Assembly (NCBI RefSeq): GCF_014696435.1
Contig: NZ_JACJQG010000001.1
Coordinates: 207,268-271,267, forward strand
DNA: 64,000 nucleotides
From: Calothrix anomala FACHB-343
Lineage (GTDB): Bacteria > Cyanobacteriota > Cyanobacteriia > Cyanobacteriales > Nostocaceae
Reading direction: 5' to 3'
The position numbers and the translations under genes are program-made. The first letter of the stretch is position 1. Each line of letters opens with the position of its first letter. The notes beneath the pieces were generated by a model. The model searched no databases. It was not told where the DNA came from and was given only the letters and a program-made list of their open reading frames with translations. This document shows, in pieces, positions 1 to 64,000 of this stretch.

Positions 1-1
1 A

Positions 2-1003
2 GTTGTGGTTGTTGGTACTAGAGGTACTGCCAATAATCAGTTATTGCAACAGCCTCCTTCACCGATAATTGCACAGAGTAGCCCTAATCAAAATACCCCA
101 TCCGAGTTACCTGTACCAATAGCTAAAGATTTGCAGTTGTCGGCACAAAATTTATTTACCCATATACAAAAGCTTAATTTTCAGCGTTATACCAAGGATG
201 AGCGATCGCGTACTCGTACTTATATTACAACTGAACTGCAAAAATTCGGCTGGAAACCCCAATTACAAAAGTTTCCTAACGGTGTAAATATCTTTGCTGA
301 ACGCCAGGGAACTAACGAACAAGCTGGTGCAATTTTAGTAGGTGCCCATTATGATACCGTTGCTGGTTCTCCTGGGGCTGATGATAATGCCAGTGGATTG
401 GCTGTGATGCTGGAAGTTGCTAGAGTTCTCGGTTCTACTGCTACTCCTAGAACATTACAGCTAGCGTTTTTTGATTTAGAAGAAGCTGGACTTTTGGGTA
501 GTAAAGCTTTTGTCAGCCAAAAAGCCAGGTTAAAAAATCTCCAGAGTGCGATCGTTATGGATATGGTAGGTTATGCCTGTTACACAGTCGGTTGTCAGCA
601 GTACCCTACAGCATTACCAGTTAAACCACCCAGCGATCAAGGTGACTTTTTAGTAGTAGTAGGCGATACAGAACATTTACCTTTGCTGAATGCTTTTGAA
701 AATTCCCAGTCTCATCCAGCGACAGCCTTAAATAAAAATGATGCGAATTTCCCATCAATTTTAACATTACCTATTCCCTTGAAAGGATTATTAGCACCAG
801 ACACCCTACGCAGCGATCATGCACCATTTTGGTATCAAGATATAGGTGCTGTACTAGTCACAGATACGGCTAATTTACGTAATGCTAACTATCATCAACC
901 TAGCGATTTACCAAAAACAATTGATCGTGATTTTTTTATAGGTTCAGCCCAAATTGTTCTCAATACTACGCATAAATTATTAGAAAATGCAACGGATGGA
1001 TAG
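2..1003 (+). CDS. M28-family zinc aminopeptidase, 5' end cut by window edge
   Basis: The frame is open to the left edge, so the true start and probably a signal peptide lie outside. Counting from the GTG at position 5, the M28 di-zinc ligands are visible: H115 and D117 in GAHYDTV, D126 in GADDNASG, E159/E160 in FFDLEEAG, D186 in VMDMVGY and H272 in RSDHAPFW. The family removes N-terminal residues from peptides and is usually exported or periplasmic. An N-terminal Pro/Ser/Gln-rich stretch (residues 12-40) fits a linker after an export signal. All ligands are present, so the catalytic domain looks intact. The exact substrate cannot be told from sequence. Confidence 0.9.
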   Translation, partial: VVVVGTRGTANNQLLQQPPSPIIAQSSPNQNTPSELPVPIAKDLQLSAQNLFTHIQKLNFQRYTKDERSRTRTYITTELQKFGWKPQLQKFPNGVNIFAERQGTNEQAGAILVGAHYDTVAGSPGADDNASGLAVMLEVARVLGSTATPRTLQLAFFDLEEAGLLGSKAFVSQKARLKNLQSAIVMDMVGYACYTVGCQQYPTALPVKPPSDQGDFLVVVGDTEHLPLLNAFENSQSHPATALNKNDANFPSILTLPIPLKGLLAPDTLRSDHAPFWYQDIGAVLVTDTANLRNANYHQPSDLPKTIDRDFFIGSAQIVLNTTHKLLENATDG

Positions 1004-1009
1004 GAGTTT

Positions 1010-1262
1010 CTGCGCTACCCCAGATCACGATTGTTCTTGTGAGTCAAGCTACACGTACAGCTCTACCGCCGAGTGGACTGTTGAACCCGCAGGGCAAAAG
1101 CTAGCTTGGGACACAAGCAAAGTAACGCTTCTGGACTGGCAACTTCTGTGCTACTTGGTGCAAGCCTGGTAGAGCAAGTAGCCAGGATGAAAGAAGAATC
1201 CCCTGCCTTTACGACTTAGTGAGCGAAGCGATACTAAGTCGTAAAGGCAGGGGAGTGTCAAT
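1010..1262 (+). mobile_element. IS200/IS605-like right-end remnant (possible orphan omega-RNA)
   Basis: This non-coding stretch ends in a perfect 21-bp inverted repeat (1200-1220 and 1233-1253, 12-nt loop) whose stem begins CCCCTGCCTTTACG, preceded by GGATGAAAGAAGAAT and followed by GAGTGTCAA. From memory, this architecture (AGAATCCCC, hairpin, GGGGAGTGTCAA) is typical of the right ends of cyanobacterial TnpB-bearing IS200/IS605 elements, where the guide RNA of TnpB is encoded. No tnpA or tnpB is next to it: the left neighbour is a complete M28 gene. The hairpin may also serve as terminator between the convergent genes. Assignment to IS605 is inference. Confidence 0.4.
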
Positions 1263-1459
1263 TAGTAAGCCAGTGTTTCTAAAGTTTCCCGCAAATAGCG
1301 CTGTACTTGTTGTTCTAAACGTAGCCCTTGTAATTGTACATGATGTTCTAATTGCCAGCGTTGGAAGCCAGAACTAGCGGCGATCGCGTATTTCAGGCTG
1401 TGCCAAATTTCACTATCATCAGTAAATTGGCGATCGCTAGAGGTGGGAATTTGAGCCAT
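1262..1459 (-). CDS. Small conserved cyanobacterial protein, 65 aa
   Basis: A 65-residue soluble, charged protein with a Gln/Leu/Arg-rich C-terminal half (VQLQGLRLEQQVQRYLRETL) that should form an amphipathic helix. The ATG is preceded by an AAGGAATGAG ribosome-binding site. I recognise no domain. It lies just upstream of a membrane-protein gene on the same strand, with the IS-like hairpin immediately after its stop. Function unknown. Confidence 0.55.
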   Translation of the reverse strand: MAQIPTSSDRQFTDDSEIWHSLKYAIAASSGFQRWQLEHHVQLQGLRLEQQVQRYLRETLETLAY

Positions 1460-1544
1460 AATTTCTCATTCCTTGGTTTTACTTCAAAATTTAGCGCAGT
1501 TCTCATTTTCAGACAACTCTCCGCAGGAGACAGTTTAAATCTGC

Positions 1545-2198
1545 CTAACCTTCATCGGAGTTTTCTGCTTGGGGTGGTTCTGTGCTTTTTTTCCTTCCCC
1601 ATAGGGAGTGAAATAACTGGGGCAATATTTGATTAACCCGTACCCCTACGATGGTGAAATCCTGCTGAATCTTTTCTAAAGGTAATGGTTTTATGGCTGC
1701 AAATTCTGTGTCATTCGTCACCAAAAGTCTAGCTACACTCACGGGAATTTGCAAAAACAAATTGCTGGCTAAAAAAGCTAAAGCAGCGAGCAGTAATCCC
1801 ACACTCCGCCATTGGGGTAGAAAACTAGCAATGTTTGCTACCAGTGGAGTAATTTGATATATCTGCCACAGCACCCCTACTAATAATATTGCGGCTAAAA
1901 CGGCCAAAAAGCGATTTAAATTTGTATTAATTAAACAAAGCATCTTGCGTTGCTCTTCAGTCAGATTTTCTGGCTTGAGAGCAATGCCCAAAATAGCGAA
2001 TATGTAAAAAGGACGACTTAATTGCATCCACAGCAGTGGTAAAACGCCGATGGCAGCTACTAAAAAGAGTTCCATCCATACGGGTAAGACTGGCTCGCCT
2101 ATGGATAGAAACAACACACACAAAAACAAAAAAATCGGCAGAGTCGCCAAACCGGCGAGATGAATCCACAAAATCGGTTCAGAGCGAAATGAGGCCAT
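1545..2198 (-). CDS. Low-complexity-tail membrane protein
   Basis: An integral membrane protein with about five hydrophobic segments and a short polar, acidic C-terminal tail (TEPPQAENSDEG), matching the cyanobacterial family known as low-complexity tail membrane protein. The start chosen is the internal ATG at 2198 (MASFRSEPILWIHLAGL), because family members begin just before a conserved DPxLWIHLAGLA-like segment; an ATG at 2279 would add 27 atypical residues. It follows infB on the same strand and may be cotranscribed. No catalytic motif is visible. Confidence 0.75.
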   Translation of the reverse strand: MASFRSEPILWIHLAGLATLPIFLFLCVLFLSIGEPVLPVWMELFLVAAIGVLPLLWMQLSRPFYIFAILGIALKPENLTEEQRKMLCLINTNLNRFLAVLAAILLVGVLWQIYQITPLVANIASFLPQWRSVGLLLAALAFLASNLFLQIPVSVARLLVTNDTEFAAIKPLPLEKIQQDFTIVGVRVNQILPQLFHSLWGRKKSTEPPQAENSDEG

Positions 2199-2315
2199 AT
2201 TTACATTTATGCCTTGTAAGTCATCAGTGCTGAGTTGTAAGTTAGCAGTTGGAATTTTGAGAATGAACTCAAAACTCACAACTTGACTTAGAACTCAGCA
2301 CTAGTAGACTCAACA

Positions 2316-5300
2316 CTACTTTGTCAATGTCAGCGTGCGACGCTTGGTAACCATTTGATAAGCTTCGATGATGTCACCTTCAGCCCAATCATGGAATTTA
2401 TCTATGCCAATACCGCATTCATAACCGGCATTGACTTCGCGAGCATCTTCTTTCATCCGTTTGAGGGAATCAAGAACGCCTTCGTAAACTACCTTACCGC
2501 CGCGACGTACCCGCAGTTTGCAGTTGCGGACGAGTTTGCCAGATTGTACGTAACAACCAGCCACAGCTCCGCGACCAACTGGGAAAACGGCACGCACTTC
2601 GGTTTGACCTAAAGGTTCTTCGACCAATTCCGGTTCTAACAAACCTTCTAAGGCTCCTTGAATATCTTCTAGGAGTTTGTAGATAATGTTGTATTCCCGG
2701 ACATCTACACCCGCTTCATCGGCGGCTTGTCTAGCGCCACTAGCGTAGGTGGTGTTGAAGCCAATAATGACGGCGTTACTAGCAGCAGCTAAATCGATAT
2801 CTGTTTCGGTGATTTCGCCAGCCGTAGCTAATAGCATCCGAATTTGGACTTCGTTTTGTGGGATTTGTCTGAGCGATCCCACAATAGCTTCCACTGAACC
2901 TTGGACATCGGCTTTGAGGATTAAGTTGAGTTCTTTTAGCTCGCCTTCTTGTGCTTGGGCCGATAGGGTTGTTAAGGTAACGCGACCTTGGAGTAAGCGA
3001 GATTGACGCTGTTTGTCGGCGCGATCGCTTGCTAAGGCACGAGCTTCTTTCTCGTTCTCGAAGACCTCAAATTCATCACCTGCAGCGGGAACGTCGCTTA
3101 AACCTAGCACTTCCACTGCAAAGGAAGGGCTACCAGCTTCAACTCTCTTACCTCGGTCATCAACCATTGCCCGGACTTTACCAAATGCCGAGCCTGCGAC
3201 TAACATATCGCCCACCTTGAGCGTACCATTTTGGATCAACAAGGTAGCAACTGCTCCCTTAGCCTTATCCAAATGAGCTTCAATGACGGTGCCTTTCGCT
3301 GGACGATCTGGGTTAGCAGATAATTCGCCAACTTCTGCCACCAACAGAATCATTTCTAGGAGTGTATCCAGGTTTTCGCCCTTGATGGCACTCACAGGTA
3401 CCATGATTGTTTCACCACCCCAATCTTCGGCGGTGAGACCATAGTTAGTTAATTCTTGTTTCACCCGCTCTGGTTGTGCGCCTTCTTTGTCAATCTTGTT
3501 AATTGCTACAACAATGGGCACTTCCGCCGCTTGAGCATGGCTAATCGCTTCGATAGTTTGGGGACGCACGCCATCATCAGCAGCTACTACCAACACGGCA
3601 ATATCTGTGACCCTAGCACCCCTAGCCCGCATTGCCGTAAAGGCTTCGTGACCGGGAGTATCCAGGAAGACAATTTGATGTGGCTGACCTTCATGTTCGA
3701 TGTCAACATGGTAAGCACCGATGTGCTGGGTAATCCCGCCTGCTTCGCCTGCTGCCACTTTGGTTTTGCGAATGGAATCCAGGAGGGTAGTTTTACCGTG
3801 GTCTACGTGACCCATGATTGTCACTACTGGCGGACGACGATGGAGATTTTCCATGTCTGCCAAATCGAGCATTTCTGTAACTTTGCGGGCTTCTGCTTCT
3901 GGTTCAGCAGTTTCCACTTCTACTTCTAGCTCTTTGGCTACCAAAGTAATGGTAGGAATATCGAGATTTTGGGTGATACTCACTGCCATGCCTTTCATGA
4001 ACAGGATTTTCACAATCTCTGTATCGGCGACAACCAGAAGGTCTGCCAGTTCTTGCACTGTCAAGGGCCCTGTGACCACAACTTTAGCTGGTCGCTCGCG
4101 CTTGACTTCTACATTCTCTTGGCGGCGATTTTGGTCGCGGTTAGCAGGAGCTTTTTTGCCTCTGGTTGTGGGGCCGGCGATCGCTACAGCTGGTTGCTGT
4201 GTCGGTCTAGCTGCCTTTGGCTTGGGCGGACGAGCAATTGACAAGCTTACTTGGACAGTAGCTGGTATTTCCAGCCCTTCTTCATCTAGTAAATCTTCAT
4301 CTTCAAAATCATCATCAAGGACTGGCTTGATGCGCTTGCCTTTAACGCCTGCCTTCCCTGATTTTTCCTTGATTTCGTCAATAATTTCTTCTTCTTGCCA
4401 CTTTTTACCACCTTTTGCCGGACGGGGTGGAGTGGGACGTTTTAAGTCCAGCAGATCTGGTGGCACTACTTCATCAACGATAGCTGCTGCTTTACCGCCA
4501 CCGCCTTGCATCGGTCTGGGTGGGGTAGCCACTGGCATCGCTGCTACAGCTTCACTAGGACGTACTGGTTTACTGGGTCGTGATGGTGCATCGCCAAATT
4601 GTCCCGGTGCGCCTGGTGGTCGATTGCCTCTATTTTCCGGCTTGACTGGTGCTGGCGTTGGACGAGACTGTTTTTGGGGCAAAGACTGAGGAGATTGATC
4701 GGTTGCTGGCTTTCCTGCCTTGGGCTTAATTTGCTCCCGGTCTTCATCCCGCCGTTGCTGACGTTCGCGCTTGAGGATCGGTTTATCTGCTTGAGTCAGC
4801 GACTCCGGCGCTACTGCTGCTTCAGCCACAGGTCGAGCGGGCGGGGCTGCTAGTTGTGGTTTTTGCGGTTTTTCTGGTCTAGGCCGCGATGTATTTGGTT
4901 TTTCTTGCCTTTCCGGTTTTTCCGGTTTTTCTGCTGCTATTTTTTCTGTCGGCTGAGGTTGAGGCTTGCGATCTGCGTCTGTGACAGCTGGTTGCTGTGG
5001 GGTCTCAGACACATTCCGGGGTACAGGTCGAGTTGGTGCCGTCGGCTGCATGGGCGAGACTGGTGTGGCAAAAGGCTTGGGAGGAGAGGGAGGATTAGCT
5101 TCAGAAGAAGCAAGTTGGTTATTGATTGCAACTGACGCCTCTGGGGCGTTGGATGTAGGATTTCTCAATATTTTGGGTTTACGAATTTCCAAAATTTGTT
5201 GTTTGTGGGGTGCGGCTGGTCGATTTTTCGAGCCAGCTTGTGAACTGTTGGGATGATTGGATATATTTTCTTTTTTTGCCGAACTACTCGTAGTTGCGAG

Positions 5301-5462
5301 TTTTTCCGCAGCTGAACGAATGCGTTCGGCTTCTGAGTCTGAAATTGTACTGCTATGGCTTTTGACCGCGATGTTGAGCTGGTCGCATATTGCTAATAGC
5401 TCTTTGTTATCCAAATTTAATTCCTTTGATAAGTCATAGATTCTAACTTTGCCGTTGTTCAT
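2316..5462 (-). CDS. infB: Translation initiation factor IF-2
   Basis: IF-2 is the GTPase that positions fMet-tRNA on the 30S subunit and promotes 50S joining. The 1048-residue protein has an IF2_N helix at 1-55, a long Pro/Lys/Glu-rich disordered region (about 60-440) typical of cyanobacterial and chloroplast forms, and a second IF2_N-like module (about 465-530). The G domain starts near residue 551 (GHVDHGKTT, then DTPGHEAF and NKIDK), followed by the beta-barrel and C1/C2 domains. It is the last gene of the rimP-nusA-ylxR-infB block. The size is normal for cyanobacteria. Confidence 0.98.
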
Positions 5463-5475
5463 GCACTCTTCCCCT

Positions 5476-5709
5476 TTAATTTACAGTTTTAGCGGATGGT
5501 TGCCTGGTTTGTGACATCTCCATCCTTTGATTACTGTTTTTTGGTTGCCGTTTAGATTTTTGCCGTGCCTCCAATAAGGAAAGAGAGATGTCTCGGTTAA
5601 TCTTGGCATCCCCACCCAAAATGATGGTTGACGCCGAACCGCGCAATAGCGCTACCAGTTTGCCATTCTGTAGTTTTTTGTTTTGCTGATTCTGAGTCTT
5701 CCACAACAC
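5476..5709 (-). CDS. Possible small ORF between ylxR and infB
   Basis: A 77-residue basic reading frame ends 13 bp before infB, in the place where many bacteria carry the L7Ae-like gene ylxQ. Part of it ([20 protein letters not shown]) vaguely recalls the L7Ae pattern of a basic GK-start followed by a hydrophobic strand and GD, but the domain is far too short and the C-terminal third is Gln/Lys/Ser-rich. No convincing ribosome-binding site is seen. It could be a decayed ylxQ or a chance frame. Confidence 0.3.
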
Positions 5710-5887
5710 AATCGAGTAAAACTTGTTGGGAGTATTGCTCCACCTCTCACCAGATTGTATGAGAGCCGTTTCTCAACTACACCCCTTTACTATTTTGGCA
5801 CTAACCCAAGCATTCTAGAGAGACGATGTTGCTAGCCTAAGTTCGGCTATTAGCAAAACTCACTAGAGATTACCGTCACAAATTTCT

Positions 5888-6163
5888 TTAACTAGAATTT
5901 GATGACTGGTGATTGCTTTTGGCTAGACGCTGCCACAATGTCTGGTACAGTGTTTCTGGCACTGTTGCATGTAGCGATCGCCCTAGTCGATTTTTTTTCT
6001 GAGCCGCTTGTAGGCAGCTAGTTTGCGGGCATATATAGGCAGAACGCCCCATGCCCTCATCTAATTGTACCGTTCTCGACTCAAAGACGCGGACAATCCG
6101 CCAAAACTCTTCTTTTAGTGCTACTCGGCGACAACTTATACATCGCCGATAATTTGGTTTCAT
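5888..6163 (-). CDS. ylxR: YlxR-family (DUF448) RNA-binding protein
   Basis: A 91-residue basic protein with the YlxR signature: RRCISCRR at residues 6-13, GMGRSAYICP in the middle and RSLHATVP near the end. YlxR proteins are nucleoid- or RNA-associated factors encoded between nusA and infB across bacteria, as here. The two-cysteine N-terminus (CISC) and a later C/C pair (CPQTSC) could form a small metal site. About 150 bp separate it from nusA. Confidence 0.93.
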   Translation of the reverse strand: MKPNYRRCISCRRVALKEEFWRIVRVFESRTVQLDEGMGRSAYICPQTSCLQAAQKKNRLGRSLHATVPETLYQTLWQRLAKSNHQSSNSS

Positions 6164-6309
6164 TTATTTTGTGCTACCTCACTTTAGCAGTTTGGTTAAA
6201 AAATAGAGGTTGCCCATCTATTTTTGCTTTTACCAAGGTTGCTAAATGTCAGGTAATTTCTATAAACTTCCTGTAAAGAATCTTACCAAAACTCCATAAA
6301 ATTACTAAA

Positions 6310-7647
6310 CTACTCGTCATCATTTTTATCAAAAGAGTCATCTTCTAATTCTAATTCTTCCTGATTTTCATCATCTTCTAGTTCTTCTAATTCTTCTAAT
6401 TCTTCTAGTTCTTCTAGTTCTTCTAGTTCTTCTAATTCTTCTTCATCCTCTAATTCTTCTTGTTCTGCTTGATATTTAGCACGAGATGCCAGGAATTTAG
6501 CATCTTCTGCAGCATGGTCGTATTTTGCTTTATCTTTGATGTCAATCTTCCAACCAGTTAAACGTGCTGCTAATCGGACGTTTTGCCCTTCTTTACCAAT
6601 TGCCAAGCTGAGTTGGTCTTCAGCTACTAGTACATGGGTTTGCCGAGTTTCTGGGTCCATGAGGCGTACTTCATCTACCCTGGCTGGACTGAGGGCATTG
6701 GCAATGTAGGTGGCTGGGTCTGGAGACCAGCGAATGACATCGATTTTTTCACCTCGTAATTCATTAACTACCACTTGAATCCGCGATCCCCGTGCGCCGA
6801 TACAAGCACCGACTGGATCGACATCGCGATCGAGGGTATCAACAGCAATTTTAGTCCGAGGACCTACGTAACGGGAAGGGGGATTAGCTTCTCTGGCTAC
6901 GGCGACAATCCGCACAACTTCATCTTCAATTTCGGGGACTTCGTTAGCGAATAAATAAACTACTAAACCCGCATCAGCACGGGATACTAATAATTGCGGG
7001 CCTCTTTGCTGTCCTTGAGAAACTTTTTTCAGATATACCTTAAATGTAGCGTTGGCTCGGTAATTATCATTAGGTAATTGTTCGCGTTTTGGTAATTCCG
7101 CTTCTACTTCTGGTTGACCAAAACCGCTACTCACCGCCAAAATTACTGATTGACGCTCAAACCGCAAAACTCTGGCTTGTAAAACTGTACTTTCTAAGTC
7201 TTGGAATTCTTCTTGCACCATCTGGCGCTGTTGATCCCGCAATTTTTGCGCCAATACTTGCTTGGTTTGCATCGCCGCCATCCGCCCAAATTCACCTTGG
7301 TCTGGGGTGACATCTAAAACTACAGAATCGCCTAACTGAGCTTCTGGTGCTACTTGTTGCACTTCATCTAAGGATATTTGATGATCGGTATTACTAACTT
7401 CCTCAACTATAGTTTTTGTAGACAGAACGCGAAAACCTTCACCTTCAATATCTAGTTCAACTTCAAAGTTATCAAAGTAATCTTCATCAAATTGTTTGCG
7501 CTCTAAATTTTGGGCACGACGGTAGCGTTCGTAACCTTTAAGTAAGGCTTCTCTAATTGCTGATTGCACTGCCAGCCGAGGTAAATTGCGTTCGCGACTA
7601 ATACTTTCAATTAAATCTTTTAATCCAGGTAAACTAACCATTGACAT
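6310..7647 (-). CDS. nusA: Transcription termination/antitermination factor NusA
   Basis: NusA binds RNA polymerase and nascent RNA and tunes pausing, termination and antitermination. The 445-residue protein has the N-terminal polymerase-binding domain ([20 protein letters not shown]), an S1 domain (about 130-200) and tandem KH domains containing [16 protein letters not shown] and [18 protein letters not shown]. As in other cyanobacteria it lacks the C-terminal acidic repeats of E. coli NusA, but it ends in a highly acidic tail (about 395-445) built of Glu-Glu-Leu triplets from a 9-bp DNA repeat. It lies downstream of rimP. Confidence 0.97.
6377..6443. repeat. 9-bp coding tandem repeat in nusA tail
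   Basis: About seven tandem copies of a 9-bp unit (TTCTAGTTC or TTCTAATTC on the plus strand) encode the Leu-Glu-Glu repeats of the NusA tail. The near-identity of the units suggests slippage and possible length variation between strains. Confidence 0.85.
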
Positions 7648-7671
7648 AAAATAATCTCCTTTAAAAATTAA

Positions 7672-7858
7672 GGAATAGGGGATAGGGACTAGGGATTAGG
7701 GACTAGGGGCTAGGGATGAGAGAATAGAGATTAGAGACTAGATAATATGTAGTAACAACTACACATAAGAGACTAAGGATTAGAGAAAACATTTACTCTA
7801 GTCCCTAGCCTCTAGCCTCTAGCCTCTAGCCTCTAGCCTCTAGCCTCTAGCCCCTTGG
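7672..7858. repeat. Heptamer tandem repeats between nusA and rimP
   Basis: The 211-bp nusA-rimP gap is largely heptamer repeats of the STRR type: GGGACTA/GGGATTA variants at about 7677-7716 and about six copies of TAGCCTC at 7806-7851. The two blocks are roughly complementary in character (GGGNCTAG versus CTAGNCCC), so the transcript could fold back on itself. Confidence 0.85.
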
Positions 7859-8320
7859 TTATCGGCGTTCGTCCAGCTGTACCCTAGTGATGAGAGTACG
7901 GGGAATTTCGACTACACGACCTTTTTGGTTTAAATAAACCGTTTGCTCATCCCGGCGAATCAACTGACCTGTCCACTCTTGCTGTCCGTCGTGGGGTGGA
8001 GAAGTGGAAACGATTACAGGAAATCCTTTGAAAGAAATAAATTCCCTGTCTGTCGCCAGTTGTCGCGAAATACCAGGACTAGACACTTCCAAGACATAAG
8101 TATCTGGAATAATCTCCACCGCATCTAAGGAAGCTTCTAAAGCACGGCTCATGCGTTCGCAATCATCTAATCCAGTATCTTGCTGGGGATTACGAATATC
8201 TACCCGTAAAATTGGTGGACGTTGGTTAGTATGAAAAACCACGCCAACAATTTCTAATCCCAGTTCTTCCGCTACTGGTGTCGCCAATTCAATAATTTGT
8301 GGGACTAAGGGATGAGTCAT
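7859..8320 (-). CDS. rimP: Ribosome maturation factor RimP
   Basis: RimP assists 30S subunit assembly. The sequence shows the conserved core ([15 protein letters not shown], then [14 protein letters not shown]) and the C-terminal SH3-like barrel. The start is set at the ATG at 8320 ([21 protein letters not shown]), which matches family length at 153 aa; an in-frame upstream start would fall inside a terminator-like hairpin. It is the first gene of the nusA/infB block. Confidence 0.95.
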
Positions 8321-8331
8321 GCAAAAATCCA

Positions 8332-8358
8332 ATAAAAAAAGTGGGCTTCGACCCACTT
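8332..8358 (-). terminator. Terminator-like hairpin in the rimP leader
   Basis: On the minus strand the sequence AAGTGGG-TCGAAG-CCCACTT is followed directly by a T tract, the form of a rho-independent terminator. It ends about 18 nt before the rimP ATG, so transcription of rimP must either pass through it or start after it. A second inverted repeat (CGAACT/AGTTCG, 8394-8411) lies upstream. It could end the upstream gene's transcript or act as an attenuator. Confidence 0.6.
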
Positions 8359-8446
8359 CCTGCGATAGGGATATCTTCCAAGAAGTCTTGTGCCGAACTC
8401 AAAAAAGTTCGACTCTGATCTGAGTTTAGCGCATTTCTTTTGAAGG

Positions 8447-8540
8447 TAGTCAATAGTCAATAGTCAATGGTCAATGGTCAATGGTCATTTGTCTTCCTTG
8501 TCCCCCTTGTCCTCCTTGTCCCCCTTGTCTCCCTTCCCTG
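8447..8540. repeat. Heptamer and nonamer tandem repeats
   Basis: Tandem GTCAATR heptamers (about 8450-8487) are followed by CCTTGTCCC-type 9-mers (about 8492-8537), filling the gap between the rimP leader and the next gene's stop. Confidence 0.8.
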
Positions 8541-8545
8541 TTCCC

Positions 8546-9988
8546 TTACCGATCTCGCCTAGCTAGGGCGCTACTTTCTACTGCTGGGGGGAATGGAACT
8601 CTGGTACGTAGTTGTCTGGTTTGCTCGACGATTTGGTCTATGTCTTCTTGGGATAGGCGCTGAACATAGTTGAGTTTGACTTCTTCTAAAAAGTCGAATA
8701 GCAAACTTTGCAGTTCTGTAAGTACTTGTTTTTTCTGGATTTCTGAACCTAAGGCTTGGCTGAAGCGTTCTACAAGTTTGCTGGTGAGTTTTGCGCCAAC
8801 GGGATCTTCGACGGCGCTGACTAGGGCATTATATAAACTAGTGGTGATTTGGGTGGCTAGTTGCTCGCTGAGTTGGGTTTGGGTTTGTCCTACGCCGGGG
8901 AGTGTTTGCAAGTTACGGTACATGGGTACTTGCTGAAAGGCTGTGTTGATGTTGTGGCGTAAAATGGCGGTAATTTCTGGTTGAATTTGCGGTAATACTT
9001 GGTAAACGACGGTTTGAACTAAAATTCCGGCGATCGCTTCTATCTCATTAACATTATTTATATCTATATATGGACGTAAATTCTCTTGTTGTTTGAGCCA
9101 ATTTGTAAATTCACCTCGCTGAATCGATCCCTGAATTTGGTTAATTACCCTAATTATGACAATTTCTGTGATTTCTTCGGCAAAATTGGCGACGATTCCT
9201 TGATTAATTTGTCGCCACACTGGACGTAAATTTACTAACCGCGCTTGATCGAGACGAATTACTACGGGGATCGCTCGCAACCATCGCCAAAATGGTAGCA
9301 ATAATAATAAATCGTACCAACGCCACAATACAGCATCTAACCAGTTAAAACCTGGATGACTGCGTTTGATCAAAAAGCTGCGGACTAATAACTCGAAAGC
9401 AAATAAACCGATAAAGGGTATGTCAATTAGCCAAAAATTATCCAGTAAATCTCCATCTTCGCCAATGCGGCGATAGTAGTTTGTGGCTATTAAGGGACGA
9501 AGATTTTGCTTGAAAAAAGTAATTTCAGAATTCCAACCCTTTTGCGATAAATAAGCCTGACTCCAAAAAGTTCTAAATGCTTGTTTGGCCGATTCTTGAC
9601 CGACGCGATCGCGCATTCGGTTTTTGATTTTTTCTAAGGTACCACTTTTACCCACCCCAGCAAAGGGATTACTTTCAATTATCTCGATGCTCAGACTGCT
9701 AATTTCTTCTAGCTTGGCTTTTACCTGGGGTGACTGTAATCCTGTCTGGCTTACCTGTTCTTCTAATGCGTCTACGGCTTTAAGATAATTATTGGTTTCT
9801 CGATGGGGTTCAATTCCCTTAATGGGGTCGTAAATTTGGGTAATTTGCGGTAATTTTCGTAAATAAAAATCACGCCAAGGTACGTAACTTAAATTAAACA
9901 AAACTAAGCATAAATTTACAGTGGCGGTAATTGCCATCAATCTTTCAAAATACAGTTGCGATCGCTTTAAAGGTTTGGAATCTACCAT
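8546..9988 (-). CDS. Membrane protein with S4-like arginine segment, 480 aa
   Basis: I do not recognise a named family. Visible features are a hydrophobic segment at 17-34, a second at 183-206, a third at 218-233, and directly after it an arginine-spaced stretch (WRWLRAIPVVIRLDQAR, 235-250) that resembles the S3-S4 part of voltage-sensor domains. No pore or selectivity-filter motif follows. The remaining 230 residues are soluble, helical and amphipathic. The sequence looks complete and typical of conserved cyanobacterial hypothetical proteins. Channel-like sensing is inference only. Confidence 0.6.
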   Translation of the reverse strand: MVDSKPLKRSQLYFERLMAITATVNLCLVLFNLSYVPWRDFYLRKLPQITQIYDPIKGIEPHRETNNYLKAVDALEEQVSQTGLQSPQVKAKLEEISSLSIEIIESNPFAGVGKSGTLEKIKNRMRDRVGQESAKQAFRTFWSQAYLSQKGWNSEITFFKQNLRPLIATNYYRRIGEDGDLLDNFWLIDIPFIGLFAFELLVRSFLIKRSHPGFNWLDAVLWRWYDLLLLLPFWRWLRAIPVVIRLDQARLVNLRPVWRQINQGIVANFAEEITEIVIIRVINQIQGSIQRGEFTNWLKQQENLRPYIDINNVNEIEAIAGILVQTVVYQVLPQIQPEITAILRHNINTAFQQVPMYRNLQTLPGVGQTQTQLSEQLATQITTSLYNALVSAVEDPVGAKLTSKLVERFSQALGSEIQKKQVLTELQSLLFDFLEEVKLNYVQRLSQEDIDQIVEQTRQLRTRVPFPPAVESSALARRDR

Positions 9989-10250
9989 TTTTAAGTAATT
10001 ATTTATACTTTAATTGTGTATAAGTTTTTAACTTCTATAGTTTTAGGACTTTTTAGAGTTCAGCGCAACTGTTAAAAAATATTTCTAACGAAGGATGAAA
10101 ATATATTCATAATTTATTAAATAAATTAACCTATCAAAGTATTTTTAATCAAAAATCATTAATCATAATCAAAACAGATGTTAAAGAAACTTAAAATGCA
10201 TCTGTACGCCTCTTAGATTCGGCTGATTTCAACCAAAGGAGTTTCAATTT

Positions 10251-10982
10251 ATGTGGTGTGGCTTTGGAAAATCAAGTATTAGCATTGTGACCGCTTGCCT
10301 TGTAACTGCAACTGTGGTGTCTTCTAGTGCTTCTTTTGCTGCGCGTCAGCGTAACTATACCCCACAAGAATTTCGTTCTGTGTTGCATGGTCTGGGCTAT
10401 AAGATAACTGTAAACAATTCACCCCTGACGGATAACGAAGCAAAACAAGCAATCCGTGAATTTCAGAAGGGTTACAAGTTAGGTGTGGATGGGATAGCCG
10501 GGCCAAAAACTCAAGATTGGGCGGCGCAGATAATGCAAATTTTGCAAGCAAATTTAAATGTAGTAGTGAAGCCGACAAAACCCCTACCCCGCGATCAATT
10601 TTATGGGCCTCAAACAGAAGCGGCGGTAAAGGAAGCTCAGAAAAAATTCCAGTTAAAAGAAACCGGGATTGCTGATTTAGTATTCCGTCAAAAGCTGAAT
10701 GCAGAGGCTAAGTCAGCTATCGGTGGTGCGGAACCTAAGCCATCGCCTACACCGACGGCTAAACCAACTACTAAACCAAGGACGACAACGCCATCACCAT
10801 CCCCATCCCCATCGCCATCACCATCGCCATCGCCATCACCATCCCCATCACCATCGCCATCCCCATCGCCATCACCATCGCCATCGCCATCACCATCGCC
10901 ATCCCCATCGCCATCACCATCGCCATCGCCATCACCATCGCCGACAGCATCCCCATCACCAACATCTTCACCTACACGCTAG
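10251..10982 (+). CDS. Secreted peptidoglycan-binding protein with Ser-Pro tail
   Basis: The ATG follows a good ribosome-binding site (AAAGGAG). Residues 1-31 form a signal peptide ending near SFAAR. Two peptidoglycan-binding-like motifs follow: AIREFQKGYKLGVDGIAGPK (about 67-86) and a second degenerate copy with YGPQTEAAVKEAQKKF. From about residue 165 the protein is Pro/Thr-rich, then an almost pure Ser-Pro dipeptide repeat runs nearly to the end. Such a tail suits a rigid cell-wall spacer. The protein probably sits in the periplasm or envelope; no catalytic domain is present. Confidence 0.8.
   Translation: MWCGFGKSSISIVTACLVTATVVSSSASFAARQRNYTPQEFRSVLHGLGYKITVNNSPLTDNEAKQAIREFQKGYKLGVDGIAGPKTQDWAAQIMQILQANLNVVVKPTKPLPRDQFYGPQTEAAVKEAQKKFQLKETGIADLVFRQKLNAEAKSAIGGAEPKPSPTPTAKPTTKPRTTTPSPSPSPSPSPSPSPSPSPSPSPSPSPSPSPSPSPSPSPSPSPSPSPSPSPTASPSPTSSPTR
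10791..10941. repeat. Hexamer coding repeat for Ser-Pro tail
   Basis: About 25 tandem hexamers of the type CCATCN (CCATCA, CCATCG, CCATCC) encode the Ser-Pro run. Third-position variation shows purifying selection on the peptide or higher-order duplication of mixed units. Confidence 0.9.
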
Positions 10983-11004
10983 ACTTTTTTCTACTTGACC
11001 AATT

Positions 11005-11898
11005 TCAACTTTTTTGAGTTGGTTCTTCTAAAGGTCTACCTTTAGGTGATGGTAACATTGGCCGACGGTCATCATAAGGCATGGGAATATACTGAACTGT
11101 GGGTCTACCTCCTTGTGGTTGAGGATACAGATCCATGAGTTCATAAATAGAATGGGGCAATCCAACCGTAACGGGTAGCCCCATTTCTGTTGCTTCCTCT
11201 ACGGTAATGGGGTAGTCGTGGGTGACACGCCCTGTTGTTAAAGCTTCAATAATTGGTTCAATATTTTCTGGGCTGACTTTTTGTTTAGGAATACTGTCTT
11301 TGAGTAAAGTCCGCACAAAGCGCTGTACTTGTTGAATGGCTTTAGCTGACAAGTCTGCCATGATTAAAGTTTGGTCATCAATTTCACCGATGGGTTTATC
11401 TTTTACCACCTTGAGGATACTTGCTGCGGGGAAGTTACCTAATTGGGGATCGACTGGCCCTAAGACAGCATTGGCATCCATGACTATTTCATCAGCAGCT
11501 AGCGCTAGCATTGTGCCACCACTCATAGCGTAGTGAGGTACAAACACGGTGACTTTTGACGGATGGCGAATTAATGCTCTAGCGATTTGTTCGGTAGCTA
11601 AAACTAAACCGCCGGGAGTATGCAAAATTAAGTCAATGGGAACTTCTGGGGGAGTGAGGCGAATTGCCCGTAGTATTTGTTCTGAGTCTTCAATGGTAAT
11701 GTAGCGTGATAGGGGTATGCCTAGTAAACTGATAGACTCTTGACGGTGAATGAGAAAAATTACTCGGCTGTTACGTTCTCGCTCAAATTCTTGTAAAGCA
11801 CGTAAACGACGATATTCAATTTGACGCTTTTGCCAGATGGGTTGTAGGGAAGAGAAGAGAAGGAAAATCCAGAATAAATCGCCAATACCAAATGCCAT
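11005..11898 (-). CDS. Clp-fold serine protease of the SDH family, membrane-anchored
   Basis: A 297-residue SppA/ClpP-related protein with an N-terminal membrane anchor (about 5-20). It carries HTPGGLVL (93-100) and the nucleophile motif AMSGGTMLALAADEIVMD with Ser126, followed by VLGPVDPQLG, the pattern of the SDH (Ser-Asp-His) Clp-fold proteinase family. The C-terminal 40 residues are Pro-rich. These enzymes are thought to cleave membrane or signal peptides. The gene is convergent with the Ser-Pro protein gene. Confidence 0.85.
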   Translation of the reverse strand: MAFGIGDLFWIFLLFSSLQPIWQKRQIEYRRLRALQEFERERNSRVIFLIHRQESISLLGIPLSRYITIEDSEQILRAIRLTPPEVPIDLILHTPGGLVLATEQIARALIRHPSKVTVFVPHYAMSGGTMLALAADEIVMDANAVLGPVDPQLGNFPAASILKVVKDKPIGEIDDQTLIMADLSAKAIQQVQRFVRTLLKDSIPKQKVSPENIEPIIEALTTGRVTHDYPITVEEATEMGLPVTVGLPHSIYELMDLYPQPQGGRPTVQYIPMPYDDRRPMLPSPKGRPLEEPTQKS

Positions 11899-11994
11899 AG
11901 GATTGATTGTCTCAAAATAACAGTTGTCGTCATTTATTGTGACAATTTTCAGGCGATCGCAATTCTATCTACAGGTCTATTAAGTTATTTAAAA

Positions 11995-12804
11995 TTACAA
12001 TAATTCTTCTAAATCATCAGGATTCACCCCTAATTGCCGCAAACGTTCAGCTAATTGTGCTGCTTTTCTTTTTGCTTGTTCAGCTTCTTGTTCTGCAATC
12101 ATAGCTCGTTCATTAGCTGCAGCCGCTTCTTCTGCGGGTTCAGGAATCAATTCTCCGGCTAAAGTGAACCACCTTAACCACAATCTTTCAATATCTCGAA
12201 ATGAACCTTGCCATAAGCCTAAACTTAATTCGATTTCTGGCATGAGTAAGCGTCCATCAGTTAAATTCATCGGTTCATAATGACCGCCTACTAATTGAAA
12301 TGCTCTCAGTTCATCTGTGTAACGACTAAAAACAATATAGTAGGGAACTCGTAAAATTCGTTCGTAAACTTCCCATTTAGTAGGAGGTTTATCTGTGGCA
12401 TTTTGTTTATTACCTAAATCTTCATCTTCTGTTCCAGGAGATAATAATTCCACAATTACAAACGGATTGGCTGGTTCTTGCCAAGTCACATAACTTAAAC
12501 GCAAATCCTCACCTTGATATTGTTTTTGCACGCCGACAACACCAAACCAATCTGGGCGTTTGTACCATAAAGGATGTTGAAGATCGTAATAAAGATTGAG
12601 GTCAGCAGCGCTGAAAACTAGTTCGGGATTCCAGTTTATTGGTTGAAAAGTTAAATATAAAAGTAAGGGTTGTAAAAAGTGAAAATAGTCTGGCAAACCT
12701 GGCTCCTCTGGGTTATCGCTGGGTAAATCATACATTGTGGGTAGGGTTTCCCAAGGCGGAAGAGGCGGATCGGATTGGGGGATATATTTGGGGAATGTGG
12801 TCAT
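11995..12804 (-). CDS. Uma2-family (DUF820) nuclease-like protein
   Basis: Uma2 proteins have a PD-(D/E)XK nuclease fold and are greatly expanded in cyanobacteria. Visible motifs are DLNLYYDLQHPLWYKRPDWFGV, FVIVELLSPGTEDEDL with the acidic residue of the active site, and KWEVYERILRVPYYIVF. A Glu/Ala/Lys-rich coiled coil (about 225-260) ends the protein, as in many cyanobacterial members. No partner gene is adjacent. Biological role is unknown for the family. Confidence 0.9.
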   Translation of the reverse strand: MTTFPKYIPQSDPPLPPWETLPTMYDLPSDNPEEPGLPDYFHFLQPLLLYLTFQPINWNPELVFSAADLNLYYDLQHPLWYKRPDWFGVVGVQKQYQGEDLRLSYVTWQEPANPFVIVELLSPGTEDEDLGNKQNATDKPPTKWEVYERILRVPYYIVFSRYTDELRAFQLVGGHYEPMNLTDGRLLMPEIELSLGLWQGSFRDIERLWLRWFTLAGELIPEPAEEAAAANERAMIAEQEAEQAKRKAAQLAERLRQLGVNPDDLEELL

Positions 12805-12875
12805 AAGTTGTCAAGAAATAAGCTACAGATTAAGCTTTGTGAGTATTAGTATAAGTTAAGCTTCGCAATATAATA

Positions 12876-13076
12876 TTAGGCAGCATATCGCAAAATTTCG
12901 ACTTCAGCACGTTGTAAAACTTGTTCAGTAACAGCAGTATCTAAATAATATTCACCACAATTATTACAAACTTCTGCTGGCACACCTTTGAGAATAATGA
13001 TGGTATGATCTCGTTCTAAAGTTACTGTGACAAATCCAGGTTGAGTATTACCGTATTTACAAATAACGCATTGCAT
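12876..13076 (-). CDS. YgiT-type zinc-finger (MqsA-like) antitoxin, solitary
   Basis: The 66-residue protein has the two CxxC pairs of YgiT/MqsA N-terminal zinc fingers (CVIC at 3-6 and CNNC), the VPAEVCNNCGEYYLD signature and the ending VLQRAEVEILRYAA. The start at 13076 is chosen because AAAGG lies upstream and the zinc-finger domain begins there. Such proteins usually follow a DUF4258 toxin gene; none is found upstream, where a MITE copy is present instead. Confidence 0.8.
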   Translation of the reverse strand: MQCVICKYGNTQPGFVTVTLERDHTIIILKGVPAEVCNNCGEYYLDTAVTEQVLQRAEVEILRYAA

Positions 13077-13109
13077 AGATTTAATACCTTTATTCTCGCT
13101 AGGGCTATT

Positions 13110-13171
13110 ACAGCAGATTGCAAGTTGGTGAAGTACAGATAATCGTTGATTGTAGGTGCATGGCACTGCCC
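13110..13171 (-). repeat. Truncated copy of 103-bp MITE
   Basis: Reverse-oriented partial copy of the element seen complete at 24128-24230 and 39079-39181: it starts ACAGCAGATTGCAAGTTGG and breaks off after GGCACTGCCC, where the next element begins. Confidence 0.8.
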
Positions 13172-13215
13172 ATTGGTGTCAACTTAAGCTAAAAATAGCC
13201 TCTGTTTTAGTTCTT

Positions 13216-13401
13216 ATACCAATTGCAGAAAAAAATGAGACAGATGCGTAGGTTGGGGAGCCAGTGCATTGCGGGGGTTCCCCCCGTTGTAGCGACTGGC
13301 GTTTGAACGGAGTGAAACCCAACAATTACAGGACTTTGGGGTGTTGGGTTTCGTTCCTCAACCCAACCTACATCCACATCATATTTTTTGTGAAATGGTA
13401 T
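13216..13401. mobile_element. MITE-like repeat with GTAGGTTGGG core, copy 1
   Basis: Imperfect outer inverted repeats (ATACCAATTGCAGAAAAAAA versus the complement of the right end, ATACCATTTCACAAAAAAT) enclose a core at 13248-13371 that starts GTAGGTTGGGG and ends CTCAACCCAACCTAC. A second core copy is at 59342-59516 within different outer repeats. It carries no real gene. Confidence 0.65.
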
Positions 13402-13415
13402 TAGCTTTGTCACCC

Positions 13416-13534
13416 GCCTGAGAATGAATTCTCAGGCTCATAGCCCAAGTCTACTGAAGTAGACTCAAGACTTTAAGGATATTTAGTCATCTTGAGATGA
13501 CTTTGGCTATTAGCAAGGAACTTCAGTTCCTTGC
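13416..13534. repeat. Four-stem-loop cassette
   Basis: Four near-palindromes in a row, each 8-10 bp per arm with a 2-nt centre: 13416-13437 (GCCTGAGAAT arm), 13448-13465 (AGTCTACT), 13485-13502 (AGTCATCT) and 13513-13534 (GCAAGGAACT). The arms are perfect and unrelated in sequence, which indicates a selected RNA or DNA structure. Similar strings of hairpins are dispersed in Nostocales genomes. Confidence 0.75.
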
Positions 13535-13789
13535 GATAACAGGGTTTCGCGTTAAGTTGACACAGGTGTCCCTACCTGCGTACTGAAATAATCTGTATCT
13601 CTATGTTTTGGGATTCATTGTGTCAAACGCCACTGACTTGCATTGCGAAACTTGTCTCAGGCTGGTGATTCTGAGATATCACTTAGGCACTAGTATAAAA
13701 ATTTTTGTCGCAATTAGTGATAAACAACTATATTTGCCTAAATATCTTGGGGAATACTGAAATTTAGTCCTAATCAAGGTGTATGAAAG

Positions 13790-14257
13790 ATGGCAGATAC
13801 TCAAGTCAGCGCAAAACTTACCGCAGCAGATAGGGAAGCGGTAATGGAAGCTATAGGTACGATTCGGCAAAAGTTACCGTTTTTGATTGATTTGTCTACT
13901 GAGGAACGTAAAGCTTTACCCAAGCTGGGGGATAAGAGTCGGGCGTTTGTGAGTAAGGCGTTGGAAATAGCTGCACAAAATCCTGATTTTTTACCGCGTT
14001 CTTTTGATGTGGATGAAATGCGGCGAGATATTGAATTATTTGAGGCTTTGTATCCAATTTTGCTGTCGTTGACACAATTGCAAGAACTGGTGGATGATAC
14101 TTCTGTGGCTGTTGGCAGTGAAGCTTATGCGGCGGGTTTGCTGGTATATAACTATGCCAAGGCTAGTGGTAAAGGCGCTGGTTTAGATTCGATGGTTGAT
14201 GATTTGGGGCGAAGATTTGCCCGGAAAGCGAAAAAAGTGCAACCGCAAACCTCGTAA
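13790..14257 (+). CDS. Conserved hypothetical protein, 155 aa
   Basis: A soluble, mostly helical protein with no signal peptide or membrane segment and no motif I can name. The C-terminus is basic (RRFARKAKKVQPQTS). A central stretch (RRDIELFEALYPILLSLTQL) looks like an amphipathic helix followed by VDDTSVAVGSEAYAAGLLVYN. Codon use matches neighbours and the frame is intact, so it is probably a real gene. It stands alone between repeat-rich regions. Confidence 0.7.
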   Translation: MADTQVSAKLTAADREAVMEAIGTIRQKLPFLIDLSTEERKALPKLGDKSRAFVSKALEIAAQNPDFLPRSFDVDEMRRDIELFEALYPILLSLTQLQELVDDTSVAVGSEAYAAGLLVYNYAKASGKGAGLDSMVDDLGRRFARKAKKVQPQTS

Positions 14258-14298
14258 TTTGATGAAGTAGAGCATTTATCGTCATTGGTGAGGAATAA

Positions 14299-14341
14299 GA
14301 ACCCCACCCCCAACCCCCTCCCCGCCAGCGAGGAGGGGGCT
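14299..14341. repeat. REP-like GC-rich hairpin
   Basis: A copy of a dispersed GC-rich repeat of the form AACCCCACCCCCAACCCC then CTCCCCGCCAGCGAGGAG. Relatives are at 16289-16326, in the MITE at 31347-31400, and in extended form on both sides of the DUF559 gene (35949-36023, 36385-36458). Confidence 0.85.
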
Positions 14342-14479
14342 ATGATGTAACTCATGTGGTTAGGAAAGGCTATAAATTGACGTTTTTAGATAAAAACATA
14401 AACTTTGAGCTTCTGAACTTGGGTGTTTTAGTTTTAAGTGAAAAACTCCGAGTCAGAGGGTTAAATTTTGCGGTTTTAA

Positions 14480-14628
14480 GTGAGAATGTTCTGGTTTGGA
14501 ACGAGAATGTTTTGGGTTGAAACGAGAACGTTTTCGTTTTAGGTGAGAATGTTTTGGTTTGAAAAAAGAACGTTTTGGGTTGAAGTGAGAACGTTTTCGT
14601 TTCTAGTGAAAATTTTTGTGTTTAGAAC
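14480..14628. repeat. Degenerate 21-bp tandem repeat
   Basis: Seven successive units of about 21 bp follow the pattern GAGAAYGTTTTNGKTTKRAR (for example GAGAATGTTTTGGGTTGAAA and GAGAACGTTTTCGTTTTAGG). No open frame uses it. A 21-bp period is two helical turns, so all units face the same side of the DNA. Confidence 0.8.
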
Positions 14629-14676
14629 TAAACAGTTGCTCTTTAAAGGAATTATCATGAAAAAACAACCATATCG

Positions 14677-14739
14677 GTAGGGGCACGGCATCCACAGACT
14701 TTCGGTGATAACGATAAAATATCGGTGCCGTGCCCCTAC
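14677..14739. repeat. Short inverted-repeat element
   Basis: A perfect 14-bp inverted repeat, GTAGGGGCACGGCA (14677-14690) and TGCCGTGCCCCTAC (14726-14739), encloses 35 bp. It is one of several small GTAGGGGC-bounded elements in the window (also 30141-30202 and 39002-39026). Confidence 0.85.
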
Positions 14740-14917
14740 AAGCGGGATAATTTATTTGTTGATGTTCCCTAAAGAACCATAGCTAGGGTAAGTTAAGCTA
14801 ACGCCTGATATTTTTGTAGAGCAATACAGTTTATCTCAGCAACAACCCAAGGATATCAAAGCTAATTGAGCGATCGTGGCACCAAGGCTGATAATTAGCG
14901 AGGTATCACAAACAAAA

Positions 14918-14950
14918 AGATCCCTGACTTCTTGAAGAAGTCGGGGATCT
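14918..14950. repeat. AGATCCC palindrome, dispersed family
   Basis: Near-perfect palindrome with arms AGATCCCTGACTTCTT. Relatives are at 16214-16254 and 20838-20871. Apart from it and the repeats above, I see nothing gene-like between 14258 and 15042. Confidence 0.7.
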
Positions 14951-15042
14951 GAGACTGATAATTAGTGCGTTTGCGGACAATTTCTTTAGTAGCATCATCA
15001 ATCAACCGCACCGCTATATCATAATGAGAGTCAGAAAGGCTT

Positions 15043-15375
15043 CTATTGAATAGAAGACCATATTTGAGAGATGTGCTGACACACTTTTTCCCAATCATTT
15101 GGTTGTAAAGTTCCTAATTGACGTTCTAATAGACGCTTTTCTACTGTGTTTATCTTATGCAATCTCACTACCGAAGGACGCATTAAACCTGCTTGTTGCC
15201 ATTCGATAATTTCAACATCAAAAGCAGTGTGAGTGATTTGACTGGTAATCCGCGCCACAATAACATCATCATCTCCGGTATCTAAAAGTACTAATACTGG
15301 GCGAAGTTTGAATGTTACTGCATCAGAAAATGGCAGTTTGAGCAATATAACAGAACCAGATTGATAATTTTGCAT
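15043..15375 (-). CDS. PemK/MazF-family toxin
   Basis: A 110-residue MazF-type endoribonuclease: GSVILLKLPFSDAVTFKLRPVLVL at the N-terminus contains the conserved xxRPVLVL element, followed by DVIVARITSQ and VRLHKINTVEKRLLERQLGTL, the usual C-terminal hallmark. These toxins cut mRNA at short sites when freed from their antitoxin. The start lies 3 nt after the antitoxin stop, so the pair is one operon. Confidence 0.9.
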   Translation of the reverse strand: MQNYQSGSVILLKLPFSDAVTFKLRPVLVLLDTGDDDVIVARITSQITHTAFDVEIIEWQQAGLMRPSVVRLHKINTVEKRLLERQLGTLQPNDWEKVCQHISQIWSSIQ

Positions 15376-15378
15376 TGA

Positions 15379-15600
15379 TTAAATCGTGTCGTAGATAGCA
15401 TCATCTTCGCTGTAGCCTTTTAGTAATTGTTCGGCTGCAAGACGATGCCAAGCTGCTTCTTCTTGTTCTTCTTCTGTGGGTTCATTGACGAGAATAATTA
15501 CTTTTACCTGCTGATTATTTGCTAACTTTTGTAAAACAGCATTAGGTAATTCTATTTTGCCTTCATCAGTGACATTAGCTGGGAATTCGTATGCTTTCAT
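15379..15600 (-). CDS. Antitoxin of the MazF pair
   Basis: A 73-residue acidic protein starting MKAYEFPANVTDEGKIELP, with a short beta-rich N-terminal half that resembles small cyanobacterial antitoxins and an acidic C-terminal half (EPTEEEQEEAAWHRLAAEQ) suited to wrap the toxin. The start at 15600 gives the usual MKAYEF opening; an upstream in-frame start would overlap the WD40 remnant. It precedes the toxin gene, the normal order. Confidence 0.8.
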   Translation of the reverse strand: MKAYEFPANVTDEGKIELPNAVLQKLANNQQVKVIILVNEPTEEEQEEAAWHRLAAEQLLKGYSEDDAIYDTI

Positions 15601-15643
15601 ATTGTGTTTATTGTTCGCTAGTTCTAATAATATTTTGACGCTG

Positions 15644-15913
15644 TTATTGCCCAACTAGCTGCGATCGCCATATCTTGATATTTCCGCTAGAGTCTCCCGC
15701 AGCTAGCCCATCTCCATTGGGGGTAAAGGCGACAGAAAAAACTGGGTCAAAATGAGTCAGGCTGTGAATTTCTTTACCTGTTGATATTTCCCACAGTTTG
15801 ATCGTCTTGTCCCCACTACCAGTAGCGAGAATTTGCCCATCACTACTGATGGCTATGGAATTAACCGACTCCACCTTCGCCCAATTTTCTCTCGATGATG
15901 TAGCGACTACCAA
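15644..15913 (-). pseudogene. WD40-repeat fragment
   Basis: About two WD40 blades are recognisable: SVNSIAISSDGQILATGSGD-KTIKLWEISTGKEI and PVFSVAFTPNGDGLAAGDSS-GNIKIW. A functional propeller needs about seven blades, and the frame has no N-terminal domain, so this is a remnant of a larger WD40 gene. It touches the antitoxin leader. Confidence 0.75.
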
Positions 15914-16323
15914 ATAACTGCTGTCCTGGATTCCACGCCATTGGTCAAGACTGTAATTTCACTGATATTTTATTTTGGCATAGGCTTTGATACTTGGCGG
16001 TGCGTTGCACTGCGTGACAACACAATGGCAAATGTGGATTAATCTGTTGCATCCCCGACATACCGCCCTCAGGCTGGAAGCCTGGGGCTATCCTTATAAA
16101 GCCCACCTTTGTGGGCTAAAAACAGTCCACAAAGGTAAGCTCTGTTTGATTAGCCGCACCATTCTATGGTGACGGCGGGATTTCGGGATTGTTAGGTTTT
16201 ATTGTGCTGTCCAGATCCCCCCAGATGCCCGACTTTTTGAAAAAATCGGGGATCTAAGGTAGATGGGGGTTATCTGTGAGCAATTTAGCCCCTCCTCGCT
16301 TGCGGGGAGGGGTTGGGGTGGGG
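15914..16323. other. Gene-free stretch with dispersed hairpins
   Basis: It holds a hairpin AGCCCACCTTTGTGGGCT (about 16101-16118), an AGATCCC-family palindrome (16214-16254, arms around CCCGACTTTTT) and a REP-like GC-rich repeat (16289-16326) that ends at the radA stop codon. No gene is evident. Confidence 0.7.
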
Positions 16324-17895
16324 TTATTCTTCATCGGGTTCTAAATCTTCTTCCGTGAGTTCTTGATGGGGGATAGCGGCGATAATTGCATCGATTACTT
16401 TGGAAACTGGTAAAATCTCGATATTAAGATCGGGAAATTTTGTTCCTTTGGGAACGATCGCTCTTTTAAATCCCAACTTCGCCGCTTCTTTTAACCGCAG
16501 TTCCATCTGGGAAACCGATCGCACTTGTCCCCCTAACCCGACTTCACCAATTAAAACTGTACCTGGATCGACGATGCGATCGCGGAAACTGGCAACAATA
16601 GCGATCGCAATTCCTAAATCTACGGCTGGTTCTTCGACGTTCAAGCCACCAGCCGAGGCGACGTAGGAATCTAGCTTCGACATGGGAATTCCTACCCGTT
16701 TTTCTAACACTGCTAAAATTTGCACGAGGCGGTTATAGTCTATCCCTGTAGCGGCGCGTCGGGGTGAGGGGTAGCTAGTAGGGCTTACCAAAGCTTGCAA
16801 TTCCACAACGATGGGGCGAGTACCTTCGCAAGCGACAACAATCGCCGTACCAGGCGCGGGATCGTCACGATTACCTAAAAATAGCTCGGAGGGGTTAGGA
16901 ACTTCACGCAATCCATGAGATACCATCTCAAAAATACCGATTTCGTGAGTTGCACCGAAGCGGTTTTTTACTGTCCGTAATAACCGATGGGAGGCAAAGC
17001 GATCGCCTTCAAAGTACAACACCGTATCTACTAAGTGTTCTAAAACTTTCGGCCCCGCGATCGCGCCTTCTTTAGTTACGTGTCCCACAATTAACATTGT
17101 CACATCTTCATGCTTGGCGACTTTCATCAGTGCCGCCGTACATTCCCGTACCTGGGCTACGGAACCCGGTGCAGATGTCAGTGCTGGAAAGAACACTGTT
17201 TGAATACTATCAATTACTGCCACATTTGGTTTTAGGGAGTCTATTTCCCGGAGAATTTCTTCTAAATCGGTTTCTGGCAATATATATAAATCTGCACCTA
17301 TACTGTCAGGGTTTATACTTTTAGGGTCTATAGAAACAGGTATGACTTCACTTTTAGGATCTATGGGAACAGGTGTTACTTCCTCTACAACTGTATTTTC
17401 ATCGCCTACAACATTGACGCTTTTTGATACTCCCAAGCGGGACGCTCTTAATTTTACCTGTTGACCAGATTCTTCGCCTGTGACATAAAGGATGCGGTAT
17501 CTCTGCGCTAATTGATTTGAGACTTGCAACAGTAAAGTAGATTTGCCAATTCCCGGATCGCCACCAATTAGCACCATCGAACCAGGAACCACCCCACCGC
17601 CCAAAACCCGATCTAATTCGCCATAGCCAGATTCCCAACGCGCAATTTGGCGATCGCTAATTTGATCGAATGTTAAAGAAGAGCGTGGTTTGGCTGGTTT
17701 AGCATGAGATTTGCCATTATTTTGTGCTGATTGCCAACCACTCACACCCCCCCGGCTGGGTATATCAACTGATGATTGGATAGAAATTTGCTCTTCTAAG
17801 GAATTGTAAGTGCCGCAAGCAGGACACCTACCAAACCATTGAGAAGATTCTGCTCCACAGTCGTTACAAATGTAAAAGGTCTTGGACTTTGCCAT
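16324..17895 (-). CDS. radA: DNA repair protein RadA
   Basis: RadA is a DnaB-like, RecA-related helicase that drives branch migration in recombination repair. The N-terminal zinc finger (CNDCGAESSQWFGRCPACG), Walker A (GGDPGIGKSTLL), the diagnostic KNRFG motif (VKNRFGATHEIGIFEM) and the Lon-protease-like C-terminal domain are all present. An insertion between Walker A and the Walker B region contains two 11-residue near-repeats (VPIDPKSEVIP, VSIDPKSINPD) encoded by a 33-bp DNA duplication at 17317-17382. Overall length 523 aa is somewhat above the usual 450-510. Confidence 0.97.
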   Translation of the reverse strand: MAKSKTFYICNDCGAESSQWFGRCPACGTYNSLEEQISIQSSVDIPSRGGVSGWQSAQNNGKSHAKPAKPRSSLTFDQISDRQIARWESGYGELDRVLGGGVVPGSMVLIGGDPGIGKSTLLLQVSNQLAQRYRILYVTGEESGQQVKLRASRLGVSKSVNVVGDENTVVEEVTPVPIDPKSEVIPVSIDPKSINPDSIGADLYILPETDLEEILREIDSLKPNVAVIDSIQTVFFPALTSAPGSVAQVRECTAALMKVAKHEDVTMLIVGHVTKEGAIAGPKVLEHLVDTVLYFEGDRFASHRLLRTVKNRFGATHEIGIFEMVSHGLREVPNPSELFLGNRDDPAPGTAIVVACEGTRPIVVELQALVSPTSYPSPRRAATGIDYNRLVQILAVLEKRVGIPMSKLDSYVASAGGLNVEEPAVDLGIAIAIVASFRDRIVDPGTVLIGEVGLGGQVRSVSQMELRLKEAAKLGFKRAIVPKGTKFPDLNIEILPVSKVIDAIIAAIPHQELTEEDLEPDEE

Positions 17896-18065
17896 TCTTA
17901 AATCTAGTTAAATAATCTTAATTTTTCCTTAATTCTTGGAGAAAAGAAAAGTTCAATAATAGTAGTAGTTACAGCTTTTTTTCATGTAATTGATGGAATG
18001 ATATCTTAATATTATGGTATTAAAAATTAATCATCAAAAATTTTAGTTAAGGAGCGTTGAGAAAC

Positions 18066-18794
18066 TTGGAAAGTCATAAAGAAAAAATCCTGGTGGTAGA
18101 CGACGAAGCCAGCATTCGCCGGATTTTGGAAACGCGCCTTTCGATGATTGGCTACGATGTAGTGACTGCGGGTGATGGAGAAGAAGCTTTAGAAACTTTT
18201 CGCAAAGCTGACCCCGATTTAGTAGTTTTGGATGTTATGATGCCAAAACTCGATGGCTACGGCGTATGCCAAGAACTACGCAAGGAGTCAGATGTCCCTA
18301 TTATTATGCTAACAGCCTTAGGGGACGTAGCCGATCGCATCACCGGATTAGAGTTAGGCGCAGATGACTATGTAGTTAAGCCGTTCTCCCCCAAAGAGTT
18401 AGAAGCGCGGATTCGCTCTGTACTCAGACGGGTAGACAAAACCAGTGCTTCGGGAATTCCTAGTTCTGGGGTGATCCATGTTGCTAATATCAAAATTGAT
18501 ACAAATAAGCGACAAGTTTACAAAGGCGACGAGCGCATTCGCTTAACTGGTATGGAGTTTAGCTTACTAGAATTATTAGTCAGCCGCTCCGGCGAAGCCT
18601 TTTCCCGTTCGGAAATTTTGCAAGAAGTGTGGGGTTATACGCCAGAACGTCATGTAGACACCCGCGTAGTAGACGTACATATCTCCCGTCTGCGAGCAAA
18701 ATTAGAAGACGATCCCAGCAACCCAGAATTAATCCTCACCGCCAGGGGAACTGGCTATTTATTTCAACGGATAATTGAACCAGGGGAGGAATGA
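18066..18794 (+). CDS. rpaB: Response regulator RpaB (OmpR family)
   Basis: RpaB is the essential high-light/redox response regulator of cyanobacteria, acting on photosystem and stress genes. From the TTG at 18066 the protein reads MESHKEKILVVDDEAS, the normal family start; the in-frame TTG at 18057 lies only 2 nt after AGGAG, too close. The receiver domain has D12/D13, phospho-acceptor D56 (VVLDVMMPK) and the conserved K in VVKPFSP; the winged-helix domain ends RGTGYLFQRI. It is divergent from radA, with a 160-bp shared promoter region. Confidence 0.95.
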   Translation: MESHKEKILVVDDEASIRRILETRLSMIGYDVVTAGDGEEALETFRKADPDLVVLDVMMPKLDGYGVCQELRKESDVPIIMLTALGDVADRITGLELGADDYVVKPFSPKELEARIRSVLRRVDKTSASGIPSSGVIHVANIKIDTNKRQVYKGDERIRLTGMEFSLLELLVSRSGEAFSRSEILQEVWGYTPERHVDTRVVDVHISRLRAKLEDDPSNPELILTARGTGYLFQRIIEPGEE

Positions 18795-18913
18795 AGAAGG
18801 GACAAGGGAGACAAGGGAGACAAGGGAGACAAATGATAATTGTACAGACAAGGGTTCATCGCGTCTCTGACAAATAACAATTGTACAGACGCGATTCATC
18901 GCGTCTCTGACTA
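18795..18913. repeat. Tandem repeats and GACGCG palindromes
   Basis: GGGAGACAA-type 9-mers are followed by two copies of a unit TTGTACAGAC...ATCGCGTCTCTGAC (18838-18912). This palindromic family (GACGCGATTAATCGCGTC) recurs at 25137-25170, 34603-34629 and 58006-58036. Confidence 0.8.
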
Positions 18914-19576
18914 ATGACAAAAACCGATCCCAATCTAGTTTTACGCCGTCTACCAATAGTAGTTGGTTGTTTAGGCGCGGTACTATTGCTAATTAATCGT
19001 TTATTGACACCAGAACTGACAGAATCCCAAGCGCGGGGGGATGTGCTGGGTGTGATTTTGAGTGCTGTGTTAATTTTAACGGGTTTAATTTGGCAGCAAG
19101 TACAACCGCGATCGCCTGAAACTGTACAACTGATTGGGGAGGAAGGTTTTGTATTAGCTGACGATTTACCAGAAGCCGTGAAAACAGAACTAGCTTGGGC
19201 ATCACATTTATTATTAACTAACACCGTCACGCGATCGCTGGTAGTTTTTTATCAAGGTAAGGTTTTGTTACGTCGCGGTATTCTGGCTCCTAAATCGGAA
19301 GTAGTACCAGGGCCAATTTTAAAAAGGGTATTAGAAACCAAAAAGCCAGTTTATTTAGTTGCATTAAAAGTCTATCCAGGGCGAATTGAATTTGATTATT
19401 TGCCTGAAAACACTCAAGGGGTAATTTGTCAACCAATTGGTAATGAAGGCGTATTAATTTTAGGAGCAAATGCACCTCGCAGTTACACCAAACAAGATGA
19501 AAATTGGGTAGCAGGAATTGCTGATAAATTAGCTGTCACTCTTAGTTCTTCTTTGCAAGTCGCATCAGACAGTTAA
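18914..19576 (+). CDS. Cofactor assembly of complex C subunit B (CCB2/CCB4 type)
   Basis: Two N-terminal membrane segments (about 13-29 and 43-60) are followed by a soluble domain with the pattern GEEGFVLADDLPEAVKTELAWASHLLLTNT and VLETKKPVYLVALKVYPGRIEFDYLP, which I recognise as the cyanobacterial/chloroplast CCB2/CCB4 family. These thylakoid proteins help attach haem c(i) to cytochrome b6. It is followed at 32 bp by a DUF456 gene, a pairing I recall from other cyanobacteria. Confidence 0.85.
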   Translation: MTKTDPNLVLRRLPIVVGCLGAVLLLINRLLTPELTESQARGDVLGVILSAVLILTGLIWQQVQPRSPETVQLIGEEGFVLADDLPEAVKTELAWASHLLLTNTVTRSLVVFYQGKVLLRRGILAPKSEVVPGPILKRVLETKKPVYLVALKVYPGRIEFDYLPENTQGVICQPIGNEGVLILGANAPRSYTKQDENWVAGIADKLAVTLSSSLQVASDS

Positions 19577-19608
19577 ATTAAACAATTAAATTGGAAAATT
19601 AAAAATTT

Positions 19609-20127
19609 ATGCAAATTATTTATTGGTTACTGGTTGCAGTCATGATTGTCGGTATCATCGGCGCTGTAGTTCCTGCGATTCCTGGAACCAGTTTAATCTT
19701 AATTGCAATTATTATTTGGGGATTTGTCAGCAGTTCTTTTGCTGCAATTAAAATACCGCTAATTGTGACTATTATTGTCTTGCTGCTGAGTATTGGCGTA
19801 GATTTTTTAGCTGGGTATATAGGTGCAAAACAAGCCGGTGCTAGTAAATGGGGACAAATAGGCGCATTTGTCGGTTTACTGTTAGGATTTTTTGGCTTAT
19901 TACCAGCTTTACCATTTGGCGGGCCTCTATTAGGTATTTTAATAGGGCCATTATTAGGTGCAATTATCGGTGAATACCTTTACCAACGCCAATTAGGAAC
20001 TGCTATCAAAGCCGGTATCGGTATTGTTGTCGGTACAGTAGTCGGAAATTTACTCCAAGGTATTTTAGCGATCGCTGCAGTTATTGTCTTCCTAGTGACA
20101 ACTTGGCCGCAAGTATTTCCTAGTTAG
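19609..20127 (+). CDS. DUF456-family membrane protein
   Basis: A 172-residue, very hydrophobic protein with glycine-rich transmembrane helices: opening IIGAVVPAIPGTSLILIAII, then FLAGYIGAKQAGASKWGQIGAFVG and PFGGPLLGILIGPLLGAIIGE, the signature pattern of DUF456. Function is unknown. It probably shares a transcript with the preceding gene. Confidence 0.9.
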   Translation: MQIIYWLLVAVMIVGIIGAVVPAIPGTSLILIAIIIWGFVSSSFAAIKIPLIVTIIVLLLSIGVDFLAGYIGAKQAGASKWGQIGAFVGLLLGFFGLLPALPFGGPLLGILIGPLLGAIIGEYLYQRQLGTAIKAGIGIVVGTVVGNLLQGILAIAAVIVFLVTTWPQVFPS

Positions 20128-20766
20128 CCCTTCACGAAAAAGTCCCACAACCAAATATGCAAATTTCTCTTCCTTATTCCCTAGCCCCTAAATAGACTTA
20201 GACTTTAATTTTTACTTATCATTTCTTAATTTTGATTTGATATAAACATTAAATATACTTTATTTAAAAATCACAATTTCAATTTTAGGAAATTAGTCTA
20301 TTTCATTAGCAAAATTGTGTATAAATCTTTAAAATCAAATCTTGTGTTATGAGTAACTATCATGAGTCGCAAAATGTTGTCTTCTAAGGAAATTTAACTC
20401 TTACTTATCAGGGATAACACTATGAAAGTCATGAAGATTCTATCAAGTTAAATAGTTATACCTTGCGTCACAGTAAAGGTCTATGTAATTCTATAGACAT
20501 AACAAATTCATCAGCACCTGGGTTGAAAGAGGCTAATTCTTATACCTCTGATTTTATTTTCTAATAAAACCTTTTATCTGCTGGTATTTCATGGGTGTAT
20601 CTTATTTTTAATGGGTGTATCTTTCCGTGACAAAACTCAAGTTAGTTCTGAGAAATTAACTGAAATATAAATTGTCAAAAATTAAGGAGGTAAATTTATT
20701 ATCAAGCTTAGTAATGTGTCAAAATAATTTAAATAGACTCGGTTAGCAATAAGTGTTATAGCTGTT
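20128..20766. other. AT-rich gene-free region with possible transcription unit
   Basis: No credible gene is present. It contains two identical 13-bp direct repeats (20591-20603 and 20611-20623), a strong Shine-Dalgarno-like AAGGAGG near 20684 that is not followed by a usable start, and the intrinsic terminator listed next. It may hold a small RNA or a decayed gene. Confidence 0.5.
20591..20623. promoter_or_regulatory. Direct-repeat operator candidate
   Basis: ATGGGTGTATCTT occurs twice with starts exactly 20 bp apart, about two helical turns. This is the arrangement expected for a response regulator binding as a tandem dimer. Which promoter it serves is not known. Confidence 0.4.
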
Positions 20767-20808
20767 AAATCGTAGTAATTATTGTAATGATTACTACGAT
20801 TTTTTTTA
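20767..20808 (+). terminator. Intrinsic terminator without upstream gene
   Basis: A 13-bp perfect stem (AAATCGTAGTAAT and ATTACTACGATTT, loop 20780-20789) is followed by further T residues. The nearest upstream plus-strand gene ends 640 bp earlier. Confidence 0.8.
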
Positions 20809-21176
20809 TGTTTATGGTATTAGTTTTGCTGGTTTGCTAGATTTCTGACTTCTGATAGAAGTTAGGAATCTGATATTTTAGGGATAATGGCGTGAAAATT
20901 CAATCATTCATCTGCAGATCCATTGCCCAGTTTTTGCCTACTCGACAAATTCATGATTCATCGGTAATTTAAAATACTCTTAACTTTTGCCAATTCAGAG
21001 ACAACACTTTATAATCATAAAGATTTTACACAATTTGCATAGGTAATCCTTGTATATCCTGATTTGCTTATGTAACTGTGTAAAAGCACCAACCTATAAG
21101 CCACTAATGATAGAGAGGGTAATAATACTCTGGTTTTGCAGTCTAGTAAATTCTTTGATAGGAGCTTTCAATAACA

Positions 21177-21896
21177 ATGTTTGCTATTAAATCTCGAGTA
21201 ATCACCGCAACGTTGGCTGCGACAGCTGCAATTCCTATAGTTACAGCTGGGGTGTTTACCTCTGCTGGTTCTGCTCAAGCTGCAATTCTCAAAGGAAGTA
21301 TTGGCCTTAATGGTACATCTATTGTTCCTAGTGATGGCATCAACCCAAGCAGCACTAGCATTACATTTGTCGATGTTGACGGAGTTGATACTGAAGGTGA
21401 TTTTGCAAATTTCTCGCCAAATTTAGATTCAGTTACAACCCCGATCAAAGGGATTACCATTAACACTCTTAAACTCACTAAGATAACCAATCTACCATCA
21501 ATTTCAAAAATCACAAGAGCTACATACAGTACTGGAAATGTATTTCCATTCATTAATTTTGGTACAAGAACCCTGAATAGTACTACTGCTGTGCTGACGT
21601 TCGATCTAGATGATGCTGTAATCACAAGAACTCGCACATCGTCTACTAATATTAGCGACGTAACCTTAGATGGGATTACAGGAAAATTTAACTTTGATGG
21701 AAAAACTGTGGCGACAGGATTTGTCACAGCTTCTCTTTCTGGAACTAGAAGCACTTACCAATTAACTTTGACTGCTGAACCAGTTAGCGTTCCTGAACCC
21801 AGCACCATGCTAGGCTTAGGTTTATTTGGTACATTCATTGCTGCGTCTAGACTTCGTAAGGCTCAAGCTATTTCTGGAGATTTATCAACCAGATAG
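21177..21896 (+). CDS. PEP-CTERM sorting-signal protein
   Basis: A 239-residue exported protein. Residues 1-35 are a signal peptide (hydrophobic core ATLAATAAIPIVTAGVF, cleavage near SAQAA). The C-terminus has VPEPSTMLGLGLFGTFIAAS followed by RLRK, the PEP-CTERM motif, membrane helix and basic end recognised by the exosortase system. The middle is Thr/Ser/Ile-rich beta-type sequence without catalytic motifs. A GATAGGAGC ribosome-binding site precedes the ATG. Confidence 0.9.
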   Translation: MFAIKSRVITATLAATAAIPIVTAGVFTSAGSAQAAILKGSIGLNGTSIVPSDGINPSSTSITFVDVDGVDTEGDFANFSPNLDSVTTPIKGITINTLKLTKITNLPSISKITRATYSTGNVFPFINFGTRTLNSTTAVLTFDLDDAVITRTRTSSTNISDVTLDGITGKFNFDGKTVATGFVTASLSGTRSTYQLTLTAEPVSVPEPSTMLGLGLFGTFIAASRLRKAQAISGDLSTR

Positions 21897-21927
21897 AATT
21901 CATTACAGAAAAAATAGCCTTGTACTC

Positions 21928-21963
21928 GTAGTAATTCCTGAAGAAATTGCTACAATTTTTTTT
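21928..21963 (+). terminator. Terminator of the PEP-CTERM gene
   Basis: GTAGTAATT pairs with AATTGCTAC (one G-U pair, 8-nt loop), followed by AATTTTTTTTT, 32 bp after the stop codon. Confidence 0.85.
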
Positions 21964-22064
21964 ACTGACGTACTTTTTAATTTGAACTTACCTATAGAAT
22001 AAGGGCACAAATTTTTGTACCCTTAAAGATGTTGATGTCAGCTTTTAGACAAGTTTATTCAACA

Positions 22065-22727
22065 TTAAACTGACTGCAAAGAATTTTTCGCTTCATTAGC
22101 GATCGCTTCTACTTCATCATTTGCCAAAGTCTCTAAAACAGCTTTAGCATCTGCGCCACCCAAGCGGCTCAAAGCTAGCAAAACTCTATAACGTACTTGC
22201 CAATCAGGATTTTGTGCGTAGGGTGTTAACAGTGGTACAGCATCGAGATTTCCCAACTCGCCAAAAGAACTAATCGCCGCAGTTTTAATTAAATCATTCT
22301 CCGTATCCAGTGCCAGCTTGAGCAAGTCAAAACCGCGCGGATCGCCTAACTCACCCAAGGTAGCAATGATACTGAATTTCACCAACCATTCAGGGGTAGT
22401 GTTGTAAAGTTGCTGCAAATCATCAAAAGCTTCTTCTAGCTTAAGCGCACCTAAACAATCGGCTGCGGCTGCTTGTACATCAGGTTCGGGATCGTTGAGT
22501 AGTTCCCGGAGAATATTCAATGATAACTGTAAATCTTGCGTGCCGAGTACATCAAGCTGACTAACTGCTGAGTAACGGACACGAGCATTGCTATCACCAA
22601 CCGCAGTTTGAATTAACTCAAAAGCGATCGCTGGTTCTAATTCGCGGATTTGATTCACAGCTCGTAAGCGATCGCCCAAATCCTCAGAACCGAGCAATTG
22701 CTTCACCGACTCAGGAGTAATACTCAT
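22065..22727 (-). CDS. nblB: HEAT-repeat protein, NblB-like
   Basis: The 220-residue protein consists of about six HEAT-like repeats (RVRYSAVSQLDVLG, DVQAAAADCLGALK, LIKTAAISSFGELGNL, QVRYRVLLALSRLGG), related to phycobilin lyase subunits of the CpcE/NblB group. The sequence MSITPESVKQLLGSEDLGDRLRAVNQI matches my memory of NblB of Nostocales. NblB is needed for phycobilisome breakdown during nutrient starvation. The symbol is by resemblance; another lyase-like HEAT protein is possible. Confidence 0.65.
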   Translation of the reverse strand: MSITPESVKQLLGSEDLGDRLRAVNQIRELEPAIAFELIQTAVGDSNARVRYSAVSQLDVLGTQDLQLSLNILRELLNDPEPDVQAAAADCLGALKLEEAFDDLQQLYNTTPEWLVKFSIIATLGELGDPRGFDLLKLALDTENDLIKTAAISSFGELGNLDAVPLLTPYAQNPDWQVRYRVLLALSRLGGADAKAVLETLANDEVEAIANEAKNSLQSV

Positions 22728-22795
22728 TTAATTATCCTAACTTTTCTAAATGTTTAAAATAGTCATTTGTCATTAGTCATTGGTCATTTGTCAAG

Positions 22796-22884
22796 AAATT
22801 GTTGACTGTTGACTGTTGACTGTTGACTGTTGACTGTTGACTGTTGACTATTGACTATTGACTGTTGACTATTGACTGTTGACT
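22796..22884. repeat. GACTGTT heptamer tandem repeat
   Basis: About a dozen copies of TTGACTG/TTGACTA in tandem, running into the stop codon of the CBS gene. The same heptamer fills gaps at 26653-26690, 37400-37438 and 44548-44585. Confidence 0.95.
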
Positions 22885-23347
22885 AATCTTGACTTGCAGC
22901 CATTGCGCGAATAATGTCACCACGGGTGAGGATACCAATTACTTGACCCGCGCTGTCAAGTACCGGTAGACGGTGAACGCTGCGATCGTGCATGATTTTG
23001 GCTGCTTCTTTTAAAGTTTTATCAGGGGTAATGGTAATTGGATTTTTGCTCATCACATCCCCGACAGTTTGTCCTAGTGCTTTGTGCAAGTCACGTTCAT
23101 AATCACCGGGATTTTGTAAATAGATCACACTATCGAGAAACATGATGTAAGCCGGAGGAGTCACACCTGTTTCTTGCCACATCAGATCTGTTTCTGAGAT
23201 AATGCCTACCAATTTACCAACATCATCTACAACAGGTAGACCGCTAATGCGTCTTTCTGCCAGAATTTGAATGGCTTCCTTCAGTGGAGTTTCTGAGCGA
23301 ACAACAACTGGATCGTGGCTCATTACGTCGGCAACTGTTTTCGGCAT
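22883..23347 (-). CDS. CBS-domain pair protein
   Basis: Two CBS domains make up nearly the whole 154-residue protein: first VADVMSHDPVVVRSETPLKEAIQILAERRISGLPVVDD, second VGDVMSKNPITITPDKTLKEAAKIMHDRSVHRLPVLDS. CBS pairs bind adenosine nucleotides and act as energy or redox sensors. No effector domain is fused. Located between nblB and mutT on the same strand. Confidence 0.93.
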   Translation of the reverse strand: MPKTVADVMSHDPVVVRSETPLKEAIQILAERRISGLPVVDDVGKLVGIISETDLMWQETGVTPPAYIMFLDSVIYLQNPGDYERDLHKALGQTVGDVMSKNPITITPDKTLKEAAKIMHDRSVHRLPVLDSAGQVIGILTRGDIIRAMAASQD

Positions 23348-23610
23348 TTGTTTACTAACACCTTATATCAAAGTCTCTGGGTTTATTTTAAAAAATTGCG
23401 CGTCGTAACCAGATACAGTTAATACATCGTTACTTGGGCATTGGGTATTGGGCATGGGGCATTGAAACAATTTTGGATTTTGGATTTTAAATTTTAGATT
23501 GGAATCCAAAAGACGCTCGTATACTCGCTAACGCTGCGCTATCACAAATCTAGAATCTAAAATTCTTTGTCCTCCTTGTCCCCCCGCTCCCTGCTCCCTG
23601 CCCCCCAGCC

Positions 23611-24036
23611 TCATCCTCTAGCCCCTACACCCTGCTTCAGCGCGGCGATAATTTCCACATTGGCTTTGGGGAAAGCAAAATTTTCTAATTCTGCTAGACT
23701 TACCCAGCGAATTTCGTCACATTCTATGGCTTGGGGAACACCTGATAGATGGCGACAGTGATGTACTGTCAGAGTAACGCGCAACTCTGTATAAGTGTGG
23801 TCAATGGTAATGAGATGTTCGCCTACAGCAATTTCTATTCCCAGTTCTTCATAAATTTCCCGTTGAATACATTCTTCTATAGTTTCACCAGGCTCGATTT
23901 TTCCGCCTGGGAATTCCCATAAACCTCCCATTGCTCCCCCAGCACGCCGACGATCGATTAAAATTTGCTCTTGGTCATTCCAAATTACAGCTACACCGAT
24001 AATTTTGTGGGGTAGGAGAAAAATGGTTTCACTCAT
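23611..24036 (-). CDS. mutT: MutT-type NUDIX hydrolase (8-oxo-dGTP diphosphatase)
   Basis: The NUDIX box is complete: GGKIEPGETIEECIQREIYE then ELGIEI, fitting Gx5Ex7REUxEExGU. The N-terminus (IIGVAVIWNDQEQILIDRRR) and WEFPGGK match the MutT group, which removes oxidised dGTP from the nucleotide pool. The 141-residue length is normal. The 263-bp gap to the CBS gene holds GGGCATT-type heptamers and no gene. Confidence 0.9.
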   Translation of the reverse strand: MSETIFLLPHKIIGVAVIWNDQEQILIDRRRAGGAMGGLWEFPGGKIEPGETIEECIQREIYEELGIEIAVGEHLITIDHTYTELRVTLTVHHCRHLSGVPQAIECDEIRWVSLAELENFAFPKANVEIIAALKQGVGARG

Positions 24037-24127
24037 AGTTAATGGGGAAATTAAAAATTAGTAGGGCTGCGTGTTTATGTATTTTTAGTCAGGACTGAAG
24101 TCCTTAATACATGCATTTCAAAAACCT

Positions 24128-24230
24128 ACAGCATATTTCAGGTAAATGAGGTACGCACTTTGGGGCATGGCAGTGCCAATGCCCCTACAATCAACGATTA
24201 TCTTTACCTCACCAACTTGCAATTCGCTGT
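24128..24230 (+). mobile_element. 103-bp MITE, complete copy
   Basis: The ends form an imperfect 26-bp inverted repeat (19 of 26 match): ACAGCATATTTCAGG...TGAGGTA on the left and the complement of TACCTCACC...GCTGT on the right. The centre is a hairpin, GGGGCATGGCAGTGCCAATG. A second copy of identical length is at 39079-39181 and a truncated one at 13110-13171. The rest of 24037-24480 holds one small hairpin (24078-24111) and no gene. Confidence 0.75.
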
Positions 24231-24480
24231 AACCCGGCAAAGTATCTATATCTGCCGAGTAGATTTGCCTACTTATTCTACCTATTGTTGTTACTTTAAT
24301 TCTTGATAATGAGTATTTTCTTGCCGGATGCTAGTTTTAATATGATTAACCCCCAACCATTGATTTTATTTTCATCCATGAGTTAGGGGTAAATTATGAG
24401 GAGGAGATTAGGATTTTGCAGAGAAATATTTGTCACTGATATCAGCTTGGCTGAGTCTATAAATAAACTCAACAGCATTG

Positions 24481-24825
24481 TTATTCAATTTCGCTATCGT
24501 TGGTTTCTGTGCCTTGTAAGACCATTTCAAAATTCATTCTTTGTTCAGCGTTACGCAAAAAGTAACCGCTAATCATTGCCGAAGCCAAAAGCCGACCGAG
24601 ACTTTCTCTACTAGTAGTGATGGTAACGCCAAAGTGTTCTGAAGGGAGATTACCCAATAGCCCCACAATATTGCGTTCCATTACCTGAAGCACTTCTCCA
24701 GAAGTCGGTTTAGATAGCTGGGAAACTGTCTCTGGACTCAAAGACTTAACATATTGCCAGAGTGTATCGTTGGTTTCTGACTCACTGTTAAAAAATTCTG
24801 AGACTCGATTGGATGGGTTACTCAC
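24481..24825 (-). CDS. DUF760-family protein
   Basis: A 114-residue protein with the conserved block SPETVSQLSKPTSGEVLQVM and GLLGNLPSEHFGV then GRLLASAMISGYFLRNAEQR, characteristic of DUF760 of cyanobacteria and plastids. It starts with GTG after a good AAGGAG site. No catalytic role is known to me. Confidence 0.85.
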   Translation of the reverse strand: MSNPSNRVSEFFNSESETNDTLWQYVKSLSPETVSQLSKPTSGEVLQVMERNIVGLLGNLPSEHFGVTITTSRESLGRLLASAMISGYFLRNAEQRMNFEMVLQGTETNDSEIE

Positions 24826-25005
24826 GTTTCAACTCCTTGACTAATACTACTAGCTGCGGTGTTGATGAAGGTTCCAAATCAACGCCTACCCTTAATTGAC
24901 CTTAGCTAGTGCTTTCCTGTTCCTGTCAACTAATGTAACAAGTTATATATTTATAGTCAGTCGGTGTAACCGTACCAAAAGGATTGGTGTTTTCTCACCT
25001 ATTGG

Positions 25006-25060
25006 GCATAGGGCATTGGGCATGGGGCATTGGGCATGGGGCATTGGGCATAGGTCATAT
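25006..25060. repeat. GGGCATT/GGGCATG heptamer repeat
   Basis: About seven tandem heptamers. Together with the hairpin and palindrome downstream they fill the 349-bp space between DUF760 and the sigma factor gene. Confidence 0.9.
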
Positions 25061-25070
25061 AATAAAGCGC

Positions 25071-25105
25071 AAAGCCTGAGCTAAGACAGACTCAGCTCAG
25101 GCTTT
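25071..25105 (-). terminator. Hairpin after the sigma factor gene
   Basis: A perfect 12-bp inverted repeat (AAAGCCTGAGCT and AGCTCAGGCTTT, 11-nt loop) lies 70 bp past the stop of the sigma gene. The T tract is weak, so terminator function is likely but not certain. Confidence 0.55.
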
Positions 25106-25136
25106 GTGAGAGAAGACAGATAATAATTGAAAATTA

Positions 25137-25170
25137 ATTGTACAGACGCGATTAATCGCGTCTCTGACAA
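25137..25170. repeat. GACGCGATTAATCGCGTC palindrome
   Basis: An 18-bp perfect palindrome flanked by TTGTACA and TCTGAC, one of the dispersed family also seen at 18838-18912, 34603-34629 and 58006-58036. Confidence 0.85.
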
Positions 25171-25174
25171 ATGA

Positions 25175-26143
25175 CTAACTCGCCAAATACTCATCCATGT
25201 TGGCTTTAGATTTGCGCAGTTTGGTTAAGGCTTCCCGTTCAATTTGTCTGACTCGTTCGCGGCTAATGTTGAGGATTTCGCCAATTCTCGCTAATGTTAA
25301 AGCTTGTCCATCCATTAAGCCAAAGCGGAGAGTGATTACTTCTTTCTGTTGGGGTGTGAGATCTCCCATCAAGCGTTCTAAGTCGTTGGATAGGGAAGAT
25401 TGCATGACAAACTCTTCTGGAGAAGCACCGGGATCTTCTAGCATTTCTCCGAGTTCTGTATCATAATTGTCTCCCAAGCGCAAATCAAGGGATAGGGGTA
25501 GACGGGCTTTTTCGAGGTATTCTCTTACCTGTTTCGGTGTCAAATCTAATTCTTGCGCTAGTTCACCAGCCGAAGGCGCTCGTCCTAGTTTTTGCGATAA
25601 TTGTCGCTGGGCTTTTTTAATTTTATTAAGTTTTTCGGTGATGTGGATTGGTAAGCGAATTGTCCGCGCTTTTTCCGCGATCGCTCTTGTAATCGCTTGT
25701 CTAATCCACCAATAAGCATAAGTTGAAAATCTATAGCCTTTTGTGGGGTCAAATTTCTCTACCCCGCGTTGCATCCCGATACTACCTTCTTGAATCAAGT
25801 CAAGTAGATCGACGTTACGCTTAATATACTTTTTGGCAACAGATACTACCAGCCGCAAGTTAGCTTCTACCATCTTTCGCTTGGCATATTCACCATCAGC
25901 GATCGCTTCGTTTAACTCAGCCAATTCTAACTGTGATGCTTTTGCCCATTCTTCTAAGGTTGGTTGATGACCTAACTGGGTGGCTAGCTCCTCTCTTAAA
26001 TCATGCAAAGCAGTTGAACGCTGCACCTGTTTGCCATAAAAAATCTCTTCTTCGTGGGTCAGGAGTGGCACACGGCCAATCTCACGCAGGTAAGTCCGCA
26101 CGAGGTCCGTGGCTGTCTGAGCGGTCTTCATGGCGCTACTCAT
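25175..26143 (-). CDS. Group 2 sigma-70 factor (RpoD/SigA family)
   Basis: A 322-residue sigma factor without the long region 1.1 of SigA. Region 1.2 ([21 protein letters not shown]), region 2 ([20 protein letters not shown] to [14 protein letters not shown]), region 3 and region 4 ([19 protein letters not shown]) are all complete. Group 2 factors (SigB-SigE types) in cyanobacteria adjust transcription to light, carbon and nitrogen status and are not essential. I cannot decide which letter applies. The upstream ribosome-binding site is weak. Confidence 0.92.
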
Positions 26144-26723
26144 TGCTAATTATTGGATTTGACAGTGGGGTGATTAAGTGATAGATGCTTTGCTAGGGTG
26201 CTACCCAGTTGAAAGGAGAACCCAGGCTATAGTTGGCGATTTACTTGTCCGAGAAGCTCGGCTGGTCATATTAATTCAATTTGGTGCTTAACTGTTCTAG
26301 ACGTTACAGTTATTCACCAGGTTGCACAAGTATCTAGAGTTAGATAAACCGTAATGAGTAGTACATTTTTTGGATTATTTCATCATTAATAATTGTAACA
26401 TTTATGAGAGAAATCGGATCATTGATTTGCCTCGATGTTACAGGCGGTTTCAGTTGATGTAAGGCAGTCATATATTTAGATAGGGTTTAGTAGCTCAGAA
26501 TAGGTTTTGCTGACGGCAGTGACTATTTCTCATATTTCTTAAAATAACTCAATGGTTTCTATAAAGAATCATCTATAACAATTGCTTAATTTTTGCTAGG
26601 GGCTGGGGGTTAGGGGTTAGGGGTTAGGGACTAGGGGCTAGGGGTTAGGGAACAATTGACTGTTGACTGTTGACTGTTGACTGTTGACTCCCCATGCCCC
26701 ATGCCCCATGCCCTATGCCCTAC
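26144..26723. other. Sigma gene upstream region and heptamer repeats
   Basis: The first 400 bp are AT-rich leader and promoter DNA of the sigma gene with no frame of interest. From 26596 on there are three blocks of heptamers: GGGGTTA (26598-26650), TTGACTG (26653-26690) and CCCCATG (26690-26720). Confidence 0.75.
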
Positions 26724-29700
26724 TTAAGCACAATAATCTTGCAGGACTTTTACATCTAAAGTGGTAGATTGCAGAGAACGAATGGCGGCGACGGTGGCTT
26801 TGGCACCGGCGATGGTGGTGATGATGGGGATTTTGTAAGCCAAGGCTGTGCGGCGGATTAACCTAGCATCAGTATGGGCTTCTTCTCCCGATGGAGTGTT
26901 GATAATAAGTTGGATTTTCTGGTTTTTGATAGCGTCGAGAACGTGGGGACGCCCTTCATGGAGTTTTAGGACTAATTCCACATCTAAGCCATGTTCCTGC
27001 AGGACTTTGCGTGTCCCAAATGTCGCCATTACCGTAAAGCCTAGATCGATAAATTCTTTGATGACGTTAACTGCTGGGGCTTTATCGCGATCGTTCATGG
27101 AGACGAAGACGGTTCCTGATAAGGGTAACCGTTCCCCCGCACCAATTTCGGCTTTGGCATAGGCGCGGCCAAAGTCGCTGTCAATTCCCATAACTTCACC
27201 TGTGGAGCGCATTTCTGGCCCCAATATGGTATCGGTACCGGGGAATTTATTAAATGGCAGTACGGCTTCTTTCACTGCTATGTGACGGGGAATTACTTCT
27301 TGGGTAAAGCCTAGCTCTTCTAAGGTTTTACCGGACATAATTAAGGATGCTAGTTTTGCCAACTGCACACCAGTGGCTTTAGACACAAACGGTACAGTCC
27401 GAGAGGCGCGGGGGTTGGCTTCAAGAATGTAAATTTGCGGCGAGTAGCTACTAGCACCAACAACAGCAAACTGAATGTTCATCAGCCCGACTACTGAAAG
27501 CGCCTGTGCTAGTTGTACTGTCCAAGTGCGAATTTGATTTAGCACTGCTGGGGGAAGGGAAATGGAAGGTAAGGAGCAAGCAGAATCACCAGAATGAATC
27601 CCCGCCTGTTCGATGTGTTCCATAATACCACCAATCACAACGCGGCCAGTGTGGTCGGCGATCGCATCTACATCAACTTCGATGGCATTTTCTAAGAATT
27701 TATCAATCAAAATCGGGTGATCTGGTTCTACCTGTACTGCAAAGGTCATGTAGCGTTCTAATTCTGTATCGGAGTAGACGATTTCCATCGCCCTTCCTCC
27801 CAATACATAGCTGGGACGCACTACCACGGGATAACCAATGCGTTTAGCGACAATCAGCGCGTCTTCGTAATTGCGGGCGGTTCCGTTGGGTGGTTGAGCA
27901 ATATTTAATTGGTTGAGAATTTTCTCAAATCTTTCCCTATCTTCAGCCATATCGATAGAATCGGGCGATGTTCCCCAAATTTGGGGAATGACAGAATTTT
28001 CCCCGGCTTCTAATTGCTGCAAATACTTTTGTAAAGGTACAGCTAATTTCAAGGGTGTCTGTCCGCCAAATTGGACAATAATGCCTACAGGGTTTTCAGC
28101 TTCGATGATGTTGAGGACATCTTCTTTGGTTAGCGGCTCAAAGTACAGGCGATCGCTGGTGTCATAATCTGTAGAGACTGTCTCTGGGTTAGAGTTGACC
28201 ATAATCGTCTCATATCCAGCACCTTTGAGGGCATAGGCGGCGTGACAACAGCAGTAATCAAACTCAATTCCCTGGCCGATGCGGTTGGGGCCTCCACCTA
28301 AAATCATCACTTTTGGCTTGGTGGTGGGTAAAACTTCCGTTTCGTCTTCGTAGGTGGAATAGTAATAAGGCGTAAACGCTTCAAATTCGGCGGCGCAGGT
28401 ATCTACAGTTTTGTAAACCGGGATGACTCCTAATTGTTGGCGATATGTCCGCACTTCATCTTCGGTGGTTTTGGTGGCAAAGGCAATTTGGCGATCGCTA
28501 AATCCCTCACGTTTCACACCATACATCTGTTCTTTTGTCAATTGCTGCAACGGCGTGCGTTTGAGGAATTTCTCAACTTCGAGGATTTGTTGCAATTTAT
28601 CGAGAAACCAAGGATCGATTCCTGTCAGTTCATAGATTTCGTCATTAGTTAGCCCCAGTAATAAAGCATGACGCAAAGCAAAAATCCGCTCAGGGTTCGG
28701 CGTGCGTAATTGAGCGCGAATTTGTTCGCCACTGGGTAATTTCTCGGCTTTGTCGCAACCCCAGCCAGCGCGTCCGGTTTCTAAGGAACGCAGGGCTTTT
28801 TGAAATGATTCGTTGAAAGTCCGCCCGATGGACATGGCTTCACCGACGGACTTCATTTGCGTAGTTAACACCGCTTCCGAACCGGGGAATTTTTCAAACG
28901 CAAACCGGGGGATTTTGGTAACTACATAGTCAATTGTCGGTTCAAAGGATGCCGGGGTTTGCTTGGTGATATCGTTTCTAATTTCATCCAAGGTATAGCC
29001 CACAGCTAACTTCGCCGCCATTTTGGCAATGGGAAAGCCAGTGGCTTTAGAAGCCAGGGCGGAACTGCGAGATACACGGGGGTTCATTTCAATGACAACA
29101 ACATCCCCGTTAACCGGATTCACGGCAAACTGGATATTAGAACCGCCAGTTTCCACACCTATCTCGCGGATGATTTTAATTGCCATATCCCGCAGGCGTT
29201 GATATTCTTTATCGGTGAGGGTTTGGGCTGGTGCTACGGTAATTGAGTCGCCGGTGTGGATACCCATCGGGTCAAAGTTTTCGATGGAGCAGATAATTAC
29301 CACGTTATCTGCTAAATCTCGCATTACTTCTAATTCATACTCTTTCCAACCGAGTAAAGATTGGTCAATGAGAATTTGGGAAACTGGGCTAGCATCGATA
29401 CCAACCTGCGCCATTTCTTCAAATTCTTCTTGGTTGTAAGCAATACCGCCACCCGTACCACCCATTGTGAAAGCAGGACGGATAATTAAAGGATAAGTCC
29501 CAATGCGACGAGCGATCGCTTTGGCTTCTTCTAAAGATGAAGCTGTCCCGCTAGGACAGACATGCACCCCAATTTTCGCCATTGCATCATTGAAGAGTTT
29601 TCTATCTTCAGCTTTTTCAATCGCTGGGAGTTTAGCGCCAATTAACTCCACGCCATACTCGTCTAAAACACCATTTTTCGCCAAAGCTACGGCGATGTTT

Positions 29701-29987
29701 AAAGCGGTTTGTCCGCCCATAGTGGGTAGTAAAGCGTCAGGGCGCTCTTTAGCGATAACTTTAGCGACTAATTCCGGTGTTAGCGGTTCAATATAAGTGC
29801 GATCGGCTGTTTCCGGATCGGTCATGATAGTTGCTGGGTTAGAATTCACCAGCACCACTTCATAACCTTCTTCACGTAAAGCCTTACAAGCTTGAGTACC
29901 AGAATAGTCAAATTCACAGGCTTGTCCAATTACAATCGGGCCAGAACCTAAAAGCAGTATCTTCCGGAGATCTTGACGGCGGGGCAT
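26724..29987 (-). CDS. carB: Carbamoyl-phosphate synthase large subunit
   Basis: CarB makes carbamoyl phosphate from bicarbonate, ammonia (from CarA) and two ATP, feeding arginine and pyrimidine synthesis. The 1087-residue protein has the two homologous ATP-grasp halves, each with a GSGP/GGGP nucleotide motif ([19 protein letters not shown] near residue 12 and [20 protein letters not shown] near 566), and a C-terminal MGS-like allosteric domain ([20 protein letters not shown]). carA is not in the window. Confidence 0.98.
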
Positions 29988-30140
29988 AGTCTTTGGGATG
30001 GAGTACGAGAATACAAATCCTGATTATTTTAAGATTGTTTATCCCTGGTCACGCCTTTTATTATCAAGTTTTCTAAGTTTGATGACAGAGTGGGGGGGGT
30101 AGGGGGTAGGGGGACAAGGGAAGGGGGACAAATGACGACT

Positions 30141-30202
30141 GTAGGGGCGGGTTCACCAATATCCTCATTTATTAACAAAGATCCAAATAAACCCGCCCCT
30201 AC
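30141..30202. repeat. 62-bp GTAGGGGCGGGTT inverted-repeat element, intact
   Basis: Perfect 13-bp ends GTAGGGGCGGGTT and AACCCGCCCCTAC. A second copy at 31244-31500 is interrupted by a 185-bp MITE. The rest of 29988-30519 holds G-rich heptamers (30085-30130), the dps terminator and AT-rich DNA. Confidence 0.9.
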
Positions 30203-30412
30203 TGACTATTGACTATTGACCAATGACTAATGACTAATTTTTATTGAAAATGACAATTTTTAGCAAAAGATTCTGAAGTTTGTACATAATATATAGTTGA
30301 TAAGTAATTAAATTACGGTAACATTAAATAAAAATATTGCTAAGTAGCTAATAAAGAATATTTTATAATCTTCAATATTTTGTTAATTGGTATACATTAA
30401 TCATTAAAAATT

Positions 30413-30440
30413 GCAGAGATGTAGTTAGCCTACTCTCTGC
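30413..30440 (-). terminator. Terminator of dps
   Basis: On the minus strand GCAGAGAGTAG pairs with CTACATCTCTGC (one bulge), followed by AATTTTTAATG, 80 bp after the dps stop. Confidence 0.65.
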
Positions 30441-30519
30441 AAAATTTAATATTTTCTTAAGACTTATTTCTGCCTAGTTTTTATGCTGTTAAAAGCAACT
30501 TATCGAAATTATGAGAGTT

Positions 30520-31074
30520 TTAGTTTTGCGCAGGTTGGACAAAACCCAAGGTTAAGCTGTCTTTAGCGAGGAAGTGGGACAAATGATAAGCCCGTTCTTC
30601 AGTTTTTAACAGGATTTTTTCGTAGAGATAGCGTGTACCCCGGTCGCCCAAACTCTCTGCCTGAGCAGCTTGGCGACGAATTACACCAATAATAGCTTGT
30701 TCTGCGGCTAGGTCATTTTCTACCATTTGACGCGAAGAATATACGCCATCTGGCTCTTGCGTAAAACAAGTTAATTCTGCCAATTTGCTGAAGGTAGCAA
30801 CTGGTACACCACCTAATCCATCTAAGCGCTCGCCAATTTCATGAATATGATCTTGGATATCTTTGTAGCTGTCATTAAAAAACTCATGTAATGAGTAAAA
30901 TTCTGCACCTTCAACTACAAAATGATGTTTTTGATATTGCAAAGAAAGTGCTTGAAAACTAGCTAAAACAACGTTAAATCCTTCTGTAACAGGTGCAGTT
31001 ACACTGCGATCTAATAAGACAGGATTGTCATAAACATCACCAAAGTTTCGTAACACTGTTGTGGTTTCAGACAT
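30520..31074 (-). CDS. dps: Dps ferritin-like protein with His-type ferroxidase centre
   Basis: Dps forms a 12-mer that oxidises and stores iron and protects against peroxide. The ligand pattern is H51 (HHFVVEG), H63 (SLHEFF), H78 and E82 (DHIHEIGER). In classical Dps the third position is aspartate; the histidine here matches the His-type ferroxidase class described for Nostoc punctiforme Dps4 and Thermosynechococcus DpsA. Length 184 aa and the clear GAGGAG ribosome-binding site are normal. Confidence 0.93.
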
Positions 31075-31243
31075 GGTTCTCCTCGCTTCTATCAGTTAAG
31101 TTTAACTGCTGAATTTCTACATATTAACACTCTAAAAATTAAACGCAATTCTAATTAATTTGATGGTATTTTAAATTTTTCTCATTAACATTCTTCATTT
31201 CGTGAAGTGTATCAATAGTCAATAGTCATTAGTCATTAGTGCA

Positions 31244-31500
31244 GTAGAAGCGGGTTTCTTTGGATCTTTGTTAATAAACGAGGATATCGGTAAACCATTG
31301 CTGTCAACTTAAGTTCAAACGCTTACCTCACAAGCCTTTTACCCCTCCCCGTTAACGGGGAGGGGAAGTTTTGGCTTTAGATAAAACTGGGGTGGGGTAA
31401 CGCGGATATTGATGATAGGCGATGAAATTCGCTCATCGATTCGATTCTTGGCAAGGGTTTCGCGTTAATTGGACACCAATGTCGGTAAACCCGCCCCTAC
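31244..31500 (-). repeat. GTAGGGGCGGGTT element interrupted by a MITE
   Basis: Apart from the insertion at 31297-31481 plus one copy of the duplicated target, this is a diverged copy, in reverse orientation, of the element at 30141-30202: GTAGAAGCGGGTTTCTTTGG at the left and CGCCCCTAC at the right. Confidence 0.85.
31297..31481. mobile_element. 185-bp MITE with 10-bp target duplication
   Basis: The element is flanked by the direct repeat TCGGTAAACC (31287-31296 and 31482-31491). Its ends are imperfect inverted repeats: ATTGCTGTCAACTTAA against the complement ATTGGTGTCCAATTAA (13 of 16). Inside is a REP-like GC hairpin (about 31347-31400). It encodes nothing, so it must have been moved by a transposase in trans. 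Confidence 0.85.
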
Positions 31501-31701
31501 AGTCGTCATTTTTCCTCCTTTTCCCCTGCCCCTTTGATGGGAGATCATTGCAAGTATTTGAGATTCTTATCTAAAATAAATGAGAATTGTTTGCACTTAG
31601 GTTATGCTGGTTTATAAAGCTGAAGTCCCCAAAATGGGAAACAGCAGCGAATTAAAGCGCGGTAGTTACTGCAAGTTTGTTGCACTTTGAGGGTACATTT
31701 C

Positions 31702-31953
31702 TTGAAACCGTCTAGCTCACAAGTCGAAAGCAAGCATGTTTTAGAGGTGAATTGGGTAGATCGCTGGCAGGTGTATCAACGTTTACAAGAACTAGATATT
31801 CCTTGTTGGTGTGAGCCTAATCAGCCGTTGAAAGTTGAAATTAGCAATTCTCTAGCGGCTATTCAACTTTGGTGCTTGATGCGTCAATTTACACTTGCGC
31901 GTCAAGACTTAATTTGGAGTCTGGAAAAATGCTGGCAAAGTCCCTACCGCTAA
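31702..31953 (+). CDS. Small conserved cyanobacterial protein, 83 aa
   Basis: I recognise the sequence type (VNWVDRWQVYQRLQELDIPC) as a short protein conserved in Nostocales but know no function. The TTG at 31702 is preferred over the TTG at 31687 because GAGGG lies 8 nt before it. Tryptophan- and cysteine-rich (WCEP, WCLMRQF, KCW). Cotranscription with the ferredoxin-like gene 51 bp downstream is likely. Confidence 0.65.
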   Translation: MKPSSSQVESKHVLEVNWVDRWQVYQRLQELDIPCWCEPNQPLKVEISNSLAAIQLWCLMRQFTLARQDLIWSLEKCWQSPYR

Positions 31954-32004
31954 GACTTTCTCTCTGAATACTATGTCCCAATAAATATAATTAGGTACAA
32001 AGAC

Positions 32005-32703
32005 ATGAGTGAATACCACAATCAGCAAATATCAGATTTTTGCCTTGAGGGCAGGTTTATGGATTTTGTGATTAAAGATGGGTATAAGCTTAAAGGCTTG
32101 CAGATATGGACGGCTGAGGGCGAATGTTATATAAAATTAGCGAAACATTTAAGATTTGCTTTTGATTTGCGCTTACCGCGAGGTACTTGGCTGCAAATTG
32201 TAGGTAAGAAAAAGCACAAATTATCATCGGGTGAAGTCACATTTAAAGCTGAACGGGTGATGGCAGCGCGACAAGATACGGCAAATGAGAAAATTACACA
32301 GATGGGTATTCCTTCACCTATCTCTCACCAAGCGAAACCTTCATCAATTACCCAAGATAACGCCAAGCCAAGTAAAGGTAAAAGTACGATTTTGGTATGT
32401 CAAAAATCTGACTGTATGAAACGCGGTGGTAAGGGAGTTTGTCAGGCGTTGGAAGCTGCTTTAAGCGATCGCGGTTTAGAAGACCAAGTTACCATCAAAG
32501 GTACTGGCTGTATGAAAAACTGCAAAGCAGGCCCTAACGTAGTTATGCCCGATAAAACCCGCTACACTCGCATTAGTGCCGCACAAGTCCCCAAAGTCAT
32601 AGATAAACATTTTGGCGATCGCAATACAGAACGCCAGTTAGAAGAAGTAACAGAAGTACCTATTCCAATACAATCTATAGCTAGTGGAATTGCCACTCGT
32701 TAA
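32005..32703 (+). CDS. Thioredoxin-like [2Fe-2S] ferredoxin protein
   Basis: The C-terminal half is a thioredoxin-like [2Fe-2S] domain with four cysteines in the order CQKSDC-MKRGGKGVC and GTGCMKNCKAGPNVVM, as in the NuoE/HoxE-like free-standing ferredoxins of cyanobacteria. The N-terminal 100 residues form a separate beta-rich domain (FVIKDGYKLKGLQIWTAEGE) joined by a Ser/Lys-rich linker. A soluble electron carrier is likely; partner unknown. Confidence 0.85.
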   Translation: MSEYHNQQISDFCLEGRFMDFVIKDGYKLKGLQIWTAEGECYIKLAKHLRFAFDLRLPRGTWLQIVGKKKHKLSSGEVTFKAERVMAARQDTANEKITQMGIPSPISHQAKPSSITQDNAKPSKGKSTILVCQKSDCMKRGGKGVCQALEAALSDRGLEDQVTIKGTGCMKNCKAGPNVVMPDKTRYTRISAAQVPKVIDKHFGDRNTERQLEEVTEVPIPIQSIASGIATR

Positions 32704-32750
32704 TGAGAATATATTACAAGAAATTTTTTAGTGTTTCCTTTTTATTTTGG

Positions 32751-32798
32751 GTACTATAGTTTTGCAAATTTTTTGCAAAATATTTGCAAAACTAGTAC
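32751..32798. promoter_or_regulatory. TTTGCAAA palindrome cluster
   Basis: A long inverted repeat (GTACTATAGTTTTGCAAAT against ATTTGCAAAACTAGTAC) contains three TTTGCAAA palindromes within 40 bp. It lies between the convergent ferredoxin-like and phnE genes and may be a bidirectional terminator. TTTTGCAAAA also occurs upstream of phnD at 35708-35717. Confidence 0.45.
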
Positions 32799-32969
32799 TT
32801 TTAAAAATCAATGCTGGAAGTAATAACGATTTGAAAAAACAATAGACAAGCCGTAAAAATAGGCATTGGGCATTGGGCATTGGGCATTGCTCAATAGTCG
32901 ATAGTCATTTGTTTTTCCTCCTTGTCTCCCTTGTCTCCCTTGTCCCTTTTGTTCACACATCAAATAGAA

Positions 32970-33764
32970 CTACATAGAATCAAGACGGCGGCGTAACTGG
33001 CTACTAAACGCATCGATAACTGTGACGACTACTAAAAGTACAAGCATCATGGTTGTAGCTTTGTTGTACTCAAAACCGTCAATGTAACTTTTCAACTGAA
33101 AGCCAATACCACCTGCACCGACGACACCCAACACAGAAGCAGCACGGATATTATATTCAAACATCCAAAATGTATAACCTAATCCCAAAGGTAGTACTTG
33201 AGGCAAAATTCCATATTGGGCAATTTGTAATTTAGATGCACCGATGACTTCTAAAGATTCTATGGAGCGCGAATTCACGGACTCAATCGCCTGTTGATAA
33301 AATTTAGCCAGGTAGCCGATAGTATAAATTCCTAAGGCTAAAGTCCCTGCTGGTGCGCCTAATCCTGTAGCGGCGACAAAAATTAACCCCAGAATAATTG
33401 AAGGGACGGAACGAACAGTATTTTGTAGTAAATTGGCTAACCATTGCAACCATTTTGGGGCTACATTGTTGGCACTAGCTACAGCAATTGGTACGGAAAT
33501 AATGGCACCGATAGTAGTTCCCCACAGTGACATTTGTACAGTTTCAATTAGCGCTTGAATTGCTATATCTAAAACTGTTGTATCTGGTGGGAATAATCGG
33601 GATATAAAGTCAGTTATATAAGGCCAGCTGTTAGAAACTAAGGCAAAATCGACTTTGAGTCCTTGTAATGCCCAACTATAAACGACAACGGCTATTAACA
33701 GAAAAATTAAAAAACTTACCCAAGGGTAGCGCCGGAGAGGATGGGAATTAAATAAGTAATTCAT
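32970..33764 (-). CDS. phnE: Phosphonate/phosphite ABC transporter permease
   Basis: A 264-residue permease with about six membrane helices and the EAA-type cytoplasmic loop (ESLEVIGASKLQIAQYGILPQVLP), and the typical GAGGIGFQLKSYIDGFEY near the C-terminus. PhnE forms the membrane channel for the PhnD-delivered substrate. It is the last gene of phnD-phnC-phnE, 24 bp after phnC. Confidence 0.93.
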   Translation of the reverse strand: MNYLFNSHPLRRYPWVSFLIFLLIAVVVYSWALQGLKVDFALVSNSWPYITDFISRLFPPDTTVLDIAIQALIETVQMSLWGTTIGAIISVPIAVASANNVAPKWLQWLANLLQNTVRSVPSIILGLIFVAATGLGAPAGTLALGIYTIGYLAKFYQQAIESVNSRSIESLEVIGASKLQIAQYGILPQVLPLGLGYTFWMFEYNIRAASVLGVVGAGGIGFQLKSYIDGFEYNKATTMMLVLLVVVTVIDAFSSQLRRRLDSM

Positions 33765-33788
33765 AATGGGTATTTACGCGCTTATACT

Positions 33789-34526
33789 TTACACTTGGGA
33801 TAATTGGGAAAATTTTGCTTGCAGGTTGTCGCAAGCACCGTCATAAACAATACATCCAGCATCGACTACGATCGCTCTTTGAGCATATTCTGCTGCAATC
33901 CCTAGATCGTGCAATACCGTGACAATTGTCATGCCTTGTTGAGAATGCAATTCTGATAAAGTCTGCATCACTTGTTGACAAGCGATGACATCCAAGCCGG
34001 TGATGGGTTCATCAGCTAAGAGAATTTGTGGTGATTGAATTAAAGCACGAGCGATCGCCACTCGTTGCTGTTGTCCCCCACTGAGTTGGCTGGTTTTTTG
34101 TTCAGCGAATTCTTTTAAACCCAACTGTTCTAATAAATCTAATGCCAAAAGGCGATCGCGTCGCCCAAAACCAAATAAAGTTTGCCAAGTTGTCTTTGTA
34201 CCCAAGCGTCCACAAAGCACATTTTCGATAGCAGATAACTGGCGAATTAACCCGCCACCTTGAAATAGCATCGACACATCACGCCGGATTGCTGGTAATG
34301 TGCGGGGTGTCATTGTCACACCATTAATTTGAATTTCACCCTTAACTAACGGTACTAATCCTACAAGCGATCGCAGTAGGGTAGATTTACCAGCGCCATT
34401 TAGTCCTAATAAGACGACAAATTCGCCCCGATTAATTTGACAATTAATGCCATTAAGAATCGGGCGATTGAGAGAATTTACATAAGCTGTCTCTAAGTTA
34501 TGGCACTCAATTACATAATCGTTCAT
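33789..34526 (-). CDS. phnC: Phosphonate/phosphite ABC transporter ATP-binding protein
   Basis: The ATPase has Walker A (GLNGAGKSTLLRSL), signature LSGGQQQRVAIARAL and Walker B (ILLADEPITGLD). The start at 34526 (MNDYVIECHNLETAY) is chosen by family alignment; an upstream in-frame ATG would add 15 residues. It energises uptake through PhnE. Confidence 0.94.
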   Translation of the reverse strand: MNDYVIECHNLETAYVNSLNRPILNGINCQINRGEFVVLLGLNGAGKSTLLRSLVGLVPLVKGEIQINGVTMTPRTLPAIRRDVSMLFQGGGLIRQLSAIENVLCGRLGTKTTWQTLFGFGRRDRLLALDLLEQLGLKEFAEQKTSQLSGGQQQRVAIARALIQSPQILLADEPITGLDVIACQQVMQTLSELHSQQGMTIVTVLHDLGIAAEYAQRAIVVDAGCIVYDGACDNLQAKFSQLSQV

Positions 34527-34554
34527 CCCTAAATTAATTCCACCAGTATGTAAG

Positions 34555-34681
34555 GTTATCAAAATGGGCATGGGGCAGGGGCAGGGGCATTGGGCATTGG
34601 GTAGAGACGCGATTAATCGCGTCTCTACAATTGTTTTTGTCCTCCTTCCCTTGTCCCTCTCTGCCTCATGCCCTTTATCAA
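34555..34681. repeat. Repeats between phnC and phnD
   Basis: GGGCATG/GGGCATT units (34562-34600), the GTAGAGACGCGATTAATCGC palindrome (34602-34630) and CCTTGTCCC-like units fill the gap, unusual inside an operon. Confidence 0.8.
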
Positions 34682-35674
34682 CTACGGTTCAATACCAATA
34701 CTTGCCAGTGCATTCCGTACTGGTGCTAGGTGACGATTGTGATCTACTCTCACCAATTCTGTAGAGTTATATAAGTTACGTAGTAGCTGATTGTTTTGTG
34801 ATTGATTTAACTTGAGTAGGGCATTAATAATTTTTTCGCGCATGGGTGCGGGAACATCATCATCAATGGCGATACCGTGAGCAGGTACGCCAGCAATTCT
34901 ATGCAGTACGCGCAACTGATTTTTTTCTTCTGCGGTAATGTACGGAGGATTTAGCGCATATTCTGATACAGCAGCTACATCTGCTTGTCCTCGCAGTACA
35001 GCTTGCAGTGCTTTGCTGTAATTACCACCATAGCTAACTTGACCGAAGAACCCATTTAAGCGGTCTTTATCGGGGACAAATCCCTGTTTAACTAATTCAC
35101 TAGTGGGGAAAATAAACCCGGAACCAGAAGTAGGAGAAGTAAACGCCATTCTTTTACCGCGTAGTTGTTCTAGGGTGCCTTTGGCGTTGTTTCTACTTTT
35201 TAAAGGGCTATTTTTGGGAACTACAAATACTGAGCTATAGGTGTATCTTCCGGAATAGTTATCGCGCACTTCAGCTAAATACAAACGAGCATTAGCTAAT
35301 TGTTCTGCTTTCAACGCCGGACGGCTACTCAAGAAAGCGACATCAGCACGATTTGCTCTTAATGCTTCCACCGCAGCTGTATCATCACCCACTTGTGCTT
35401 TAACTGGGATTCCCAATTCTTTAGATAAAAACGCGCCTACAGCATTGGCTTTATTTTGCAAATCAGTGGAATCAGATCTACTAGGGAAAACTACTGTTAA
35501 AGAAGTGATGTTTTGTCTTTGGGCAAGCAAAGTAGGTGCTTGTTGATTAACTTGTTGACTAATAGTTGAATTAGCAGTAATTGGTTCTAATCCACCAAAA
35601 GTGCTGACTGCAAAACCTGCAAGGGCAGTTAGTGCAGCCCCAGCAGCCAACAAGCCCTTTTTCCTCACACTCAT
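34682..35674 (-). CDS. phnD: Phosphate/phosphite/phosphonate substrate-binding protein
   Basis: Residues 1-35 form an export signal. The mature part has the PhnD-family pattern: LTVVFPSRSD, VEALRANRADVAFLSSRPAL, YSSVFVVPKNSPL, LRGKRMAFTSPTSGSGFIFP and GQADVAAVSEYAL. The first gene of the transporter operon, with GGAG before the ATG. No C-P lyase or phosphite dehydrogenase gene is nearby, so the substrate may be phosphite or phosphonate processed by genes elsewhere. Confidence 0.93.
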   Translation of the reverse strand: MSVRKKGLLAAGAALTALAGFAVSTFGGLEPITANSTISQQVNQQAPTLLAQRQNITSLTVVFPSRSDSTDLQNKANAVGAFLSKELGIPVKAQVGDDTAAVEALRANRADVAFLSSRPALKAEQLANARLYLAEVRDNYSGRYTYSSVFVVPKNSPLKSRNNAKGTLEQLRGKRMAFTSPTSGSGFIFPTSELVKQGFVPDKDRLNGFFGQVSYGGNYSKALQAVLRGQADVAAVSEYALNPPYITAEEKNQLRVLHRIAGVPAHGIAIDDDVPAPMREKIINALLKLNQSQNNQLLRNLYNSTELVRVDHNRHLAPVRNALASIGIEP

Positions 35675-35948
35675 TGCTCACTCTCCATTAAGAACTTTTC
35701 TCAAAAATTTTGCAAAATAGTTGCAAGTAAATCCTTAAAGCAATCTAAAACTTTTGAGAATAAAAGTCAATATTTTTAAACATGAGTCATTAATCAATGG
35801 ATTTTATAGAGTAAAGCCGCAAGTTGATTCATGGAGCAGAGTAGTTCTAGTTTTAGCAGCACGAAGATTGGGAAAACTCAATAGACAAAGAAAAAAATTA
35901 GGCAAAAATAAATGTCTCAAAGCCAACAATCAAATTCCAATTTCGATT

Positions 35949-36023
35949 CCCCCTCCTCGCTTGCGGGGAACTCGGGGCCCCCACTCTGTGGGGATTAGGG
36001 GCAGGGGTTAGGGGGTGGGGTTC
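35949..36023 (+). repeat. Left arm of 74-bp inverted repeat around DUF559
   Basis: 75 bp beginning CCCCCTCCTCGCTTGCGGGG and ending GGGGGTGGGGTTC. It matches the reverse complement of 36385-36458 except for one extra A. It is an extended member of the REP-like family, with an additional GGGGCCCCCACTCTGTGGGG hairpin. Confidence 0.95.
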
Positions 36024-36076
36024 CTTGGCAAGCACCACCAAAACTTTGGGAAAAACTCAAGCCATTAGCACGACAG

Positions 36077-36385
36077 ATGCGGCGCGAACCGACACTTGCA
36101 GAAAAGAAACTATGGCAGAAGTTGAGATCTAAGCAACTACTAGGTTTTAAGTTTCGCCGTCAGCATGTAATCGATCGCTTTATTGTGGATTTTTACTGTC
36201 AACAAGCGCATTTGATTATTGAAGTTGATGGTGGAATTCACGAATATACCCAACAAGAAGATGCAATTCGTCAAGAATTTTTGGAAAGTCTTGGGTTAAA
36301 GGTGATGAGGTTGAAAAATGAGGATGTTTTGAATTCAATTGATGAGACGTTGGTAAAGATTGTGCATGAGCTGCAAAGTCGGTAG
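36077..36385 (+). CDS. DUF559 (Vsr-like PD-(D/E)XK) endonuclease
   Basis: A 102-residue protein containing the full DUF559 core: EPTLAEKKLWQKLRSKQLLG, FKFRRQHVIDRFIVDFYC, LIIEVDGGIHEYTQQEDAIR and LGLKVMRLKNEDVL. The acidic residues in IVDFYC and IIEVDG fit a Vsr/PD-(D/E)XK active site. The frame continues upstream without a stop through VPWQAPPKLWEKLKPLARQ into the left repeat arm, then meets TAG at 35996, with an ATG at 35912 beyond it. The stop codon's last base is the first base of the right repeat arm. Confidence 0.88.
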   Translation: MRREPTLAEKKLWQKLRSKQLLGFKFRRQHVIDRFIVDFYCQQAHLIIEVDGGIHEYTQQEDAIRQEFLESLGLKVMRLKNEDVLNSIDETLVKIVHELQSR

Positions 36386-36458
36386 AACCCCACCCCCAAC
36401 CCCTGCCCCTAATCCCCACAGAGTGGGGGCCCCGAGTTCCCCGCAAGCGAGGAGGGGG
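36385..36458 (+). repeat. Right arm of 74-bp inverted repeat around DUF559
   Basis: 74 bp beginning GAACCCCACCCCCAACCCC and ending GCGAGGAGGGGG, complementary to 35949-36023. The two arms could form an extremely stable hairpin enclosing the 361-bp gene. Confidence 0.95.
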
Positions 36459-36579
36459 CTAAGAATTGAAATAGTTTGAATGAAATAATTTAATAATGCT
36501 TGAGTAATGCCTTGGGAGCGATGGCAAGCACAGCATTTTTAATTAAATTAAGCAGTAGATAAAGATATTAAGGGCTATT

Positions 36580-37398
36580 ATGACTTCTTCAGTTAAAGAT
36601 TTGGTGCTGGTTGCTGGTGCTACTGGTGGTGTAGGACAATTAGTAGTAGGTGAACTACTAGAGAAAGGCTTAGGGGTTCGCATTCTCACAAGGAATCCTG
36701 CAAAAGCCCAAAAGATGTTTAACGATCGCGTGGAAATTGCTGTTGGTGATATTCGCGACGCCGCTACATTACCCGCCGCAATGACAAATGTTACTCATAT
36801 TATCTGTTGTACTGGTACTACTGCTTTTCCTTCTGGGAGATGGGAATTCGATCCCGATCCTAGTTGGATTGAATGGGCGCAACTACTATTTGATCCGCAG
36901 TTGCGTGAATCTAGAGCAAAGAACAGTCCCCAAAAAGTTGATGCGCAAGGTGTAATTAATTTAGTAGCAGCCGCACCGCCTAATCTTCAGCGATTTGTGT
37001 TTGTGTCTTCTTGTGGTGTTTTGCGTAAAGATCAGCCGCCTTTTAATATTCTCAATGGTTTTGGCGTGCTGGATGCGAAACAAAAAGGTGAACAAGCGAT
37101 CGCTAATTCTGGATTACCCTACACTATTATCCGTCCGGGACGTTTGATTGATGGCCCTTATACCTCATACGACCTCAACAGTCTTTTAAAAGCCAAAACC
37201 GATAGTAAATTAGGTGTAGTTATCGGTCAAGGCGATAAACTTGCAGGTGATGCTAGCCGCATTGATGTCGCATCAGCTTGTGTAGAATGCATTTTTATCC
37301 CAGCAACTGCAAGACAAATTTATGAATTGGCGAATAAAGGAACAAGACCGACTTTCATTGACTGGGAGAAGCTTTTTTTACAACCAACTACTGTTTAG
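36580..37398 (+). CDS. NAD(P)-binding atypical SDR protein
   Basis: The Rossmann motif GATGGVGQLVVGELL (residues 13-27) and RILTRNPAKA show an NAD(P)H-binding atypical short-chain dehydrogenase, similar to plastid Tic62-like and complex I 39-kDa-like proteins. RFVFVSSCGV and LPYTIIRPGRLIDGPYTSYD follow. The classical YxxxK motif is missing, so it may bind nucleotide without a dehydrogenase activity. Substrate unknown. Confidence 0.85.
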   Translation: MTSSVKDLVLVAGATGGVGQLVVGELLEKGLGVRILTRNPAKAQKMFNDRVEIAVGDIRDAATLPAAMTNVTHIICCTGTTAFPSGRWEFDPDPSWIEWAQLLFDPQLRESRAKNSPQKVDAQGVINLVAAAPPNLQRFVFVSSCGVLRKDQPPFNILNGFGVLDAKQKGEQAIANSGLPYTIIRPGRLIDGPYTSYDLNSLLKAKTDSKLGVVIGQGDKLAGDASRIDVASACVECIFIPATARQIYELANKGTRPTFIDWEKLFLQPTTV

Positions 37399-37399
37399 C

Positions 37400-37438
37400 A
37401 CTGTTGACTGTTGACTGTTGACTGTTGACTGTTGACTC
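37400..37438. repeat. TTGACTG heptamer repeat
   Basis: Five tandem heptamers directly after the SDR stop codon. Confidence 0.9.
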
Positions 37439-37495
37439 TTAAGAAAGTTTTTTCATCCGTTCTGGTGTAAGCAATTCATGACGGCTACTTCATCC

Positions 37496-37525
37496 AAAAA
37501 AAAGGCTCGGCATTGAGCCAAGCCT
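37496..37525 (-). terminator. Orphan intrinsic terminator
   Basis: Nine-base-pair stem with one G-U pair, 5-nt loop, then TTTTTTTT on the minus strand. It ends the candidate small RNA above. Confidence 0.75.
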
Positions 37526-37757
37526 GATTATATCCTGGTGCTTAAACAGACATCCCAGATTAATTTATGCAAAAATTTGGCAGATTTAATCTGCCTCTAG
37601 GCTGTATATCTAACTATCCTCAAGACTGACTCAATTTTTAAGCTCCAGGGTGACAAATTTGAACTACATTTAGCAACAAAGGGTTGCTAACTTAGATCGC
37701 TAATCCTGAAACAATGAAAGTAGACACCAAATTACGAGCCAGAGTAAGAGCCAGATT
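37496..37757 (-). ncRNA. Candidate small RNA with own terminator
   Basis: On the minus strand three perfect or near-perfect stem-loops occur in order: TAGCAAC/GTTGCTA (about 37670-37689), GGCAGATTTAATCTGCC (37579-37595) and a rho-independent terminator (37503-37525, stem AGGCTTGGC/GCCGAGCCT, then eight T). No minus-strand gene lies within reach upstream, since the adjacent DUF1995 gene is on the plus strand. The 5' end is not determined. Not a known Yfr or 6S RNA as far as I can tell. Confidence 0.4.
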
Positions 37758-38492
37758 ATGAGTGAACTTCCCAAGAGTCTTGAAGAAGCGATCGCCCAAT
37801 CTCGCGTAGCTACCCAAGCAGCCTTAGCAGATGGACAAACTCGCCTACAAGTTGAGTTTTTGTTTCCTGAACTCAAATTTATGCTAGTAGCGGAAGATTA
37901 TTTGCCTGTATTTGCTGAATATGGTTCAGGCTTGAAGGTTTTCTTTGCTGATGCGGGTGCAGCAGCTTTGGCGCGCAACCAATGGAAAGACGCTGCATTT
38001 AAAATTACAGATATTGGTACGGGTAGAGCTAATGCGCCTAGTACCAAAATTAAACCAGAGGATGAAATTTTTCTGTTTATTGCACCAACTTCTGTGGAAG
38101 TACCGCAAATGGAAAAGTTAATGGCAGAAATTGGCGATCGCCCTGTAATTTTCTTAAATCCTCGCTTAGAAGATTATGGTGTAGTCGGCTTGGGTTATGC
38201 CGCCAGACAAGTGCGTCAGCGTTTTATTGGTAACATCGAATCTTGCTACTACTTACGCCCTGTAGATGACCAAACTGCCGTTTTTCGATGCTATCCCGGA
38301 CAGTGGTCAGTTTGGGTAGAAAAGGGTGATGAGTATCAAAAAATTGCGGAATTAGCGACAAAGCCATCTGGTGATGACTTAGATCTCATCCTCATGAAAG
38401 GACAGCCGCAAACAGCAATCGATACTGCACCTGCGAAAAAGCCTAGCGTACTGAAGGGTTTACAACGGTTCTTAAAGGCTTTGAGTAGTTAA
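37758..38492 (+). CDS. DUF1995-family protein
   Basis: The 244-residue soluble protein starts LPKSLEEAIAQSRVATQAAL and contains EFLFPELKF, VEVPQMEKLM, RPVIFLNPRLEDYGVVGLGY, ARQVRQRFIGNIESCYYLRP and VFRCYPGQWSVWVE, the DUF1995 signature. The plant relative LPA3 helps assemble photosystem II; a photosynthetic role here is inference. It stands alone between the candidate small RNA and xisI. Confidence 0.88.
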   Translation: MSELPKSLEEAIAQSRVATQAALADGQTRLQVEFLFPELKFMLVAEDYLPVFAEYGSGLKVFFADAGAAALARNQWKDAAFKITDIGTGRANAPSTKIKPEDEIFLFIAPTSVEVPQMEKLMAEIGDRPVIFLNPRLEDYGVVGLGYAARQVRQRFIGNIESCYYLRPVDDQTAVFRCYPGQWSVWVEKGDEYQKIAELATKPSGDDLDLILMKGQPQTAIDTAPAKKPSVLKGLQRFLKALSS

Positions 38493-38499
38493 AACATGT

Positions 38500-38520
38500 G
38501 GGCACAATAATATTGTGCCC
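38500..38520. terminator. Perfect palindrome after DUF1995
   Basis: GGGCACAATA-A-TATTGTGCCC, 7 nt after the stop codon. The T run follows only 13 nt later, so termination strength is uncertain. Confidence 0.5.
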
Positions 38521-38598
38521 TAGCAATTCTCCCTATTTTTTTAATTGAAAAAATTGCTTTCTGACTAAGATTTTATTGCCTCAATAATTTGTAGATAT

Positions 38599-38934
38599 TT
38601 AACTCACGGCATAATCTGTATACTGACGGATATAAGGCGGATGAAATCCGACTACAATATCATGTTTTGGTACTCCCATTGCAGCTAGCTTTTCGCCTAC
38701 ATCCTCTTCAGTTCCATTCCACTGAATCCAAATTTTGCCGTTTTTAATATCAAAATGCATCACCGGGCCAAAAATTCTGCGTTTATTTTGCCAACCGATA
38801 TATATTAGTTGGTAATGGTCTTTTTCTACATCAAAAATTGTTTGTGATTCTATCTCATCATTAGATGCAGTAAGCTGGGCATATTCTGTCAGCAATTGCC
38901 GAATACATTCACGGTATTGGTTTAAGTCTGCCAT
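38599..38934 (-). CDS. xisI: XisI-family protein
   Basis: A 111-residue protein with the XisI pattern: YRECIRQLLTEYA, DHYQLIYIGWQNKRRIFGPV, MHFDIKNGKIWIQWNGTEED and VPKHDIVVGFHPPYIRQYTD. XisI was named as a factor controlling fdxN-element excision in Nostoc; most members occur as xisH-xisI pairs in many copies and their role is unclear. Here only the C-terminal end of xisH precedes it, overlapping the xisI start by 13 bp. Confidence 0.95.
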   Translation of the reverse strand: MADLNQYRECIRQLLTEYAQLTASNDEIESQTIFDVEKDHYQLIYIGWQNKRRIFGPVMHFDIKNGKIWIQWNGTEEDVGEKLAAMGVPKHDIVVGFHPPYIRQYTDYAVS

Positions 38935-38996
38935 AGAATAATTTCCTCTGTTTCAACATCGTAAATGATTAGATTTATTTGAAAAAATAATGCGAC
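38922..38996 (-). pseudogene. C-terminal remnant of xisH
   Basis: The last about 22 residues (FQINLIIYDVETEEIILWQT) match the ending of XisH, and the stop overlaps the xisI start as in normal pairs. Upstream the frame runs into a GTAGGGGCATGGC hairpin (39002-39026) and the MITE at 39079-39181, so the rest of xisH has been lost. Confidence 0.7.
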
Positions 38997-39078
38997 AAAT
39001 GGTAGGGGCATGGCAATGCCATGCCCTCTAGAATATATTGATGTGCCGCCAACACTATTTAAATTGGTATTTAGATAT

Positions 39079-39181
39079 ACAGCATATTTCAGGTAAATGA
39101 GGTAAGCGCTTCGGGGCATGGCAGTGCCAGTGCCCCTACAATCAACAATCATCTGTACCTCACCAACTGGCAATCTGCGGT
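39079..39181 (+). mobile_element. 103-bp MITE, second complete copy
   Basis: Same length and ends as 24128-24230 (ACAGCATATTTCAGGTAAAT left, GCGGT right) with about 90 percent identity by eye. It lies in the tract that replaced most of xisH. Confidence 0.8.
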
Positions 39182-39259
39182 ATTTTGCAAGCTACTGTAC
39201 AAGCAAAGACAAGGGCAGGAACCTGAGCAATGCCCCATGCCCCATGCCCCATGCCCTTT

Positions 39260-42200
39260 TTAATTACTCCTTAACGGCGCATTCAAAATTTTCTCAATGC
39301 GATCGCGTGTTTCGAGAATATGGGCTTTGGTATACTCATCTTCAGAATTTACTCCTGCTAATTTCTCGTTGAGTTGGCGAATTTTATACCAGGCTAAGGT
39401 ACGTGCATCTTCGGGTACGTATTCTTTCCGTAATATAATATCGCTTAGTATATTTACGTACTCACGCTGCAATCCGCGACGCAGGCTAGAAATCATCAGG
39501 GGCTTGCCTTTGGGTTTGAGAACTTCTGTCCAAATACCAGTTTGCAAAGTATCAAATAATTCAGGCAGACTCAAAGCTTTACCTTGGGGACTCTTGAGTT
39601 CGATGTCCTTGAGACGAGAAAGGCGATCGCCTGAAAGTAAATCTACCAATACCGCACTTTGCAGGTTTAAAACCAAGTCGTGAATGGGGTAGTCTAAACG
39701 TCCAACTAAGGGATAACTGCCCCAATGATACCAACGAGAAGGGGCTAATTTATTCAGCAGTTCTGGTGAGAAGTTAAAAGCATCCTCAGCAAATACATAC
39801 TTTTGTAAGGTTTCTAAAGCTTGGCGTTGTTGTTCTAAGGGTACAGGTTCAAATGGTAACCGACGTTGACGGATACCTGCTTTGCTAGGAGGTTCCCCCG
39901 CATGGACGCGATAAAAAGACTGACCGCCAATATATTTAGTGGTATAAAATATATTTTGGAAATAGTTACCCAATACTGAACCAAAGCGATCGCTAAGATC
40001 GCTATAACTTTCACCTGCTACTGGATAACGTTTGTTCAGCCTATCCCACATGACGCGAGAATTATCTAATTGCCATTGAGCATAGCGGAGAACGTTACCG
40101 CTATTATCCCAAGCGTTAGCTGTAGGATCGAGATCGTAGCGATCCTCATCTGTAGAGTAACTGAACTCTGGGCGATCGGATTGATCGGCAATTTCGTCTA
40201 AAATTGGCTTTTCGGCGATGGGAGTTGAAGCTTGAGTTGGCATATAGCCATACTGAATCGCCCAGTCATCATAAGGCCCTACTATACTTGGAAAATAATC
40301 GCCCTGCTTTGTCCCTTGGGGTGCAATATTTGGCGGAATATAATCCATAACTGAAGCAGTTAAACCTTTATTACTAGTAACTTGCTTATCGTTTAACTCC
40401 TCTGGTGGTAGCAAGTTACTACCCCGGAAGTTATGGCGTAACCCTAAGGTATGTCCGACTTCATGGGCGATAATTAAACGTAGATATTGATGGATATACT
40501 CTTTAAGTTGCTCTTGAGTGGTGGTGTTGTCTTCTAACAATGTCATCGCCATTGCACCCAAAGCAAACTGGTTAGAAGCTTCGATTCCGTAACACAAATC
40601 TGACTCCCCAGCCATTTTAGCTAACCGATTCAACATTGGCTGTTGCTGCTGCTGATTGTTTTGGGTTTTTCCGCCCAATTTATTGACGCACAGCGTATTA
40701 TTTTGCATCAACGCTGTTAAAGAACTACGTCCTTGTACTTGGTTGGGTTGTACTATTTGGCGATACTCATTTTTGAGGACGCGGACAAAACTACCATCGA
40801 CTAAAATATCTGCATCCAAAATTTCCCCAGTTAAGGGATTGACGCGGGATGGCCCCCTAGCAAAAAAGCCGTCGATGGTATTAATCCAGCGAATTGTGTT
40901 GTAACGAATATCCGCAGGGTCCCATGTAGCATTATCTGGCATTTGCCGAGCTTCGATCGCATCTTTGAATCCTGCTTTCAAAAATGCTTTATTCCACATT
41001 AGTATCCCTTCTTTAATCGCATCGCGGTATTCATAAGGGACAGCGTTGTCAATCCAAAAGACTATCGGCTTTTTCGGTCGAGATATAGGTGCTTGGGGGT
41101 CTTCTTTTTCCAAGTTCCAGCGATTGATATAGCGGACAAATGGATCGCCGCGATCGTCTTTGGATAAGTCTTGATAGGCTGTGATAAAATAACCGACGCG
41201 ATCGTCTGCTAAACGCGGTTGATATTTATTATTTGGCAGTTGTGAAAGACTATAGTGGATGCGTAAAGTAAAGCCACGACTGTCTGCTAGAGACTCAAAA
41301 TTCAGCATCGGATTTTCCCGACTGCTGCTACTCCCACCACCAGAAAAATTTAATACTGTCTGGACTTCTAAGTTTTCGGGAAAGACTTTCGCGCTGCCAA
41401 AATAAGATTGATCTGTACCGCCAGGAATCCCCAAACTCAAAGATAAACCAGCTAAATCTGTGAGTAATAAATCTCCTAAGTCAATTAGCAGGGTTTTGCG
41501 TTCTGGATGAATGCTTTTAATGGGGATAGTGTAGAGTATAGAATCGCTAAACGACCGAGCGAGCGATCGCGCCTGGGGATCTCCGTCTTTGGTACGAAAA
41601 TTTACATTCCGCACAGTAAATTGTAAATTATTGTCTACCCGTTTGAAATAAAATAAAAAATCCTGCAAAGGCATCCCGCTATAAATACCCTGTTCGCCAA
41701 TCCCCGATTCTAAGGTGGATGTAGCTAAATAATTTTTATTGAGTTGCTCTGGCTGAATTTCTAAATAAATTTTATTCTTTTCTTTCTGGCGATAAATGGT
41801 GAATAGTCCCTGTTGCTTTTCTGTATCTTTTGTAACTTCATCAAAAGCTTCTAGATCGTCCTTCTTTGGTGGTTTAGTCGATGTATTGGGTTTTTCATTA
41901 GGCTTTTCTGGAGTTTTTCCCGCTACTAACAACGGTTGTTTTCCCGCTTCTTTAGGATTAGTAACGATCCAATTAAACGGTTGTTGTTGTAGCTGTTGGT
42001 TTTGATTCATTACCCAAACTTGCTGTCCGCCTTTTCCCCTAGAATTAGATAACTGAGATGTTGGTACAGCAGGTTTTTTAGCAGAATTATCTAATTTATT
42101 TAATGGTTTTAAACTTGACTTACCATTAGAAGACGGCGCTATAACTCCTGGTGTAGTCTGATTTACACCAAATCTATCTTGTTTTTGTTGGTTATGTAAC

Positions 42201-42301
42201 TCAGTGTTTATTTTGTTAGGAGGCGATGACTTAGCACTAGCAGTTGTTACTCCCAAAAACAAACCAGACAATAAAATTACATAAAGACTTAATTTATTCA
42301 T
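39260..42301 (-). CDS. Secreted zinc-dependent metalloprotease
   Basis: A 1013-residue protein with an N-terminal signal peptide (LYVILLSGLFLGVTTASA), a Gln/Asn/Lys-rich low-complexity region (about 25-170), a DUF5117/DUF5118-like domain and a gluzincin/metzincin-type zinc site HEVGHTLGLRHNF near residue 613. The later VMDYIPPNIAP resembles the Met-turn region. This fits the DUF4953/DUF5117 zinc metalloprotease family. Probably secreted or outer-membrane associated; substrate unknown. Confidence 0.9.
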   Translation of the reverse strand: MNKLSLYVILLSGLFLGVTTASAKSSPPNKINTELHNQQKQDRFGVNQTTPGVIAPSSNGKSSLKPLNKLDNSAKKPAVPTSQLSNSRGKGGQQVWVMNQNQQLQQQPFNWIVTNPKEAGKQPLLVAGKTPEKPNEKPNTSTKPPKKDDLEAFDEVTKDTEKQQGLFTIYRQKEKNKIYLEIQPEQLNKNYLATSTLESGIGEQGIYSGMPLQDFLFYFKRVDNNLQFTVRNVNFRTKDGDPQARSLARSFSDSILYTIPIKSIHPERKTLLIDLGDLLLTDLAGLSLSLGIPGGTDQSYFGSAKVFPENLEVQTVLNFSGGGSSSSRENPMLNFESLADSRGFTLRIHYSLSQLPNNKYQPRLADDRVGYFITAYQDLSKDDRGDPFVRYINRWNLEKEDPQAPISRPKKPIVFWIDNAVPYEYRDAIKEGILMWNKAFLKAGFKDAIEARQMPDNATWDPADIRYNTIRWINTIDGFFARGPSRVNPLTGEILDADILVDGSFVRVLKNEYRQIVQPNQVQGRSSLTALMQNNTLCVNKLGGKTQNNQQQQQPMLNRLAKMAGESDLCYGIEASNQFALGAMAMTLLEDNTTTQEQLKEYIHQYLRLIIAHEVGHTLGLRHNFRGSNLLPPEELNDKQVTSNKGLTASVMDYIPPNIAPQGTKQGDYFPSIVGPYDDWAIQYGYMPTQASTPIAEKPILDEIADQSDRPEFSYSTDEDRYDLDPTANAWDNSGNVLRYAQWQLDNSRVMWDRLNKRYPVAGESYSDLSDRFGSVLGNYFQNIFYTTKYIGGQSFYRVHAGEPPSKAGIRQRRLPFEPVPLEQQRQALETLQKYVFAEDAFNFSPELLNKLAPSRWYHWGSYPLVGRLDYPIHDLVLNLQSAVLVDLLSGDRLSRLKDIELKSPQGKALSLPELFDTLQTGIWTEVLKPKGKPLMISSLRRGLQREYVNILSDIILRKEYVPEDARTLAWYKIRQLNEKLAGVNSEDEYTKAHILETRDRIEKILNAPLRSN

Positions 42302-42807
42302 CTAATCTACCCCCGACAACAATCATTAGCTATTTTTCATTATTGGCAAAGTCCATCGGCTTTGCTGTTATCTAACATAAGCTTATTTAAAAAATATTGT
42401 TAGCTGTCTGATATGCAGCAGTAAACTTTTCATTTCAGCTATCATCACGATTCTGCAATTTTATTAGCCAGTTTTCCTGTAGTATTTTTGCTAACAATTG
42501 TATCTGTAGCTTACAGTACGTATTATTCTGACATCAGACTAGTAAACTTGCTGATAAAAAAGTATAACAATCTGGATTAAACCAAGGAAATTACTGGCAA
42601 ATGCACCACTTCTCACGTTATCAATTTCAATTTATACAGAGAAAAATAGTTAAGCTTCAAAGACTTTTCACTTTGGCGATCGCCACTTATTTTACAAAAG
42701 TCATATACGATACAAGTATTTGATTAATTTCCGCCGCATCTGAGTTCATCAACACTGTAGAATCATTTTTCATAAATTAGTAATTAAATAGTAATCCAAA
42801 ATACAAA
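42302..42807. other. Divergent promoter region, AT-rich
   Basis: This 506-bp spacer separates the divergent metalloprotease and pentapeptide genes. I see one HIP1 site (near 42677), no frame, no clear hairpin and no repeat. Confidence 0.6.
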
Positions 42808-44547
42808 ATGTCATATTTATCACAAATTTGGCAGCGTTTCAGGAATTACGCTCAGGGTAAAAAGTTAACAGATAAGCCACAGACTAACTCTGTGAAAGCC
42901 CAAACACTTTTTCCTAGTACAAAAATTTCTCAAGATTTAGATAAAAAGCCTAGATATGTTCAAAATAATTTACAATACTCTTTATTCATTCAAAAATTGC
43001 AAAAAAGCTTAGAAGAATGGGGAAAACCCGGTAATGGTTTATTATCGGCTCAGAACGAAATAGTGACAGCCCCCAAACAGCGCCAATTTTATGAAGAGAT
43101 TTACGATCTACTTGGTCATGCAGCTTTAACACCAGATATAGTTGAACAGGTAATAAATTTACTCATAGCTCGGAAAACATTTCAGCCACTGCTCCTGTTC
43201 CAACGTTTAGAGGAATTTTATCGTCGCTGGTGTCAGGGTGAGTTTCTTGATGCTGCACCTGATAATAACTTACCTCAGAAAAAAATGTTAACTCTGTTAG
43301 CACAAAATATAACTATCGGACTGAGGGAAGTAGATATATATACTGGATTGAATGTATTAATTTTACTATTGGAGTTACATCGCTACGCCCAAGGTCGAGA
43401 TGAACTTCAGCAGTCAATTAACTTTTATCCATCTAGCCAACCAGATACAGAAAGTTTTTTCACCTCCGAACTACTGCGGATAATAAACTATAGCGATGCG
43501 ATTGAAATTGGTAATTTCACTAGTATTGTCGGTGAATTCCTCAAAGGAGGGAATTTTCGCGGCGCTTACTTAGGTAATGCCAACTTAACAGGTGCTAACT
43601 TTAGCGGTGCCAACCTCAGTGGTGCTTACTTAGGAGATGCCAATTTAACAGGCGTGAATTTTACTAATGCAAATCTCAGTGGTGCTAACTTTGGCGATGC
43701 AAATCTCAGTGGTGCTAATTTGCAAAATGCCAACCTCAGCCATGCTGACCTCAGTAGCGCCAACCTCAGTGGTGCCAATTTTAGCCACACAGACTTGAGC
43801 CGCGCTAACCTCAGCCATGCGGATATCAGCAGCGCGAACTTAAAAAATGCTCACCTCAGCCATGCCGATCTCAGTAGTAGTAACCTGAAAGATGCTAATC
43901 TCAACAATGCCAATCTCAGCCACGCTATTGTTTTCGGTGCCAATCTCAGCGAAGCTAAACTCAGTAGTGTCAACCTCAGCCATGCTGACTTGTGTCGTGC
44001 TGACCTCAGTGGTGCCGATCTAAGTCGTGCTATTCTTAACGGTACCAACCTCAGTGATACTATTCTTTTTAGCACTAATCTTAGCGATGCGATTTTAGTT
44101 GCTGCTGACCTCAGCTATGCCAAGCTAAATGGAGCTAAACTTAACTATGCCAAACTCAACGGCGCAATGTTCTTAGGAGCCGATCTCAGTGGTGTAGACC
44201 TGAGTGGAGTGATCTTAAATGATGCTGACCTTAGTGGTGTTCTACTGAGTGAGGCTGACCTCACTGGTGCTGACTTAAGTTATACCATGCTTTTTGGTAC
44301 TGACCTGAGCTATGCCAATCTTAACAAAGCAAATCTCAGTGGTAGCAATCTCAGTGGTGCTTTACTCAATGGTGCAGACCTCAGCCATACTAACCTCAGC
44401 TACGCCATTCTCAGTAATGCAGATGTCACAGAAGCCAACCTAAAAGAAATGACTTGGGGAGAAAAACAGCAATGGGAAACAGTCCGGGGATTAGAGACAG
44501 CGCTAAATGTCCCAGAGTTGTTAAAGCAGGAATTGGGGTTGAGTTGA
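42808..44547 (+). CDS. Large pentapeptide-repeat protein
   Basis: The 579-residue protein has a helical N-terminal domain (1-245) with no motif I know, then about 300 residues of A(D/N)LSx pentapeptides (for example ANLTGANFSGANLSGAYLGD), enough for roughly 60 repeats and 15 turns of a right-handed beta-helix. The C-terminal 35 residues (WGEKQQWETVRGLETALNVP) are a helical cap common in cyanobacterial members. Some members mimic DNA, but here no function is known. It is convergent with the Dnd-associated methyltransferase gene. Confidence 0.93.
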   Translation: MSYLSQIWQRFRNYAQGKKLTDKPQTNSVKAQTLFPSTKISQDLDKKPRYVQNNLQYSLFIQKLQKSLEEWGKPGNGLLSAQNEIVTAPKQRQFYEEIYDLLGHAALTPDIVEQVINLLIARKTFQPLLLFQRLEEFYRRWCQGEFLDAAPDNNLPQKKMLTLLAQNITIGLREVDIYTGLNVLILLLELHRYAQGRDELQQSINFYPSSQPDTESFFTSELLRIINYSDAIEIGNFTSIVGEFLKGGNFRGAYLGNANLTGANFSGANLSGAYLGDANLTGVNFTNANLSGANFGDANLSGANLQNANLSHADLSSANLSGANFSHTDLSRANLSHADISSANLKNAHLSHADLSSSNLKDANLNNANLSHAIVFGANLSEAKLSSVNLSHADLCRADLSGADLSRAILNGTNLSDTILFSTNLSDAILVAADLSYAKLNGAKLNYAKLNGAMFLGADLSGVDLSGVILNDADLSGVLLSEADLTGADLSYTMLFGTDLSYANLNKANLSGSNLSGALLNGADLSHTNLSYAILSNADVTEANLKEMTWGEKQQWETVRGLETALNVPELLKQELGLS

Positions 44548-44618
44548 TTGTTGATGGTTGACGGTTGACTGTTGACGGTTGACTTTTTAACCACTGACAA
44601 CTGACAACTGACAACTGA
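44548..44618. repeat. GACTGTT/GACAACT heptamer repeats
   Basis: TTGACTG-like and CTGACAA-like units fill the gap between the two convergent genes. Confidence 0.85.
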
Positions 44619-46067
44619 CTATTTCCGATAAACCTGATGTCCGCGAATTTCTACTTTGTGGCTAGCTAGACATTTTTCCCAACCTTCGCGGGTACCAATT
44701 TCGTTTTTCTGCTGGAGGAGTCCTAATTCTTCTTCTTGTTGGGTAAGTTGGGCAAATTGTTCGTAGAGTGGGTAGTTAGGCGTAACAAAGGTTTCTTTAC
44801 GATGCAATATTGGTGGATTGTCTCTGGTTTGGTAGTCGCGGTGAGTAATTTTTAAGGTGAGGAAGTCAATTATGATACTCGCTTTTAAAGCTGGGTGGGG
44901 GTCGGTGTTGAATTCTGGATAAAAGAGATAGCAAATTTGCGGTTTATCGGTGCAATATTTAATTAAGGTAGCACCATCTACCCGCCCGATGGTACGGCTG
45001 GCGCAACCTTCATAAATCCGCAGTAAAGCATCAAGTTCTGTTAAGGCGGAAACATGGACATACAAAGCGCCACGGGTATGTTTACCGATTTTACTTTTGT
45101 CGCAAGCATTTTGAATGACTCTAGGTTGACCGAGGCTAAAGAGTTTTTGATCGGCGACACCACAAGCTTCTTCATAGCTACTAAAAAAGGCTTTGATGTC
45201 GTAGCGGATTTCTGGTGCTAGTTTATGCCATGAGGGGCGTTGTTCAAAGTGGGTAAGGGCGAGGTAAACTTGAATATCCAGAGAGCGACGATAAGCGATC
45301 GCATCCCATTCTGCCTCATCAGTAGCTTGTAATACTACGCCAAAAGCACGGCGGAAGTTACCAAATTCACTCAGTAGTTCCTGTTCGTTACTCAATTCCC
45401 CCTTAACTGGTAATCTTCCACGCTGGGTGAAAAAGTCCATTAATGGTGCGAGTATTTCCTGGTAATCTTCAAAGCGCTTGCTAGGAATGCGAACTCTGGG
45501 CGTAGAACTGCGAGTAAAAAAGCGAATGGCTTTGAAACTTTCTTTTTCGGCTTCATGGCGAAAGACAAAGTAGACACCTAATGCTACAGGTACAGCATCT
45601 ACATTCAGTACCTCATCAATGTAACTTTTTAGTTCTTCTTGCTGGTAATATTTTTGAAATGTATTGCGCCGGGTGACAATTCCATCGCTATAAGCTATTT
45701 GGGTTTTGCTAGGCGCGTTAATTAAAACCTGCGCAGCGACAATTAAAACTTTGTGGGTGAGTTCCCAAGCTTTAACTAGGCTTTCTCGCCTTTCTTGGGG
45801 ATCTTCGATGACGTTGAGAACATAACCCAAATTAACCACATCAGCAGAGGTAATCGATGCATCAGGATAATAATAAGGGTCCCAACCGCCACTAGTGTAA
45901 CCTAAATTGGCGACGCGCTGGACATCACCACCATAGCCGCAACCGTAGTCAAAAAAGGTAGTTTCAGGATTGAGAATTGCCCATTCTATAGCCAATCGTA
46001 CCGGACGAGAGATATCAATGCGAGCGATCGCAGCTCGATGACGTTCGATGTCTAACGCTTCAGGCAT
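44619..46067 (-). CDS. DNA phosphorothioation-associated putative methyltransferase
   Basis: The 482-residue protein carries a SAM motif I near residues 38-47 (FFDYGCGYGGDVQRV) and the second acidic strand (ADVVNLGYVLNVIEDPQERR), followed by IPSKRFEDYQEILAPLMDFF and PSWHKLAPEIRYDIKAFF. I recognise it as the methyltransferase-like protein found with dnd clusters in cyanobacteria. Its substrate is unknown; it is not one of the core enzymes that put sulphur in DNA. It is 53 bp downstream of dndE. Confidence 0.9.
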   Translation of the reverse strand: MPEALDIERHRAAIARIDISRPVRLAIEWAILNPETTFFDYGCGYGGDVQRVANLGYTSGGWDPYYYPDASITSADVVNLGYVLNVIEDPQERRESLVKAWELTHKVLIVAAQVLINAPSKTQIAYSDGIVTRRNTFQKYYQQEELKSYIDEVLNVDAVPVALGVYFVFRHEAEKESFKAIRFFTRSSTPRVRIPSKRFEDYQEILAPLMDFFTQRGRLPVKGELSNEQELLSEFGNFRRAFGVVLQATDEAEWDAIAYRRSLDIQVYLALTHFEQRPSWHKLAPEIRYDIKAFFSSYEEACGVADQKLFSLGQPRVIQNACDKSKIGKHTRGALYVHVSALTELDALLRIYEGCASRTIGRVDGATLIKYCTDKPQICYLFYPEFNTDPHPALKASIIIDFLTLKITHRDYQTRDNPPILHRKETFVTPNYPLYEQFAQLTQQEEELGLLQQKNEIGTREGWEKCLASHKVEIRGHQVYRK

Positions 46068-46120
46068 AATATTTCAGTCAACAGTCAACACTCAACAGTC
46101 AACAGTTAACTAATATCCTT

Positions 46121-46507
46121 TCAATCTTTCAGCGCTAGTACAATTAAATCTTCAATTTTCTTGATATTTGGATCGCCGGCTAAGTAGCCAATTCCCCGAT
46201 GTAAATGCAGGCGAAATTGGCTAGCAAGGGTTTCTTGATCGATGGGGAAACCGTCGTTGTGACACCTTTGCTTGAGTGCAAGGAGCAGGATATCTGACAT
46301 TTCGCCACCGAACACGCGCCAAGACATTTCCACATTGCTATCTTGGGGTATGGGTACAGGGGAAGGTGGGGTTGGTTCTGCGAGAGAACGACAAAAAGCC
46401 CATCTGCATAATATATTCCATTGGTCTATTTTGGTGCTGCGACGGAGTTTGACTAGTTGCTCTTTAGCGGTTTGGGAAAGTTTTATTCTTTCGATTGGCG
46501 ATTCCAT
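46121..46507 (-). CDS. dndE: DNA sulphur modification protein DndE
   Basis: The 128-residue protein reads PIERIKLSQTAKEQLVKLRR, NILCRWAFCRSLAEP and HRGIGYLAGDPNIKKIEDLI, as in DndE, which binds nicked DNA in the Dnd complex that replaces a backbone oxygen by sulphur. A Pro-rich loop (PTPPSPVPIPQ) is typical of cyanobacterial members. It is separated from dndD by a restriction-modification pair and by a 107-bp gap. Confidence 0.93.
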   Translation of the reverse strand: MESPIERIKLSQTAKEQLVKLRRSTKIDQWNILCRWAFCRSLAEPTPPSPVPIPQDSNVEMSWRVFGGEMSDILLLALKQRCHNDGFPIDQETLASQFRLHLHRGIGYLAGDPNIKKIEDLIVLALKD

Positions 46508-46614
46508 GATTAAAATTTATCAAGCTTTTTACAGTGTCACCCGGCAATAGAGTAGATTTTGATGTTTAAATTGTCTGAGCCATTCTTTAAATGATGGACA
46601 TTTTTCATTTTAAT

Positions 46615-48072
46615 TTATTGTAGCGATCGCACCTGGTTCAATCTCTGTGCTAGGGCAGATAAATTTAATTTATTCAATATACTAGATTTAATTGGGCGTT
46701 TTTCGTCCCAAAAAATCAGTGAAGAGTAGAAATCAGAAGCTAAGGTAGAATTTAAAATAATTAAAGCTTGAACGGCTGATTGCTCATTGTCAAAAGCCAG
46801 AAAATAAACAGTATCATCAAAAATAGTAGGTTTATTATCGAGCGTTCCAACGAGTTGGAAGTTAAGTTTTTTATATAATCCACAAATTGCTATTTTCCAA
46901 GGTAAAAACGTGTAATTTCCGACACCAAATATAGAAAAGCGGGGGTTATTATGATATATTTTACTTTTTCTAGAATCTAAATAATTTGCATGAGACTCTA
47001 AATAATTCCAGGTTTTAGGTGCTATATTTTTAATATATTCAGTTGACTCACCGATAAATCTTTGAGGAACTACAACATATCGATTGGTAACTCGCGTTCG
47101 ACCTTGAGCTACATCAGAACCTTTAATTAAAGGAAAAATAAATTTTTCTTCGATATCAACAATTTCTCCTAATCCATTTATATAAATATCATTAATTTTA
47201 GATAACTCCATTACATCTGAGCAATCATGTTTAATACCAGAACGCCATTTTTCTGCTGATTTGAAAGCATATAAATCTTTTAATTTATCAAAAATCAATA
47301 CATCTTTCACTAGAATGTTGTCTTGATAGCCTATTCGCTGGTAATTTTTATCTTCAATGCTATTAAAAACATCACAAAAATAATTATGCGAAGTTGAATC
47401 AAATTTACATAATAATAAACAAGCATCAACATTTGCGCCAAAATACTTTTTTGCATCTACTTTGTAAGTTGCACAATATTCTAGAGAGATTTTTTGAGCA
47501 TGAATATAATTCAGTAACTTTCTTGAGACAGAAGTTTTGCACAACATGGCAAGATAGGCATGGCATTTTTGTAAATATTGGACTATACGGATTAACATCC
47601 ATTCAGAAACATCAAAATTGCTTTTGCCAGTAATTGCATCTAATCCATTCAGCTTTTGAAAATTACTTTTCAAGGGTAAATTAACACCATGAATTACTCC
47701 TTGTCGTGAGTTAGTAACCCAAGGAAAGTTACCTATTACTAAAATATTTTCTGGGTTTTCTCTGAGTACTGACTGCCAATCAAACTGAAAAAAATCTGCT
47801 TGCTGAACTTTAATTCTTTCGTCTGCTAAAAGCAATTCTTCATTATTAATTACATTTATATAATGTTGATTGATTTCGATACCAATAATTTTTTTTGCTG
47901 ATGGAAATATTTGTGCAGAGGCTTTAATAAAATTGCCTAAGCCGCAAGTTGGCTCAATAATTATGTCAGGTTTAATACCCAGTTCAACTAGTTTATGGCA
48001 AATTTTTTCAGCTAACTCTATAGGAGTTTGAAAATCGCCATATTCTATTTTTGACCTGAAAGTTTGAGTCAT
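46615..48072 (-). CDS. Type II R-M DNA adenine methyltransferase
   Basis: The 485-residue protein opens YGDFQTPIELAEKICHKLVE, has SAM motif I at 38-48 (IIIEPTCGLGNFIKA), an acidic strand-2 end (IGIEIN) and the catalytic motif IV as NFPW (115-118) in place of NPPY, the pattern of N6-adenine (gamma or related) methyltransferases. The C-terminal half should be the target-recognition domain. The DNA is visibly more AT-rich than its neighbours. It overlaps the restriction gene by 4 bp (ATGA). Confidence 0.88.
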   Translation of the reverse strand: MTQTFRSKIEYGDFQTPIELAEKICHKLVELGIKPDIIIEPTCGLGNFIKASAQIFPSAKKIIGIEINQHYINVINNEELLLADERIKVQQADFFQFDWQSVLRENPENILVIGNFPWVTNSRQGVIHGVNLPLKSNFQKLNGLDAITGKSNFDVSEWMLIRIVQYLQKCHAYLAMLCKTSVSRKLLNYIHAQKISLEYCATYKVDAKKYFGANVDACLLLCKFDSTSHNYFCDVFNSIEDKNYQRIGYQDNILVKDVLIFDKLKDLYAFKSAEKWRSGIKHDCSDVMELSKINDIYINGLGEIVDIEEKFIFPLIKGSDVAQGRTRVTNRYVVVPQRFIGESTEYIKNIAPKTWNYLESHANYLDSRKSKIYHNNPRFSIFGVGNYTFLPWKIAICGLYKKLNFQLVGTLDNKPTIFDDTVYFLAFDNEQSAVQALIILNSTLASDFYSSLIFWDEKRPIKSSILNKLNLSALAQRLNQVRSLQ

Positions 48073-48731
48073 GAAATCAACCTATAAACAGCAACTACAC
48101 CGTCTTCTTGTCCAGCGCGATCGATAACTCTGCTATATTGCAATCTCCATTGCAAGGCATTGGAAATAGTCAATAATCCCTGCATTGGTGGATTTATCAA
48201 TATCTCATCCGCAATATTTCCTGCTTCAATTTCATCAACAGGTAGATTTTTATCTAGCATGAAAGCAATGAGATCATCTTTGTTACCCTCATTCTCTAAG
48301 ATATTGCGAATTCCCCGAGTCATTTGAAAATCTGCTGTCTTTTCAGCACTGACATAAATTGTGTGTAGGATACTCAAAGTTGCGGTGCGATTTTCACTAT
48401 TGTCTGTTTTGTCATAAACAAAAATAATGAGTGAGTAACCAAGACCAAAAATCTTCTGTCGCGCAGATTTGAAGGGACAAGATGATTGTGGTTGTCTAAT
48501 ACTGGTCACTTTAACATCTACTAATAATCCGGGAAAATCTATACCGCTTGCTGAATTACCCTGCAAAAACTCATATTTTTCTTTTAGATAAAGCTTAAAT
48601 TTTTGCTCTAGATATGTTCCAACTGCTTTACCGTCTGTAACTCCATAAAGTAGAGATTCTGAATGTTGAGACTCGGATGCTGAAAATATTCCTGCTTCTA
48701 AGCAGAGAGTTTCTACGGTCAGTGTGGGCAT
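48069..48731 (-). CDS. Type II restriction endonuclease
   Basis: The 220-residue protein contains GNSASGIDFPGLLVDVKVTS, a PD-(D/E)XK-like site with D65, D72 and K74, followed by QPQSSCPFKSARQKIFGLGY. I have seen this pattern in cyanobacterial restriction endonucleases paired with such methylases. The target sequence cannot be predicted. Its stop overlaps the methylase start, and its start is 29 bp after the dndD stop, so it sits inside the dnd operon. Confidence 0.85.
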   Translation of the reverse strand: MPTLTVETLCLEAGIFSASESQHSESLLYGVTDGKAVGTYLEQKFKLYLKEKYEFLQGNSASGIDFPGLLVDVKVTSIRQPQSSCPFKSARQKIFGLGYSLIIFVYDKTDNSENRTATLSILHTIYVSAEKTADFQMTRGIRNILENEGNKDDLIAFMLDKNLPVDEIEAGNIADEILINPPMQGLLTISNALQWRLQYSRVIDRAGQEDGVVAVYRLIS

Positions 48732-48760
48732 AAATACAAATCAAATGTAAAATAATCTAC

Positions 48761-50743
48761 TTACCAAAAGTATTGATTTTCTAATACTGTTGTTTGCCGA
48801 GTTGCAGAGTCATATTGTAAAAGGTATTCGTGAGCGATCGCTTCATTCTCTCTCAGTATTTGCACTTCTTTTTTACCAATTTCCGTATCCGTAGATAATA
48901 AAATTACTTGATGACTGGCGCAGGGAAAGTAACGTTCTACCAAGTTACTGCGGTGAGAAGAATCGAGCCTACCTAATGGTGTATCAATCGCTACTGGCAA
49001 GCGACGACCGGAGACTCGTGCTAAACCCCACAAAAAGGCGATCGCTAATAGTTGTTTTTCCCCAGCAGAAAGGCGATGTTTGGGGACTGGTTTACCTTTT
49101 AAATCGTAAAGTGACAGGCTAAATGTATTACTGTCGATAGCAACGCGATGAACTAAATCAGATTTATGTAGCAAGTAACGAAAGCACTCTGTTACTTCCA
49201 CTTCTAATTTATTCAGTTTTCTCAAAGTTAATTTTTCGCGAAAAACCTTGAGTGTTTCTTGCACTCTCGCCGCCGATTCAATAATATGTTCTTTATTTTG
49301 CCGTTTTAGACTTGTCTCTGTATAGCTTTCTAAGTCTTTTTTAGTAGTGTAAATCTCGGTTTCTAATTCAACTAAACGGCGTTTTGCTACTTCATAAGCC
49401 GCCTTAGCTTCAGCAACTTCCTGTTGTGCTTGTTGCAATTCATCAGCCAGTCTTTGATATTCTTCTGGTGAAGCTGCGGTTTGAATTTGTCTTTCTAAAG
49501 TGATAATTTCTTCTTCTTGAGACTGGAGAAATTTAATTTTCTCTTGAGCCTGAGTTTTCACATAACCCAGATAATGATAAATTACATTATCTAACTGATT
49601 CAGGCTTTCTCTATCAGCTAATAGCCAAGGTTCGGTGGTAACGGCGTTATGTAAATCTTGATTCTCTTTTTTGATAAATTCTTGAATTTGAGTAACTTCT
49701 GACTCAGAAATAGTTAATTGATTAATAAAATTCAGTAACTTCTGCTCTTTCTCTACCAATAAATCGTGAGCTACCTGCATTTGTTGAATCCGAAATTCTG
49801 CCTCTCCTTGATTCAGAGATTCACTTAATAAAGGTGTAATTAAAGCTAAAGGTAAAACATCAGCCGCTAAATCGCACATTACCTGACGCGCTTTCTCGGC
49901 TGCTGTAGTTTTTTCATTCTTTTGTTTTTCTAAGTGACTGCGTTCTCCGGCAATTTTCCCACCTTCAGAAATAAATTTATTCACAGCTTCCTGCTGCCGA
50001 ATTTCCGCAGATTTTAATTCATCTTGCAAAGATGTAATTGCTTGCAATTCTTGGTTATAAGTTTCTTGTAAACCTTGTAACTTCTCTTCAATTTCTGCCA
50101 GATTAGCTAATTCTTTAGTACCAGCCAGTTCCTTGCGTTTGCGATTAACTAAAATATCTAAATCAACAGCCAACCTATCAGCTAACTCTAACCCTAAAAG
50201 TCCGCTAATTGCATCGACTACAATTGCTGGTGGTGTTTCCTGTTCTGCTAATTCTTTAACTTGTTCGCCGTCAAATAAAAATAAATTAGATATACCTAAA
50301 GGTAATAAATTTTCAATATACTCATCCCAAATATTCACTAAAGCCGTATCTAACCATTCATTAGCATCTAAAATCCCTAAATGGTCTTTACCATCTTGCG
50401 GATTTTTCTCCCAAGTCCGCACTACCCGATATTTTATCGGCTGGTCATTTTCAATATGTTCAAAAACTAATTCAATCCGAGTTTTTTCAACAGGGTCAGT
50501 CTTACTATTAACGCATTGCGTGAGAAAATCACTATAACTTAAATTACCACGGGTAGAACATTGAGCGCGATGACCATAAAGCGCTAACCGAATAGCATCC
50601 ATTAAAGTTGTTTTTCCGCCACCATTCATCCCACCTAAAAGAATTATGGGACGAGAATTTTCATGATTTCTTGGGTCAAGATTGATTACCTGTTTCCCCG
50701 CGTAGGGGCCAAAGTTTTGTAATACAAGTTCAATAAATATCAT
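48761..50743 (-). CDS. dndD: DNA sulphur modification protein DndD (SMC-like ATPase)
   Basis: An SMC/Rad50-like ATPase of 660 residues. Walker A is at 38-46 (GGMNGGGKTTLMDAIRLALYG), a long coiled coil spans about 200-500, and the C-terminal lobe has the ABC signature LSAGEKQLLAIAFLWGLARV and Walker B PVAIDTPLGRLD. FLFDGEQVKELA is typical of DndD. DndD is thought to open or nick-sense DNA for the DndC/DndE machinery. dndC is not adjacent: upstream lies a gene-free region and then pepP. Confidence 0.95.
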   Translation of the reverse strand: MIFIELVLQNFGPYAGKQVINLDPRNHENSRPIILLGGMNGGGKTTLMDAIRLALYGHRAQCSTRGNLSYSDFLTQCVNSKTDPVEKTRIELVFEHIENDQPIKYRVVRTWEKNPQDGKDHLGILDANEWLDTALVNIWDEYIENLLPLGISNLFLFDGEQVKELAEQETPPAIVVDAISGLLGLELADRLAVDLDILVNRKRKELAGTKELANLAEIEEKLQGLQETYNQELQAITSLQDELKSAEIRQQEAVNKFISEGGKIAGERSHLEKQKNEKTTAAEKARQVMCDLAADVLPLALITPLLSESLNQGEAEFRIQQMQVAHDLLVEKEQKLLNFINQLTISESEVTQIQEFIKKENQDLHNAVTTEPWLLADRESLNQLDNVIYHYLGYVKTQAQEKIKFLQSQEEEIITLERQIQTAASPEEYQRLADELQQAQQEVAEAKAAYEVAKRRLVELETEIYTTKKDLESYTETSLKRQNKEHIIESAARVQETLKVFREKLTLRKLNKLEVEVTECFRYLLHKSDLVHRVAIDSNTFSLSLYDLKGKPVPKHRLSAGEKQLLAIAFLWGLARVSGRRLPVAIDTPLGRLDSSHRSNLVERYFPCASHQVILLSTDTEIGKKEVQILRENEAIAHEYLLQYDSATRQTTVLENQYFW

Positions 50744-51336
50744 TTAACTTAGTTAACTAGGTCGGCGTAATTAAATATAACTGTTAAGGGCTGTCATTTG
50801 TCATTTGTCATTTGTCATTTGTCATTTGTCATTTGTCATTTGTCATTTGTCATTGGTAAGGGTTTCAAATATACCAGGACTTACGCGATAACTCTCCCAA
50901 ACCCTCTTTACTTCGTGTTCTTTGCGTACTTCGCGGTTCGTTTTTTCATGATTTTGCGTAAGTCCTATATACTTACGTTTCGTAATATAGCAATCCTCAA
51001 TCATTTGTAAAATTTACCAAATCTCAGTATTTTTCTCTTATCCTTGGCGTTCTTGGCGGTTCATTAAAAAAATATTTTCACAACTCAGATAGGATTGCTA
51101 TATAGTTTGGTTTATTTATATCTACTGACTTAGACAAACAAAATTCAAATTATAGGTCGAAGTTGTTAACCACTTTCTACTCTCTCTGTGTTCTCTGTGT
51201 CTCTGCGGTTCCATTAAAAAAATACTTTTCACAACTCCTACATAAATTCCTATACAACTGAAATGTCCTAAAAACTCAGATATGGTGGGCATTGCCCACC
51301 CTACCATATTTCCTGTAACGCTGGTTTGGAGAATTA
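50744..51336. other. Upstream region of dndD, repeat-rich
   Basis: It contains nine tandem GTCATTT heptamers (50793-50855), a TATAGCAATCCT...AGGATTGCTATA inverted repeat (50985-50996 with 51091-51103) and copies of short stock phrases such as TTCTCTGTGTCTCTGCGGTT and GGGCATTGCCCACCCTACC. No gene is evident. A dndC or dndB remnant was looked for and not seen. Confidence 0.75.
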
Positions 51337-52647
51337 TTATCGTCTCTCCACTTGATCCACTTCTTTAGGAACCCCAGCAGTTAACACCTCATGTCCGGTG
51401 CTAGTCACTAACACATCATCTTCAATGCGAATTCCAATCCCTACCCAACGCGGATCGGTTGCTGGCTGATCTTCTGCCAGTTTGGTATCTGGTACTATAT
51501 AAAGTCCTGGTTCTACGGTGAGTATTTGTCCTGGTTGTAAAATCTGTGGGTTATCACCATGCTGATACACACCGACATCATGGACATCCAAACCTAACCA
51601 ATGGCTAGTACGGTGCATATAGTATGGTTTATATTTTTCTTCTTCAATTAGCTTATCTACTTCACCCTTAAGAATACCCACTTCCACTAAACCTTCTGTG
51701 AGGACGCGCACTGCTGTATCGTGAACTGAGTTGAAAGTATTACCGGGTTGCACTTGAGCGATCGCTTGTTTTTGTGCTTCTAAGACAATCTCGTATAATA
51801 TCTTTTGTTCTGCTGTAAACTTCCCACCGACAGGAAATGTCCTGGTAATATCGGAATTGTAATAACCGTAGGCACAACCAGCATCAATCAGCAGTAAATC
51901 TTCATCCTGCATTTGGCGATCGTTTTCAATATAGTGCAACACACAAGCATTTACACCAGACGCGACTATTGAAGGATAAGCTGGCCCCATCGCTCCGCGC
52001 AAGCGAAAAATATGCTCAATTTCCGCTTGAATTTCATACTCGTAACGTCCGGGTGCAGTTACTTGCTGTGCTAAACTGTGCGCTTCTGTAGCGATCGCAG
52101 CTGCTTGGCGCATCAATTCCAACTCAGCTTTACTTTTAATCAATCTCATGCTACCTAAAATAGGGCTGGTATCTTCAATAGCGATCGGCCCTGTACCTCG
52201 TTTAGGATAGGTGCGGAGTAAACTTTGATAATGTTTGAGAACTTTGTCATTAAAATTGCGATCGCGTCCCAAATGGTAAAAAATGCGATCGGCTTTTTCT
52301 AAATACTGGGGTAGTTTTTCATCAAGTTCGGTAATCGGGTAAGCTTCATCAGCACCATACAGTTCTTTCGCTGCTCCCACTCCACAACGGTAACCAGTCC
52401 AAACTTCCTTTTCCCGATCCTTCGGTTGAACAAACAACACAAACTGATGCTCTGCGTGATGAGGTGCTAACACAGCTACAGCTTGCGGTTCATTAAAACC
52501 AGTCAAATAGAAAAAATCACTGTCTTGGCGATAATTGTACTCCACATCATTATGCATCACCGCCATTGGCGCACTGCGAAAAATCGCCGTACCATTACCA
52601 AGTTTTGACATCAACTGCTGACGACGCTTCTGATATTCTGCTTGCAT
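51337..52647 (-). CDS. pepP: Xaa-Pro aminopeptidase
   Basis: An M24B metallopeptidase that removes an N-terminal residue preceding proline. The di-metal ligands appear in LLIDAGCAYGYYNSDITRTF (two Asp), HRTSHWLGLDVHD (His), TVEPGLYI (Glu) and IRIEDDVLV (Glu). The start at 52647 (MQAEYQKRRQQLMSKLG) follows the family; the preceding 29 in-frame codons are hydrophobic and unlike it. Confidence 0.95.
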   Translation of the reverse strand: MQAEYQKRRQQLMSKLGNGTAIFRSAPMAVMHNDVEYNYRQDSDFFYLTGFNEPQAVAVLAPHHAEHQFVLFVQPKDREKEVWTGYRCGVGAAKELYGADEAYPITELDEKLPQYLEKADRIFYHLGRDRNFNDKVLKHYQSLLRTYPKRGTGPIAIEDTSPILGSMRLIKSKAELELMRQAAAIATEAHSLAQQVTAPGRYEYEIQAEIEHIFRLRGAMGPAYPSIVASGVNACVLHYIENDRQMQDEDLLLIDAGCAYGYYNSDITRTFPVGGKFTAEQKILYEIVLEAQKQAIAQVQPGNTFNSVHDTAVRVLTEGLVEVGILKGEVDKLIEEEKYKPYYMHRTSHWLGLDVHDVGVYQHGDNPQILQPGQILTVEPGLYIVPDTKLAEDQPATDPRWVGIGIRIEDDVLVTSTGHEVLTAGVPKEVDQVERR

Positions 52648-53552
52648 AGCTACTTTATATTTCAAATTATGGTGATATCTTAACCTTTTCGCACTACAGA
52701 TTGCATATATCACAAATATTATATGTAGTGCCAAGCACTCTCAACATCAATAATATGTATCCAGTTTTAATTAATAGTTATTCATTGTGCTTGATATTTA
52801 TATCTCAGGATTAATATTGCGATTATTTGCAAATACATATTGCCTGTATCTTGTCAAATTCATGTTATGAAATTAAGACAATCTGTATCTCATAATTTTA
52901 CATTTAAAACTAAAGTCTAGAAACATAAAGTTATCATTTTTTGATATTTATGCCAACTTGTTATATACATATCATAAATCATTGGCAAGCACGAGCGTAA
53001 CTTTTTGAATAAGTCATGTTTTTAATTGTTTAGATTTTTATATAGCTTTTCTCAATCAGATGAGGTACAACATTATATCGCCAGGTATGCGCCCATAAGT
53101 ATACCTTACTAATTCGGGAAATGCTCTAAAAAATTGAACTGCTATCTAGCATATATATATTGAGAATTGGCTGCTGAAATCATCAGACTATATCTGTTTG
53201 TACTTGGCATACTTCCAACAGTAATTATTCAGCATAACCTTACATTTTAGATGATAGACAAATTTATCTTGTTAGCCTAAAACCTCTAAATTAAAGCTAT
53301 TTCCGGCTTTTGTGACTTATCTACAAATGCTGATATAAACAAAAATATTTTCATAAATGCTTATCTGGAACTTGAAAAAATTAAATAAGCTAGCTAGAAA
53401 AGAGCAACTTATATATATGTATTCGCACGAGCAAAAACATGAAAGCATGAAAAAGTCAAACAGATATTTTTTAAGCAAATGTTATTAAAGCACAGAAAAT
53501 ATTTAACCGAAAAAGTTAAAACTTGGATAACAACAAGCTATAAAAACAAACC
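52648..53552. other. 905-bp AT-rich intergenic region
   Basis: Divergent leader between pepP and the FG-GAP gene. It is strongly AT-rich with no frame, hairpin or heptamer repeat that I could support. The length suggests a regulated or long-leader promoter for the FG-GAP gene. Confidence 0.6.
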
Positions 53553-54884
53553 ATGCCTGAATTGAATTTGGATACAAATAGCTGGGCAGCGCTTTCTTTT
53601 GAAAAATCAGCACAAATTAGCAACGGTTTTGAAGATAATTCTTCATCATCATTTAGCCGTGCCAGTTCTTCTTCAGCACTGTCAAATCAACCAGTAAATA
53701 GAAATCAAGTATCATCACAATCTTTATTTAACGCTAACCCAAACCCTAATCCTTATATCACCAGCGCCGCAATTGTACCAGATTTCAACGGTGATGGTAG
53801 AACAGATAAAATTTGGGTTGATGCCCAAACTGGCGAAACTCAAATTTGGTTGATGGATGGTACAACTGTTATCTCCAAAGGGAATTTTCCTGCCGATCCA
53901 AATAACCCACCTGGCTCAATAGATTACAAAATCGGCGATTTCAATGGCGATAATAAGACTGACTTCTTGTTACGCAATAAAGTAACAGGTGCTAATACCC
54001 TGGTATTGATGGATGGCACCAATTTTACAAATCTGATTTCACTAGATCCACTAGATGGAAACTGGTCACCATTCATTGGCGATTTTGATGGCGATCGCAA
54101 AACTGATATATTATGGCGGAATAACGCCACAGGTGAAAACGCCATTTGGTTAGTAGATGGTAGTAACTCCAGCCAACCCATTAAAAGTGGTATCAGACTT
54201 GAGGGACTCGACGCTACTTGGACACCAACAATGGTTGATTTCGACGGTAACGGTGTCACTGACATCTTCTGGCGCAGCACCACCGGCGAAAACAGCGCTT
54301 GGTTCTTTGATGGTACTCAAGTTAATAAGAATTCTCTCCAATCACAAGACGCCAGCTGGACTTTCAGCTTAGGAGACTTTAACGGCGATTTCCGTTCTGA
54401 CATCTTATGGCGCAACACAACCACAGGTGAAAACAAAGTTTGGTTAACTAATTCCCTGATTCCCAATAACATCTTCTTCACCGAGGGTTCTTTAACAACA
54501 CTAGATGCTAATTGGAAATCTAGCATTGCTGACTTCAATGGCGATGGTAAGACAGATATCTTCTGGCGTAATCAAACAACCGGTGAAAACACCACCTGGT
54601 TGATGGATGGCGGTTCAATTGTCACTGAAACCTTCCTCGCACCCAGTTCCACCACCGCACAAGCAACATTTGGCGACTTCAACAACGATGGTAGAACAGA
54701 TATCTACTGGCGCGATTACGCTACAGGTGCGGACGAAATTTGGATTACAAATGCAGACGGAACAACCGTAACCAGAACTCCAATCGCAGACACAGAAAGA
54801 CTTTCCCCAATTCAAGTAGGAGAAGATGGTAATCCTGTCCTCGGCCCAGATGGTACACCCTTGAGAAAATGGGTTACCTTCTAG
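53553..54884 (+). CDS. FG-GAP/VCBS repeat protein
   Basis: After a Ser-rich N-terminus (1-65) come about seven repeats of about 55 residues, each with a calcium-binding DFNGDGRTDKIW-like motif followed by TGENxxWLMDG (for example DFDGDRKTDILWRNNATGEN, DFNGDGKTDIFWRNQTTGEN). That makes one beta-propeller. No Sec signal peptide or anchor is visible, so export, if any, would use another route. Such propellers bind ligands or other cell-surface proteins. Confidence 0.88.
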   Translation: MPELNLDTNSWAALSFEKSAQISNGFEDNSSSSFSRASSSSALSNQPVNRNQVSSQSLFNANPNPNPYITSAAIVPDFNGDGRTDKIWVDAQTGETQIWLMDGTTVISKGNFPADPNNPPGSIDYKIGDFNGDNKTDFLLRNKVTGANTLVLMDGTNFTNLISLDPLDGNWSPFIGDFDGDRKTDILWRNNATGENAIWLVDGSNSSQPIKSGIRLEGLDATWTPTMVDFDGNGVTDIFWRSTTGENSAWFFDGTQVNKNSLQSQDASWTFSLGDFNGDFRSDILWRNTTTGENKVWLTNSLIPNNIFFTEGSLTTLDANWKSSIADFNGDGKTDIFWRNQTTGENTTWLMDGGSIVTETFLAPSSTTAQATFGDFNNDGRTDIYWRDYATGADEIWITNADGTTVTRTPIADTERLSPIQVGEDGNPVLGPDGTPLRKWVTF

Positions 54885-55077
54885 ATTGCTAGAAAATAAT
54901 TAGCTTATCGGTATTCACGCAAAGACTGTAGCGTTTTTAATAACGCAATATCAGCGATCGCACAAAGCCAAGTTGAGTAGAGTTAAGCCACAATACCATC
55001 TCTACATAAAAGTTTCATTCTGAGCCGGAACACAACTCAGGATCGAGGGAATTCTACCAAATCAATTATCCCACATC

Positions 55078-55104
55078 GTAGGGGCGGGGTCTCCCCGCCC
55101 TTAC
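55078..55104. terminator. GC-rich hairpin between convergent genes
   Basis: GGGGCGGGG-TCT-CCCCGCCC is a perfect stem bounded by GTA and TTAC. It may act as a bidirectional terminator or be a REP copy; no T run adjoins it. Confidence 0.5.
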
Positions 55105-55123
55105 AAATTATGTTGATACTTAG

Positions 55124-55891
55124 TTAAAATTTGTAACTCAAAATTTGAATTACGCTATTTTCAGGTAAACTTCCAGAGCTAATAGTAATACTGTCACTAG
55201 TACCCCGACGTACAGTCACACCCTGCATCAAATTCAGAAAATCATCCACCGGCGAAATATCACACTTAGTCGCATCTGCTGCCTGTGTACGATAATGGGT
55301 AGGAACAATCAATCTCGGATTTAAAATTTCCACCGCTTGCTTGGCTTCCTGAGCATTATAAGCTTTAGCACTACCGCCCACAGGAATAAAGGCGATATCA
55401 GGACGACCCATGAGAATTTTTTGCTCAACCGAAATTGGTGCAGCCGCGCCGCCTAAATGTAGGATATTAATTCCGCCTTGCTTCCAACTCCAAGCAGTAT
55501 TAATACCAAATTGTTTACCACCTTTGCGATCGTGGTCTATACCAATTCCTTGAAACTTAATTCCTTGGAATTCGTAAACCCCTGGTTCATAGATTAGTTT
55601 CGGCTTTCCGGGGAGTCCGTCTACAGCACCTTCATCCAGCAGTTGACTGCTAATCATCACTAAATCTGCTGCAACCTTTGGCGGACGATATCCAGCAGTA
55701 CAGCCGACTGTGCGAAAGGGATTGACGAGAATCTTTACCCCGCCACCCGTCAACAGAAAGCAGGTATGACCCAACCACTGAACTGATAAGCCGCTAGATT
55801 GGGCCTGGGATGGAAATTCAGAACTTAAGGTAGTAAAAAAAGCTGTAGCCAAACCCGCCCCAGCATAGCCTATCAACTGTCGTCGTTTCAT
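55124..55891 (-). CDS. Exported MBL-fold metallo-hydrolase
   Basis: Residues 1-31 form a signal peptide beginning MKRRQLIGYAGAGLA, with two arginines suggesting but not proving the Tat route. The body (WLGHTCFLLTGGGVKILVNPF, then IDHDRKGGKQFG, ILHLGGAA, PTHY) follows the UlaG/YtnP-like metallo-beta-lactamase fold in which the canonical HxHxDH is degenerate. It is 3 bp from the preceding amidotransferase gene and likely translated from the same message. Confidence 0.8.
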   Translation of the reverse strand: MKRRQLIGYAGAGLATAFFTTLSSEFPSQAQSSGLSVQWLGHTCFLLTGGGVKILVNPFRTVGCTAGYRPPKVAADLVMISSQLLDEGAVDGLPGKPKLIYEPGVYEFQGIKFQGIGIDHDRKGGKQFGINTAWSWKQGGINILHLGGAAAPISVEQKILMGRPDIAFIPVGGSAKAYNAQEAKQAVEILNPRLIVPTHYRTQAADATKCDISPVDDFLNLMQGVTVRRGTSDSITISSGSLPENSVIQILSYKF

Positions 55892-55894
55892 TAA

Positions 55895-56494
55895 TTACGC
55901 TCTCGACTGTAATTGTTCCAGAAAGTTTCGCAGCAACTGCTTACCTGAAGATGTCAAAACACTCTCTGGATGAAACTGGACGCCTTGAATATGAGGATAG
56001 TTCCGATGGCGTACTCCCATAATCGTACCATCCTCAACCCAAGCAGTGATTTCCAACACATCGGGGCAAGTCTCGCGGTCAATCACCAGACTGTGATATC
56101 TGGTAGCCGTTAAAGGATTTTCTAATCCCTGGAAAACTCCCACCCCAGTATGAGACACCTGAGAAGTTTTGCCATGCATCAATTCAGGAGCAGAAACGAT
56201 TTTACCACCGAATACCTGACCAATGCTTTGATGTCCTAAACAGACACCCAAAATTGGCAAACTAGATCCTAGCTGTTCAATTAACTCTAAACTGATTCCC
56301 GCATCTTCTGGACGACCAGGTCCGGGAGAAATGACGACAAATTCAGGATTTAAAGCTTTAATTTCGTCTACAGATATTTTATCGTTGCGAAAAACTCGAA
56401 TATCTGCTGCTACAGGAAATTCTGCGGCAAGCTCTCCAAGATATTGGACTATATTATAAGTAAAACTGTCGTAATTGTCGATGACTATAATCAC
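55895..56494 (-). CDS. Anthranilate/aminodeoxychorismate synthase glutamine amidotransferase
   Basis: A class I glutamine amidotransferase of 199 residues with the catalytic triad: C85 in [10 protein letters not shown] and His/Glu in [14 protein letters not shown]. It opens [20 protein letters not shown], as TrpG/PabA do. It delivers ammonia to TrpE (tryptophan) or PabB (folate); in cyanobacteria one protein often serves both, so no symbol is forced. Start codon is GTG. Confidence 0.93.
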
Positions 56495-56605
56495 AGCTAA
56501 TAACTCCTGGTCAGATTATTTGATTATTTTGTTTAATTGTCACCAGATTGGAGCTGTAAACGTCATCAATTATCGAATGAAAATAAGCAAAGTTAGCAAT
56601 CTTAC

Positions 56606-57061
56606 TTAAAAAGCTGAGATAATTAAAGTTGCCAAAGGCGGCAGTATAAGTATACTACCTACCAAAAGCGATACTAATGCTGAGACAAGTACAGCACCAG
56701 CCGCACAATCTTTCGCAATTTTGGCTAGCTCGTGGTAAGTTTGCTTAACTGTTAAATCAACTAGTGATTCTAATGCTGTATTTAGTAGTTCTAAAGTTAA
56801 AACTAAACCACTAGTTATAGCAATAATGGCGATTTCTACAGGTGATAAATGTAAAATGATGCTGAGAGCGATCGCTACAGCACAAACGCCTACATGAATG
56901 CGAAAATTGCGTTGAGTTTTAAAACCATAGCTAATTCCCGCCCAAGCATACTTAAAACTAATAAATAAATTAGTCGCCACTTGCCAAGAAAATTCTCTTT
57001 CTTTAGTCACTAGTGTTGGTATGCGGTTATTAGTGGGTGGTGGCGAAACTTTTTGGGACAT
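56606..57061 (-). CDS. dgkA: Diacylglycerol/undecaprenol kinase
   Basis: Three membrane helices and the DgkA hallmark (ELLNTALESLVDL) with basic flanks (FKTQRNFRIHVG). It phosphorylates diacylglycerol or undecaprenol in the membrane. The start at 57061 (MSQKVSPPPTNNRIPTL) is preferred; an ATG six codons upstream adds residues not expected in the family. Confidence 0.9.
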   Translation of the reverse strand: MSQKVSPPPTNNRIPTLVTKEREFSWQVATNLFISFKYAWAGISYGFKTQRNFRIHVGVCAVAIALSIILHLSPVEIAIIAITSGLVLTLELLNTALESLVDLTVKQTYHELAKIAKDCAAGAVLVSALVSLLVGSILILPPLATLIISAF

Positions 57062-57183
57062 AGGCTTCAAGATCCTCACATCAAGTAGATACAGTTGTTG
57101 GTGTTGCCGATTTTAAGGGCTTAATTTAGGTTTAGGCAATTTTATCCGGAAGTTTTAGGAGTAGCAAAGAATAATAATAGAGG

Positions 57184-57711
57184 TTACTCTATGTCAATAG
57201 AAATACCTATTTGTCTCAGCAATATTACCTGCTGTTTTAACATTCTCACCAAACTTTCTTCATCAGGATGATCCCAGCCTAATAAGTGCAGCAAACCATG
57301 AGCCACAAGCCAGGCCAATTCAGTTTGCAAACTATGCTCCTGCTGTTGGGCTTGACGCTGTGCAGTATCTACAGATACCACAATATCCCCTAGATATAAA
57401 GGCATAGAGGCAAACATTTCCTCATTGTGAGGACTGTCCACCTCTAAAGCAGCAAAAGCTAATACATCTGTAGGTTTGTCCTGGTGACGATATTGGGAAT
57501 TGAGTGACTGAATTTCTACATCATCCGTGAACCGCAACCCGATTTCATAACCTGGTGCTGAGGGAAGATAAGGGTGAAGTATTTCTAGCCAGCTATTAAA
57601 CCAGTCTTCCCAAGTTTCCACAGCAATGCGGTTATCATTAGTCCCAAAATTTTTTGTTGTTTCTGGGAACGATTCATAAAAGTAATCTTGTACATCTAGT
57701 TCAACTTGCAC
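57184..57711 (-). CDS. ybeY: Endoribonuclease YbeY
   Basis: YbeY matures 16S rRNA and checks 70S quality. The zinc-binding H3xH5xH motif is HGLLHLLGWDH in the C-terminal third, preceded by PTDVLAFAA and LGDIVVSVDTA. Start is GTG, with GGAG 11 nt upstream. The gene precedes dgkA on the same strand, the common arrangement in bacteria. Confidence 0.95.
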   Translation of the reverse strand: MQVELDVQDYFYESFPETTKNFGTNDNRIAVETWEDWFNSWLEILHPYLPSAPGYEIGLRFTDDVEIQSLNSQYRHQDKPTDVLAFAALEVDSPHNEEMFASMPLYLGDIVVSVDTAQRQAQQQEHSLQTELAWLVAHGLLHLLGWDHPDEESLVRMLKQQVILLRQIGISIDIE

Positions 57712-57753
57712 TAGCTACAAAGTCTCCTAGTAACTCGAGGTTTAGGTTTAAGT

Positions 57754-57909
57754 TCAGCGAGTTAGGTAAGCAAGACCTACGAAGAGAGCTAAAAGTCCCA
57801 CAGTAGTAAGCACAAAATGCTTAACAGAAGTACCACCTTTACGCACCATGTTGCGCATGGCGAGTTTAACGTAGCTCGGTTGAGCTTCCTTTGACGGAGA
57901 ACTGCTCAT
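57754..57909 (-). CDS. DUF3285-family small membrane protein
   Basis: A 51-residue protein: a basic N-terminal part (YVKLAMRNMVRKGGTSVKHF) and one membrane helix (LTTVGLLALFVGLAYLT), matching DUF3285, found only in cyanobacteria. The start at 57909 gives the family length. Function unknown, perhaps thylakoid. Confidence 0.85.
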   Translation of the reverse strand: MSSSPSKEAQPSYVKLAMRNMVRKGGTSVKHFVLTTVGLLALFVGLAYLTR

Positions 57910-57954
57910 GATGATTCGATAACAAACTCTTTTATATATAAATGTAACAGTTAT

Positions 57955-58066
57955 CGTCAATGGTCAATGGTCAATAGTCATTTGTCATTTGTCATTTGTC
58001 ATTTGTTAGAGACGCGATGAATCGCGTCTGTACAATTGTCATTTGTCCCCCTTGTCCTCCTTCCCT
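57955..58066. repeat. GTCATTT repeats and GACGCG palindrome
   Basis: Heptamers GTCAATG and GTCATTT (57957-58003), the palindrome GAGACGCGATGAATCGCGTC (58006-58025) and CCTTGTCCC-like units occupy the prfB downstream region. Confidence 0.85.
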
Positions 58067-58071
58067 AGCCC

Positions 58072-59194
58072 CTAAGCTGGCGTACTCTCCACAAGTTGAT
58101 TTTCTTGTCGCAGATAGGCTTGAATGAAGGCGTCAAGGTCGCCGTTCATGACATCGGTAATGGCTGTGGTTTCTGTGTTGGTACGCAAATCCTTGACCAT
58201 TTGGTAGGGGTGAAATACATAGTTACGGATTTGGTTACCCCAAGAAGCTTCGACCATATCACCGCGAATTTGGGCGATTTCTTGGGCGCGTTGTTCTTGG
58301 GCGATGACTAACAGCTTGGCTTTGAGACGGGTGAGGGCTTTCTCTTTATTTTGCAGCTGCGATCGCTCTTCTGTACAACGCACAGCTAAACCAGTGGGAA
58401 TATGCACAATCCGCACGGCTGTTTCGACTTTGTTGACGTTCTGTCCGCCTTTACCACCAGAACGGGATGTAGTAATTTCTAAGTCCTTTTCGGGAATGTC
58501 TAGCTGCACAGAACTATCTATTTGGGGCATAACTTCCACCCCAGCGAAACTGGTTTGGCGTTTACCGTTGGCGTTAAATGGGGAAATTCGCACTAAACGA
58601 TGTGTACCAGTTTCCGATCGCAAATAACCATAAGCATAACGACCGGTAATTTCTAAAGTCGCCGATTTAATCCCGGCTTCATCCCCTTCTGACTCTTCTG
58701 CCAAAGTCACCTTATATCCGTGAGCTTCTGCCCAGCGTGTATACATTCGCATCAGCATAAACGCCCAGTCTTGAGCATCCGTACCACCCGCACCGGCGTT
58801 AATTGTCAGTACTGCCCCTTTGTCATCGTAGGTGCCGGAAAGTAATTGTTGTAACTCCCACTGATCGAGTTCGTGGTTGAGTTTAGTAATAGTAGATTCC
58901 GCTTCTTGCAGTAGCCCTTCATCAGTTTCTAACTCTAATAACTCAACCACAGCTTTCGTATCTTCTAGACTAGATTGCCATTGATGATACTGCTGGAGGT
59001 GGGCTTTAAGGTCGTTGAGTTCTTGTAATGTTTCTTGGGCTGTCGTTTGGTCGTTCCAAAATTCTGGTTGAGCAGAGATTTGTTCTAAATCTTGAATTTT
59101 GGCTGTCAGTGCAGGTACGTCAAAGATAGTCCTGGGTTTTACCCAGGCGATAAGCCAACGTTTCGATTTCGCGTTTGAGTTCTAAAACATCCAT
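58072..59194 (-). CDS. prfB: Peptide chain release factor RF2, programmed +1 frameshift
   Basis: RF2 ends translation at UGA and UAA. Frame 0 runs from the ATG at 59194 for 24 codons ([20 protein letters not shown]...) to TGA at 59122-59120. The shift site TATCTTTGAC is the classical CUU-UGA-C slip; after a +1 shift the frame continues [14 protein letters not shown] to the stop at 58072, giving about 373 aa. An AGGA sits just before the site as a weak internal Shine-Dalgarno. The RF2 anticodon tripeptide SPF ([11 protein letters not shown]) and the GGQ motif ([10 protein letters not shown]) are intact. Confidence 0.95.
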
Positions 59195-59316
59195 ATTGCT
59201 TACTTAACGATAGAGCGTGTCTAATTGTTAAGAACTTGCTCTCAATTCTATTTGCTTTATTGATTTTAGCTGTTGTTGAGCAAGTTCTTTGTTTCCAGCC
59301 TCTATATTGATGGTGC

Positions 59317-59552
59317 AATACGGTTCAGTTAAGGATAAATATAGGTTGGGGAGCCAGTGCGTTGCGGTGAGACCAGCGCTGCGGGAGGGTTTCCCTCCGC
59401 AGGCGACTGGCGAACCCCGAAGGGGGGTTCCCCCCGTTGTAGCAACTGGCGTTTGAACGAAGTGAAACCCAACAAATCGCCGAAAATGTTGGGTTTCGTT
59501 CCTCAACCCAACCTACGCAGTTTAAGGTTTTTGACGTTAACTGAACGGTATT
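59317..59552. mobile_element. MITE-like repeat with GTAGGTTGGG core, copy 2
   Basis: Outer ends are 16-bp inverted repeats with one mismatch (AATACGGTTCAGTTAA left, TTAACTGAACGGTATT right). The inner core (59342-59516) is the same as at 13248-13371 but longer, with an extra hairpin block around CGAACCCCGAAGGGGGGTTC. No gene is carried. Confidence 0.75.
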
Positions 59553-59593
59553 GATTTATGGTGTTGTTGGTCAACCACTCATCCCATGAAAAA

Positions 59594-59621
59594 ACCGTGG
59601 CTGCTGAGGCTAGACCACGGT
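59594..59621 (-). terminator. Terminator of the Bax-inhibitor-like gene
   Basis: On the minus strand ACCGTGG pairs with CCACGGT (14-nt loop) followed by TTTTTTC, 43 bp after the stop. Confidence 0.85.
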
Positions 59622-59663
59622 AATTTTTACAAAACTTTACTTTTATCTCGTGCCTACGGATAT

Positions 59664-60392
59664 TTAATCGCGGCTATTGAGGGCAATTAATAGCCGCAAA
59701 ATAAAGATGAATAGGTTGATGTAGGTGAGGTACATAGATAAAGCTGCTGGTAGGTACTGATCGTTGCGATAAGTACGTGGCAAGATATAGAAATCAACCA
59801 CAGATGCGCCAGCAAACAGAAATACTCCCAACCCGGAAATGGCGATTTCTAACCAAGTTGGCGTATAGACACCGAATAAGGCAAAGACAAATTGAGTCAA
59901 ACAGACAACTACCAAGGCAATGATGCCGAGAGAGATAGTTTTTGTCAAAGCCATCCCGTCTTGTTCCGAGAGATTGGAACCAATTTGACGAGCAACAATA
60001 AAGGTAACGCCACAACCAAGGGCGGCTATGCCAATACCTTGAATACCAACACCTTGGGTTCTCAAAGCGACAAAGACTAAGCCACTGAGAGTGTAACCAG
60101 ATAAAAGGCTGTAGGTAGCCAGTAAAGGAAGAGCTAGACCTTTATTGCCTTTTTCGGCAACATTTTGGGCGACAAAGAACAGAATTAACTCAACGATGAC
60201 TGCACCAATAAAGGTGGGGAAAAACAGTCCGGGATGATTGCGGATCACTCCTAAACCACCGTAGGTTCCTAGTGCGGTAAGTACAAGACCGCCACCTACA
60301 TAGGGTAGGGCATTAGCTATGACATTAGGCCCTACTAGGGCTTGAGTTCTAGCCTCGCGGATAGCATCGCGAAAATTGCTGGTGTTGCTCAT
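59664..60392 (-). CDS. Bax inhibitor-1/YccA-like membrane protein
   Basis: Seven predicted membrane helices in 242 residues, with the family features in GLALPLLATYSLLSGYTLSG, the mid-protein LGCGVTFIVARQIG and the C-terminal VVDFYILPRTYRND and LYL-type ending (YLTYINLFIFILRLLIAL). These proteins are membrane-embedded and implicated in calcium leak or protease regulation. A strong terminator follows it. Confidence 0.9.
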   Translation of the reverse strand: MSNTSNFRDAIREARTQALVGPNVIANALPYVGGGLVLTALGTYGGLGVIRNHPGLFFPTFIGAVIVELILFFVAQNVAEKGNKGLALPLLATYSLLSGYTLSGLVFVALRTQGVGIQGIGIAALGCGVTFIVARQIGSNLSEQDGMALTKTISLGIIALVVVCLTQFVFALFGVYTPTWLEIAISGLGVFLFAGASVVDFYILPRTYRNDQYLPAALSMYLTYINLFIFILRLLIALNSRD

Positions 60393-60969
60393 GTGGAAAA
60401 CTTGTTTTACTGAGAAACGTCCTGTATAGTTCCATTTTTACCAATATTCTGAGCTAATCACCACTCAGCCAAACGAGATAAATCATGTTTGTGAATGTAG
60501 CAGTCAAATAAATCAAGGGTTCTGTGCTGAAAATTTCTCATTTATAAAACCCAAAGATTTTACAGTCTTGTTTCTACTGACAGCATATTCTTGGGTCTTG
60601 CTGACACAGAAAAATGGTAACTCTAGGGGAAATTGATCTGTTGCTGATTGTGATAGATGTCTGTAGTGTAATTACTAGATTTTTCTGTAGTAATGGATAA
60701 TTTCTCTGCCAGCAGATAAAAGACCATGAATAATGCGAATCCTGGTTGATCAAACAGAAGTCAGCTGCACTAAATGATGATAAAAAATCAGGGTTACTCA
60801 TAAAAAATCATGCGTAGAAATACTGAACAATCGCTGCGAGACCCTGATAAGTTCAGTATAACGACGATGGTTTATTCAACGGTGACTAAGGAAAATAATG
60901 ACAGCTTTGATAACAATATACGCAACTCCATTTTTTTAGGAAAAGGAGTTACAACAAAGGAATTTTTAT
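60393..60969. other. Divergent region upstream of sigF
   Basis: 577 bp separate the Bax-inhibitor-like gene and sigF. I found no gene, strong hairpin or repeat; it presumably holds both promoters. Autoregulation of sigF is common but no consensus was identified here. Confidence 0.6.
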
Positions 60970-61755
60970 ATGGCAGCAAGTGAGTCCTCTGTGCGAATAG
61001 ATGGTATAGAGTTATTACACTTATACCACCAGAATCCCTCTATTAAACTGCGTAATCAACTTGTGCAGCTACATACTGGTTTAGTGCGGAAGATGGCTCA
61101 TAAATTTAGCCATCAATGTAATGAACCTTATGAAGATTTAGAACAGATCGGTTATTTTGGTTTAATCAGAGCTATTGAACGTTTTGATCCCAGTCAAGGA
61201 TATGCGTTTAGTTCTTTCGCTGTACCATATATTCGTGGAGAGATGCTGCACTTTTTACGCGATCGCAGTACTCTATTAAAAATTCCCCGGCGTTGGCAAG
61301 AACTATATAATGAAGGGCAAAAGGTACGCAAGGACTTGGCTATTGCTTTGGGACGCCCACCCAAAGACACAGAAATTGCCCGTGAATTGCGCGTATCTGT
61401 GCAAGAATGGCAAGAAACTAAATTAGCGGCGCAAAACCGGATGCCTTTAAGTTTAGATGCTACGGCTGTTCACTATGTTGATTGCCAAATCACTTTAGGT
61501 GAAGCTTTACCTTGTCCTCGTTCTAACGCACTTCAGCAACAAGAAGAAGAACGTCAACAACTCCAAGGTGCAATCAATTTATTAGAAGAAAAGCCCCGGA
61601 TGGCTGTTGAGTTAGTCTTTTTGAAAGAACTTTCCCGCAAAGATGCGGCGAAAAATATCGGTACAAGTCCGATGACTGTAACGCGATATCTGCAAAAAGG
61701 TATTCAAGATTTGATTAGCTATTTGCAACCTCAAGCGGTAGCTAGTGGGTCATAG
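60970..61755 (+). CDS. sigF: Group 3 sigma factor SigF
   Basis: The 261-residue factor has region 2 (MAHKFSHQCNEPYEDLEQIG then YFGLIRAIERFDPSQGYAFS), a short region 3 and region 4 (ELSRKDAAKNIGTSPMTVTRYL), the composition of SigF, which belongs to the SigB/SigF/SigG group. In cyanobacteria it controls motility and, in filamentous forms, hormogonium genes. AAAGGA precedes the ATG. Confidence 0.93.
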   Translation: MAASESSVRIDGIELLHLYHQNPSIKLRNQLVQLHTGLVRKMAHKFSHQCNEPYEDLEQIGYFGLIRAIERFDPSQGYAFSSFAVPYIRGEMLHFLRDRSTLLKIPRRWQELYNEGQKVRKDLAIALGRPPKDTEIARELRVSVQEWQETKLAAQNRMPLSLDATAVHYVDCQITLGEALPCPRSNALQQQEEERQQLQGAINLLEEKPRMAVELVFLKELSRKDAAKNIGTSPMTVTRYLQKGIQDLISYLQPQAVASGS

Positions 61756-61859
61756 TCAATAGTCCAAAGTCAATAGTCCAAAGTCAATAGTCCAAAGTCC
61801 AAAATTTCATCAACCCTTGACCATTGACCCTTGACCCTTGACTTTTAACCTTAAATTTA
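61756..61859. repeat. 14-bp tandem repeat
   Basis: AGTCAATAGTCCAA units (about three) followed by TTGACCC-type heptamers fill the space between the convergent sigF and chlD genes. Confidence 0.85.
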
Positions 61860-63893
61860 TTACCTAGATTTTAAATCAGCGATCGCTCCTTTGGTCATAG
61901 CCGCAATAGCTTTATCGGTCGCCTTAGGTAGATGATAGTATTTACCTCCGGCTGTTTGCGCTAATTCTTTGGCAAAGCCTGTAGAGACAAATTTACTCTC
62001 CGTATCAATTACTAACAGCTGTATTCCCAAAGCGCGAATTCTCGCCGCAATTTCTAATAATTCGCTTTTGATATCTGGCTTTTCTCCTGGTTCCTGGGGT
62101 TCGCCTAAGGAACGGGCTAAGGGTATATTACCCCGGCCATCGGTGATGGCTACAACCACAACTTGACCAATATCACCACTCATTTGGGCATTTAACCCAA
62201 TGCGTACAGCTTGGGTTAAACCATGCGCTAAGGGGGAACCGCCACCACAAGGTAATCTTTCCAAACGGTTGCGCGCTAAGGCAATTGAACGAGTGGGAGG
62301 TAATAAAACCTCTGCTTGTTCGCCCCGGAAAGGAATTAAGGCGATTTGGTCGCGGTTTTGATATGCTTCGGTCAAAAGTTGCATGACTGCACCTTTAGCT
62401 GACTGCATCCGGTTTAGTGCCATTGAGCCAGAAGCATCTACCACAAACACTACCAAGGCCCCAGCTTTGCGGACTAACCGCTTGGCGCGAATGTCTCCTT
62501 GTTCTACGATGACTTTGCGTCCTGGGTGTCTTTCTCTACGTGCTTTTTGATACGGGGCAGCCGCCCTTAATGTGGCATCTACGGCGATGCGTCTGACTTT
62601 TCCTTTCGGCAACATCGGCTTAATGTAGCGCCCTCTATCTTCTGAGAAGATAATACTGCGGCTACCAGATTTACCTTGCCTTTTTGCCATCTGTGCAAAA
62701 TAAAGCACACTATCATCGAGAATCACCCCTTCTGGATCGAAGACAAATTCTTCGGGGATGCTGGGTGGTTCTTGTTGTTCTTGTTCCTCTGGTTCCTGTT
62801 CTTCTTCTTCCTGTTCTTCTTGTTCGGATTCGTCTTGACTTTCTGGTGGTGGGGGTGGCGGAGGTGGTGGGGGTGGTGCTTGTTCTGGTGGCTGTGTCTG
62901 CACGACTGTGGCGCGGGGAACAATTACCAATTCCACAGCACGGCGCAAGTCGTCGGCGTTGACGGTGTTGCGTCCATCTAACGCGGCGGCGGCTTTAGCT
63001 ACGCGCACAGCAAATAACTCGGCGCGGTGTCCTTGAACGCCGCCACGAATTGCTTCATTGACTAAATATGCAATTTGATCGTGGGTAATGATGACATCTT
63101 TCAACCATTCCCGCGCCAGGATAATTTGAGTTTTTAGTCCGTCTAAGTCTTCGTTGTATTGGGCGAGAAATTCTTGGGGAGATACCGAATAAGCGATCGC
63201 TTGTTCCACTGCTTGTACTCTTTGATCTAACCCCAGGACTCCGTCTGCTGATAATGCGATCGCAATTCTATCGAGTAAATGTTCTCTTAACGCCCCTTCT
63301 TCTGGGTTGTAGGTAGCAATAAACAACGGTTTGCACTGATGCTGAAAGCTGATTCCTTCCCGTTCAATTTGGTTGCGTCCTTCCGATAATACTGAAAGCA
63401 GTTGATTGCTGATTTGGTCATCAAGTAAGTTGATTTCATCCACATACAGCACCCCTCGGTTGGCGCTGGCGAGTAATCCCGGCTGAAATACCGTGTCTCC
63501 TTGCTTGACTGATTGTTCCACATCCACAGAACCGAGAAGCCTATCTTCTGTCACGCCAAGCGGAATTTGTACAAACGGCGCAGGGATAATGGCGGTAGGG
63601 ACATCTTGAATATCTTGATCTGCGTATTCTGCTAAAAGTAAATCATCCCATTCTTGGGGTTGATTGGGATCGCAGTTGCTAATCGAGTCTTTTACAACTT
63701 CAATAGGTGGTAGCAAAGCGTGAATAGCCCGCGCCATCACAGATTTTGCCGTACCGCGACGACCTGCGATCGCTACTCCACCTAATCCCGGATCGACAGC
63801 AGCTAATAGCAAAGCTAATTTAATCGCTTCTTGTCCGACTACGGCTGTCAGAGGGAAGGAAGTGATTTGAGGATTGATAGTAGGCGCAGGCAT
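61860..63893 (-). CDS. chlD: Magnesium chelatase subunit D
   Basis: ChlD works with ChlI and ChlH to insert magnesium into protoporphyrin IX, the first committed step of chlorophyll synthesis. The 677-residue protein has an N-terminal AAA+ domain (Walker-A-like GRRGTAKS at 44-51), a Pro-rich and Glu/Gln-rich linker (about 333-385) and a C-terminal integrin I-like domain with the MIDAS motif DASGSM near 485. All as in the family. chlI and chlH are not in the window. Confidence 0.97.
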
Positions 63894-64000
63894 GGTTTGG
63901 CGATATAGCTAGTCTCGGCTTTTAGCATATCAAGCTTCTGGCACATTTAAAATATAGTGTTGTGACAACTTTACTGGCAGGTGTTAGGAGGCAGGGGGCA
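63894..64000. other. chlD upstream region
   Basis: 107 bp to the window end, with the chlD promoter region and the start of a G-rich tract (GGAGGCAGGGGGCA) that looks like more heptamer repeat. No gene. Confidence 0.6.

Follow-up and report, generated by a model that had tools for sequence, protein, structure and literature searches.

A palindrome-bounded DUF559 nuclease gene in Calothrix anomala, probably decaying, as a possible member of a family of homing-like mobile units

The stretch of DNA analysed here (the window, 64,000 nucleotides of the genome of Calothrix anomala FACHB-343) carries a small nuclease gene between two inverted palindromic arms, and two shorter copies of the palindrome elsewhere. 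The features discussed below are the following:

35949..36023, + strand: left palindromic arm, hairpin then tail, the tail towards the gene (75 nt)
36385..36458, - strand: right palindromic arm in inverted orientation (74 nt; it carries the 33-nt insert of the left arm too)
35999..36385, stop included, + strand: DUF559 (PF04480) EDxHD/Vsr-like nuclease domain, open frame; first possible ATG at 36077
35912..35998, + strand: upstream portion of what was ancestrally the nuclease frame, in the same phase as the gene (ATG 35912 to TAG 35996-35998)
35970..36002, + strand: 33-nt insert of the left arm by comparison with sister genomes, containing TAG 35996-35998; exact ends ambiguous (G runs)
14299..14340, - strand: solo short (ancestral-type) palindrome, ends approximate
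16289..16325, + strand: solo short palindrome, ends approximate

The inverted arms, proposed in an earlier note made from the sequence, are real: they align at 98.7% over 75 columns with one indel, and show 96% complementarity over 71 nt without a gap, plus a 19-nt continuation. The enclosed gene is a DUF559 endonuclease gene, as had been claimed (PF04480, E 7.7e-39, 132.4 bits against a curated cut-off of 20.6 in a profile search), and is the one full DUF559 gene of the 9.24-Mb genome, which holds one other, weak and partial match (E 2.7e-4). The reading frame is also as the note described it: the stop codon (TAG 36383-36385) overlaps the start of the right arm by one base, and upstream the frame runs back through the left arm to the TAG at 35996, with the ATG at 35912 before it. 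After that TAG the next in-frame ATG, GTG or TTG is ATG 36077, inside the domain. The key acidic residues were said to be kept, and the invariant residues of the family (D54, E65, D67, H71 and D78, in 36 of 36 alignment rows) are indeed present in the window copy. The arms had further been described as enlarged members of a REP-like family dispersed in the window. This is true of the short palindrome, which recurs at the two solo positions listed above, but not of the enlarged 74-bp arm, since the 20-mer GGGGCCCCCACTCTGTGGGG is confined to the two arms within the window (up to 3 mismatches allowed; 0 expected). Heptamers of the TTGACTG and TCATTTG kind are repeated in tandem at 22777-22901, 37400-37454 and 50779-50874 of the window.

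The same locus is present in Calothrix brevissima NIES-22 (L020) at about 90% identity over 6 kb. The arms of L020 measure 42 and 41 nt; those of the window are 33 nt longer and carry the same insert in both, which is absent from both arms of L020. By this comparison the window copy is derived, both arms having gained the same 33 nt since the split from the sister genome. In the sister loci L020, L021 and L025 the nuclease frame crosses the left arm without a stop, from an upstream ATG, and the window gene differs from that of L020 at 8 of 351 sites (dN 0.013, dS 0.065). Measured against shuffled sequences, neither of the enlarged window arms shows better folding (z of 0.67 and 0.32, versus -2.65 for the left arm of L020). 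The insert thus spoils the hairpin and puts a TAG into the frame, so that the window copy is probably truncated or decaying, perhaps dying; the expectation of the earlier note that the gene should be active is doubtful for the same two reasons. The insert is resembled at four further sites in the genome (of the GGACTCGGGG...GGGGATTGGGG type), and it is therefore probable that one arm received a second repeat, which was then copied to the other. The left arm would once have been part of the nuclease frame, which the incoming repeat would have broken, and the same insert in both arms would be the expected outcome of repairing one arm from the other. A lesser example of such a change common to both arms comes from a different locus, where a single substitution is present in both arms of L030 and in one arm only of its orthologue L032. 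The hairpin loop of the left arm reads GCAAGC in L025 and L028 versus GCTTGC in orthologues, so that the loop is flipped when compared with the right arm.

In relatives, repeats stand at the same position around the DUF559 genes, and empty sites exist as well: beside the neighbour of the window unit, which we take to be a phnD-like gene, 4 of 9 genomes in this genus have a filled site (one of them with a gene that contains a TAA) and the other 5 an empty one. A search for a base-exact intergenic empty site, made at the window locus, L161 and L177, gave none.

Flank repeats were then surveyed around 164 distinct DUF559 genes from six phyla, 156 of which had enough flanking DNA (8 were dropped), with a threshold of 30 bits within about 300 nt of the gene; 274 other genes from loci of at least 6 kb, mostly cyanobacterial, served as controls. 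The distribution of the repeats is non-random relative to these genes. Inverted repeats flank 82 of the 156 DUF559 genes versus 5 of the 274 controls (Fisher 1e-37), and inverted or direct repeats 107 versus 9 (Fisher 7e-51); both values ignore kinship, and related loci in the survey are not independent of one another. Among the controls, inverted repeats of at least 30 bits were present at 2 of 133 small and 3 of 141 large genes. Repeats of either kind were found in cyanobacteria (59/80), Chloroflexota (7/10), Bacteroidota (18/32), Patescibacteria (19/27) and a plasmid collection (4/7), where the positives are from Deinococcus, Sinorhizobium, Sphingomonas and, by direct repeat, Neisseria. No flank repeat at 30 bits was detected at 49 of the 156 loci, including the E. 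coli, Azospirillum and Photobacterium genes. For the E. coli gene, 3,363 of 5,426 genomes have one place covering at least 80% of the 6.3-kb query, and a flank repeat was absent in the one copy tested. The presence of DUF559 is patchy: 132 of 195 sampled genomes of the order, 61 of 118 genomes of the phylum of G198 (source genome of a Flavobacteriales locus) and 24 of 96 of the phylum of G199 (source genome of an Uhrbacteria locus) contain it. Inverted palindromes stand on both sides of a DUF559 gene between paaD and paaZ in Deinococcus psychrotolerans (L097, 2968-3321) and of another between sufB and sufC in Sphingomonas parapaucimobilis (L099, 2983-3393).

With later loci added, the set grew to 217 distinct DUF559 genes. 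Hairpins scoring at least 22 were found on both flanks of 90 out of 208 DUF559 genes versus 11 out of 325 controls, the latter being the 274 above and 51 SDR and phnD-like genes of relatives, with four that have DUF559 next door and two from the window's own genome left out. The palindrome sequences are lineage-specific and their form is mostly common, namely a G/C-rich tail like CCTCACCCC, a few bases and a GC-rich hairpin (for example CCCCTCTCC-loop-GGAGAGGGG). The geometry of the arms is mixed, inverted or direct and with the tail inward or outward, and follows no single pattern. Composite arms occur at L161 (5809-5899 and 6321-6412), which agree in hairpin order, although one of them has its inter-hairpin spacer in reverse orientation. 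In 59 relatives a strict REP pattern was present in 11 of 35 genomes with DUF559 and in 1 of 24 without (Fisher 0.018), a weak association because several of the counted copies are the arms themselves. No GIY-YIG genes were found by motif search in the fetched loci.

A subset of the units lies inside proteins. Frames of more than 400 codons hold 34 of the 217 DUF559 genes, and 30 of these long frames were scanned with Pfam (L056, L054, L107 and L387 were left out). Eighteen are restriction-modification or methylase proteins (one DUF1156), seven are leucyl-tRNA synthetases (LeuRS) and two are methionine synthases (MetH); of the remaining three, one is a radical SAM protein, one an M23 peptidase, and the third has no clear host. 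In LeuRS the unit sits before the editing domain (site A) in six cases and after it (site B) in one, L150. Empty sites are seen at A in L150 and at B in L079 and L041, and solo palindromes at B in L039 and L132 and at site C in L130 and L150. Across site A, the solved LeuRS chain with the best match runs on without a break, query residues 300 and 461 meeting chain residues 236 and 240. The inserts in LeuRS and MetH keep the reading frame open, and the palindromes are translated with them, as LTPNPSPEERG and SPRERGPGG in the LeuRS of L039 and as HPPTPSLREG and LSLGEGKGG in the MetH of L146. These units inside proteins are the strongest indication of insertion. The in-frame presence of a nuclease domain within LeuRS and MetH is striking, and it provides filled, empty and solo alleles.

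As to mobility between genes, 126 pairs have domains at least 80% identical. A test was possible for 115 of them: 59 share at least 80 nt of outer DNA and 56 do not; many look-alikes are therefore simply orthologues. The clearest pairs without outer homology include L161 versus L177, L305 and L306, from one genus, with domains 95-97% identical and no homology of at least 80 nt outside, as well as L258 and L266 (93.5%) and L260 versus L261, L265 and L267 (89-90%). The surroundings of such pairs are islands that turn over, so that rearrangement may also account for them. L066 and L161 have about 285 nt in common beyond the right arm and nothing further out. The Nostoc loci L025-L032 were rejected as evidence of mobility, as their upstream DNA is common over 500-1,700 nt at about 90% and they represent one locus (dN 0.012-0.042 and dS 0.08-0.38 among the orthologues L026-L032); L165 and L168 were rejected likewise, their outer DNA being common in the same way. 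L070, with two DUF559 stretches, was excluded from the argument. On pSymB of S. meliloti, the best-covering records with the upstream flank also carry the gene and thus give no information on an empty site.

The relation between palindrome and nuclease was examined for the 189 of the 217 genes that have one or more hairpins of score 20. The similarity of the palindromes climbs steadily with nuclease identity, from a mean of 13.3 at 40-50% to 30.7 at 70-80%, and for pairs below 80% nuclease identity the observed correlation was reached by none of 300 permutations. With at most 250 pairs a bin, palindromes scored 21.7 at 60-70% identity, versus 14.3 for the remaining flank and 13.8 by chance, and 31.0 at 70-80%, versus 17.3 and 13.8, respectively. 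The bins above 80% add little because many such pairs are orthologues at one locus. Paralogs within a genome (74 pairs) have a mean palindrome score of 14.5 and are about as unlike as unrelated pairs, and the two palindrome types of G154 each match a counterpart in G128. For 50 paralogs from multicopy genomes, the palindrome of the closest outside relative was more similar in 29 and less similar in 20, a signal that is absent where close relatives are missing. Judged by these scores, the palindromes follow the nuclease more than the host genome. G440 contains 205 palindrome copies by the strict pattern, of a type that differs from the one flanking its only DUF559 gene (L269), so that palindrome copies can exist without a resident cognate nuclease. 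Many of the copies in this genome (L281-L298) stand in inverted pairs 100-200 bp apart, with unlike interiors and conserved inner ends, CTACGA...TCGTAG.

By profile, the nearest solved structures are 3hrl (E 1e-36) and 3r3p, the homing endonuclease I-Bth0305I (E 2.7e-5). A model of the window protein (pLDDT 88.5) gave the same two as the first Foldseek matches (3r3p at E 8.9e-5), with Vsr, which nicks at T:G mismatches, much weaker (1cw0, E 0.14). I-Bth0305I is therefore nearest after 3hrl in both fold and sequence, and the E, D, H, D pattern of the EDxHD enzymes is invariant here. It differs in being an EDxHD-family 'mobile intron protein' (PDB title; PMC3943268), whereas the DUF559 units here are open in frame with no evident intron or intein, and in that our DUF559 query matched only 3 of 50,697 phage records. 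A DUF559 gene is assigned to the EDxHD homing family in one line of PMC9403480. VsrA of Caulobacter also holds a DUF559 domain and, according to PMC12907096, is required for the SOS response in cells without a cytosine methyltransferase, so that it resembles the present proteins in its domain and departs from them in its tie to cytosine methyltransferase function.

The arrangement also resembles that of REP sequences and their RAYT transposases (REPtrons), in which palindromes made of a hairpin and an unpaired tail bracket the gene, solo repeats lie elsewhere and enzyme and repeat form lineage-specific pairs. Unlike RAYT, DUF559 is a PD-(D/E)XK-like nuclease and not a Y1 (HUH) transposase, and its arms may be coding. 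No Y1/HUH transposase was found between the window repeats, where the only matches were PF04480 and a PF18741 match under its cut-off, and neither a GTAG nor a CGTC tag was present on either strand of the 42-nt arm of L020. The palindromes of Rickettsia palindromic elements (RPE) are translated in frame within genes, and we know of no nuclease in them. PMC3733652 names RPE and attributes the mobilisation of GTAG REPs in other bacteria to RAYTs. Our search found no publication joining DUF559 or Vsr-like nucleases with palindromic repeats, which is weak evidence of novelty since subscription journals and preprints were largely beyond its reach.

Taken together, nuclease and palindromes suggest a mobile genetic unit that has not yet been described. 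We are inclined to regard the window locus as a decaying member of a widespread homing-like unit, consisting of a palindrome arm, a DUF559 nuclease gene and a second palindrome arm. The nuclease would recognise and nick or cut its cognate palindrome (as a hairpin, a cruciform or a long bipartite site) or an adjacent target, and repair of the break would copy the unit, one palindrome or one arm into the site, similar to the way in which homing endonuclease genes are copied; stop-free arms would let units survive as translated inserts. Such cutting and copying fits the matched pairs, the solo copies, the arms with the same change and the in-frame survival. Two interpretations offered in the earlier note, that of a minimal mobile unit of nuclease and REP arms and that of REP hairpins as possible substrates of the nuclease family, both gain from these comparisons and appear partly supported. 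Counting against the homing-like unit are the repeat-free loci, the mismatch in G440, the mixed geometry and the lack of a base-exact empty site.

Among the other explanations, DUF559 might be a passenger in palindrome-bounded segments that an unrelated transposase (RAYT or another) moves in trans, some of them with the nuclease gene. The mobilisation of GTAG REPs by RAYTs, the solo palindromes without a nuclease and the foreign type of the copies in G440 speak for this, but a passenger would have no need of a lineage-matched palindrome, whereas here the type of palindrome goes with the nuclease and often differs between paralogs of a single genome; we consider this unlikely. We give slightly less credence still to DUF559 as a Vsr-type host repair or restriction nuclease that acts on palindrome hairpins or T:G mismatches, with the palindromes as control or substrate sites of a unit that is not self-mobile. 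The role of VsrA in the SOS response of methyltransferase-less Caulobacter (PMC12907096), the weaker structural match to Vsr and the restriction-modification or methylase proteins among the long frames agree with it, but the LeuRS and MetH units with empty relatives and the near-identical units with nothing common outside are difficult to explain without mobility, and the patchy presence also speaks against it. Passive accumulation of palindromic repeats in dispensable DNA, where DUF559 also sits, is very improbable: these genomes are rich in repeats (a hairpin score of at least 22 was reached in 114 of 650 control flanks) and half of the near-identical pairs are orthologues, but inverted flank repeats are rare around control genes of either size, the palindromes match nuclease lineages, and units lie inside the essential LeuRS.

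The homing-like unit may, as a broader and more tentative proposal, represent a class of elements that crosses phyla, in which a tiny hydrolytic EDxHD nuclease, and not a transposase, would spread its own gene and the matching palindromes by cutting palindromes or target sites. Solo palindromes would then be non-autonomous copies and landing pads, and read-through arms would allow units inside essential genes like leuS and metH without splicing. If true, such a class would account for how many untagged or orphan REP families arose, and the matched pair of nuclease and palindrome offers a candidate function together with a direct test. Upstream of the phnD-like gene, L232 (G415) carries an insertion of about 130 bp that is absent from L231 (G419), with palindromes of the GTCATTGCGA type, AGGACTTAC ends and a possible short target duplication; it is a candidate clean empty site for a repeat of the CGTC type.
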